DNA of 38,327 nucleotides from Armatimonadota bacterium (GTDB lineage: Bacteria > Armatimonadota > Zipacnadia > UBA1398 > JAKPQA01): assembly GCA_029547025.1 (NCBI GenBank), contig JAKPQA010000150.1, positions 1 to 38,327 on the forward strand, read 5' to 3'. The position numbers were made by a program, and so were the translations under genes. Numbering within the stretch: the stretch's first letter is position 1; every line of letters begins with the position of its first letter. The notes below the pieces were generated by a model. That model worked only from the letters and a program-made list of their open reading frames with translations. It was not told the DNA's origin and ran no database searches. Below are positions 1 to 38,327 of the stretch, one piece after another.

Positions 1-51
1 AGGGCCCCACTGCCACAGACCCGGGCGCGGAGCGCCTCGCTAAGGGGCCCT
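1..51. terminator. Inverted repeat, possible terminator of an upstream gene
   Basis: AGGGCCCC at 1-8 is the exact reverse complement of GGGGCCCT at 44-51. Between them GGCGC (24-28) and GCGCC (32-36) form a smaller hairpin with a GGA loop. There is no run of T after either arm, so a canonical Rho-independent terminator is not shown. It could mark the end of a gene lying left of the window. Confidence 0.25.
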
Positions 52-114
52 GATTCGGGCTGCCGGGCGCCGACCCCTTCGCTGGGCCGTCGGCCCTGGC
101 TCGGCTTCGCTGGC

Positions 115-143
115 TTGGCACCGGCCCATCAGGTCACTATACT
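115..143 (+). promoter_or_regulatory. Sigma70-type promoter of the BadF/BcrA-type gene
   Basis: TTGGCA (115-120) and TATACT (138-143) are separated by exactly 17 bases, and each hexamer matches the vegetative consensus at five of six positions. Transcription would begin near base 150, leaving a leader of about 150 bases before the start codon at 302. This is the best promoter in the window. I see no recognised riboswitch in the leader, and the rest of 1-301 holds no convincing gene. Confidence 0.7.
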
Positions 144-301
144 TGCACTTCTGTTGGTGCGCGACCGCAACGGGCCTCTTGCGGCCCCGTGGGAGCCCGG
201 CACGCCTCGCACATGTTAACCCATAGCAACGCGCCCGAGGCCGCTCCGGAGCGCCAGCGGCGCGGTTGTCCGCATTCTCTGCCACTGGGGTAGGACCGCG
301 T

Positions 302-3300
302 ATGTCCGAAGGCAAGCTGTTCTTGGGTCTCGATGTGGGCTCAGTGAGTGTGGGCCTGGCCGTACTGGACGAGAACCGTCGTGTGATCACCCACCGGTAT
401 GTGCGCCACAAGGGGCAACCCGTCGGCGCCGCCGCCGCCATGCTCCGCGAGCTCACGGAACAGGTGGGCCGCGAGCGGATCGAGTTCATCGCCGTCACTG
501 GCACCGCCGGGCGCCTGGTCGGCGAGCCTCTGGACGCCACGGTGGTCAACGAGGTCATCGCCCAAGCCCTGGCTACCCGGCACCTCCACCCAGACGTCCG
601 CACCGTGATCGAGATCGGTGGCGAGGACTCCAAGCTGATCTTTCTCGCGGACCCCGAGAATGGATCGGCCGGGCTGGTTGCCGATTTCGCCATGAACACC
701 ATCTGCGCGGCGGGGACGGGTTCGTTCCTCGACCAGCAGGCTACGCGGTTGGGGCTGTCGATCGAGGAGTTCGGCCAGCTCGCCCTCGAATCCGAGTCGC
801 CCCCGCGCGTTGCGGGGCGCTGCAGTGTTTTCGCCAAGAGCGACATGATCCATTTGCAGCAGAAGGGGACTCCGACGAAGGACATCGTTGCCGGGCTCTG
901 CTTCGCGCTGGCGCGCAACTTCAAGAGCACGGTGGGCGCGGCCCGTGTCTTCCGGAAGCCGATCGGCTTTCAGGGGGGTGTGGCGGCCAACCCGGGCATT
1001 ATCCGGGCGCTGGAGTCGGTGCTCGATCTGGAACCGGGCGAACTCGTTGTCCCCGAGCTGTTTGGGGTGACCGGCGCCATCGGTGCCACACTGCAGGCCA
1101 TGCAGGAGACTTCGGTACGGCCGCGGTGGGCGGGGCTCGAGGAGCTGGAAGCCCGCGCCTCGGCCGGCGAGCATGGCGACAACCGCCTCAAGCCCCTCCG
1201 CATCGAGAAGTCGCGCATCTTGCGCACGGACGAGGTCTGCCGGCCCGAGGTGAGGGCGGGCGAGAGGATCCCCGCGTACCTTGGCGTCGACATTGGCTCC
1301 ATCAGCACCAATGTGGTGGTTATCGACGCCGAGGGTCGCGTTCTGAGCAAGCGCTATCTGATGACCGCGGGGCAGCCCATCGAGGCCGTGAGACAGGGGC
1401 TGCGAGAAGTGGGCGACGAGATTGGGCAGTTGGTCGAGATCAAGGGGGCCTGCACCACGGGTTCGGGGCGCTACCTGATTGCGGACCTCATTGGCGCAGA
1501 CGTGGTTCGGAACGAGATCACGGCTCAGGCGCGCGGCGCGGTGGCCATCGACCCCGAGGTGGACACGATCTTCGAGATTGGCGGTCAGGACTCCAAGTAC
1601 ATCAGTCTCGACAACGGGGCCATTGTCGACTTCGAGATGAACAAGGTCTGTGCCGCCGGCACGGGGTCGTTTCTCGAGGAGCAGGCGGAGAAGCTGGGCA
1701 TCTCGATCAAGGGCGAGTTTGGCGAGTTGGCCCTGAAGGCGCAGTCGCCCATCAATCTGGGCGAGCGGTGCACGGTGTTCATGGAGACGGAACTGGTCAA
1801 GCATCAGCAGGCCGGGGCCGACAAGGGTGACCTGGTGGCGGGGCTCAGCTACTCGATCGTCTACAACTACCTTAACCGGGTGGTTCAGGGCCGACCCGTG
1901 CGCGACCGCATCTTCTTCCAGGGCGGAACGGCGGCCAACCAGGGGGTGGTGGCCGCCTTCGAGATGGTGACCGGCAAACCCATCACGGTCCCGCCACACC
2001 ATGAGGTGACGGGTGCTATCGGTTGTGCCATGATCGCGCGCGAGGAGCACCCCGACGGGCCCAGCCGCTTCAAGGGTTTTGACACCATGAGCGCGCTGTC
2101 GTACGACATCCGCTCATTCGAATGCCACGATTGCCCCAACCGGTGCGAGATCAACCGGGTGACGGTCGAGGGCGAGAAGCCGCTCTTCTACGGGAGCCGG
2201 TGCGAGAAGTTCGATGTCGACCGCAAGTCGCGCCGTGGTGACCATCTGCCGGACCTCTTCGAGGAGCGCTCGGAGCTCCTGTTGGCCAGCCACTCCTCTT
2301 CGGGTGCCGTTCGGCCCGGGGCGCCGCGGGTGGGCGTGCCACGTTCGCTGCTGTTCCACGACCTGTACCCGCTCTGGCACGCGGTACTGGCCGAGCTTGG
2401 CTGCGAGATCGTTCTCTCCGAGCCGACCAACAAGAAGATCATTCACGCCGGAGCCGAGCAGTCGGTTGCCGAGACGTGCTTCCCGGTGAAGGTCGCGCTG
2501 GGTCACGTGCTCGATTTGCTGGAGAAGGACATCGACTTCATATTCCTCCCCAGCATCGTGAACCTGCCCAAGCACGATCCGCGCGCCACGGACAGCTTCG
2601 TGTGCCCGTATGTTCAGAGCTTCTGCTACACGGTGAAGTCGGCCGCGCCCATTGAGGCTCGGGGCGTGAAGATCCTGCAGCCCGTGTGGTATCTGCAGAT
2701 CGGCGAGCGCCAGGTTCTTCCCGAGATCGAGAAGATGGCTCGGGTGCTGGGAGCCCGGCCGGGCGATGCCAAGCGTGCTTTGGCAGCGGGCGAGGCGGCA
2801 CTGGCGCGTTTCCAGCAGGCGTGCAAGCGCCGAGGCAAGGAGGTCCTGGACGGGATTGCCGCCGGCGAGCGCGCCATCGCCGTGGTGAGCCGTTCGTATA
2901 ACGGGTGCGATCTGGGCGCGAACCTCGAGATCCCCCGCAAGCTACGGAACATGGGCATCCTGCCGATCCCCATGGATTTCCTGCCGCTCGACGAGGTGGA
3001 GCTGCCTGAGGAATGGCAGAACATGTACTGGCGGTACGGGCAGCGCATCCTGTGTGCCGCGGAGATCGTGGCCAGCGATGACCGGCTGTTCCCGCTGTAC
3101 ATCACCAACTTCGGGTGTGGCCCCGACAGCTTCATTCACAAGTTTTTCCGCGAGCGGCTGGGTGGCAAGCCCTGCTTGATGATTGAGGTAGACGAGCACA
3201 GCGCGGACGCCGGGATGATCACCCGTTGCGAGGCCTTCCTCGAGAGCATTCGGAACTCGGACGGGCGCGTCGGGCAGGGGAGACGGTTCATACCGGTCAA

Positions 3301-4513
3301 CATCCGGCGTGGCGAGAAGCGGACGGTCCTTGTCCCCAACATGAGCCCGCATGCCTTCGCCCTGGCGGCAGCCATGACGGCGGCTGGCATGCCCGCCCAG
3401 GTGTTGCCGGAGCCCGACGAGGAGACTCTGTATTGGGGCCGGCAGTTTACCACGGGCAAGGAGTGTTTTCCTTGCATTGTCACAACGGGTGACATGGTGA
3501 AGTTCACCCAGCGGCCTGACTTCGACCGCGACCGCTACGCGTTCTTCATGGGCGGTTCGGGCGGCCCATGCCGCTTCGGCCAGTACAATGCCCTCCAGCG
3601 CATGGTGCTCGATCAGCTCGGGTATACCGATGTACCCATCTTCGCGCCCAACCAGGCATCGAGTTTCTACAACGACATGGGCATCGTGGGAGGCCAGTTC
3701 CTGCGGGACGCGTGGCGCGGTATCGTCGCGGCCGACGTGCTCCAGAAGGCGCTGCGCGAGACACGGCCCTATGAGGTTAATGCCGGCGAGACCGATCGGG
3801 TGCACAGTGAGTGCCTGGCGGACCTGTGCGAGACGATCGAGCAGCGGGGCGACCTGGTCGCCTCGATGCAACGCGCCCGCCAGCGGTTCGACACCATTGC
3901 CAAGCGGCGCGATGAGTCCAGGCCCGTCATCGGGCTCGTGGGCGAGTTCTACGTGCGCGAGAGCGCTTTTAGCAACCAGGACGTTGTGGCCAAGATCGAA
4001 GCACTCGGCGGTGAGGTGTGGAGCGCCCCCGTCTACGAATGGTTCCTCTACCGGAACTGGCGTCGCGGCATGCGGGCGGCTCTGGCCCGGGACCGCAAGC
4101 TCTGGCTGAAGAACAAGGCCAAGGACTACGTGCAGAAGCGGGACGAGCATGCATTGGTCGAGCCCTTCGCCGGCTACTTGCGGAATGCCCACGAGCCCCG
4201 TACCGAGGCCGTTCTCGACCTGGCCGCCCCCTACGTCCATTCGAGTTTCGAGGGCGAAGCGATCCTGACCGTCGGGAAGGCCCTCGACTTCGTGGCCAAG
4301 GGCCTGTCGGGGATCGTCTCGGCCATGCCCTTCACGTGCCTGCCGGGAACCGTGTCGCACGCCATCATGAAGCGATGCCGTGAGGAGAACGATGGTTTCC
4401 CGTTCCTGAACATGGTCTACGACGGATTCGAGCAGGCCACCAGTGCCACCCGCCTTGAGGCGTTCATGCACCAGGCGAAAGAGTACCACAGGGCCAAGAT
4501 GGCGGCGGTGTAG
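302..4513 (+). CDS. Fused BadF/BcrA-type acyl-CoA dehydratase activase / 2-hydroxyacyl-CoA dehydratase-like protein
   Basis: Protein of 1403 residues. It carries two tandem ASKHA-fold activase domains: LGLDVGSVSVGLAV near residue 8 and LGVDIGSISTNVVV near 327. Each has the cysteine pair that in HgdC-type activases holds the [4Fe-4S] cluster at a dimer interface: C135 (CAAGTGSFL) and C174 (GRCSVF), then C450 (CAAGTGSFL) and C490 (ERCTVF). A cysteine cluster (CHDCPNRC, then GSRC) near residue 615 leads into a DUF2229-like and HgdB-like C-terminal half. Known relatives use ATP hydrolysis to inject one electron into a radical dehydratase; the substrate of these giant fused forms is unknown to me. 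The ATG at 302 is preferred over one at 266 because homology starts there and a GGGGTAGGA-like site precedes it. It has its own promoter and stands before the arg genes. Confidence 0.9.
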   Translation: MSEGKLFLGLDVGSVSVGLAVLDENRRVITHRYVRHKGQPVGAAAAMLRELTEQVGRERIEFIAVTGTAGRLVGEPLDATVVNEVIAQALATRHLHPDVRTVIEIGGEDSKLIFLADPENGSAGLVADFAMNTICAAGTGSFLDQQATRLGLSIEEFGQLALESESPPRVAGRCSVFAKSDMIHLQQKGTPTKDIVAGLCFALARNFKSTVGAARVFRKPIGFQGGVAANPGIIRALESVLDLEPGELVVPELFGVTGAIGATLQAMQETSVRPRWAGLEELEARASAGEHGDNRLKPLRIEKSRILRTDEVCRPEVRAGERIPAYLGVDIGSISTNVVVIDAEGRVLSKRYLMTAGQPIEAVRQGLREVGDEIGQLVEIKGACTTGSGRYLIADLIGADVVRNEITAQARGAVAIDPEVDTIFEIGGQDSKYISLDNGAIVDFEMNKVCAAGTGSFLEEQAEKLGISIKGEFGELALKAQSPINLGERCTVFMETELVKHQQAGADKGDLVAGLSYSIVYNYLNRVVQGRPVRDRIFFQGGTAANQGVVAAFEMVTGKPITVPPHHEVTGAIGCAMIAREEHPDGPSRFKGFDTMSALSYDIRSFECHDCPNRCEINRVTVEGEKPLFYGSRCEKFDVDRKSRRGDHLPDLFEERSELLLASHSSSGAVRPGAPRVGVPRSLLFHDLYPLWHAVLAELGCEIVLSEPTNKKIIHAGAEQSVAETCFPVKVALGHVLDLLEKDIDFIFLPSIVNLPKHDPRATDSFVCPYVQSFCYTVKSAAPIEARGVKILQPVWYLQIGERQVLPEIEKMARVLGARPGDAKRALAAGEAALARFQQACKRRGKEVLDGIAAGERAIAVVSRSYNGCDLGANLEIPRKLRNMGILPIPMDFLPLDEVELPEEWQNMYWRYGQRILCAAEIVASDDRLFPLYITNFGCGPDSFIHKFFRERLGGKPCLMIEVDEHSADAGMITRCEAFLESIRNSDGRVGQGRRFIPVNIRRGEKRTVLVPNMSPHAFALAAAMTAAGMPAQVLPEPDEETLYWGRQFTTGKECFPCIVTTGDMVKFTQRPDFDRDRYAFFMGGSGGPCRFGQYNALQRMVLDQLGYTDVPIFAPNQASSFYNDMGIVGGQFLRDAWRGIVAADVLQKALRETRPYEVNAGETDRVHSECLADLCETIEQRGDLVASMQRARQRFDTIAKRRDESRPVIGLVGEFYVRESAFSNQDVVAKIEALGGEVWSAPVYEWFLYRNWRRGMRAALARDRKLWLKNKAKDYVQKRDEHALVEPFAGYLRNAHEPRTEAVLDLAAPYVHSSFEGEAILTVGKALDFVAKGLSGIVSAMPFTCLPGTVSHAIMKRCREENDGFPFLNMVYDGFEQATSATRLEAFMHQAKEYHRAKMAAV

Positions 4514-4563
4514 CCGGAGCGTCAGGCCAGGCGGGGTTTGGCGAACGACCCGTCCTGATCCGG
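4514..4563 (+). terminator. Hairpin after the activase gene
   Basis: Directly after the stop codon, CCGGA (4514-4518) pairs with TCCGG (4559-4563) and TCAGG (4522-4526) pairs with CCTGA (4554-4558); an inner GGGT/ACCC pair is also possible. No T tail follows, so it may be a transcript-end stabiliser or a weak or Rho-dependent terminator between this gene and argJ. Confidence 0.3.
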
Positions 4564-4609
4564 CACATGGCGACATCAGCGCGCCCCACAACACAGGAGG
4601 CTTCGCCCC

Positions 4610-5815
4610 ATGGACTTGGTAGCCGGCGGTGTGTGTGCGGCGACAGGGTTTCTGGCCGCTGGAGCCCGGGCGGGAATCAAGGCTGAGGGGCTGGACGTGG
4701 CTCTGATCGGGTCCGAGCGGCCCTGCGCGGCTGCCGGTGTCTTCACCCGGAATGCGTTCATCAGCCCGTGCGCGCGGATATCCAGAGATCGCGTGCGCGC
4801 TGGCCTGCCGGTTCGCGGGGTTTTCGCCAACAGCGGTTGCGCCAATGCCTGTACCGGTCCGGCCGGCGAGGCCGACATCATCGCCATCATGGAGAGGACC
4901 GCCCGGGCCCTGGGTGAGCGTCTGCCCGGTGTGGATGGCACCGTTCTGGCTTGCCAGACCGGTGTCATCGGCAGACGCCTCACGCCGGACCGAGTCGAGG
5001 ACGCCATCGACGCCGCGGCCTCAGGCCTCAGCCGGGCGGGGGCGGCCGACGCGGCCCGGGCCATCATGACCACCGACACGCGGCCCAAGGAGTGTGCCGT
5101 CGAGTTCACGGTGGGGGACCGCACGGTTCGAGTGGGTGGCATGGCCAAGGGTGCGGGGATGATCGCCCCCAACATGGGCACCATGCATGCCTTCATCACG
5201 ACGGATATCGCCGTGGAGGCGAGGGCTCTGCAGGCCGCGCTGGCCGCCGCGGCTGATGAGACGTTTAACTGCATTACGGTCGACGGCGACACCAGCACGA
5301 GCGATGCCGTGCTGTTGCTGGCGAACGGCGCCTCGGGCGTGGCACTCGATGGGACCAGCCGCCCCGCGTTCACGGAGGCGCTGCGGGTTGTCTGCCAGGA
5401 GCTGAGTCAGGCCATCGTCCGCGATGGCGAGGGGGCGACCAAGCTCGTCGAGATCCGCATCGAGGGGGCCCGCACCAGCGAGGACGCTCGCCGCGCGGCG
5501 CGCACCATCGCCGAGTCGCTGCTCACCAAGACGGCCATGTTCGGCGGCGATCCGAACTGGGGTCGCATCCTCGCGGCTCTGGGGCGCTCGGGGGCGGAGG
5601 TCGACCCGAACCGCGTGGTGCTCGATCTCGGGGGCCTGGTGCTGTTCCGCAACGGCGCGGCCGAATCGTATGACCTGAAGTCGGCCGAGCGGGCTGTGGC
5701 GGGCCCCGAGGTCGCTGTCCACCTCGATCTGGGCCTCGGCGCGGGCAGGGCGACGATGTGGACATGCGACCTGAGCTATGACTATGTGCGCATTAATGCC
5801 GAGTATCACACCTAG
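4610..5815 (+). CDS. argJ: Bifunctional ornithine acetyltransferase / N-acetylglutamate synthase ArgJ
   Basis: 401 residues, the usual ArgJ length. The enzyme transfers the acetyl group from N-acetylornithine to glutamate, recycling it in arginine synthesis, and in many species also uses acetyl-CoA. The family is made as a precursor that cleaves itself before a threonine. Here that site reads NMGTMH with T191, where most relatives have NMATML, so glycine replaces alanine before the scissile bond. The oxyanion-hole region reads CQTGVIG, where STGVIG is usual. GGDPNWGRI and the C-terminal YVRINAEYHT match the family. A strong AGGAGG lies ten bases before the ATG. It is followed by argB and argD in the same direction. 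Confidence 0.93.
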   Translation: MDLVAGGVCAATGFLAAGARAGIKAEGLDVALIGSERPCAAAGVFTRNAFISPCARISRDRVRAGLPVRGVFANSGCANACTGPAGEADIIAIMERTARALGERLPGVDGTVLACQTGVIGRRLTPDRVEDAIDAAASGLSRAGAADAARAIMTTDTRPKECAVEFTVGDRTVRVGGMAKGAGMIAPNMGTMHAFITTDIAVEARALQAALAAAADETFNCITVDGDTSTSDAVLLLANGASGVALDGTSRPAFTEALRVVCQELSQAIVRDGEGATKLVEIRIEGARTSEDARRAARTIAESLLTKTAMFGGDPNWGRILAALGRSGAEVDPNRVVLDLGGLVLFRNGAAESYDLKSAERAVAGPEVAVHLDLGLGAGRATMWTCDLSYDYVRINAEYHT

Positions 5816-5888
5816 CATGACGGCGGGGGGATCGGCCCCGAGGGAGGCGCGAACCATCAACACGGAGACCCACGAGGAGATCATCGCC

Positions 5889-6770
5889 ATGGACGAACTC
5901 GCGGTTCGCGCCCGTACGCTAAGTGAGGCTCTGCCCTACATCCGGGAGTTCTCGGGCGGCACCTTCGTGGTGAAGTATGGCGGCAGCGCCATGGCCAGCG
6001 CGTCTCTCTCCCAGGCGGTCATGGCCGATGTGGTTCTGCTGCGCCTCGTGGGGGTCCGCGTGGTGCTCGTTCACGGGGGCGGGCCCCAGGTGTCGGACCT
6101 GATGCGCCGGCTCGGGAAGGAACCCACCTTCGTTCGCGGCCAGCGCGTCACCGACGCCGAGACCATGGAGATTGCGGAGATGGTCCTGGCCGGCAAGATC
6201 AACAAGGACATTGCGGCCAAGATCCAGATGGCCGGCGGCCAGGCCGTGGGGCTCAGCGGACGCGATGCCGGTCTGATCCAGGCCCGGCGCCGGGTGATGG
6301 ACTCGCCGGAGGGGCCTGTCGATCTGGGCTTCGTGGGCCAGATCGAGTCCATCAACGCCGGTCTGCTGAGCTCGCTGACGGAGGATGGCTTCATCCCCGT
6401 GGTCTGCTCCATTGCCGGCGGCGCGGACGGCGAGTGCTATAACATCAACGCCGACCATGCCGCCGGCCGGATCGCGGCCGCCCTTCACGCTGAGAAGTTG
6501 CTCTCGCTCACCGATGTCCGCGGGCTTCTGCGCGATCGCAGCGACCCTGCCTCGCTCATCGCCCGGCTCACCGTATCCGAGGCCGAGGCGCTCGTGCGCG
6601 AGGGCCAGGTCGAGGGTGGGATGGTGCCGAAGCTCGAGTCTTGTGTCGACGCGGTGAAAGCCGGGACCGCCAAAGCCCATATTGTGGATGGGAGAATCGA
6701 GCACGCTCTGCTGATGGAAGTGTTTACCGATGCCGGTATCGGTACCATGGTCGTCCCCGACGGCCCGTAG
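5889..6770 (+). CDS. argB: Acetylglutamate kinase ArgB
   Basis: 293 residues. It phosphorylates N-acetylglutamate, the second step of arginine synthesis. The amino acid kinase fold is shown by FVVKYGGSAM (phosphate-binding lysine), VHGGGPQV, the AGKINKDIAAKI segment, and the EGGMVPKLESC motif near the C-terminus with the catalytic lysine. GIGTMVV ends the protein, as is typical. The frame is open further upstream, but the ATG at 5889 fits the family start (helix, then TFVVKYGG) and has GAGGAG about ten bases before it. The family is often inhibited by arginine; I did not establish whether this one has the N-terminal helix linked to that control. It lies 73 bases after argJ. Confidence 0.94.
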   Translation: MDELAVRARTLSEALPYIREFSGGTFVVKYGGSAMASASLSQAVMADVVLLRLVGVRVVLVHGGGPQVSDLMRRLGKEPTFVRGQRVTDAETMEIAEMVLAGKINKDIAAKIQMAGGQAVGLSGRDAGLIQARRRVMDSPEGPVDLGFVGQIESINAGLLSSLTEDGFIPVVCSIAGGADGECYNINADHAAGRIAAALHAEKLLSLTDVRGLLRDRSDPASLIARLTVSEAEALVREGQVEGGMVPKLESCVDAVKAGTAKAHIVDGRIEHALLMEVFTDAGIGTMVVPDGP

Positions 6771-6890
6771 CCTCCGCGCCGCCTGGATGGCAGCACCCTC
6801 ACGCCGCGACCGGGCGAGGTGGCCCTGACCGCTGCCCGGCACCCGCAGGTATTCCACGCACGCCGACACGCACATGAAGGGCGACACACC

Positions 6891-8084
6891 ATGACGATGG
6901 ACTCTCTGCTCCAGCAGCTCCAGACCTATGTGATCCCCACTCCCGGCCGCGCGCCCATCGCGTTTGTGAGAGGCGAGGGCATGAAGCTGTGGGATGTGGA
7001 GGGCCGCTGCTACACCGACTTCCTGGCCGGCATTGCGGTGTGTGGCCTTGGCCACTGCCATCCCAAGGTCGTCGAGGCCATCCAGAAGCAGGCCGCGACG
7101 CTCATGCACACGTCGAACCTGTACATCATCCCGCCTCAGATGGAGCTCGCCGAGCGGCTGGCCGGCACGTGTGACCTCAAGCGATCGTTCTTCGCGAACA
7201 GCGGCGCCGAGGCCAACGAAGCGGCCATCAAGATCGCCCGCAAGTACGGCCGGACGCACGGCGGCGAGAGCAAGACCCGCATCATCGCGGCCCACAACTC
7301 CTTCCATGGCCGTACCACCGGTGCCCTGGCGGCCACGGGCCAGCCCAAATACCAGTCAGCCTTCGAGCCCCTGATCCCCGGCTTCACGTTCGTCGACTAC
7401 GCCGATGCCGCCGCCGTTGCGCGCGCGATGGACGACACCGTCTGCGCCGTGCTCGTCGAGCCCATCCAGGGGGAGAGCGGCGTGCGCGTGCCGCCCGACG
7501 GCTACCTCACCGAGCTTCGCAAGCTCTGCGACCGGTACGACGCGCTGCTCATGCTGGACGAGGTTCAGACGGGCTTGGGCCGCACCGGCTACTGGTACGG
7601 GTACATGCACGATGGCGCCATCCCCGACGTGATGACCCTGGCCAAGTCGCTGGGCGGCGGGTTCCCCATCGGAGCCGCCCTGGTGAACGACCGCGCCAAC
7701 GTGCTCGTGGCCGGCGACCATGCCTCGACCTTCGGCGGCAACCACCTGGCCTGCGCCGCCGCCAATGCCGCGCTGCAAGCCATCGCTGAGGAAGGCATGG
7801 TCGAGAACTCGCGTCAGGTCGGCGCGTATGCTCTCGAGCAGTTCCGTGGCCTCGCCGCGAAGCATGGACAGATCCGCGACGTCCGCGGCCGCGGTCTCAT
7901 GCTTGGCATAGAGGTCTCCGACGAGTCGGCGCAGGATCTGAACAAGGGGCTGTTCGCCCGAGGCTACATCGCCAACGCGATCGGCACGGCCGTGCTGCGC
8001 ATCCTCCCGCCGCTGACGGTCAACCGCGAGGATGTCGACGGCTTCGTCTCGGCGCTGGACGACTGCTTGTCGGCGCCACGGTAG
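6891..8084 (+). CDS. argD: Acetylornithine aminotransferase ArgD
   Basis: 397 residues, class III pyridoxal-phosphate aminotransferase. It interconverts N-acetylglutamate semialdehyde and N-acetylornithine. Visible marks are the SGAEANEAAIKIARKYG segment, SFHGRT, the LLMLDEVQTGLGRTG cofactor region, and the PLP lysine K252 in LAKSLGGGFPIGA. The C-terminal RILPPLTV motif is also present. ATG at 6891 is chosen because the earlier in-frame ATG (6819) adds a non-homologous extension; GAAGGG is a modest ribosome site. Members of this family may also act on succinyl-diaminopimelate. With argJ and argB it covers the acetylated part of the pathway except argC, which is not in this window. Confidence 0.92.
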   Translation: MTMDSLLQQLQTYVIPTPGRAPIAFVRGEGMKLWDVEGRCYTDFLAGIAVCGLGHCHPKVVEAIQKQAATLMHTSNLYIIPPQMELAERLAGTCDLKRSFFANSGAEANEAAIKIARKYGRTHGGESKTRIIAAHNSFHGRTTGALAATGQPKYQSAFEPLIPGFTFVDYADAAAVARAMDDTVCAVLVEPIQGESGVRVPPDGYLTELRKLCDRYDALLMLDEVQTGLGRTGYWYGYMHDGAIPDVMTLAKSLGGGFPIGAALVNDRANVLVAGDHASTFGGNHLACAAANAALQAIAEEGMVENSRQVGAYALEQFRGLAAKHGQIRDVRGRGLMLGIEVSDESAQDLNKGLFARGYIANAIGTAVLRILPPLTVNREDVDGFVSALDDCLSAPR

Positions 8085-8122
8085 CGGGGGCGGGTCGAGC
8101 CACAGGAAGGGATGGTCGCACC

Positions 8123-9514
8123 GTGTCCTGGACTCGACGGGGGTTCCTGGCCGCCGCAACTCTCGGCGCCGGAGCCGTCACCTCGCCCGCTGCCTCGGCA
8201 GGCGACGGTCCGGATGGCCTGGCCGCCATCGACACCATGCCCAACCTCTGCGCTCACGAGCACTGGGGCAGCCTGACATCCATCGGCCACACGGATGTGG
8301 GGTTCGTTGCCGATGCGGTCGCGGGCGCCGCGTCGGGAGAGACGGGACTCCTCGACCTACTGCTCGATCCCTACCTCGGCGGCTTCTTGGCTTGCGGGGG
8401 GTTCGACGGCAACCGGGCCGCGCGCGAGCTCGGCTGTGAGAGCCTGCCCGAGGCCATTCACCAGCGGCCCGAAGGCGTCCTCGAGGCCCTGCGACCCCAC
8501 CTCGCCACGCAGCGTTCGGTCGGCACACTGATGTGCATCGCCACCGGTGTGCGGGAGCTGTACGGCTTCGACCTGGACGGACTCTCGGCGGCCAACTGGC
8601 GCGAGCTGGACGCCGCCATCCGGCGTCACTACACCGACCCGTTCGCCTGGTACCGCGAGGCCATGGGGCGCGCGCACCTCACCGGACCCATCCGCCCGGT
8701 CGAGCTCAGCTACATGCTCGAGGCGGCCGACCCGGCCCTGGCGGCCCATGAACGAGCGTTCACCCATGCGCTCCTGCGGGTCGATGGCTTCATCGAGTGG
8801 CGGCGGCGACCCAGCGATCGCGTCCGCTACTGCATCGAGCGCACCGGCATCGAGCCCCACGATGCCGCCAGCTGGCGGGCGCTGCTCGAAGCGACCTTCG
8901 CCCTCGCACAGGAGCACGGCTGCGTGGGCATCAAGCAGCTCCAGGCCTACTCGCGTGACCTGGAGTTCGCCCCGCATGCCGATGGGGACATCGACCTGGC
9001 CGATGACTCGCCGCCGGCGGTACGCGCCTTCGAGGATTTCACCGCCCACGAGTGCTGCCGGCTGGCGCACGAACTGAGCTGGCCGTTTCAGGTTCATGTC
9101 GGCACCGCCAACCTGCCCCGCTCGAGTCCCCTTCCGCTCGAGGCGCTCGCCTATCGCTACCCGGGTGTCCGTTTCGTGCTGCTCCACACGTGGCCGTATT
9201 TCGATGAGTCCGCCTACCTGGCCCACTTTCTTCCCAACGTGTATATCGACACATGTTGGCTCGCGATTCTGAGCCCGTCGTTCCTCGAGGAGGCGCTGCG
9301 GAAGTACATTGGCTTTGTGCCCTCGCACAAGCTCATGTGCTCGCAGGACGCCACCAGCATCGAGATGGCCGTTGGTTCGGCGCGCCACAACCGCACCCTG
9401 CTGCGCAAGGTGCTCGGCGAGCAGGTGCGCGACGGCCGTTTCACCAAGCATCAGGCCCTCGAAGTTGCCCGCCGCGCCCTCCACGACAACGCGCGTGGGG
9501 TCTACGGGGCGTAG
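8123..9514 (+). CDS. Tat-exported amidohydrolase-superfamily protein
   Basis: 463 residues, GTG start with AGGAAGGG upstream. The N-terminus carries a twin-arginine signal (SWTRRGFLAAATLGAGAV, then an alanine-rich stretch ending ASA), so it should be exported folded. The rest looks like the Amidohydro_2 TIM barrel: a metal-binding HxH in CAHEHWG near residue 44, a histidine in QVHVGTAN, another in LLHTWPYFDES, and an aspartate in CSQDATS. These residues are what the metal-dependent hydrolase/decarboxylase superfamily uses. The substrate is not evident. It is followed by a second Tat-exported, sugar-isomerase-like protein, which suggests a shared extracytoplasmic role, perhaps on a sugar acid or carbohydrate-derived compound. 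Confidence 0.8.
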   Translation: MSWTRRGFLAAATLGAGAVTSPAASAGDGPDGLAAIDTMPNLCAHEHWGSLTSIGHTDVGFVADAVAGAASGETGLLDLLLDPYLGGFLACGGFDGNRAARELGCESLPEAIHQRPEGVLEALRPHLATQRSVGTLMCIATGVRELYGFDLDGLSAANWRELDAAIRRHYTDPFAWYREAMGRAHLTGPIRPVELSYMLEAADPALAAHERAFTHALLRVDGFIEWRRRPSDRVRYCIERTGIEPHDAASWRALLEATFALAQEHGCVGIKQLQAYSRDLEFAPHADGDIDLADDSPPAVRAFEDFTAHECCRLAHELSWPFQVHVGTANLPRSSPLPLEALAYRYPGVRFVLLHTWPYFDESAYLAHFLPNVYIDTCWLAILSPSFLEEALRKYIGFVPSHKLMCSQDATSIEMAVGSARHNRTLLRKVLGEQVRDGRFTKHQALEVARRALHDNARGVYGA

Positions 9515-9623
9515 CGGCGCCGCCGGCCGGGGACCATGCTCCCACACGCCATTCGGCGAAGGCCTGTGCCGCCCGGGGCAGAATGTACCTGTCAGCGCTG
9601 AGCCCAATGGGGGAGGAGACACC

Positions 9624-10532
9624 GTGAGCGGCCGGGTCACTCGCCGCCGGTTCGTGCGCGACGCGCTCGCCGCGGGCGCGCTGGCAGGTGCCCTCGCAAG
9701 CCGTCGGGGCTCTGCCGCCGATTCCCACGCCGGGGGGAGGCGCGTTGGCGCCATGAAGCTCGGTCTCGTGACATACCAGATGGGTGAGAAGCTGGCACTA
9801 GAGGAACTGATCACCCTGTGCGAACGCACCGGATTCGAGGGCATGGAGCTCCGCACCACGCATGCACATGGCGTCGAACCGTCGCTTGACGCCGCGCAGC
9901 GGCAGGCGGTCCGCGACCGTGTCGCTCAGTCGCCCGTGGTCATCTGCTGCCTGGGCACCACGTGCGAGTTCGACTCGCCCGATGCCGCCGTGGTCCAGCA
10001 GCACGTGCAGGAGGCTCGGCGCTTCGCCGACCTGGCTCGCGATGTCGGCGCTCAGGCTATCAAGGTCAGGCCGAACAACCTGCACGAGGATCAGGGGATC
10101 CCCGTCGAGCAGACGCTGAAGCAGATCGGAGCCGCGCTGACCGAAGTCGGTGGCTATGCCGAGGAACGGGGCATCGAGGTCTGGGTCGAGATCCACGGCC
10201 GCGGCACCGCCCATGTGCCCCACTGTCGGACGATCATGGACGCGTGCGGGCACCCGAATGTGGGGCTCACGTGGAACTGCAACGCCCAAGACATCGTGGA
10301 GGGCTCGATCCGCGAGAACTGGTTGCTGGTCCGCGACTGGATCCGCTGTCTGCACATCCATGACCTGTATGACCGGTCCTACCCATGGAAGGAGCTCTTC
10401 GCGCTGTGTCACGAGACGGGTTTCGACGGGTGGGCCAACCAGGAGATGGGTGGCAGTAGCGACGCCGAGCGCGTGCTGCACTACTACCGCGCCCTGTTCG
10501 ACGCCATGGTTGAGGAGGCCCGGCGCGGCTAG
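9624..10532 (+). CDS. Tat-exported sugar phosphate isomerase/epimerase-like TIM-barrel protein
   Basis: 302 residues from the GTG at 9624, which has GGGAGGAG directly upstream; the frame is open earlier but overlaps the preceding gene. The N-terminal GRVTRRRFVRDALAAGALAG is a Tat signal. The mature part, from MKLGLVTYQMGE on, resembles the AP-endonuclease-2/xylose-isomerase-like barrel (IolE/Hps-like). Putative metal ligands lie in WVEIHGRG, the LHIHDLY segment and a C-terminal ANQEMGG. Relatives isomerise or epimerise sugars or inositols; exported versions are common in lineages with large carbohydrate repertoires, and their substrates are mostly unknown. It probably works with the neighbouring exported amidohydrolase. 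Confidence 0.78.
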   Translation: MSGRVTRRRFVRDALAAGALAGALASRRGSAADSHAGGRRVGAMKLGLVTYQMGEKLALEELITLCERTGFEGMELRTTHAHGVEPSLDAAQRQAVRDRVAQSPVVICCLGTTCEFDSPDAAVVQQHVQEARRFADLARDVGAQAIKVRPNNLHEDQGIPVEQTLKQIGAALTEVGGYAEERGIEVWVEIHGRGTAHVPHCRTIMDACGHPNVGLTWNCNAQDIVEGSIRENWLLVRDWIRCLHIHDLYDRSYPWKELFALCHETGFDGWANQEMGGSSDAERVLHYYRALFDAMVEEARRG

Positions 10533-10570
10533 CCCGCGTACGACCAGACCCTGTGCTTGGAGGCTAACAG

Positions 10571-11821
10571 ATGAGAACCACAGCACTCGCAACCGCACTG
10601 CTCCTGGCGCTGATTGCCGGGGTGCCCGCCGCGTTCGGCCAGTGGGGCGGAAGTGCCTTGTCGCCGCCGGTGATCACAGCCCAGGAGCGAGCCACCGAGG
10701 TCGCCGCGAAGGAGGCCCGGGTCCAGGCGTTTCTGCGCGAACAGAGACTCGAGGCGGTGTTCCTGGCCCAGTACCGCAACTACTCCTGGGTCACCGGCGG
10801 GTCGGAAGACACCATCGTCATGGCCGCGGAGTCGGGCCCGGTCACTCTGGTGTTGACGCGGGACGGCTCCAAGTACGCCCTGTGCGCCAACGACGAGGAG
10901 GCCCGGAACCGGGACGAGGAACTGGCGGGCCTCGGGTACGAGATGATCTCGTGGGAGTGGTTCCACAACTTCGATGCCACTTCGCCGCAGGAGGAGTTTG
11001 CCCGGAGCAAAGGCTGGGAGCCCGCCGAGATCGGCTCGGACATGCCGGTTGCATGGGCGACCGACGTCGCCAAGCAGTTTGCGCCGCTGCGCTTTGCGCT
11101 CACCGAGCCTGAGATGAAGAAGTACCGCTGGCTCGGTCGCGAATGCACGGAGGCGTGCACCGAGACATGTCGCGAGATCCGACCGGGCATGACCGAGAAG
11201 CAGATCCAGCGCGTCATCGCCGACAAGCTCATGGCTCGTGGCATCACGCCTACCGTGCTCCTCATTGCTGTCGATGGTCGGCTGTTCCAGCACCGCCACG
11301 CCATTGCGACGGACAGGAAGCTCGAGAAGTATGCTCAGGTGAACATCTGCGCCAGGAAGTGGGGCCTCGTCATCGCCGTCACGCGCTATGTCCACTTCGG
11401 TCCCATCCCGGCGGAGCTGGGGCACCGGCTCCGGGCCTGTGCCCGGGTGACCGGCGCGTTCCTGAGCGCCCTGAAGCCCGGTGTCACGGCCGGTGAAGTC
11501 TTCCAGGCCGGTATCGAGATGTACGCGCGAACTGGGTTCCCTGACGAGTGGCGGCAACACCACCAGGGCGGCGCCACGGGCTATGCGGAGCGCGAGTGGG
11601 TCACCTTCCCCGGCGATCCGACACCCATCGTGGGCGACCAGGCATTCGCGTTTAACCCGACCATTATGGGTGCCAAGGTGGAGGACACGGTTATCCTCCA
11701 CGCCGACGGGACTCTCGAGAACGTCACCCAGACGCTCGACTGGCCCAACATCCCCATCGCCCTCACCGGGCCGGCGGCTGGACAGACCTACTATGCGCCC
11801 AGCATCCTCGTCCGTCACTAG
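10571..11821 (+). CDS. Exported M24 (creatinase/aminopeptidase P) fold protein lacking most metal ligands
   Basis: 416 residues with a Sec signal peptide (hydrophobic LATALLLALIAGVPAAFG). GGAGG lies about seven bases before the ATG. The N-terminal domain (about 45-190) and C-terminal pita-bread domain (about 190-390) have the layout of Xaa-Pro aminopeptidases. However, the positions that normally supply VDxG and SDxTR metal aspartates read NICARKWG and IAVTRYVHFG. The normal EPG glutamate is replaced in FAFNPTI. Only the histidine of HHQGGATGY and the glutamate of KVEDTV remain. Similar DGRLFQHRHAIATD-type proteins seem to form a conserved subgroup rather than a decayed copy. A non-peptidase or metal-independent activity is therefore likely, but I cannot name it. 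Confidence 0.75.
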   Translation: MRTTALATALLLALIAGVPAAFGQWGGSALSPPVITAQERATEVAAKEARVQAFLREQRLEAVFLAQYRNYSWVTGGSEDTIVMAAESGPVTLVLTRDGSKYALCANDEEARNRDEELAGLGYEMISWEWFHNFDATSPQEEFARSKGWEPAEIGSDMPVAWATDVAKQFAPLRFALTEPEMKKYRWLGRECTEACTETCREIRPGMTEKQIQRVIADKLMARGITPTVLLIAVDGRLFQHRHAIATDRKLEKYAQVNICARKWGLVIAVTRYVHFGPIPAELGHRLRACARVTGAFLSALKPGVTAGEVFQAGIEMYARTGFPDEWRQHHQGGATGYAEREWVTFPGDPTPIVGDQAFAFNPTIMGAKVEDTVILHADGTLENVTQTLDWPNIPIALTGPAAGQTYYAPSILVRH

Positions 11822-11894
11822 GGACGCCTGAGCATGAGACGAGACGGAGCCGGGGCGTCCGCCTTGGCTCCGTTCGCGCGAGACGGAGGAGACC

Positions 11895-13073
11895 ATGCCT
11901 CCGGCAGCGGGCACCGCGCCGGCTCTCGAGCTGCTGATTCGCAGTGAGAGCGGCGATGGGTATACGGTGTGCCACTACGCCTCGCACGAGGGTGGCCTGC
12001 GGTACCGGCCCTGCTTGGTGCCGCCCGAGCAGTATGAGGTGAACTGCATCGCCGTGGCAGACGGCGAGCCGCCCGTATATCTTGTTCGAAGCCTGGAGAC
12101 CGGCGCCATCGTCCAGCTGTCCGCGGCCGCCCACGGGGTGTTCCGCGGCATGGACGGCCGGGCGAGTCTTCTAGACCTCGTGACCACATTGTTCGTGAGT
12201 ACGGGCGCGCTGAGCCCGGCCGAGGTGCGCCAGACCGTGACCGAACTCCAGCGCGCCGGTCTGCTCGTCACCCGGCCTCAGAGGCATCTGCGGGCATCGC
12301 CCTGGCGGCGCGCGGCCGCTACCCTGGGGATACCGGGCGCCAACCGGGGCATCGCGGCCCTCTACCGCTGCGCGGCACCCGTCTTGTTCTCGGCCTGGGC
12401 GCCGTGGTTCGCGTTGGTCATCGTGGCCCTGGGCGTCTTCGCCAACGCCGCTCTGCCCTGGCGGTCCACCGCGACCGCGCTCCGCACGCACTGGGAGGTC
12501 GGGGCGGCGGCCACCGCGGTCGTGCTTGGGCTCGTCCTCCCGGCGCACGAGTTGGCCCATGCCTTCGTTTGCCGGCGCTTCGGTCGTCGTGTGAAGGCGC
12601 TGGGTGTACGCTTGCTCTGGGGCGTTCTGCCCGTCCCATACGCCGACGTCACCGAAGTATGGATGGCCAGCCGCCGGGCTCGCGCGCGGGTGTATTTGGC
12701 CGGGCCGCTTTCGACCCTGGTTTTCGGCTCGGCCATGGCGCTGGCGGCCTGGCTCATTCCGCCGTCGCCCGTCCGGGCCATCGCTCACGCCAGCGCCACG
12801 GCGTCGCTGGCACTGGCGGCCGCAACGCTTTGTCCCTTCCTGGGCTACGCTTCCGACGGGTACTACGTGCTGGCCAGCCACTGGGGCTCCCCCAGCCTGC
12901 GACAGGACGCGCTGCGGCTTGTGGCGCGCGCCCTGTCTCGTCGCGTTAGGCAGAAGGGGTTCTCACCCCACGAACGAAGGCTGCTGGTGTTCGCCGCGGC
13001 TACCCTGGGCTGCCTCAGCGCCATGGTGGGATGTGCCGTGTGGGGGTGCCTGGCCCGCGTCTCAGGCCCATAG
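11895..13073 (+). CDS. PqqD-like domain plus M50 (site-2-protease family) membrane metalloprotease
   Basis: 392 residues, ATG preceded by GGAGGAG. Residues about 50-125 resemble a PqqD-type winged helix (VYLVRSLETGAIVQLS, then helices), a fold that binds leader peptides in RiPP systems. From about 150 the protein is membrane-embedded. It has the zinc motif HELAH (H218, E219, H222) in one membrane segment and SDGYYVL (D321) in a later one, matching the HExxH and xxDGYY signatures of this peptidase family. The order resembles the 'putative peptide zinc metalloprotease' group. It may cut a membrane or exported peptide. It is followed 16 bases later by a cyclic-nucleotide-binding protein, probably co-transcribed. 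Confidence 0.82.
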   Translation: MPPAAGTAPALELLIRSESGDGYTVCHYASHEGGLRYRPCLVPPEQYEVNCIAVADGEPPVYLVRSLETGAIVQLSAAAHGVFRGMDGRASLLDLVTTLFVSTGALSPAEVRQTVTELQRAGLLVTRPQRHLRASPWRRAAATLGIPGANRGIAALYRCAAPVLFSAWAPWFALVIVALGVFANAALPWRSTATALRTHWEVGAAATAVVLGLVLPAHELAHAFVCRRFGRRVKALGVRLLWGVLPVPYADVTEVWMASRRARARVYLAGPLSTLVFGSAMALAAWLIPPSPVRAIAHASATASLALAAATLCPFLGYASDGYYVLASHWGSPSLRQDALRLVARALSRRVRQKGFSPHERRLLVFAAATLGCLSAMVGCAVWGCLARVSGP

Positions 13074-13089
13074 AGCAGGAGAATGCCGC

Positions 13090-13617
13090 ATGGGATCCGA
13101 GAGTGGCCTCGGCGGGCAGATCGCGTTCCTTCGGACGGTTCCGCTCCTGCGGCACGCACGCCTGGCCGATCTCGAAGCGCTCGCCGGCTGGGCTTCGGAG
13201 CGGACCTACGGCCGGGGTCAGATCATTTTCCGCGAGGGCCAGCCGGGCCGGGAGCTCTACATCGTCCGGTCGGGAGAGGTGATCGTGAGCCAGCGCCTGC
13301 GTGGCCGGGTCGAGAACGTGATCGCCCGCTTCGGTCCCCGCGAGTTCCTGGGCGAGCTGGGCTGGATCACGGGTTCTCCCCGCACGGCGACGGCACAGGC
13401 CCACTGTGATTCCACGCTCATCCACGTGCCCGGCGAGCGGCTCTTCGAGGTGATCGAGACCGCTCCGGAGACCGCCTGCCGGCTGCTCCTCGCTTTGGCG
13501 GAGGAGTTCGCCGAGCGCATCAGTGAGACCAACCAACGCCTGCGCCAGGCCGTTCTGTGGGGGCTGGACGCGACCGGTTACCCGGACGACGCCGTGCCGC
13601 CAGGAGAGGTGACCTGA
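13090..13617 (+). CDS. Cyclic-nucleotide-binding domain protein
   Basis: 175 residues; AGGAG precedes the ATG at 13090. It is essentially a single CRP/PKA-type cNMP-binding beta-roll. FREGQPGRELYIVRSGEV is the start of the barrel and FLGELGWITGSPRTATA is the phosphate-binding cassette with the usual E and R. A helical tail (about 130-175) follows, but I see no helix-turn-helix, so it is not a CRP-type transcription factor. In some bacteria such domains are fused to M50 peptidases; here they are adjacent genes. I infer that it could regulate the protease next to it. Its stop codon abuts the GTG of the next gene with no spacing. Confidence 0.83.
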   Translation: MGSESGLGGQIAFLRTVPLLRHARLADLEALAGWASERTYGRGQIIFREGQPGRELYIVRSGEVIVSQRLRGRVENVIARFGPREFLGELGWITGSPRTATAQAHCDSTLIHVPGERLFEVIETAPETACRLLLALAEEFAERISETNQRLRQAVLWGLDATGYPDDAVPPGEVT

Positions 13618-14682
13618 GTGGGAATCCGCCCATACCGTTCATTTGGTTGCCGCATCAGTGACGAGTTCACATACCGAGGTCTGCGCGTCTGCGTGCTCGA
13701 GAACGAGCTGCTGCGCGTGAGTGTCCTGGTTGACCAAGGGACCGACATCTTCGAGTTCCAGTACAAACCAGTGGGTATCGACCTGCTGTGGCAGTCGCCC
13801 CGCGGAGTGCAGCCCTCCGCCCCGTTCATTGCGAGTCGGGAGGCGGCTCACGGCAGCTTCTCCGACTTTTACGAGGGTGGCTGGCAGGAGTGCTTCCCCA
13901 ACGGCGGCCGGAGCTGCCATTACCGCGGAGCGGACCTGGGGCTGCACGGCGAGGTTTTCGGTCTCCCGTGGGAGTGCTCGGTCATCGAGGATTCGCCGTC
14001 GCACGTTGCCGCGCGGTTCTGTGTCCGAACACCGCGCACTCCCTTTTTCCTCAGCAAGACGCTGCATCTTGAGGCGGCGAGCCCCGTTTTGCGGATTGAA
14101 GAGGAACTGGTCAACGAGTGCAATGAAGCGATGGATTGCATGTGGGGTCATCATCCTGCATTCGGCGCACCTTTCCTATCGGGCTCCTGCATTATCACGA
14201 CCGGTGCGAAGACTGCGGTGCTGCACGATGCCGATGACCCCCAGAGCCGGTTTGCGGCCCCCCTCAGCGCCGCCTACCCACGCGTACCCGACCGTCGCGG
14301 TCAGCCGGTGGACATCAGCAAGGTCCCCGATCGCCATGCGACGGTGTCGGATATGTTCTACCTGACGGACCTAGCAGAGGGATGGTATGCAGTTACCAAT
14401 ACAGATCTGGGTCTGGGGTTCGCCATGACCTTTGATCCCAGCGTGTTCCGCCACATCTGGTACTGGATCGCCTGCAACGCGCCGTCGGGTTCTCCGTTCT
14501 ACGGCCGCGCTTACACGGTGGCTCTCGAGCCCTTCACGTCATTTCCGGCCGTCCTTGCAGACGCCATCGAAGCTGGCCGCCAGCTCACTCTGCCGCCCTA
14601 TGGGGCCGTGCGGACATGGCTGGCCGCCGGAGTGTTCGAAGCCCGGGTCCCGCCGCAACATCGGACACAACTCCCATGCTAG
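13618..14682 (+). CDS. Aldose-1-epimerase-fold protein (DUF4432-like)
   Basis: 354 residues, GTG start immediately after the previous stop, with GGAGAGG upstream in the preceding gene, so translation is probably coupled. The sequence is beta-rich. LENELLRVSVLVDQGTDI and LLWQSPRG near the N-terminus, WQECFPNGG in the middle and a GHHPAFGAPFL segment resemble the galactose mutarotase-like superfamily, in particular the DUF4432 branch. These enzymes bind sugars and may epimerise or mutarotate them. No signal peptide is seen. It fits the carbohydrate theme of the two exported enzymes upstream, but its substrate is not evident. Confidence 0.72.
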   Translation: MGIRPYRSFGCRISDEFTYRGLRVCVLENELLRVSVLVDQGTDIFEFQYKPVGIDLLWQSPRGVQPSAPFIASREAAHGSFSDFYEGGWQECFPNGGRSCHYRGADLGLHGEVFGLPWECSVIEDSPSHVAARFCVRTPRTPFFLSKTLHLEAASPVLRIEEELVNECNEAMDCMWGHHPAFGAPFLSGSCIITTGAKTAVLHDADDPQSRFAAPLSAAYPRVPDRRGQPVDISKVPDRHATVSDMFYLTDLAEGWYAVTNTDLGLGFAMTFDPSVFRHIWYWIACNAPSGSPFYGRAYTVALEPFTSFPAVLADAIEAGRQLTLPPYGAVRTWLAAGVFEARVPPQHRTQLPC

Positions 14683-14871
14683 GCAGGTGCCGTGCGGTGA
14701 CAAAAGAATCCGCGGATTGGGTGCAACATGCGCTGCCCTGACGGGTCCAAGTCCATGCGGGCACCCGGGTAGGGCGGGCCACGGAACCGGTGCCGGAGAC
14801 GGGCTCTGCCCCGTGAGGGCGCGTGAGCCGGTGAGGGTGCAGCAGAGACGTGGGAGGGAGGCGAGGGGCCG

Positions 14872-16017
14872 ATGACGTGTCGTGAGGCGCGAGACCTCGT
14901 TCGGCAGCATCTGGCGGGCACGCTCGATGCCGCGTGGACGTCGCATCTCGAGCGGCACCTCGCCACCTGCGACGCCTGTGAGACCCTCCTGGATGAGCTG
15001 CTGGCGCTGCAGCCGGGGACTGCGGGCGAGGCGATTCCCGAGGGACTTCACCATGACGTGTTGGCCTTGGTGATCGACCAGCCGGCGGGCCTGGCCGACG
15101 ACTGCTACCTCATGGCTCCGTTGCTGTCGGCTGCCATTGATGGCGAGCTCGACCACGCGGATGCCGCGACGCTCCAGGTGCACCTGGATGGTTGTGTGAG
15201 TTGCCGGGGTGCGTTGGAGCGCATGAGGTCCCTGAACGCCAGCATCCGCGCCCTGCCGTGGGCCGAGCCGCCTCGTGCTTTGGATCGCCGGATCCACGCC
15301 CTGATCCCGATGCCCTCTCGCTCGCTGGGCCGCCGCGTGGCGGCGTGGCTGCGTCGGCTGCCCGCGGCCGCGCGGCCCGCCCATGCGGCACTGCCGCTCG
15401 CCGCCGCGGCGGCCCTGGCTCTCATCATCGCACTCCCCCGGGTGCAGCAGCCGTCGCCGACGGCGCTGAGCCCGACGGTTGGCCCTGCGTCATTCGAGGG
15501 GAGCGCCTCGCCTGACGTGGAGATGCCGGCTGTGGTGAGCGACACCGTGTCGAGTCCGGTGGCCCCACAGCCGGCGGCGCCAGCCCGTGTGGCGGCGGTC
15601 GGCGCCCCGAGTCCGAGGCCCCGCACCGAGCGCGCTGCTCGTGTCCTTCTGGACCGGGCCCGCTCGGTGGGGTCACGCCTGGTGACTGTGGCTACGGCTA
15701 CCGCCTCGGCACCGATCCAGGCTCGGGGCTCGGTCGAGACTGTCGCTGATGATGTGGTGGTACTGAAGCTCGATCGGCACGAGAAGAGCCCGGTCCTGCG
15801 TTATACTTCTTTGGCGCGGATGCCTGAGCTTTATGGGTATGAGCCGGACACGCTGCGGCCCGACATTACCGGGCTGGCAGACGGCGGCGCCCCACGGCGC
15901 GAACCGATGGAGGCTGTGGCCGAGGTGGTGGCCAACCTCGACCACTACGACAGTTTCGCGGGCGGGCCCCAACCGCTCCCCGCGATGGCCATGACGGCGG
16001 GGCTGCTCTACCAATGA
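14872..16017 (+). CDS. Membrane protein with two anti-sigma-type zinc fingers (zf-HC2)
   Basis: 381 residues. The cytoplasmic N-terminal part holds two zf-HC2-like modules. The first contains HLERHLATCDAC (H29, C33, C36, with C3 upstream) and the second HLDGCVSC (H104, C108, C111, with C78 upstream). One membrane segment follows at about 172-188, then a proline/alanine-rich extracytoplasmic region of about 190 residues with no domain I recognise. This is the architecture of a transmembrane anti-sigma factor, but doubled at the N-terminus and without a sigma factor gene beside it. A GGGAGGGAGG-like purine tract precedes the ATG. Its stop overlaps (ATGA) the open frame of the next gene, which encodes a predicted beta-barrel, suggesting joint expression. 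Confidence 0.72.
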   Translation: MTCREARDLVRQHLAGTLDAAWTSHLERHLATCDACETLLDELLALQPGTAGEAIPEGLHHDVLALVIDQPAGLADDCYLMAPLLSAAIDGELDHADAATLQVHLDGCVSCRGALERMRSLNASIRALPWAEPPRALDRRIHALIPMPSRSLGRRVAAWLRRLPAAARPAHAALPLAAAAALALIIALPRVQQPSPTALSPTVGPASFEGSASPDVEMPAVVSDTVSSPVAPQPAAPARVAAVGAPSPRPRTERAARVLLDRARSVGSRLVTVATATASAPIQARGSVETVADDVVVLKLDRHEKSPVLRYTSLARMPELYGYEPDTLRPDITGLADGGAPRREPMEAVAEVVANLDHYDSFAGGPQPLPAMAMTAGLLYQ

Positions 16018-16136
16018 GGAGCCCACTGCCCTGGAGCTGCCAACGGAATCCCGGGTGGATGGACTGGCGTCTGGGCCGGTCTCGAGGTCCCGCACTTGAA
16101 CCGGAACGCCTGGCTCGCCGTTGGGATGGGTTAGAT

Positions 16137-18698
16137 ATGGTTCTACGAAGTGTGATACATCGAGCCGGGTCGCTTGTGCTGGTGGCGACGCTTCTGCTGC
16201 TGGGTGCCCAGGCGGTGGGCGCTCTGGAGTTGCGCGTCGACAGTGACCTTGTCCTCGAACGGCCCCGTACTCCTGGCCTGAACGTGGGCAGAGCTTCCAC
16301 GGGCATGGCGAACATTGCCCTGACCGACGAGGCCTATCGTGTGCTGCGCAGCCCCGTTGCCTTGAGTGAGAGCGGGTGGATGAACTCGACCACACTCTCC
16401 AGCAGCTCGGGCCTGTCGGCGTTCGGCCCGTCGCTGACTCAGCGCTTCGTCGCAAGCACGCTCTCGGACTCCGCCATCACGGAAGGGCTCCCGAAGCTAT
16501 CGACCTACTCGAAGACGGCTCCGGTCGAGTCGATGAGCCTGTTGGACCGCCGGACCGGCCGCGCGCCTGAGGAGCAGGTCTATGGTGCGTCGGTGACCGG
16601 CGTCACCCTGGGCAAGACCCAGGTCTCCTATGGCCTCGTGGGCCAGGCTCCCGAGGTGCTGACCGCATCGTCGCTCAGGGCTGCGGAGCGCTCGCTTGGC
16701 GGGTCCATGGGGCCATACGCTCGCTGGTTGGGCTTGAGTTTCGGCGGGGCCGAGAGCGCCGTGCGTGGCTACTTCCGCTCGGCGAACATCGACCAGGGCT
16801 GGGCGCCGTCGAGCGCCAGCGGCGATGCCGCCATCGTCAACGAGTTCCGCACACTGGGCTTCGCGGACAAGCAGGACCTCTTTGATGGCAACATTAACCG
16901 CACCACGGGCGGTCAGTTCGCCGGGACGAAGTGGCAGGACTGGATGGTCGAGGCCAATCCGGTGACCGGGCTGCTGGTGAACGTGCGGACCAAGTCGGAG
17001 GAGCTCTCGGCCACGGGAGACCTGGCGACGCTAAGCACACAGCGCGCCCAGTATGATAAGGGACTCACGCATCTGGGCTTCTCCCGGACCGAGACCCGAA
17101 TCGAGCGGAAGCCGGATCCCAAGGACGCGGCCTCAACTCGGCAGTCGGACACCAGTGCGGTCACCACCGTGCTGGACGCCAGCCAGGGGATCAAGGTCAA
17201 TGGGGCCCAGTCGACAATGTCATTCCAGCAGGTGCGGTCCCACACGGCCAACAACCTGACGGGTGAACTGGGGACGGAGTCGCGGGTGACCACCATCAAG
17301 GTGGACCAGGTCCAGGTGACGCCTCGGCTCAACCTGGGGTTCAGCCGCGTGACTACCGATGCCGACACATCCGACGCGCTGACCTCTTCGGTCAGCACCT
17401 ATTCGCTGAACCACCTCAAGCTCAATGACCACGCCATTATCCAGGGGAGCTTGGTTCGCTCGCAGGCATCGGGCAACACCGACCCGGCGCTGGATGGCGT
17501 GACCCAGGATGTCTGGACGCTCAACACGCTTCCCGGTCAGCGCATGTGGCTGTTCTCGGACCGCGTTGGGTTCACCAACGCGCTGTGGCAGCGTGTGGTG
17601 ACGGTCAACGGGAACACGACCGAGAAGACTTCGTTCGGCGTGGATACGAAGCTGCTGGGCCACACCATCGCGGGGAGCTTTGCTCAGGACCGGGTGACCG
17701 ACACGGCCGGTACCGCCACGCAGAAGCGAGTCGTGTCCGCGAACACCACGGTGGCTGGGTGTACGGTAACGGGCACGGTGGTGCACGACACGATCGAGAA
17801 CCCGACGGCGCCGACGGACCGCATGGAGCGCTCGGTGCAGATCAGCCGGCCCATCGGGACCCGGACGCAGGTGGGCGTGGGGCAGTCGCAGGTGATCGAG
17901 CTCGGTTCCGAGACGCTGCGGCGGACCAGCGTGAACGCGACGCACAAGCTGGGGCCGGTGACGGTTTCGGCGGCTGCGGCGGCGCTCGAGACCTACTCGG
18001 GCATCCGCAGGCCGGAGAGCTCGCTGAACCTGAGCTATCGCGAGGACCAGCCCGAAGGCGTCCGGGGCGGGGTGACCATTATCAACCGCGCGGACACGGA
18101 CACCTCACACGGGCTGATGACTCGCGAGGCTCGGGCCACGGTGCCGATAGGCCCCGTGACACTCAGGGGAACGCTGCGGGAGAACCCCGAGCTGGCCTTC
18201 AACGACTCGAAGGTCGCCACGGCCGGCGAGCAGAAGACGTTTGGCTTCAACGTACCGATAGGTTCAGTGTCGCTGTCGGTGGACCGAGTCGACAACCCCA
18301 CGGTCATGCAGGGCAAGGTGGAGTCCTTCGCGGGCAACACGGCAACGGACTTGGCCCTGTCCGCCAAGATCGACGACAAGGGCACCGTTGCCATCCGGAA
18401 CCGGTTCATCGAGGACGGAAGCAGCGAGTCTTTGACGAACGCGCTCTCGCTGGACTTCCAGTACAAGACCGACCGGATCGGCCTGCTGTCGCTAGCCTAT
18501 TACAACAACTGGGCCAACCAGGAGGGCTCGCCCATCGTGCAGGGCCAGGGCTACCGGCTGAAGTATTCCCGCATCGTGTCGACCGACACGTCGCTGGAGC
18601 TCAATCTGGCCAAGAAGTTCTCGCCCTTCCCGTCGCTCGTGGACGGGTTGCCGGATGAGGACACTCGCGTGTTCGTCGAGATGAAGCGCAGTTTCTAG
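16137..18698 (+). CDS. Predicted outer-membrane beta-barrel protein
   Basis: 853 residues from the ATG at 16137, chosen because a Sec signal peptide starts there (basic MVLRSVIHRAG, then LVLVATLLLLGAQAVGA) and GGATGGG lies about seven bases upstream; the frame is open back to 16014. After the signal the sequence is almost entirely alternating polar/hydrophobic short strands rich in T, S, V, N and D. The C-terminus FVEMKRSF ends in phenylalanine, as outer-membrane barrels recognised by BamA do. No plug, TonB box or enzymatic motif is evident. I find no family name for it. Pairing with the double zinc-finger membrane protein upstream suggests an envelope-sensing role or simple co-expression. 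Confidence 0.65.
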   Translation: MVLRSVIHRAGSLVLVATLLLLGAQAVGALELRVDSDLVLERPRTPGLNVGRASTGMANIALTDEAYRVLRSPVALSESGWMNSTTLSSSSGLSAFGPSLTQRFVASTLSDSAITEGLPKLSTYSKTAPVESMSLLDRRTGRAPEEQVYGASVTGVTLGKTQVSYGLVGQAPEVLTASSLRAAERSLGGSMGPYARWLGLSFGGAESAVRGYFRSANIDQGWAPSSASGDAAIVNEFRTLGFADKQDLFDGNINRTTGGQFAGTKWQDWMVEANPVTGLLVNVRTKSEELSATGDLATLSTQRAQYDKGLTHLGFSRTETRIERKPDPKDAASTRQSDTSAVTTVLDASQGIKVNGAQSTMSFQQVRSHTANNLTGELGTESRVTTIKVDQVQVTPRLNLGFSRVTTDADTSDALTSSVSTYSLNHLKLNDHAIIQGSLVRSQASGNTDPALDGVTQDVWTLNTLPGQRMWLFSDRVGFTNALWQRVVTVNGNTTEKTSFGVDTKLLGHTIAGSFAQDRVTDTAGTATQKRVVSANTTVAGCTVTGTVVHDTIENPTAPTDRMERSVQISRPIGTRTQVGVGQSQVIELGSETLRRTSVNATHKLGPVTVSAAAAALETYSGIRRPESSLNLSYREDQPEGVRGGVTIINRADTDTSHGLMTREARATVPIGPVTLRGTLRENPELAFNDSKVATAGEQKTFGFNVPIGSVSLSVDRVDNPTVMQGKVESFAGNTATDLALSAKIDDKGTVAIRNRFIEDGSSESLTNALSLDFQYKTDRIGLLSLAYYNNWANQEGSPIVQGQGYRLKYSRIVSTDTSLELNLAKKFSPFPSLVDGLPDEDTRVFVEMKRSF

Positions 18699-18732
18699 CT
18701 GTCGACGGCACGCCGCGCCGCGTGGATGCCGA

Positions 18733-18763
18733 GGGCCGGATGGGGTATGATCCCGTCCGGCCC
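18733..18763 (+). promoter_or_regulatory. Hairpin with a TATGAT -10-like loop upstream of the sugar kinase
   Basis: A 12-pair stem (18733-18744 with 18752-18763, one G-T pair) encloses the loop GTATGAT. It lies between the barrel gene and the kinase. TATGAT (18746-18751) would make a fair -10 box for the kinase, with only a weak -35 candidate (TGGATG, 18723-18728). The hairpin could equally end the barrel transcript, although no T run follows. Confidence 0.35.
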
Positions 18764-18798
18764 CGTTCATTGGGGGCCGACGACGAGGGGGCTGGGCT

Positions 18799-19710
18799 TT
18801 GGGCATCGTGATCGTGGGTTCGGTTGCGCTCGACACGGTGGAGACGCCAGCGGGACGGGTTGACGAAGCGGTGGGCGGTGCCGCCACCTACGCTTCGTTG
18901 GCCGCGGCGCTGCTGACCCGGCCGGTCTCGGTGGTCGGCGTTGTCGGCGGTGACTTCCCCGACGAGCACCTGTCCATGCTCCAGGCGCGCGGGGTGGACA
19001 TCGGGGGCATCGAGCGCGCGGAGGGTCGGACTTTCCGCTGGGTGGGCCGCTACCACGACGACATGGTTGGCCGCGATACACTCGATACACAGCTCAACGT
19101 CTTCGCGGATTTCCGACCCCATATCCCCGAGGCGCTGCGGACGGAGAGCCATCTGTTCCTGGCCAACATCCAGCCTGGCCTTCAGTTCTCGGTGCTCGAC
19201 CAGATGGACCGGCCTGAAGTGACACTGCTCGACACCATGAACTTCTGGATCACGGGCGCGCTCACCGAGCTCCGGCGGGTCATGGCGCGCGTGGATGTGC
19301 TGGTGGTCAACGATGAGGAGGCCCGGATGCTCACGGGCCACCGATCGATCCACGAGGCGGGGCGTGCGCTCCTGGACCTGGGGCCGCGGTTCGCCGTCGT
19401 GAAGAAGGGCGAGCACGGCGCGAACCTGTATGGGCCGGACGGCCTGTTCCTTTGCCCCGCGTACCCGGTGACCGATGTGGTCGATCCGACGGGAGCTGGC
19501 GATAGCTTCGCGGGGGGCCTCATCGGGAGCCTGGCCGGCGCGAGCACCCTCTCGCCCGAGAGCCTGCGCCGCGCCATGGTGGTGGGCACGGCCGTGGCTT
19601 CGTTCTGTGTCGAGGGGTTCGGCGTGCAGGGCTTGCTCAGAGCTGACCGCGCGGGACTTCAGGAACGGTATCAGCGCCTCCGCGAGCTCACCGGCATCCC
19701 GCCGCTCTAG
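18799..19710 (+). CDS. PfkB/ribokinase-family carbohydrate kinase
   Basis: 303 residues from a TTG start with GAGGGGGC upstream; no better start precedes the conserved IVIVGSVALDTVETPAG. The family phosphorylates a sugar or nucleoside with ATP. Visible features are the glycine-rich GGAATYASLAAALL substrate region and VVNDEEARMLTG. The C-terminal DPTGAGDSFAGGLIGSLAG carries the catalytic aspartate and anion hole. The length is standard. The substrate cannot be told from the sequence. The gene is free-standing, followed 17 bases later by a tRNA on the opposite strand. Confidence 0.9.
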   Translation: MGIVIVGSVALDTVETPAGRVDEAVGGAATYASLAAALLTRPVSVVGVVGGDFPDEHLSMLQARGVDIGGIERAEGRTFRWVGRYHDDMVGRDTLDTQLNVFADFRPHIPEALRTESHLFLANIQPGLQFSVLDQMDRPEVTLLDTMNFWITGALTELRRVMARVDVLVVNDEEARMLTGHRSIHEAGRALLDLGPRFAVVKKGEHGANLYGPDGLFLCPAYPVTDVVDPTGAGDSFAGGLIGSLAGASTLSPESLRRAMVVGTAVASFCVEGFGVQGLLRADRAGLQERYQRLRELTGIPPL

Positions 19711-19727
19711 CGTGCCACCGGGGCAGG

Positions 19728-19800
19728 TGGGCCCACCTGGATTCGAACCAGGGACCAACCGGTTATGAGCCGGCCGCTCTCACCGCTGAGCTATGGGCCC
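19728..19800 (-). tRNA. tRNA with anticodon CAU (probably Ile2, possibly elongator Met)
   Basis: The minus strand gives a full cloverleaf of 73 bases: acceptor GGGCCCA/TGGGCCC with discriminator A, D arm GCTC...GAGC, anticodon stem GCCGG/CCGGT with loop CTCATAA, and T arm CCTGG-TTCGAAT-CCAGG. The anticodon is CAT (CAU). The 3' CCA is not encoded, as ACCT follows. The variable region TGGTC resembles bacterial tRNA-Ile2, whose CAU is changed to lysidine by TilS, more than elongator tRNA-Met; the initiator is unlikely because the first pair is G-C. The choice between Ile2 and Met is tentative. Confidence 0.92.
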
Positions 19801-19803
19801 GCC

Positions 19804-19819
19804 GATCGTCATTATAACA
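19804..19819 (-). promoter_or_regulatory. Extended -10 promoter of the tRNA
   Basis: On the minus strand TGTTATAAT (plus 19811-19819) contains a perfect TATAAT -10 box with the TGn extension. It lies ten bases from the mature tRNA 5' end, so transcription should start near 19804. No good -35 box is seen, which is usual for extended -10 promoters. Confidence 0.6.
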
Positions 19820-19925
19820 GGCTGGCCCCTCTGGCAGACCGGACAGGGTCTCACCAGAGAGGGTCATGTCGCTCTCGAGTGCAGGCCGGATGGCACCCTT
19901 GTCTCAGTGCGGGCCCCTTTTTGCG

Positions 19926-20178
19926 CATTGGCGGTAACTTAGGGCTCCAGTGGCCCATCAGCCTGGTTGCGGAGGGGCGCCATGGGGGGAACCACGCGTC
20001 TCCCAGCGTGGCGGGCCCCCAACGCGCCCGATCTGGAGGCCTCAACCTCGGGCCGGTCAGGGGCCCCGCGCCCTCTGGGCGCACCCCTGTGCGGCCCCTC
20101 CGCAAGACCAGGCGGGCGTTCCGCGCGACCTTCGCGAGACCCAGCCGCCCGGCCAAGGGCCCTGTGTTACCGCCAATG
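19926..20178. repeat. Long-range nested inverted repeats, possible structured RNA or palindromic element
   Basis: CATTGGCGGTAAC at 19926-19938 is the exact reverse complement of GTTACCGCCAATG at 20166-20178. Pairing continues inward through AGGGC. A second exact 12-base pair, TTGCGGAGGGGC (19967-19978) with GCCCCTCCGCAA (20094-20105), nests inside, flanked by GCCTGGT/ACCAGGC. A local hairpin CCACGC/GCGTGG (19992-19997, 20006-20011) sits within. All arms are in nested order, so a single folded molecule of about 250 bases is possible. It could be a non-coding RNA, a MITE-like element, or a decayed mobile element. I do not recognise the family. Confidence 0.5.
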
Positions 20179-20215
20179 GGGATCTGGGGCCCCAACTTCC
20201 GGGGGGGTGCGGAGC

Positions 20216-20284
20216 GCGGAGCGCCAGCTCCGCAGCGGTAGGGCACGAGCGACCACGTCCCGTGCCGGCGGGCGCTGAAGCCCG
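20216..20284 (-). terminator. Cluster of GC hairpins after the TPR gene
   Basis: Three short stems lie just beyond the stop of the minus-strand TPR gene: CGGGC/GCCCG (20269-20284), GGCACG/CGTGCC (20242-20266), and GCGGAGC-GCCA-GCTCCGC (20216-20233). No T tract follows on the minus strand. They may stabilise the transcript end or act in Rho-dependent stopping. The last stem has the look of an interspersed palindrome. Confidence 0.3.
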
Positions 20285-20285
20285 A

Positions 20286-21536
20286 TCACTCCCCACCCAG
20301 CTCGCGCTGGGCGCGGCGGCCGATGGGGCCCTGGGGGTCCAGTGCCATGGCTTGGCGGAAGGCGGTTTGGGCCTCGGCCACACGGCCCATGCGAGCCCGG
20401 CTGAGGCCCACGCCCAGGAACGCGGCGGCGTTCGACGGCTCCAGCGCCGCCGCCCGGGCGTACTCGTCCCCCGCCTCGTCGAGATTCCCGAGGTAGTACA
20501 GCGTCGCCGCCAGGTTGATGTGGCAGGCCGGATCGTCCGGCGCCACCTCGAGTGCGGCGCGGAAGACGGACTGGGCCTCGGTCAACGGCGCGAGCCGCGA
20601 CGCCGCATCGGAAGCGAGCGCCACATCGACCAGCGCATTGCCGAGGCTGAGCTGGAGATGGTAGTCGTTGGGCACGAGGCGGACGGCCTCCCGCAGCGCG
20701 GCCACGGCGCCCACGTAGTCGCCCGTGTACCGGCACACGAGAGCGAGATTGCCGTAGGCCGGACCGTTCTTCGGGTCGAGCGCCAGCACATGCCGTGTCG
20801 CACGGCCCAGGCGCTCGTAGGCCCAGCCGAAGGCCGGGTCGGCCTCGATGGCTCGGCCCAGCGTGGCGATGCACTCGGTCAGCGACTCGTGCGCCAGGTC
20901 CTGGAGCCCGGCTGCCTCTGCCCCCACCGCGCGGTCCCACAGATGGTCGGCCGCGAACAGGTGACGAACGGCCTGGGGCGACTCGGTGGCCGGCAGGGCG
21001 GTCTTGAGCGCCGGAAGCCCCACCGGCTCGAGCCCGGCCCCGACGGTCACCCGCTCCAGCACCCGCGACACCAGGTCCTCCAGATCGCGGGTCGCGCCTC
21101 GAATGCTCTGCTGCACCACGGGCGCGCCGGAGGCCACATGGAGTACCTCCACATCAACGACGGCGTCCTCGCCCAGCACGCGCAACGATCCGTAGGCGAC
21201 GAACTGACAGGCCATTTCCGCGCCGGCTAGAGCGGCTTCGTTGGCGGTGTCGATCAGGCCCAACGCCTGCCGCTGCGAGCGGGTGGCGCGCTCCACGTCG
21301 TCACTGGTGGGCACCCGGGCCACCCCACCCAGCGCGCGGTTGGCCACATCGCTCAGCAGGTACCCGAGCCACTCCGAGCCCGCCTCGCTGTCCACGTCGG
21401 CCCGCAGCGGCAGCACGTAGACCGTGGGGGCCGAGTGGGCCGTGGCCGCCAGCGATGCCAGCGCGAGCCACGCCAGCCCGAGGGCGACGCACGCATGTCC
21501 CCTCCCTCGACACCTCCAGCAAGGCCCCCGCGTCAC
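20286..21536 (-). CDS. Exported TPR protein
   Basis: 416 residues from the GTG at 21536, whose ribosome site GAGAGGG lies in the last codons of the preceding Lgt-RDD gene; the seven-base spacing suggests coupled translation. The N-terminus has a basic stretch and a hydrophobic segment (VALGLAWLALASLAATAHSA) consistent with a signal peptide. Residues about 38-175 form an alpha/beta domain starting PTVYVLPLRADVD and containing FVAYGSLRV, reminiscent of the CsgG/FlgO/TolB-N type found before TPR arrays. From about 200 on there are several tetratricopeptide repeats. Such proteins usually scaffold envelope complexes. No catalytic motif is seen. Confidence 0.78.
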   Translation of the reverse strand: MTRGPCWRCRGRGHACVALGLAWLALASLAATAHSAPTVYVLPLRADVDSEAGSEWLGYLLSDVANRALGGVARVPTSDDVERATRSQRQALGLIDTANEAALAGAEMACQFVAYGSLRVLGEDAVVDVEVLHVASGAPVVQQSIRGATRDLEDLVSRVLERVTVGAGLEPVGLPALKTALPATESPQAVRHLFAADHLWDRAVGAEAAGLQDLAHESLTECIATLGRAIEADPAFGWAYERLGRATRHVLALDPKNGPAYGNLALVCRYTGDYVGAVAALREAVRLVPNDYHLQLSLGNALVDVALASDAASRLAPLTEAQSVFRAALEVAPDDPACHINLAATLYYLGNLDEAGDEYARAAALEPSNAAAFLGVGLSRARMGRVAEAQTAFRQAMALDPQGPIGRRAQRELGGE

Positions 21537-21542
21537 CGATGC

Positions 21543-22751
21543 TCACCCTCTCACGACTTCCGTCATGCCCGCTGGCGCCGAGTCAGCGTCTTCCGAGCGC
21601 GACCGGCTGGCCCCTGCGGCCGGCACCACCCGCGTCCCACTGAGCACATCGTGCAGGGCCCGCCGCTGTGGATCAAACAGCGGCCGGAGGCAGCCGAACA
21701 GCGAGAGCACGGAGAGCGGCAGGAGCGCGCCGCGCAGCAGCGCCCGCCCACGGGGTCTGGCCCCGAACTCGGCCACGACCCGCAGCCCGAACACTCGCAT
21801 GCCGGGCGTGGCGCCCATGGCGAGAGGCGCGAGACCGAACACGATGCCGGCGACGACGCAAGCCAGCAGCGGGCCCGCCGCCACCGCCCAGATCGCCACG
21901 AGCGCGGCATCGACGGCAGACGCCCCGGCTCGCACGAGCAGTCGAGGGCCTCGCGGCTCGACCGGCGCTGCCCTCCGGGTTGACCGAGCATCCAGCCACA
22001 CGGCCAGGCGTGCCCACGGGGCCGGCGCCACGCTTAGCAGGCCCGCGGCGCCCAACAGCCCGGCCAGCAGCGCCCACTGGGCCATGGTCAGCCCCGGGCT
22101 CCGGGCCTCATCCCGCCCGAACTCCGTGACGAACCGGCCGGCGCAGAACAGGAGCACGAACCACACGGCGAGCCATCCCGGCCGTGCCCGCTGCCGGAGG
22201 TGGGCGACCCCCAGTACCAGAGCCGTGGCGGCGAGGAGCGCCGCATCAAGGGCCTGCGTCGGAACGAGTGGCACGCCCGCCGGGGCATAGGAGCCGGGGG
22301 GGAACACCATGGCCCACGGGCTGCCCGTGGGCCTGCCGTAGCAGCATCCATGCATCAGGCATCCCAGCTTCGCCACAGTCAGGCCCAGCGCCAGGCAGAC
22401 CGTGCCCATGTCCAGCGCGGACACCGGCCACCGCATGCTCGCGGCCAGCGCCACGATGAGCGCCAGGGCGATGGCCGGGCCGCCATAGAGGCCGCCTTCG
22501 ATCACGCCGCCGAGCCGGAACGCCCGCAGCGACCACGGCTGGCGGTAGACCAGGTCGTAGGCGAGGGTCGCCCCCACGGTCATGGCGAGGACGTACGCGG
22601 CCGACAGGTCCATGGCGAGCGGGGCGGGCAGCCCCTGGCGCCGAGTCAGCCGAAGGGCCATGGCGGCGAAGCACAGCGCGGAGAGGGCATAGAGCACATC
22701 GTACGCGCGCACAGCGTAAGCGCTCGGCCAGAGACCGATCCACGGATGCAT
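21543..22751 (-). CDS. Lgt-like (prolipoprotein diacylglyceryl transferase family) protein fused to an RDD domain
   Basis: 402 residues from the ATG at 22751, chosen because membrane homology begins there and GGAGGGGG lies about 13 bases before. The N-terminal two thirds is a polytopic Lgt-like protein: GGVIEGGLYGGPAIAL, then KLGCLMHGCCYGRPTGSPW, then FCAGRFVTEFGRDE near the C-terminal signature. Canonical Lgt has RxGNFxNGE before the GRPT motif. Here arginine is lysine and the asparagine is not kept, with a cysteine-rich segment instead, so it is a divergent paralog and may not make lipoproteins. The last ~130 residues form an RDD membrane domain (ATPGMRVFGLRVV, then RRALHDVLSGTRVV). The fusion is unusual. 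Confidence 0.75.
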   Translation of the reverse strand: MHPWIGLWPSAYAVRAYDVLYALSALCFAAMALRLTRRQGLPAPLAMDLSAAYVLAMTVGATLAYDLVYRQPWSLRAFRLGGVIEGGLYGGPAIALALIVALAASMRWPVSALDMGTVCLALGLTVAKLGCLMHGCCYGRPTGSPWAMVFPPGSYAPAGVPLVPTQALDAALLAATALVLGVAHLRQRARPGWLAVWFVLLFCAGRFVTEFGRDEARSPGLTMAQWALLAGLLGAAGLLSVAPAPWARLAVWLDARSTRRAAPVEPRGPRLLVRAGASAVDAALVAIWAVAAGPLLACVVAGIVFGLAPLAMGATPGMRVFGLRVVAEFGARPRGRALLRGALLPLSVLSLFGCLRPLFDPQRRALHDVLSGTRVVPAAGASRSRSEDADSAPAGMTEVVRG

Positions 22752-22774
22752 CGTGCGCCCGCCCCCTCCGGACC

Positions 22775-23125
22775 CTAGTTCGGCCCGGCCGCGCCGCCGG
22801 CCTCGAGGAGGCGGGGCAGCTCCTTCAGGCTGCGGATCTCGGCGTCCGGCTCGGGGCCCCGCTCCCGCGGGAGTCCCTCGCGGTTCAGCCACACGGCGAC
22901 CCTACCGACTGCCTGGGCACCCGCGACATCGCTCTCCGGTGAGTTGCCGACCATCGCCTCCGCCCGCATGGGATCGTCGACGCCGTCGGTCCGGTGGACC
23001 AGCTCCCCTGCCGCGAGAAAGGCCGTCCAGGCGCCGGCTCCATCGACGACCCGCGTGTCGCCCAGGCCGAGGCACACGTGGGTGATCCCGGCGAGCCGCG
23101 ACTCGGCCGTGGCTAGTCCCTCCAT
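22775..23125 (-). pseudogene. HAD-like hydrolase remnant (C-terminal part)
   Basis: 116 residues from the ATG at 23125, overlapping the end of the preceding oxidoreductase gene by 13 bases. The segment AMVGNSPESDVAGAQAVGRVAVWLNREG is the motif IV region of HAD-superfamily phosphatases. The N-terminal nucleophile motif DxDxT is not recognisable; ITHVCLGLGDTRVVDG may be its degenerate version, and the core and cap between the motifs are missing. The ribosome site is weak. It is probably a shortened, inactive copy, though a small regulatory protein cannot be excluded. Confidence 0.5.
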
Positions 23126-24123
23126 TCGAGCCCGACGCGTGGGTTCTCGACACACGAGATGGGCTCACCGCGTCCCAGATTGCCGAAGCACTTCTCATTA
23201 CATTCGGTGCAGCGGACGATCTCGGCCTCCCGGCCCTGCCGCACCTTGGTGGGCCACATGGGGTCGGCGAGAAGACCTCGCCCGATGGCGACCAGGTCGC
23301 ACCGGCCCTCGGCCAGCGCCGCATCGGCCCGGGCAGGGTCGTTCATGCCGTTGACGGCGATGACGGGCACGGTGGTGTGCTGGCGGGTCAGCCCCGCATA
23401 GTGAGCGTGCTCCCCGTTGGGGCCCAGGCTGGGCGAAATGTCGAGCACATCCACCCCCGCGGCGACCAGCTGGGCGGCGAAGGCGATGCTCTCGTCGATG
23501 CCATAGCCGCCCCATGCCGGCGTGTGGCGGTAGAAGACGAGGAGCTCCGGCCCCTTGGCCTCCATCACGGCCCGGACACACTCGAGCCCCATGCGCATGC
23601 GGTTCTCGAGGGAACCTCCGTACCCGTCCGTCCGCTGGTTCCACTCGGGGGCGAAGAACCGGTTGAGGAAAAACCCATGAGCGCCGTGGATCTCGACACC
23701 GTCGAAGCCGGCCTCCTCGCACACGACGGCGGCGCGCGCCAGCTGGCGCTGGAGCGCCCGAAGCTCCTCGACCGTGGCCTCGCGAGCCCCGTCGAGCGCG
23801 CTCGGACCGAGCCGGTCGGCGTCGGGCGAGACCCGGTCCTGAACGAAGAGCTGAACCACGGCGAGCGACCCCGCATCCTGGATGCACCGGGCCAGTGGCC
23901 GCATGAGGGCGGGCCCAATCTCGGCGGCGAACAGCCGAACCTGCACGGCCTCGACGATGACCGTGCCCACACCGCCCCGGGCCCGCTCGGCGTAGTAGGC
24001 GCGGGCTGGCTCGCTGGTCACGCCCATGTTGGTCACCATGGGCGGCATGACGATGCGGTTGGGTGCCGTGCGAGACCGCAGGGCGAGGGGCTCAAACAGC
24101 CGGGGATACGTGCCAGCCACCAT
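23113..24123 (-). CDS. OYE-family NADH:flavin oxidoreductase with Fe-S cysteine motif
   Basis: 336 residues; GAGGTGACTG precedes the ATG. An Old Yellow Enzyme TIM barrel binding FMN: NRIVMPPMVTNMG at the N-terminus, the catalytic-region segment EIHGAHGFFLNRFF, and WNQRTDGYGGSLENRMRM. AIGRGLLADPMWP is the FMN phosphate-binding part. After it, CTECNEKCFGN followed by a fourth cysteine (PISCVENP) gives a C-x2-C-x3-C-x11-C motif that holds a [4Fe-4S] cluster in the 2,4-dienoyl-CoA reductase/trimethylamine dehydrogenase branch. The C-terminal FAD/NAD(P) domains of that branch are absent, so electrons must come from another protein. The substrate, probably an enone or enoyl compound, is not known. 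Confidence 0.88.
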   Translation of the reverse strand: MVAGTYPRLFEPLALRSRTAPNRIVMPPMVTNMGVTSEPARAYYAERARGGVGTVIVEAVQVRLFAAEIGPALMRPLARCIQDAGSLAVVQLFVQDRVSPDADRLGPSALDGAREATVEELRALQRQLARAAVVCEEAGFDGVEIHGAHGFFLNRFFAPEWNQRTDGYGGSLENRMRMGLECVRAVMEAKGPELLVFYRHTPAWGGYGIDESIAFAAQLVAAGVDVLDISPSLGPNGEHAHYAGLTRQHTTVPVIAVNGMNDPARADAALAEGRCDLVAIGRGLLADPMWPTKVRQGREAEIVRCTECNEKCFGNLGRGEPISCVENPRVGLEWRD

Positions 24124-24442
24124 CAGTCACCTCGCAACGCGCCGACGCGCTGGCCGAGCGAATATCGCGCCGGACAAGGAGGTACGCCGGGTTGGCCCTA
24201 AGAAGAAAGGGCTGCGCGGTGCAATGCGGGCGCATGATACCACCTGCTTTCGCGGCAGGTCGACCGAGGAGATGCGCCAAAGCCGGGTGCGGGGGCTTGT
24301 ACGGCGCGCGGGCCTATGGTACAGAACGAGACCCGAGCCCCATGGGCGCGACCGTTCGGGGCCATGGGCTGCCTGCTCCTGGGCGCGGCGCTCGGTGCCG
24401 CGAAGCCAGGTTCGTGTTGCGAGCCTGTAGGATGGGTGAGCG
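24124..24442. other. Divergent intergenic region between oxidoreductase and ECF sigma genes
   Basis: These 319 bases separate genes read outward in both directions. They must carry at least two promoters; I see a fair one for the minus strand and none of quality for the sigma gene (TTGTAC at 24297 with TACAGA 17 bases on is only a weak candidate). There is no convincing gene or structured RNA. Confidence 0.45.
24234..24263 (-). promoter_or_regulatory. Possible promoter of the oxidoreductase operon
   Basis: On the minus strand TATCAT (plus 24234-24239) is preceded at 18 bases by TCGACC, a four-of-six match to the -35 consensus. Transcription would start near 24227, giving a leader of about 105 bases to the ATG at 24123. 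Confidence 0.35.
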
Positions 24443-25048
24443 ATGGAAGCGCAGCTACCGGCGGTCAGAGCCATGTATAGTCCCGATTCGGACGACGCCC
24501 TCGTTGAGCGTGCCCTCAAGGGGGACATGTCGGCCTTCTCGCGGCTCTACGATCGCTACGAGAAGCCCCTCTTCAACTTCATCTGCCAGTACGTGGGTGA
24601 CTACGAAGCGGCTCAGGATGTCTTCCAGGAGACCTTCATCCGGGCATACCGCAAGCTGCAACGCTACCAGCTCGGGACCAACTTCTCCGCCTGGCTGCAC
24701 CGCATCGCCATCAACCAGAGCAAGGACGAGTTCAAACGCCGCCGCCGGCGGCCCATCAGCAGCATCACCCAGTCCGAGGGCGGCGAGGAGACGGACCTTC
24801 TGGCGACCATCTCCGACGAGTCGCTCACGCCCGAGGAGCTGCTGACGCGCAAAGAGCAGGCGGGACGCGTCCGACGCGCCCTGACGCGGTTGACCAAGGA
24901 CCACATGCAGGTCATTCTCCTCTACGTCTTCCAGGGCATGGCCTACAAGGACATCGCCGAGACCCTGGGCATCCCCATCGGCACGGTGAAATCGCGGATG
25001 CACTATGCCATCAAAGAGCTGGGAAAGGTCCTCGATGGGCGGCTCTAG
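24443..25048 (+). CDS. ECF-type RNA polymerase sigma factor
   Basis: 201 residues. Region 2 is shown by LVERALKGDMSAFSRLYDRY and DVFQETFIRAYRKL, and region 4 by the helix-turn-helix DIAETLGIPIGTVKSRMHYA. Region 3 and 1.1 are absent, as in extracytoplasmic-function factors. The start at 24443 has GGATGGGTGAG upstream; an ATG at 24473 is the alternative and would remove ten residues. The gene is followed by a zf-HC2 membrane protein that should be its anti-sigma factor, and then by a TPR protein and an ABC transporter that may be its regulon. Confidence 0.93.
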   Translation: MEAQLPAVRAMYSPDSDDALVERALKGDMSAFSRLYDRYEKPLFNFICQYVGDYEAAQDVFQETFIRAYRKLQRYQLGTNFSAWLHRIAINQSKDEFKRRRRRPISSITQSEGGEETDLLATISDESLTPEELLTRKEQAGRVRRALTRLTKDHMQVILLYVFQGMAYKDIAETLGIPIGTVKSRMHYAIKELGKVLDGRL

Positions 25049-25079
25049 GATGGGCTCGCGAGTTTCTCTGCGGGCGGTC

Positions 25080-25105
25080 GAACCTTTGTACGCCGCGTGG
25101 CGTTC
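25080..25105 (+). promoter_or_regulatory. Possible ECF-type promoter before the anti-sigma gene
   Basis: GAACC (25080-25084) and CGTTC (25101-25105) place AAC and CGT 17 bases apart, the usual bipartite pattern of ECF promoters. The same bases form a TCGAAC/GTTCGA inverted repeat, so a regulator site is the alternative reading. Transcription would start near 25110. Confidence 0.35.
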
Positions 25106-25171
25106 GAGCTGTGGTCCCCATGTGTACGGCTGCGAGCGCTAGTGGGTTTTGCCTAAGGAGTTGGGACTGCC

Positions 25172-25852
25172 GTGCGGTGTAGGCATGTGCAGGAGCGGTT
25201 GGTCGAGTCCCGTCTCAGGGGCGACGGCCATCCACCCGAGGGGCTGGCGCCTCATCTCGAGCGCTGCCAGCGCTGCGCCGAGGAGTACGAGGTCATCGCC
25301 CGGGGCGTCGCGGCCCTCGAACACCTCAAGCCCGTCGTGCCTCCGGCGGGCATGAAGGCCATCGTGTTCGACCGCATTGCCGAGGAGCGCACGCGCGACC
25401 CGTGGCATGTGCGATCGCTGGCCTTCTGCCGGCGGCCTTCGGTGCGCATCGCGACCGTGGCCTGTCTCCTCCTGGCCGCCCTCGGCGCCACCGTGGTCCT
25501 GAGTCGGGATGCCCGGGACAAGGACCGTCTGCCCGACGCGGCCTCGCTGGCGGCCCGGGCGGCGGCTTCGGCCCAGGCCATCGACGACCAGGCGCTGCTC
25601 TCTCGCCCCTATGTGGTCCAATCCGCCCGAGCCGCGCGCGATCTGCGCGAGGCCGAACTGTACCTGGATGAGGCGGCCAACGTGGGGCACGACCCGGTCC
25701 AGCTCGCCCAGATCGGCCGCCGGGTCGACGCCGCCCTGCGAGCCGGGCTGGCGGACCGGATCGCGGCGCTCGCCGCCGATGCACCGGACGACGACCAGAG
25801 AGCGCTGGTCCAGATCATCGACGACCTGAAAGCGATCGCGCGTTGTGAGTAG
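25172..25852 (+). CDS. zf-HC2 transmembrane anti-sigma factor
   Basis: 226 residues from a GTG start; AAGGAG lies eleven bases upstream. The N-terminal region carries a zinc-binding HLERCQRC motif with C3 and H4 upstream, the anti-sigma domain that clamps ECF factors. A single membrane segment (RIATVACLLLAALGATVVLS, about residues 90-109) is followed by a mostly helical extracytoplasmic part of about 115 residues without a recognised domain. Its position right after the ECF sigma gene makes it the likely partner. A separate ECF-like promoter in the 123-base gap would let the sigma factor raise its own inhibitor. Confidence 0.83.
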   Translation: MRCRHVQERLVESRLRGDGHPPEGLAPHLERCQRCAEEYEVIARGVAALEHLKPVVPPAGMKAIVFDRIAEERTRDPWHVRSLAFCRRPSVRIATVACLLLAALGATVVLSRDARDKDRLPDAASLAARAAASAQAIDDQALLSRPYVVQSARAARDLREAELYLDEAANVGHDPVQLAQIGRRVDAALRAGLADRIAALAADAPDDDQRALVQIIDDLKAIARCE

Positions 25853-25936
25853 ACACAAGCGCGTGTGAGGCCAGACTGCGGGCCGCCGGCCGGTGCCCTG
25901 GGCCGTGCGGCTCGTTCGGTCTGGCGGACGAGTGTG

Positions 25937-25954
25937 GGGGGGCTCGCGCCCCCC
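25937..25954 (+). terminator. Six-pair G/C hairpin between anti-sigma and TPR genes
   Basis: GGGGGG (25937-25942) and CCCCCC (25949-25954) enclose the loop CTCGCG. It lies 85 bases after the anti-sigma stop and 25 bases before the next start codon. It has no T tail, so it may attenuate read-through or limit translation of the following gene. Confidence 0.4.
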
Positions 25955-25979
25955 AGCCCTGGCGGCAGGTGAGGCCCGC

Positions 25980-27746
25980 GTGCCACGTGCGTGGACCATT
26001 TTGTTCTCGGTTGCGGCCATCGGCATCGGCGGCGCTCTTCTCTATGCCAACCGGTCCGATGCCCATGGCGAAGATCCCTGGGTCCAGGCCGAGCGGTCCT
26101 TCTCGGCAGGCGACCTTCGGGCGGCCGCGCGCCAGTACGAGGCGTTCGTCGCCCGCCATCCCGACAGCCCCTGGGCCGCACAGGCTCTCTATCAGGCTGC
26201 GTTCATCTATGCCGATGACGCCCGGCGGCGCGACGACGCCATCCGCACCTACCGGCGCATCGCCGACGAGTTCCCGCACCACCCCTTGGCCGACGAGGCC
26301 CTCCGTCACATGGGAGACCTCCTGCTCGAGGACCACCAGTACGCCGAAGCGATTCGCGCGTACCAGGATGCCGTCCATCGCAGTGCCGGCTCGGACCCCG
26401 CGGCGTCCGCCGCCGCCGAGGTCCGGATCGCCGAGGCCCTGTTTCGCTCCGGCGACGGCCCCGGGGCCCGGCTGCGCTGCCTGGCCATCCTCCGGCGCTA
26501 CCCGCGCTGCGGTCACCAGCGGGCCGAAGCCCTGAACCTGCTCGCCCTCACCGCGCTCCAGCTCGAAGACAGCCCGCGCACGGCCCTCCAGCGCTACGAG
26601 CAGCTTCTGCGCGAGTACCCCGACTCGCGCTATGCGCCGCAAGCCCGACGCCAGGTCACCGCCCTCCGGCAGGAGCTGGGCTTGCCCGCGGTCACGGCAG
26701 ACCGGACCGAGGCCACACGGGGCCGCTCCCTGCGGGTGGAGCTGCCGACCCGCTCGCCTTCGGGCGAGGCGTTCAAGGACACCGGGATGCTCGAATGCCT
26801 GCGCGTGCTCCTCGCGGCGAGCGGTGTGCACGTCTCGCTCACGAAACTGTCCGGCTGGTCGGGCCGTGCTTTCGCGTTCTACTACGCGGCCACGGATCGC
26901 CGCCGCGGCGCCGGTCTCATGCCACCGGGGGAGCCCGAGGGCCTGGCGCGAAGCCTGGGTTTCCGCCACTGTGCCCTCACCATCGAGCGCAGCCCCGAGC
27001 GTGCGTGGGACCGCGTGGTCCGAAGCCTGTCCGACGGCCAGGCAGTACTCACGCGTGCGGGCGTCGTCTCACCTGCCGACTGGGTGCTCATCACGGGCTA
27101 CGACGCGGCCACGGACCGCGTGGGCTTCCACACCACATCGGGGGCCCGGCGGACGGTGCCGCTCGACCAACTGCTCGGGGCCCTCTGGGCCCCCGAGGGC
27201 GGGCCCGGGATGGGCGCCCGGTCCGATGACGGCTCGCGCGAGATCCCGCTCTTCGTCCTGGGCCGCCGGCCGGCGTCGTCCCAGCCCGCGCCCTCGCTGG
27301 CTCCCGCGATCCGCCAGGCCATCGCGCTGGGCCGAGCCCACGACGACTGGGGCCTCCGCGGGGGTCTCTCGGCGTGGACCGAGCTCGCCCACGACATGGC
27401 CCGGGTCGGTGGCTCGGGCTGCACCGATGCCGAGGCCGCGGAACTGGGTGCCTGGTGCGAGTCCGATCTGCCCCGGCTGACGGCCTCGCGGCGCGAGGCG
27501 GCCGACTTCCTGCGAACGTGGGCCGCATCGGCAACACCGGTCGCTCGGAAGCACCTGGAGTCGGCGGCCCGCCACTACGACGGCGTGGCGCGCCACCTGG
27601 CGGGACTCGAGGCGGCATTCCGCGCGGCCCTCGAGCATCGCCCGAGCGCCAGCCAACTCGCGCGCCCCGAGGTGGTGGTGACGCGCGCCGCGGCCGAGGA
27701 GCGCGCGGCCCTGCGCGAGCTCGAAGCCGTCGTCGAGGCGCCATAG
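25980..27746 (+). CDS. Membrane-anchored TPR protein with a C39/BtrH-like cysteine-peptidase-fold domain
   Basis: 588 residues from the GTG at 25980, which has AGGTGAGG eight bases before it; the frame is open 87 bases earlier, but the anchor (RAWTILFSVAAIGIGGALLY) starts here. Residues about 35-240 contain YbgF/Outer-membrane-lipoprotein-type TPRs (SFSAGDLRAAARQYEAFVAR, then YRRIADEFPHHPLADEA). From about 255 a domain follows with C273 in DTGMLECLRVLL, LSGWSGRAFAFYY, and later WVLITGYDAATDRVGFH. This order resembles C39/BtrH-N-type papain-like domains, but where their histidine usually sits before the GYD segment there is W368. So the cysteine is present and the histidine seems lost. The C-terminal 120 residues are helical. 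It is probably part of the sigma/anti-sigma/ABC cluster. Confidence 0.65.
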   Translation: MPRAWTILFSVAAIGIGGALLYANRSDAHGEDPWVQAERSFSAGDLRAAARQYEAFVARHPDSPWAAQALYQAAFIYADDARRRDDAIRTYRRIADEFPHHPLADEALRHMGDLLLEDHQYAEAIRAYQDAVHRSAGSDPAASAAAEVRIAEALFRSGDGPGARLRCLAILRRYPRCGHQRAEALNLLALTALQLEDSPRTALQRYEQLLREYPDSRYAPQARRQVTALRQELGLPAVTADRTEATRGRSLRVELPTRSPSGEAFKDTGMLECLRVLLAASGVHVSLTKLSGWSGRAFAFYYAATDRRRGAGLMPPGEPEGLARSLGFRHCALTIERSPERAWDRVVRSLSDGQAVLTRAGVVSPADWVLITGYDAATDRVGFHTTSGARRTVPLDQLLGALWAPEGGPGMGARSDDGSREIPLFVLGRRPASSQPAPSLAPAIRQAIALGRAHDDWGLRGGLSAWTELAHDMARVGGSGCTDAEAAELGAWCESDLPRLTASRREAADFLRTWAASATPVARKHLESAARHYDGVARHLAGLEAAFRAALEHRPSASQLARPEVVVTRAAAEERAALRELEAVVEAP

Positions 27747-27776
27747 GCAACATGCCGCCCGGGGAGGGCCGACCGC

Positions 27777-28709
27777 GTGCAGCCTGCCATCGAGCTCACC
27801 GGCGTCCGGAAGACCTACCGCGTGCGCGGAGCGGCGCCCGTCCCGGCCATCGACGGCGTCACCCTGGCCGTTCAGCCCGGAGAGGTGTTCGGGTTCCTGG
27901 GCCGCAACGGAGCCGGCAAGACCACTACCGTCAAGGTGCTCCTGGGCATGGTCCCCCAGTACGAAGGCTCGGCCCGCCTGTTCGGCATCGATGCCCGCCG
28001 GCCGGCGGCCCGCTTTCGCACCGGCTATCTCGCCGAGACCCCCGAGTTCGCCCCCCACGCCACCGTTCGCGAGATACTGAGCCTCCACGCCCGCCTGGCC
28101 GGCATGAAGCGGGGGGCGGGCGAAGACCGGGCCGAGGAGCTCATCGACCTGGTGGACCTCCGCGGGGCCGTGGGCCGACGCGTCGGGGGGTTCTCGAAGG
28201 GGATGATCCAGCGCCTGGGCGTGGCCGTGGCCCTCATCGGCGAGCCGAGGCTCGTGTTCCTCGACGAGCCCACGGCCAACCTCGACCCCGTGGGTCGGCG
28301 CATGGTGCGGGACGTGCTCGTGGGGCTCCGCAACCAGGGCATCACCGTCTTCCTGAGCTCCCACATGCTCTCCGAGGTCGAGATGACCTGCACGCGCGTC
28401 GCCATCATGGATGCCGGCCGGATCGTGCGCGCCGGCACCGTCGACGAGCTGACGCGAACCGTCCACTACGTCCACATCGGTGTGACGACCGTCAGCGATG
28501 GCCTTCTGGCGGACCTCCGATCCGCGCTCGCCAACGTGCGCGAGATGCAGGGGTACATCGTGGGGGAGATCCGCTCCGAGTCCGACCTGGACCCGATCCC
28601 TGGCATCGTCGAGCGCCACGGGGCGCGTCTCCGGTACCTGGCCATGGCTCACGAGACGCTCGAGGACGCCTTCCTCCGTACCGTGGGTGTGAAGGGGGCC
28701 TCGGGATGA
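27777..28709 (+). CDS. ABC transporter ATP-binding protein (ABC-2 type)
   Basis: 310 residues, GTG start with GGGGAGGG upstream. The nucleotide-binding domain has Walker A GRNGAGKTT, Q-loop region GYLAETPEFAPH, signature GGFSKGMIQRLG, Walker B LVFLDEPT and the H-loop SSHMLSE. The C-terminal 90 residues form the extra domain common in ABC-2 exporters of the CcmA/NosF/NatA type. It should power the six-helix permease encoded directly downstream, with which it overlaps by four bases (ATGA). The substrate is unknown. Confidence 0.93.
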   Translation: MQPAIELTGVRKTYRVRGAAPVPAIDGVTLAVQPGEVFGFLGRNGAGKTTTVKVLLGMVPQYEGSARLFGIDARRPAARFRTGYLAETPEFAPHATVREILSLHARLAGMKRGAGEDRAEELIDLVDLRGAVGRRVGGFSKGMIQRLGVAVALIGEPRLVFLDEPTANLDPVGRRMVRDVLVGLRNQGITVFLSSHMLSEVEMTCTRVAIMDAGRIVRAGTVDELTRTVHYVHIGVTTVSDGLLADLRSALANVREMQGYIVGEIRSESDLDPIPGIVERHGARLRYLAMAHETLEDAFLRTVGVKGASG

Positions 28710-29602
28710 GCGTCGTTATCGCCCTGGCCGGGGATACCTTGCGGAGCTGCGGCCGGGCCTGGATCCTCGTCGGCCTGGTGACCGTCCTCGCCCTGGCGGC
28801 GGCCACGACGGTGGCGGTCATCGCTCATGTCCCCGCGGAGTACATGAAGGCCGCGGCGGGTCTGGTGGAGCAGGGCGCCGTCCCGTCGCTCCCCGGCGAC
28901 ACGGCGAGCGATGAGCGGCAGACCAAGGCGGCGGTCATCCAGGATCTGACCGCGTCCGAGTACGAGCTGGTGATGAAGGACACGGCCCGTGCGGCCGGAC
29001 TCCGGCACGTGGTGGGCATGGGCGGGGCGCTCCTGGCGGCCCTCATCGGGGTTCTGGTGAACGAGACGCGCTCGGGGCGGATTGGGCCCATCGTCGCCCG
29101 TGCCATCCCGCGCCGCACCGTGGTCCTGGGCCAGATGGTGGGTGGGGCCTGCGCGCTGACCATGGCGACCGCACTCCTTGCGGTGGCGCTGATGCTGGCC
29201 GATGCCGCGGTGGTGGGGCGGGCCGAGCCACGCGTGCTGCCCGCTGCGGGCCTGATCCTGCCCAACCTGATGGTGTGCCTCACGCTCGTCTACGCGCTCG
29301 CCACCGTGATGCACCCCGTGGGCGCCGCGGGTGTGGGGCTGCTGGTCTGTGCCGCCGTGGGGCAGATCGGCGCCATCTACCGGTCCCTTACGGCTGCCGA
29401 GGTTCACGGCCTGGTGGTCGACGCCACCCGGCTCGCCTATCGGCTCCTGCCGCACCTGGGCGACCTCAAGACCGCGGCCGAGGACTACCTGATCGAAGCC
29501 CGGGTCCACATCCCCATCGGGCCGGCCATCGGCACGGACGCCATCTACACCCTCCTTCTCACACTGGCAGCCTGCTGGTTATTCTCAAGGCGGCAGGTGT
29601 AG
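28706..29602 (+). CDS. ABC-2 family transporter permease
   Basis: 298 residues, starting within the stop of the ATPase gene (ATGA overlap). About six membrane segments are visible: ILVGLVTVLALAAATTVAV, VVGMGGALLAALIGVLV, LTMATALLAVALMLA, LMVCLTLVYALATVM, AAGVGLLVCAAVGQIGAIY and TLLLTLAACWLF. A large loop lies between the first two. NETRSGRIGPIVARAIPRR is the characteristic cytoplasmic coupling segment of ABC-2 permeases. It forms an exporter or gliding/copper-type transporter with the preceding ATPase; the cargo is not apparent. Confidence 0.85.
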   Translation: MSVVIALAGDTLRSCGRAWILVGLVTVLALAAATTVAVIAHVPAEYMKAAAGLVEQGAVPSLPGDTASDERQTKAAVIQDLTASEYELVMKDTARAAGLRHVVGMGGALLAALIGVLVNETRSGRIGPIVARAIPRRTVVLGQMVGGACALTMATALLAVALMLADAAVVGRAEPRVLPAAGLILPNLMVCLTLVYALATVMHPVGAAGVGLLVCAAVGQIGAIYRSLTAAEVHGLVVDATRLAYRLLPHLGDLKTAAEDYLIEARVHIPIGPAIGTDAIYTLLLTLAACWLFSRRQV

Positions 29603-29692
29603 CTGAGCGTGCCGGCCGAACGCAGCCCGGGTTCCGCCCCCACCCGCTCCGCCGGCCCGAACAGCGCGACGGCACCGCCAGGGGAGTCTTGA

Positions 29693-31567
29693 ATGAAAGA
29701 AAGCCATGCCGATCGTTTCGCTCGCCACGCGGCCCCGGGGCGGCGCTTGCGCGGGCTCCAACTCACCGACCTGGTCGATGTACAGACCCTCCAGGAGGCC
29801 CAGGAGCGATTCGCCGAGCTGGGCCGTGTGGGGATCGTCATCCGGGGCCCCGACGGCCAGATGATCACACAGCCAAGTTGCCTCAACGAGTTCTGCTCGG
29901 CCCTCCTGTGCCACCCGGAGCTCTCACGCCAGTGCCAGGCTTCCCACAACGAGGTGCCGGCCGAGCCGGGGCATGAGCATGGTGTCCAGGCCTATGCGTG
30001 CCATGCGGGCCTGCGGCAGTTCGCCGCCCCCATCGTGGTCCGGGGGCGCACCTACGGCACCATCATCGTCGGGCCGGTGGCCGACCAGGAAATGGACCCC
30101 GCCACCCTTCACCGTCTGGCGGGCCAACTCGGCCTCCCGGTCGACGAGGTCCGGCGTCAGGCAGCCACCGTGCGACGGTGGTCCGATCAGGAGGCCGGCA
30201 TCCTGGTTCGCGGCCTCGAGATGACTGCCCGCAACATCACCGAGCTGTGCCTGGCGGGCTACGATCTGCGATGCACCGTGGAGGAACTCCGGCTCGTCCA
30301 GGAAGTCGGACACGAACTGGTGGCCGATCGCAGCCTCGAAGACACCATGAGCCTCATCGCCCGCCGAATCACCGGCATCTTCGGCGCCAAGGCGTGTCTC
30401 ATCCGCCTCTTCGAGACCGATCGGGGAACCACCAAGGTGCTGGCCTCGCACGGCCTGAGCCAGGAGTACCTCCAGAAGGGCCCGGTGGGCGTGGCCACCG
30501 AGCTCGAGCGCGTGGCCATCGAGGGCGCCGTATCGGTGATCGAGGACATCGAGAAGGACGAGCGCTTCGTCTACCGGGATGCGGCCCGCGAGGAAGGGCT
30601 TCGCTCCGCCATCTACGCGGGCCTCATCTGCCGCGGCAAGGCCCTGGGCGGGCTCCGGCTCTACTTCGGCGAGCCCCGCGAGACGGACGAGAGCGAGCTG
30701 CGCCTCGTGCGGGCCCTGGCCGACCAGGCGGCTCTCGCCATCGAGAACGCCCGCCTCATCGACAGCCTCCGCCGCGCGAACCAGCGCCTACGTGAAGCCT
30801 ACGAGCTCATGCACGGAGCCCAGGACAAACTACGCCAGACCGAGCGCCTGGCGGCCCTGGGAGAGATGGCCAGCGGCATCGCCCATGAGGTCAAGAACCC
30901 CCAGGCTGCCGTCTATGGCCTGGCGCGCCTGCTCCGCGATCAGCACGACCAGATGTCGCCCGAGCAGGTGCGCGAGTTCCTGAACACCATCATGCGCGAA
31001 GCCAAGCGGACCACCGGCATCGTGGACATGGTTCGCCAGTTCAGCCGGGAGCGTCAGGCCGGCATGACGGTGGTCCCGGTCACCGAGGTACTAGACGACG
31101 TCATCGCGCTCCAGCGCTTCGACGAGGCCGTCCGGCGCACGCAGATCGAGACCGAGTACGCGTGCCACCCGGAGGTCGACGGCAATGCCGACCGGCTACG
31201 GCAGGTGTTCCTTAACCTCATCCGCAACGCCGGCCAGGCGCTCCAGGGCCGGCCCGACGGCCGAATCATCGTCCGGGTGCGGCAGGAGGACCAGCAGGTC
31301 ATCATCGAGGTGGCCGACAACGGCCCGGGTGTCCCGGCCGAGATCCAGGAGCGGATCTGGGAGCCCTTCTACACCACCCGGGGCGCCGAGGGCACCGGCC
31401 TTGGGCTCGACATCTGCCGCCAGATCGTCGCCCAGCACCGGGGCACCATCGGACTCGAGTCGGAGCCCGGCCGCGGCGCCACCTTCACGGTGCGACTGCC
31501 CGCCTCGGGCTCGCGGCCGCCCGAGGAAACCGAGGACGCCAACAGCGACGGCGAGAACGACGCGTAG
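29693..31567 (+). CDS. PocR-GAF sensor histidine kinase
   Basis: 624 residues; GGGGAG lies before the ATG. A PocR sensory domain occupies about 20-175, with its cysteine-rich segment (CLNEFCSALLCHPELSRQC) and FAAPIVVRGRTYGTIIVG. A GAF domain follows (about 200-360), starting VGHELVADRSLEDTMSLI. The kinase core has the phospho-accepting H398 in GIAHEVKNP, the N box RQVFLNLIRNAGQAL, and DNGPGVPAEIQERIWEPFY plus GTGLGLDI of the ATP-binding domain. No membrane segment is seen, so it should be cytoplasmic. PocR domains bind small hydrocarbon-type ligands in known cases. No response regulator lies beside it. Confidence 0.92.
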   Translation: MKESHADRFARHAAPGRRLRGLQLTDLVDVQTLQEAQERFAELGRVGIVIRGPDGQMITQPSCLNEFCSALLCHPELSRQCQASHNEVPAEPGHEHGVQAYACHAGLRQFAAPIVVRGRTYGTIIVGPVADQEMDPATLHRLAGQLGLPVDEVRRQAATVRRWSDQEAGILVRGLEMTARNITELCLAGYDLRCTVEELRLVQEVGHELVADRSLEDTMSLIARRITGIFGAKACLIRLFETDRGTTKVLASHGLSQEYLQKGPVGVATELERVAIEGAVSVIEDIEKDERFVYRDAAREEGLRSAIYAGLICRGKALGGLRLYFGEPRETDESELRLVRALADQAALAIENARLIDSLRRANQRLREAYELMHGAQDKLRQTERLAALGEMASGIAHEVKNPQAAVYGLARLLRDQHDQMSPEQVREFLNTIMREAKRTTGIVDMVRQFSRERQAGMTVVPVTEVLDDVIALQRFDEAVRRTQIETEYACHPEVDGNADRLRQVFLNLIRNAGQALQGRPDGRIIVRVRQEDQQVIIEVADNGPGVPAEIQERIWEPFYTTRGAEGTGLGLDICRQIVAQHRGTIGLESEPGRGATFTVRLPASGSRPPEETEDANSDGENDA

Positions 31568-31586
31568 CCACGCGGCCGGAGGAGCC

Positions 31587-32834
31587 ATGCACGCAGTCCG
31601 CCCAGTGGTCTTTCACACGCTCGACGAGGCACGTCAGGCCATGGCCCATCTCGGCGCCGACGGCCGCCGGATCGAACTGATGGCCGCCAAGTCCGTTCAC
31701 CGCTGCCTCTACATCCCCGACCTCCCCGTCCGCGCCGCGGTCATCCTCAAGCAGGAGATGCTGGCCAAGGGCGGCGAGGCCGTGCTCCCCTGGGAAGCCC
31801 TGTGCCTCCGGGGCGAGAGGACGGCCGTCCTTCTCTGTGGCACGCTCCGCCAGTACGCCAACGTCTGCCTGACACTGCGCGACCAGCCCTTCGGCTTGCC
31901 CGAGCTGGCGGTCCGGATCGAGGCGTGCCTGCACCGGGGCGCCGGTGATGGGGCCCCACGGGCACTGCGGATCGGCAACGCCGCATGGCCCCTCGGTCGG
32001 CGCACCTATGTCATGGGCATCGTCAACATGACCCCGGACTCCTTCTCGGGCGACGGCCTCGCGCCGGACGAACCGGCCGTCGCTCGCGCTGTGGCCCGGG
32101 CCCAGCAGATGTGCGCCGACGGCGCGGACATCATTGACGTGGGCGGCGAATCGACCCGCCCCGGCGCCGAGCCTGTCGATGCCGACGAGCAGACACGGCG
32201 CGTGGTCCCCCTGATCCGCGAACTGGCCGCTCTCGGCATTCCGGTGTCGGTCGACACCCGCAGCGCCCGGGTGGCCGAGGCCGCCATCGCCGTGGGTGCG
32301 GTTCTGGTCAACGACGTCACCGCGCTCACCGGCGACCCCGACATGCGTCGCGTCTGCGGCCAGGCCGGTGTCGCGGTCTGCCTCATGCACATGCGGGGCG
32401 ACCCGGTGAGCATGCAGGCGAATCCCACCTACGAAACGGACGTGGTGCTCGAGGTGGCCCAGTTCCTCGAGCGCCAGGTCGAGGTGGCGTGCGCCGCGGG
32501 GGTGGATCCCGGCGCGATTCTCGTCGACCCGGGCATCGGGTTCGGCAAGACGGTCGACCACAACCTCGAGCTACTGCAGCGTCTCGACGAACTCCGGACC
32601 CTCACCGCCCAGCCGGTGCTCGTGGGGACTTCGCGCAAGTCGGTCATCGGCCAGGTCCTCGGCCTGCCCGTGGACGACCGGCTCGAGGGAACCGCCGCCA
32701 CCGTGGCCTGCGCCATTGCTCGGGGCGCCGACATGGTGAGGGTGCACGATGTGAGGGAGATGACTCGGGTTTGCCGGATGACCGATGCAGTTCTTCGTCG
32801 CGAGGTGCGGATCGCATCATCCTCCAGGGGATGA
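31587..32834 (+). CDS. folP: Dihydropteroate synthase with N-terminal extension
   Basis: 415 residues from the ATG at 31587, with GGAGGAG directly upstream. The enzyme joins the pterin pyrophosphate with p-aminobenzoate in folate synthesis. The catalytic TIM barrel runs from about residue 145: VMGIVNMTPDSFSGDG, IIDVGGESTRPGA, the DPGIGFGKTVDHNLELL region, and GTSRKSVIG. The first ~130 residues are an extra domain absent from typical ~280-residue enzymes; it includes HRCLYIPDLPVRAAVILKQE and PWEALCLRGERTAVLLCG. Similar extended enzymes are known in other phyla. It overlaps folB by at least four bases. Confidence 0.94.
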   Translation: MHAVRPVVFHTLDEARQAMAHLGADGRRIELMAAKSVHRCLYIPDLPVRAAVILKQEMLAKGGEAVLPWEALCLRGERTAVLLCGTLRQYANVCLTLRDQPFGLPELAVRIEACLHRGAGDGAPRALRIGNAAWPLGRRTYVMGIVNMTPDSFSGDGLAPDEPAVARAVARAQQMCADGADIIDVGGESTRPGAEPVDADEQTRRVVPLIRELAALGIPVSVDTRSARVAEAAIAVGAVLVNDVTALTGDPDMRRVCGQAGVAVCLMHMRGDPVSMQANPTYETDVVLEVAQFLERQVEVACAAGVDPGAILVDPGIGFGKTVDHNLELLQRLDELRTLTAQPVLVGTSRKSVIGQVLGLPVDDRLEGTAATVACAIARGADMVRVHDVREMTRVCRMTDAVLRREVRIASSSRG

Positions 32835-33169
32835 TCTTCCGGGGCCACCACGGAGTCTCCGAGGCCGAACGGAGTCTGGTGCAGCGCTTCCGCGTCGACG
32901 TGGCCCTCGAGCTCGACCTGCAGCCCGCCGCCCGCGCCGACGATCTCAGCCGGGCGTGCGACTACTCCCGGGTGTTCGAGACCGTCCAGCACTTGGTCGA
33001 GAAACGGACCTTCCAGCTCCTCGAGACCCTCGCCGAGCGCATCGCCGAGGCCATCCTCGACGGCTTCCCCGCGGTCACCGCCCTGACGGTGGGTGTCTTC
33101 AAGCCGGATCCACCCATGCACGGCACATTCGAGAGAGTCGGGGTCGAGATATGCCGCACCCGGCCGTGA
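32771..33169 (+). CDS. folB: Dihydroneopterin aldolase
   Basis: The conserved protein begins at about 32810 (DRIILQGMIFRGHHGV), upstream of the only in-frame ATG (32831). The likeliest start is therefore the TTG at 32771, with GAGGGAG eleven bases before; this gives 132 residues and a 64-base overlap with folP. Starting at 32831 would remove the first strand. The family splits dihydroneopterin to the hydroxymethyl pterin. QRFRVDVALELDLQPAA, the ACDYSRVFETV segment, LLETLAERIAEAIL and the C-terminal VFKPDPP match it. Its stop lies inside the folK start region. Confidence 0.85.
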   Translation: MPDDRCSSSSRGADRIILQGMIFRGHHGVSEAERSLVQRFRVDVALELDLQPAARADDLSRACDYSRVFETVQHLVEKRTFQLLETLAERIAEAILDGFPAVTALTVGVFKPDPPMHGTFERVGVEICRTRP

Positions 33170-33759
33170 CTCGAGCCTACCTGGGCCTGGGCAGCAACCT
33201 GGGCGACCGGTTGGAGGCGCTCCGCCGGGCCGTCCGCGAACTCGCCACGACACCCGGCATCGTGGTTCGCCATGTGTCCAGCTGCTACGAGACGGCCCCG
33301 GTCGGCCCCGTGAACCAGGGGGACTTCCTCAACGCCGCCCTGGCGATCGATACCGATCTGTTGCCCGAGGAGCTTCTCGGTGCATGCAAGGCCATTGAGG
33401 CCCGCATGGGCCGCCAGGCCCGCCAGCGCTGGGGCCCGCGCGAGATCGACATCGACCTGCTGCTCTTCGGGAGTGTGACGCTCCAGGGCGGTAACCTGAT
33501 TCTCCCTCACCCGGAGATGACGCAGCGGGCCTTCGTGCTGGTCCCTCTGCTCGAGATCGCCCCCGGCCTCACCCTGCCCGACGGACGCCCCCTCCGTGCC
33601 CTACTGGCCAACCTCGGCGACGTCTCGGGCATCAGGAAGCGGGACGGAGACCTGAGCCCCGAGGCGCCTCCAGGGGTTCAGGCATCCGGGGCAGATGCGA
33701 CTGGCCCTGCGGGATCGGAGCGGGCACATGCCGCTGTTCCAGCTCGAGACGCGCAATGA
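33151..33759 (+). CDS. folK: 2-amino-4-hydroxy-6-hydroxymethyldihydropteridine pyrophosphokinase
   Basis: 202 residues from the ATG at 33151, which overlaps the end of folB by 19 bases. It activates the pterin for FolP. YLGLGSNLGDR, YETAPVGPVNQGDFLNA, RWGPREIDIDLLLFG and LPHPEMTQRAFVLVPLLEIAP are all standard. The known family ends around residue 160; the last ~40 residues here (rich in D, G, A, P) are an extension that overlaps the next gene by 32 bases. This forces translational coupling of folate synthesis with the platform-protein genes that follow. Confidence 0.94.
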   Translation: MPHPAVTRAYLGLGSNLGDRLEALRRAVRELATTPGIVVRHVSSCYETAPVGPVNQGDFLNAALAIDTDLLPEELLGACKAIEARMGRQARQRWGPREIDIDLLLFGSVTLQGGNLILPHPEMTQRAFVLVPLLEIAPGLTLPDGRPLRALLANLGDVSGIRKRDGDLSPEAPPGVQASGADATGPAGSERAHAAVPARDAQ

Positions 33760-34900
33760 AGCGGGCCAGGTACAGACCCGGAGGGTAGCGGCCGAGTCGC
33801 AGGTCGCCGCCGTCCGGATGCTGCGGGCCCGCGGCGAGTTCGTTGTCCGCGGCCAGCGCGTGACCCGCCGCCGGATGGGCGACCCGCTGCGTTCGCTCCG
33901 CGCCGCGGTGTGGCCCATTGGCCCGCGCGCCCTGGCCCTGCTCTTCGCCCAACTGGCCGACCTGATCCGCGCGGGCTTCAGCACCGCGAATGCCCTCGAA
34001 CACCTGGCCGGCCAGACCACCGAGCGCCGGCTGGCCTCCTTCTGCCGGGAGGCCGCCGCCGACGTGGCCCGAGGCATCCCGCTGTCCGAGGCCATGGCCC
34101 TTCGCCCCGATCTGTTCGAGTCCTGGGTGTCCGCCTCCGTCGCCGTCGGTGAACAGACCGGCCGACTCGATGTGATGGCCTCTCTGCTCGAGCAGGAGTT
34201 CCGCACGCAGACCCAGTTCGGCCGGCGGTTCACCGTGGCGGCCATCTACACCCGCGCCATCCTCGTCTTCGCCGTCTTGGCCGCCACCAGCCCCGCCGTC
34301 ATCCACGTGGGGCTCTCGGGCTGGCTCGTGAGCCTCGCCGAGATCGGTGGCCTCGCCTATGTGGGATGGAAGTTCCTGCACATCATCAGCCGGTTCGCCT
34401 GGCCGCGGGCCCTACTCGCTGGACTCAGCCGGTTCGTGCCCGTGTGCGGCTCCCTGCGCGGCAGCCTGTCCCGGTTGAGGGCGCAACGGGCCCTGCGGGA
34501 GCTCATCAGGGCCGGCATCGATCCCCCATCGGCCTTCGAGTTCGCCGCCCCTGTCTCCGGTGGCGGCAGCTCCGGGCGAGGGCTGCGCAGGGGGGCCGAC
34601 GTGCTCCGGGCCGGCGGCAGCTTCGGCAGAGCCTACCGCGCCACCGGCCTCTTCGGCCAACGCGAGGCCGGGCTCATGGAGACCGCCGAGGAGACTGGCG
34701 AGCTCGATAGCATGATCGACGAGACCGTCCAATCCCTCGAGGACTCGGCCGACCACGCGGCGCTGCGAGCCACCTACTGGGGCTGGGGCTTACTGATCCT
34801 GGTCTCCGTGGCGGTCACCGTCCTGGCCATCTACCTCGGCACGAGCGGGTACGTCAATGCGCTGCTGGAATGGTTCGATGACATGATGGAGGGGATCTAG
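33728..34900 (+). CDS. GspF/PilC-family inner-membrane platform protein 1
   Basis: 390 residues from the ATG at 33728, inside the end of folK, with GGAGCGGG before it. It has the N-terminal segment typical of the family (MPLFQLETRNEAGQVQTRR) and then two T2SSF domains. Each has the conserved helical motif, here IPLSEAMALRPDLFESWVS...GEQTGRLDVM and SFGRAYRATGLFGQ...EETGELDSM. Three membrane segments follow the usual pattern (about 185-215 and near the C-terminus). GspF/PilC anchors the ATPase and prepilins in type II secretion or type IV pili. No ATPase or prepilin gene is in this window. Confidence 0.85.
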   Translation: MPLFQLETRNEAGQVQTRRVAAESQVAAVRMLRARGEFVVRGQRVTRRRMGDPLRSLRAAVWPIGPRALALLFAQLADLIRAGFSTANALEHLAGQTTERRLASFCREAAADVARGIPLSEAMALRPDLFESWVSASVAVGEQTGRLDVMASLLEQEFRTQTQFGRRFTVAAIYTRAILVFAVLAATSPAVIHVGLSGWLVSLAEIGGLAYVGWKFLHIISRFAWPRALLAGLSRFVPVCGSLRGSLSRLRAQRALRELIRAGIDPPSAFEFAAPVSGGGSSGRGLRRGADVLRAGGSFGRAYRATGLFGQREAGLMETAEETGELDSMIDETVQSLEDSADHAALRATYWGWGLLILVSVAVTVLAIYLGTSGYVNALLEWFDDMMEGI

Positions 34901-34904
34901 CTCC

Positions 34905-36089
34905 GTGGGCGTGTACCGCGTGACGGTCCGGGATGCCGCGGGCGAGACCAGGGCCACCACGGTCCAGGCGGCCGACCCCACGGCGGCCGCGCGCGCCATG
35001 CAGGCCCGCGGGCTGTTCGTCTCACAGGTTGACCTGGCGCCTCGGGTAGCCACCGGCGACGCGGTGGGAGGGCTCCATGCCCGGGTCTTCCCGGTGTCGG
35101 CCGACGCGCTGGCCCTCTTCTTCCGGCACCTGGCCGCGCTGACCAAGGTCGGGCAGACGCCCGCCGCCGCCCTAACCTCGATGGCCTCTCGAATGACCGA
35201 TCGGCGCCTGGCCGCCTTCGCGAACCGCGCCTCCGCCCGGTGCGCCGACGGGGAGCCTCTGTCGGCCGCGGTGTGCCTCGAGCCCGTCCTGTTCCCTCAG
35301 TGGGTCGCCGCCATGGTGGCCGTTGCCGAGCAGAGCGGTCGGCCCAACGAGATCCTGGGGCACATCCGGTCCGAGCTGGACGACGAAGCGCGGCTGGCGG
35401 CGCGCTTCCGCCTGCCCCGGGTCTACCTCCGCGTCGCGGCCGCCCTCGCCGCACTACTGCTGAGCTCCGGAACACTAGTCAGCGGGGGCGTTCTGCCATG
35501 GCTCCGGGGGGTGCTCACCGTCTATCTCCCGGCGCTCGCAGTGCTCCAGGCCATGGTGTGGACCGGCAGAGCCTTCGTGCGTCATCCGTCCATGCGCGAT
35601 CTGCGGGAGTCGCTCATCGCCCTGGTGCCCGGCGCCGGCGCCCTCCAGCGCGAGAGAGGCCTCCTGCGGTTCGCCCGGTCCATCCGCGCGCTGAACCGGG
35701 CCGGACGAAGCGTACCGGAGGCATTCGCCCTGGCCGTGCCCGTCGCGGCACAACGGCCACTGGTCGCCGGCCTGGAACGGGGTGCCGCGGCGCTCATCCA
35801 AGGGGCGTCACTGGCTCAGGCCTTCCAGGCAACAGGACTCTTCGACGGTCACCTGGTCCGGCTCGTGGCCGAGGGCGAGCGCACCGGCAGGGTCGACCAG
35901 ATTGTCAGTGGGCTCTGCCAGGAGCAGGAACGTCGCGTCGCCACCGCGCAGCGGACGACCTTCTACGTGATCTGGGGCGCGCTCATAGCGCTCAGCCTGC
36001 TCGTGATCGGCGCCGGCGCCGTCGGCGGGCTCGTGTCGCTCATGGCGGGCCTCATGCGCAAGATCCTGGAGTTCATCAACACGTTCTGA
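34905..36089 (+). CDS. GspF/PilC-family inner-membrane platform protein 2
   Basis: 394 residues from a GTG start only four bases after the previous stop. N-terminal domain YRVTVRDAAGETRATTVQAA, then two T2SSF repeats: EPLSAAVCLEPVLFPQWVA...AEQSGRPNEI and ASLAQAFQATGLFDG...GERTGRVDQI. Membrane segments are seen at about 180-215 and at the C-terminus (ALIALSLLVIGAGAVGGLVSL). It is clearly related to, but strongly diverged from, its neighbours, so the copies are old. It presumably forms part of the same platform. Confidence 0.84.
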   Translation: MGVYRVTVRDAAGETRATTVQAADPTAAARAMQARGLFVSQVDLAPRVATGDAVGGLHARVFPVSADALALFFRHLAALTKVGQTPAAALTSMASRMTDRRLAAFANRASARCADGEPLSAAVCLEPVLFPQWVAAMVAVAEQSGRPNEILGHIRSELDDEARLAARFRLPRVYLRVAAALAALLLSSGTLVSGGVLPWLRGVLTVYLPALAVLQAMVWTGRAFVRHPSMRDLRESLIALVPGAGALQRERGLLRFARSIRALNRAGRSVPEAFALAVPVAAQRPLVAGLERGAAALIQGASLAQAFQATGLFDGHLVRLVAEGERTGRVDQIVSGLCQEQERRVATAQRTTFYVIWGALIALSLLVIGAGAVGGLVSLMAGLMRKILEFINTF

Positions 36090-36289
36090 CACGGAACCCA
36101 CAGCGCCAGGAGGCTCGTCCCGTTCCCCCCCAGGCCGGGCGTCCTCTCAGGCAACGATGGCCCGCGTTGGAGAGCGGAATGGCCCGGGCGCCGCTCGGCG
36201 CTTGCGTGGGCGGTCCCGAGGTGAGACCCTATGGCCCGGGCGGGCGCCCATGGCCCACCATGTGCCCACCATGCGCTGGAGGTGTCCCG

Positions 36290-37459
36290 ATGCCCCTGTT
36301 CCGCTATGTCGCGCGAACACAGGCGGGCGAGACCGTCCGGGGCAGACTGACCGCCGAGAGCGCCGAGGCCGCCTCGCGGACCCTCCACGCCCGGGGCCAG
36401 GCGCCCATCGCCGTGGCGCTCGAGACCGAGGCCGAAGCTCCGGTCGTCACCCACGCGCCGTTGCCCCGGCTGAGGGCGGCGGGCGGGCGCCTCTCCGGCG
36501 TGGCCCTTGCCCGTTGGCTTCGGGCGCTCGGGGCCTACCTGCTCGAGACCGGATCGGTCGACGATGCCCTGCGCCGGATGGCCGCCTCGGGCGCCGGCAG
36601 CTCCGGCTCGATGCGCGCCCTACAGGCCGCCGTGGCCCGGGGCAAGCCGCTCGCCGAAGCCATGGCCGAACAGCCCGCGCACTTCGACGCGCTGGCCGTC
36701 GAGCTGGTACGGGCCGGCGAACGCAGTCGGCGACTCGGGCCCGCATGCCTCGAGGCGGCCGAGGTACTCGAGAAGCATCGCCCCCTCACCTTCCGAGCCA
36801 TCGTGTTCGGATCCAACCTGTGGTCATACTTCACCATCTATCTACCGTGCACGCTGCTCATCGCGTTGGTAGCGCTTCTGCCGGTGGCCCTCGTGGCCGG
36901 GCTGGCCTGGCTGCTGCGGCTCGATCCGGTGCGGCGGTGGCATGGGCTGCGCTACAGCCTGCCCATACTGGGGCCTCTGTACCGCAGCACCTGCTTCTCG
37001 CGGTTCACCCAGGCCTTCGCTGCCTGCGCCGTGGTCGGCGTGCCACTGGCGACCAGCGTGGAGCTCTCCATCCGGCGCATGGGCGACCGCCAGGCCGAGG
37101 CCACGATCCTGCCGCGGCTGCGGAGCGTGGCGCATGGAATGAAGGTCTCGGAGGCCTTCCGGCTCGATCCCAGTTTCCCGCAGTGGGTGGTGAACGTGAT
37201 CCGGACGGCCGAGGAAACCGGCCGGATGGACCTGGCGGCGGCGAAACTCACGGACTACCTTCAGGATGACACCGAAGAGGCCGTCGACCGCAGCGTTGGA
37301 CTGCTCCTGTGGCTTCTGCCCGCACTGGTGGGGTTGGTCATACTGGCCCTGCTCCTGCTGGCCTATCTGGGCTACGCGGGGGCCATCGGCATCGACATGC
37401 CCGGGCCCGGTGAGGCATGGCGCAATCTGTGGAGCGGCCGCCGCGGGGCGGGGCCATAG
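36290..37459 (+). CDS. GspF/PilC-family inner-membrane platform protein 3
   Basis: 389 residues; GGAGGTGT lies before the ATG at 36290. It has MPLFRYVARTQAGETVRGR, the closest N-terminus to canonical GspF, then T2SSF repeats: KPLAEAMAEQPAHFDALAV...GERSRRLGPA and MKVSEAFRLDPSFPQWVVN...EETGRMDLA. A long hydrophobic stretch near 190-225 (LIALVALLPVALVAGLAWLL) and a C-terminal one (LPALVGLVILALLLLAYLG) complete the fold. A 200-base gap, with no gene I can see, separates it from copy 2. Confidence 0.86.
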   Translation: MPLFRYVARTQAGETVRGRLTAESAEAASRTLHARGQAPIAVALETEAEAPVVTHAPLPRLRAAGGRLSGVALARWLRALGAYLLETGSVDDALRRMAASGAGSSGSMRALQAAVARGKPLAEAMAEQPAHFDALAVELVRAGERSRRLGPACLEAAEVLEKHRPLTFRAIVFGSNLWSYFTIYLPCTLLIALVALLPVALVAGLAWLLRLDPVRRWHGLRYSLPILGPLYRSTCFSRFTQAFAACAVVGVPLATSVELSIRRMGDRQAEATILPRLRSVAHGMKVSEAFRLDPSFPQWVVNVIRTAEETGRMDLAAAKLTDYLQDDTEEAVDRSVGLLLWLLPALVGLVILALLLLAYLGYAGAIGIDMPGPGEAWRNLWSGRRGAGP

Positions 37460-37480
37460 GGCCAGGAGAGGGGACCACGG

Positions 37481-38327
37481 ATGCCGCAGTTCCGCTATGA
37501 GGCGCGCACGGCAGAGAACCAGTCGATCAGCGGCGTGATGCAGGCCGACGACGAACGCGCCGTCGTGGCCGAACTCGTGGCCATGGGGCACATGGTGACC
37601 GCCGTCAAGCGAGAGCGTGTCGCGGCCCTGATCTCGCCGCGAACCGGCGTCTTCGACCGTCTCTTCTTCCGCGCGCGCACCAAAGATCTCGCCTTCTTCT
37701 CCCGCCAGATGGCGCACCTCCTCGGCTCCGGCATGTCGGTGGGCGAGGCCCTGAACCTGCTCCAGAGCCGCGTCCGCAACAAGAAGCTGCGCACAGCGCT
37801 GATGCACATGGGGCAGCGCGTCCAGGACGGCGCCCCCCTGTCCGGCGAGATGCGCCAGTTCCCCACGCTGTTCCCCGAGAGCCTGGTCTCGATGGTCGAA
37901 GTGGGCGAGACCTCGGGCGACCTGGCGGGCATGTTCGAGCAGGCGGCCCGCTACCTCGACAACGAGCACAAGATCCGCAGCAAGATCTCGCTCTACACCT
38001 TCTACCCCAAAGCACTGCTCGTGTTCGCCCTCCTGATCAGCACGGTGCCCACGTTGTTCCTCGTCGGCACGGGAGAGTGGCTGGTCCAGGTTGCGGCGAT
38101 GGCCGCCCAAATCGGCATCCCTCTCGTGGTTCTCTGGGTCGCCTTCCGCATCGCCCTGGGGTATCCCACCATCGCCCTCGGCTACGATCGCTTGAAGCTC
38201 GCCATTCCGTGGTTGGGCGGCGTCGTCCGCAAGTTCTGCGGCGCCCGATTCTGCCGGTGCCTGGGCTACCTCTACCATGCCGGTGTGCCCATCGTCTCGG
38301 CGACCGACGTGGGCGCCAAGAGCTGCG
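37481..38327 (+). CDS. GspF/PilC-family inner-membrane platform protein 4 (cut by window end)
   Basis: At least 282 residues; the frame is open to the last base, so the gene is incomplete here. AGGAGAGG lies about ten bases before the ATG. MPQFRYEARTAENQSISG opens the N-terminal domain. DLAFFSRQMAHLLGSGMSVGEALNLL and APLSGEMRQFPTLFPESLVSMVEVGETSGDLAGMF form the first T2SSF repeat, which is the most canonical of the four. Two membrane segments follow (ALLVFALLISTVPTLFLVG and IGIPLVVLWVAFRIALG). The second repeat begins just before the cut (FCRCLGYLYHAGVPIV). Confidence 0.87.
   Translation, partial: MPQFRYEARTAENQSISGVMQADDERAVVAELVAMGHMVTAVKRERVAALISPRTGVFDRLFFRARTKDLAFFSRQMAHLLGSGMSVGEALNLLQSRVRNKKLRTALMHMGQRVQDGAPLSGEMRQFPTLFPESLVSMVEVGETSGDLAGMFEQAARYLDNEHKIRSKISLYTFYPKALLVFALLISTVPTLFLVGTGEWLVQVAAMAAQIGIPLVVLWVAFRIALGYPTIALGYDRLKLAIPWLGGVVRKFCGARFCRCLGYLYHAGVPIVSATDVGAKSC

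Follow-up and report, generated by a model that had tools for sequence, protein, structure and literature searches.

A family of GspF-like proteins encoded directly behind the folate gene folK has been recognized in this study and, as judged from sequence, it is a phylum-wide and little-noticed family of Armatimonadota which lies beside vitamin genes rather than pilus genes. GspF/PilC is a membrane protein whose usual task is the building of filaments in type IV pilus or type II secretion systems. The window analysed here, a complete contig of 38,327 bp (C180) from a 6.3-Mb genome assembly of 369 contigs (G000), carries four such genes in a row. On the evidence of gene order, this array represents an enlarged form of a locus found across the phylum, (folP)-folK-gspF(A)-gspF(B)-J-domain/TPR membrane protein-(panB)-panC.

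Organization of the array

The four genes, F1 to F4, stand behind a group of folate genes, all on the + strand. A folP-like dihydropteroate synthase gene (31590..32834, start approximate; Pterin_bind, Pfam PF00809, E=6.5e-83) is followed by an open reading frame located between folP and folK (32791..33169, boundaries and frame approximate), which we take to be folB-like from its family features and position only, and then by folK (HPPK, 33169..33759; PF01288, E=5.7e-41). Just upstream of folP, a PocR-GAF-histidine kinase gene is present at 29693-31567. F1 (33728..34900) begins inside folK, with an ATG at 33728 (an alternative in-frame ATG lies at 33695) and a stop at 34900, and it overlaps the folK stop at 33759 by ~31 bp. 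F2 (34905..36089) starts with a GTG codon 4 bp past F1, F3 (36290..37459) follows after a gap of 200 bp and F4 (37481..38327) after a spacing of 21 bp. The folK/F1 overlap and the tight spacing suggest that folK and the array are co-transcribed. An RNA element search of the array region returned none.

All four products match the T2SSF domain of Pfam (E=3.5e-26, 5.3e-24, 1.2e-19 and 9.8e-29 for F1 to F4, respectively), and two T2SSF stretches above the curated cut-off were found in each of F1-F3, the second domain of F4 being absent because the contig ends there. The first-pass annotation had described at least four full-length, mutually divergent copies lying head to tail, with the first one starting inside folK. 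The ORF and Pfam calls bear out the order, the + strand, the start within folK and the four T2SSF genes in a row, but F4 is cut by the assembly and only three copies are full-length. The pairwise identity among the four is 26-35%, in keeping with the divergence claimed, and together with the deep homologues it rules out a recent duplication. Neither a T2SSE ATPase nor a secretin or prepilin was matched anywhere on C180, which agrees with the earlier remark that none lies before the array and also rules out that each copy belongs to a complete system of its own at this locus.

The same annotation had proposed a look beyond 38327 for GspE, prepilin and secretin genes; the sequence there probably encodes a J-domain protein and panB-panC instead. 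On another contig of the genome (C145), a gene for a protein with J-domain, TPR-like and TM segments (7270-8340, - strand; L085) starts 17 bp from the contig end and stands before panB-panC. The frame entering C145 from its edge ends in a TGA which overlaps the ATG of the J-domain gene (TGATG), and the gspF-J junction is TGATG in L103 and TAATG in L064, so that C145 likely continues the window. With this probable join, only ~100 codons of F4 would be missing. No secretin or prepilin-motif match was found on C180 and C145 taken together. In the J-domain protein HPD is kept and TPR is present, and C-terminal TM segments were found in the copy of this genome, on which they were tested.

Predicted fold and the two branches of the family

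The AlphaFold models of F1 and F3 have a mean pLDDT of 92 and 83, respectively. The Foldseek matches of F1 were the cytoplasmic domains of EpsF, OutF and PilC (TMt 0.83-0.92), and a profile match to PilC of 3jc8 extends over positions 3-383. Both proteins are predicted to have the ordinary GspF architecture, in which an N-domain is combined with long TM helices and a pair of helical cytoplasmic domains. Against the NCBIfam GspF cut-off of 424, F1-F4 score 87-151 bits (F1 86.7), a cut-off which the type IV pilus PilC proteins of the same genome (370-376), although they score far higher, do not reach either.

Phylogenetic trees of 153 proteins (FastTree) and 80 proteins (IQ-TREE) both place the ATPase-linked PilC/GspF of Armatimonadota and of other phyla in one group and the folK-linked family outside it. 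The trees indicate that the family has two old branches, B being the one closest to ordinary GspF/PilC and A the more degenerate. The B branch holds the second copies behind folK, the single copies of the class and F4, which groups with the copy adjoining panB in an order-mate (G001). The A branch holds the first copies behind folK, lone genes of the class and F1/F2 with their relatives in a second order-mate (G002). Support is strong for the clade of F1 and F2 with the G002 copies but moderate for the deep backbone of A, and some few sequences of the phylum are intermediate. F3 is very divergent and forms a long branch without a settled place; the first tree paired it with a partial gene of G002 (0.976), and its best matches in a search of 251 genomes were B-type copies at folK. 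The G002 homologues of F1, F2 and F3 have roughly 30-37% identity. In several families of the phylum, A and B stand in tandem, and this recurrence behind folK plausibly fits a platform of at least two kinds of subunit.

Conservation of the locus across Armatimonadota

The folK (PF01288) and panB (PF02548) genes were located in 111 relatives and ~100 regions were scanned with profiles built here; the E-values apply to single genomes or local sets, and most of the genomes are metagenome bins, so that absences carry little weight. The folK-gspF junction seen by the first-pass annotation was found to be conserved in the relatives, with gspF directly after folK in 23 of 40 loci taken irrespective of gspF (10/20 from the class and order and 13/20 from elsewhere in the phylum). 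One or two copies are present behind folK elsewhere, and the four of the window are the maximum seen. The next gene in most loci encodes an N-terminal DnaJ domain with TPR repeats and is followed by panB and/or panC; this position of the J-domain gene, between gspF and the pan genes, is kept over the phylum.

The nearest genomes with F1/F2-like genes belong to the same order, and the locus is disrupted in these order-mates. In G001, a mannosidase-like gene (identified by reading of its sequence) is followed by one B-type gspF and panB. In G002, a homologue of the mannosidase-like gene precedes an F2-like and an F3-like gene where a contig ends, and a lone F1-like gene lies on another contig. 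The folK genes of both order-mates have no gspF behind them. In the class, the A-type gspF stands alone beside an unrelated gene of ~730 aa, away from the B-type gene. The ~730-aa protein (L055, L058, L062, L065, L073, L075, L076) likely has a signal peptide, its gene is conserved in several families of the class and the copies tested gave no Pfam match. It was set aside as a functional clue on account of this missing match and of the absence of a homologue from the array locus.

Outside the phylum, F1/F2-like sequence matched mostly ordinary pilB-pilC operons, and in this non-exhaustive scan with F1/F2-like sequence only, neither folK nor panB/panC nor the J-domain gene was found beside gspF. 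No mention of GspF linked with folK was found in the open-access papers searched, the Fimbriimonas genome paper giving gene counts only.

Loss of the pore residues

The PulF protein of Klebsiella is described as a trimeric channel which has its constriction at a Tyr-Pro pair in TMS1 and a Glu-Pro pair in TMS3, and both pairs are reported to be conserved in GspF/PilC homologues, Glu-Pro in all of them (PMC10790770). The control proteins of this study have Tyr-Pro in 50/51 and Glu-Pro in 49/51 cases. B-type proteins have Tyr-Pro in 49/52 and Glu-Pro in 0/51, A-like proteins in 0/40 and 0/39 and the eight intermediates in 3/8 and 0/8, these categories having been set manually with the tree as guide, and the precise alignment column being uncertain in the most divergent A sequences. 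Glu-Pro of TMS3 is thus present in none of the 98 family members with a readable site. Both pairs are missing from F1-F3 (F1 has Y-T in TMS1 and W-G in TMS3), and F4 has Tyr-Pro, its TMS3 lying past the contig end. Since Glu-Pro is lost in all readable members and Tyr-Pro in all those of A-type, the channel proposed for PulF cannot form as described. Of the cytoplasmic signature residues, G114, F128, E140, G143 and G348 (numbering of the PilC on C115) are retained at 94-100% in both A and B, and others fall.

GspF-like proteins of Blastocatellia (L220) and Prosthecobacter (L228) were also seen to have P-L or P-K instead of E-P in TMS3, with no pilB found in the available flank; these are possibly further non-standard platforms in other phyla.

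Pilus and secretion genes elsewhere in the genomes

Three other full GspF/PilC genes are present in the genome of the window, each beside a PilB-type ATPase gene (C115, C262 and C42). Each of these complete systems thus has a PilC of its own, and the array copies are not part of complete systems here; nor are they recent duplicates or pseudogenes, the other situation which the first-pass annotation had named as contrary to its reading. Secretin matches in the genome number 7, and the 59 prepilin-motif matches are spread over it. Three secretin-domain genes in a row were seen at C361:22464-26327. A 903-aa protein has a GspE/PilB-type ATPase domain (C108:79950-81098; L193) and, with gspF absent from the region read, is the sole clear orphan assembly-type ATPase of this genome; in most genomes examined, one or more T2SSE ATPases likewise have no gspF beside them. 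No one clade of orphan ATPases stood out as the partner, as the ATPase tree gave no universal clade matching the family. The loci that were read show no linkage of the folK-linked gspF genes to an ATPase, prepilin or secretin gene, a weak criterion because several real systems have dispersed genes.

Possible function

The explanation which we favour, at a probability of about 0.45, is a diverged hetero-oligomeric platform of A and B subunits which works with an ATPase and pilins encoded elsewhere. The A and B products would form a mixed inner-membrane platform, and this may dock a GspE/PilB-type ATPase and handle pseudopilins; both partners would be encoded elsewhere because ATPases and prepilins are scattered in these genomes. 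The adjoining J/TPR membrane protein may help the assembly of the platform through DnaK, and the vitamin genes would be operon neighbours giving steady expression and not functional partners. The conserved synteny in dozens of loci, the A/B tandem in several families and the split of the family from ATPase-linked PilC/GspF argue for such a mixed platform, and so do the retained cytoplasmic residues, the GspF fold, the orphan ATPases and the spread prepilin matches. It is opposed by the want of a linked ATPase, prepilin or secretin, by orphan ATPases that are not one clade, by the lost pore residues and by the moderate support of the A clade with F3 unplaced. Two genomes (G001 and G102) have B-type genes and no A-type, so A is not obligatory, which also speaks against it.

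The loss of the pore residues can also be read as the mark of a repurposed scaffold, in which the GspF-derived proteins would be joined with the J/TPR membrane protein in a membrane complex that has no motor and takes no part in filament assembly, such as a chaperone-linked scaffold. This is possible, though we hold it doubtful. The near-universal Glu-Pro of the controls is gone from the whole readable family, with Tyr-Pro also gone from A, and the recurrent linkage is to a J/TPR/TM gene, with HPD, TPR and TM segments in its product, and not to pilus genes. However, several cytoplasmic residues of normal platforms are kept, and the J-domain gene, which some genomes (e.g. G097) retain although gspF is missing, is not strictly tied to it. 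Moreover, the single changes Y168C or E370C are tolerated in PulF, and ComGB has Gln-Pro (PMC10790770), so the loss of one residue is no proof of lost function.

A phylum-specific membrane machine may also be imagined, made of A, B and the J/TPR co-chaperone, which has given up the pore and does without pilins, secretin and a dedicated ATPase; we consider this rather unlikely. The exchangeable platforms suggested in the first-pass annotation, with each copy as its own homo-oligomer for a different pilin set or ATPase, are clearly improbable: four divergent copies, scattered prepilins, an orphan ATPase and an A-type gene which stands apart from the B-type one in the class would suit them, but the genome has a single clear orphan assembly-type ATPase, and the A/B tandem in many families favours joint use. 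Neutral tandem duplication with extra copies decaying and no special role, as the copy number varying from 1 to 4 and the long F3 branch might suggest, is very unlikely and largely refuted by the open frames, the confident predicted folds and the long retention implied by the distant G002 homologues of F1-F3.

Few core components of type IV filament machines are as poorly understood as the platform proteins, including the way in which they couple the ATPase to pilin insertion. The folK-linked family, which has kept the fold and several cytoplasmic residues, lost the pore residues and has a recurrent pair of subunit types, offers a natural experiment on the tasks of the single parts of GspF. 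It also indicates that genes of a core machine type can stay in a vitamin-synthesis locus as far back as a phylum reaches; there they would be missed by software which detects such systems from linked ATPase and pilin genes.

Comparison with known systems

The array family resembles GspF/PilC proteins (PulF, EpsF, PilC) in its two T2SSF domains, N-domain, TM segments, predicted fold and several cytoplasmic residues. It differs from them in having no adjoining ATPase, pilin or secretin gene and no Glu-Pro in TMS3, in its tandem copies and, for A-type members, in the absence of Tyr-Pro. TadB/TadC of Tad and Epd pili are also two homologous platform genes in tandem, with a presumed hetero-oligomer as product. 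TadB and TadC have one T2SSF domain each, which has been explained by gene fission (PMC6668835), whereas full copies of the array have two. A Tad platform pair is ruled out by these two domains per protein, and an ATPase gene is absent from the contig; Tad-like single-domain genes of this genome lie elsewhere (C120 and C330). ComGB, whose gene shares the comG operon with those of its ATPase and pilins, is likewise a divergent platform protein, and the class members of the folK-linked family share with it the lack of an N-domain. On the other hand, ComGB keeps Tyr-Pro together with its Gln-Pro (PMC10790770), and this distinguishes it from the folK-linked family.
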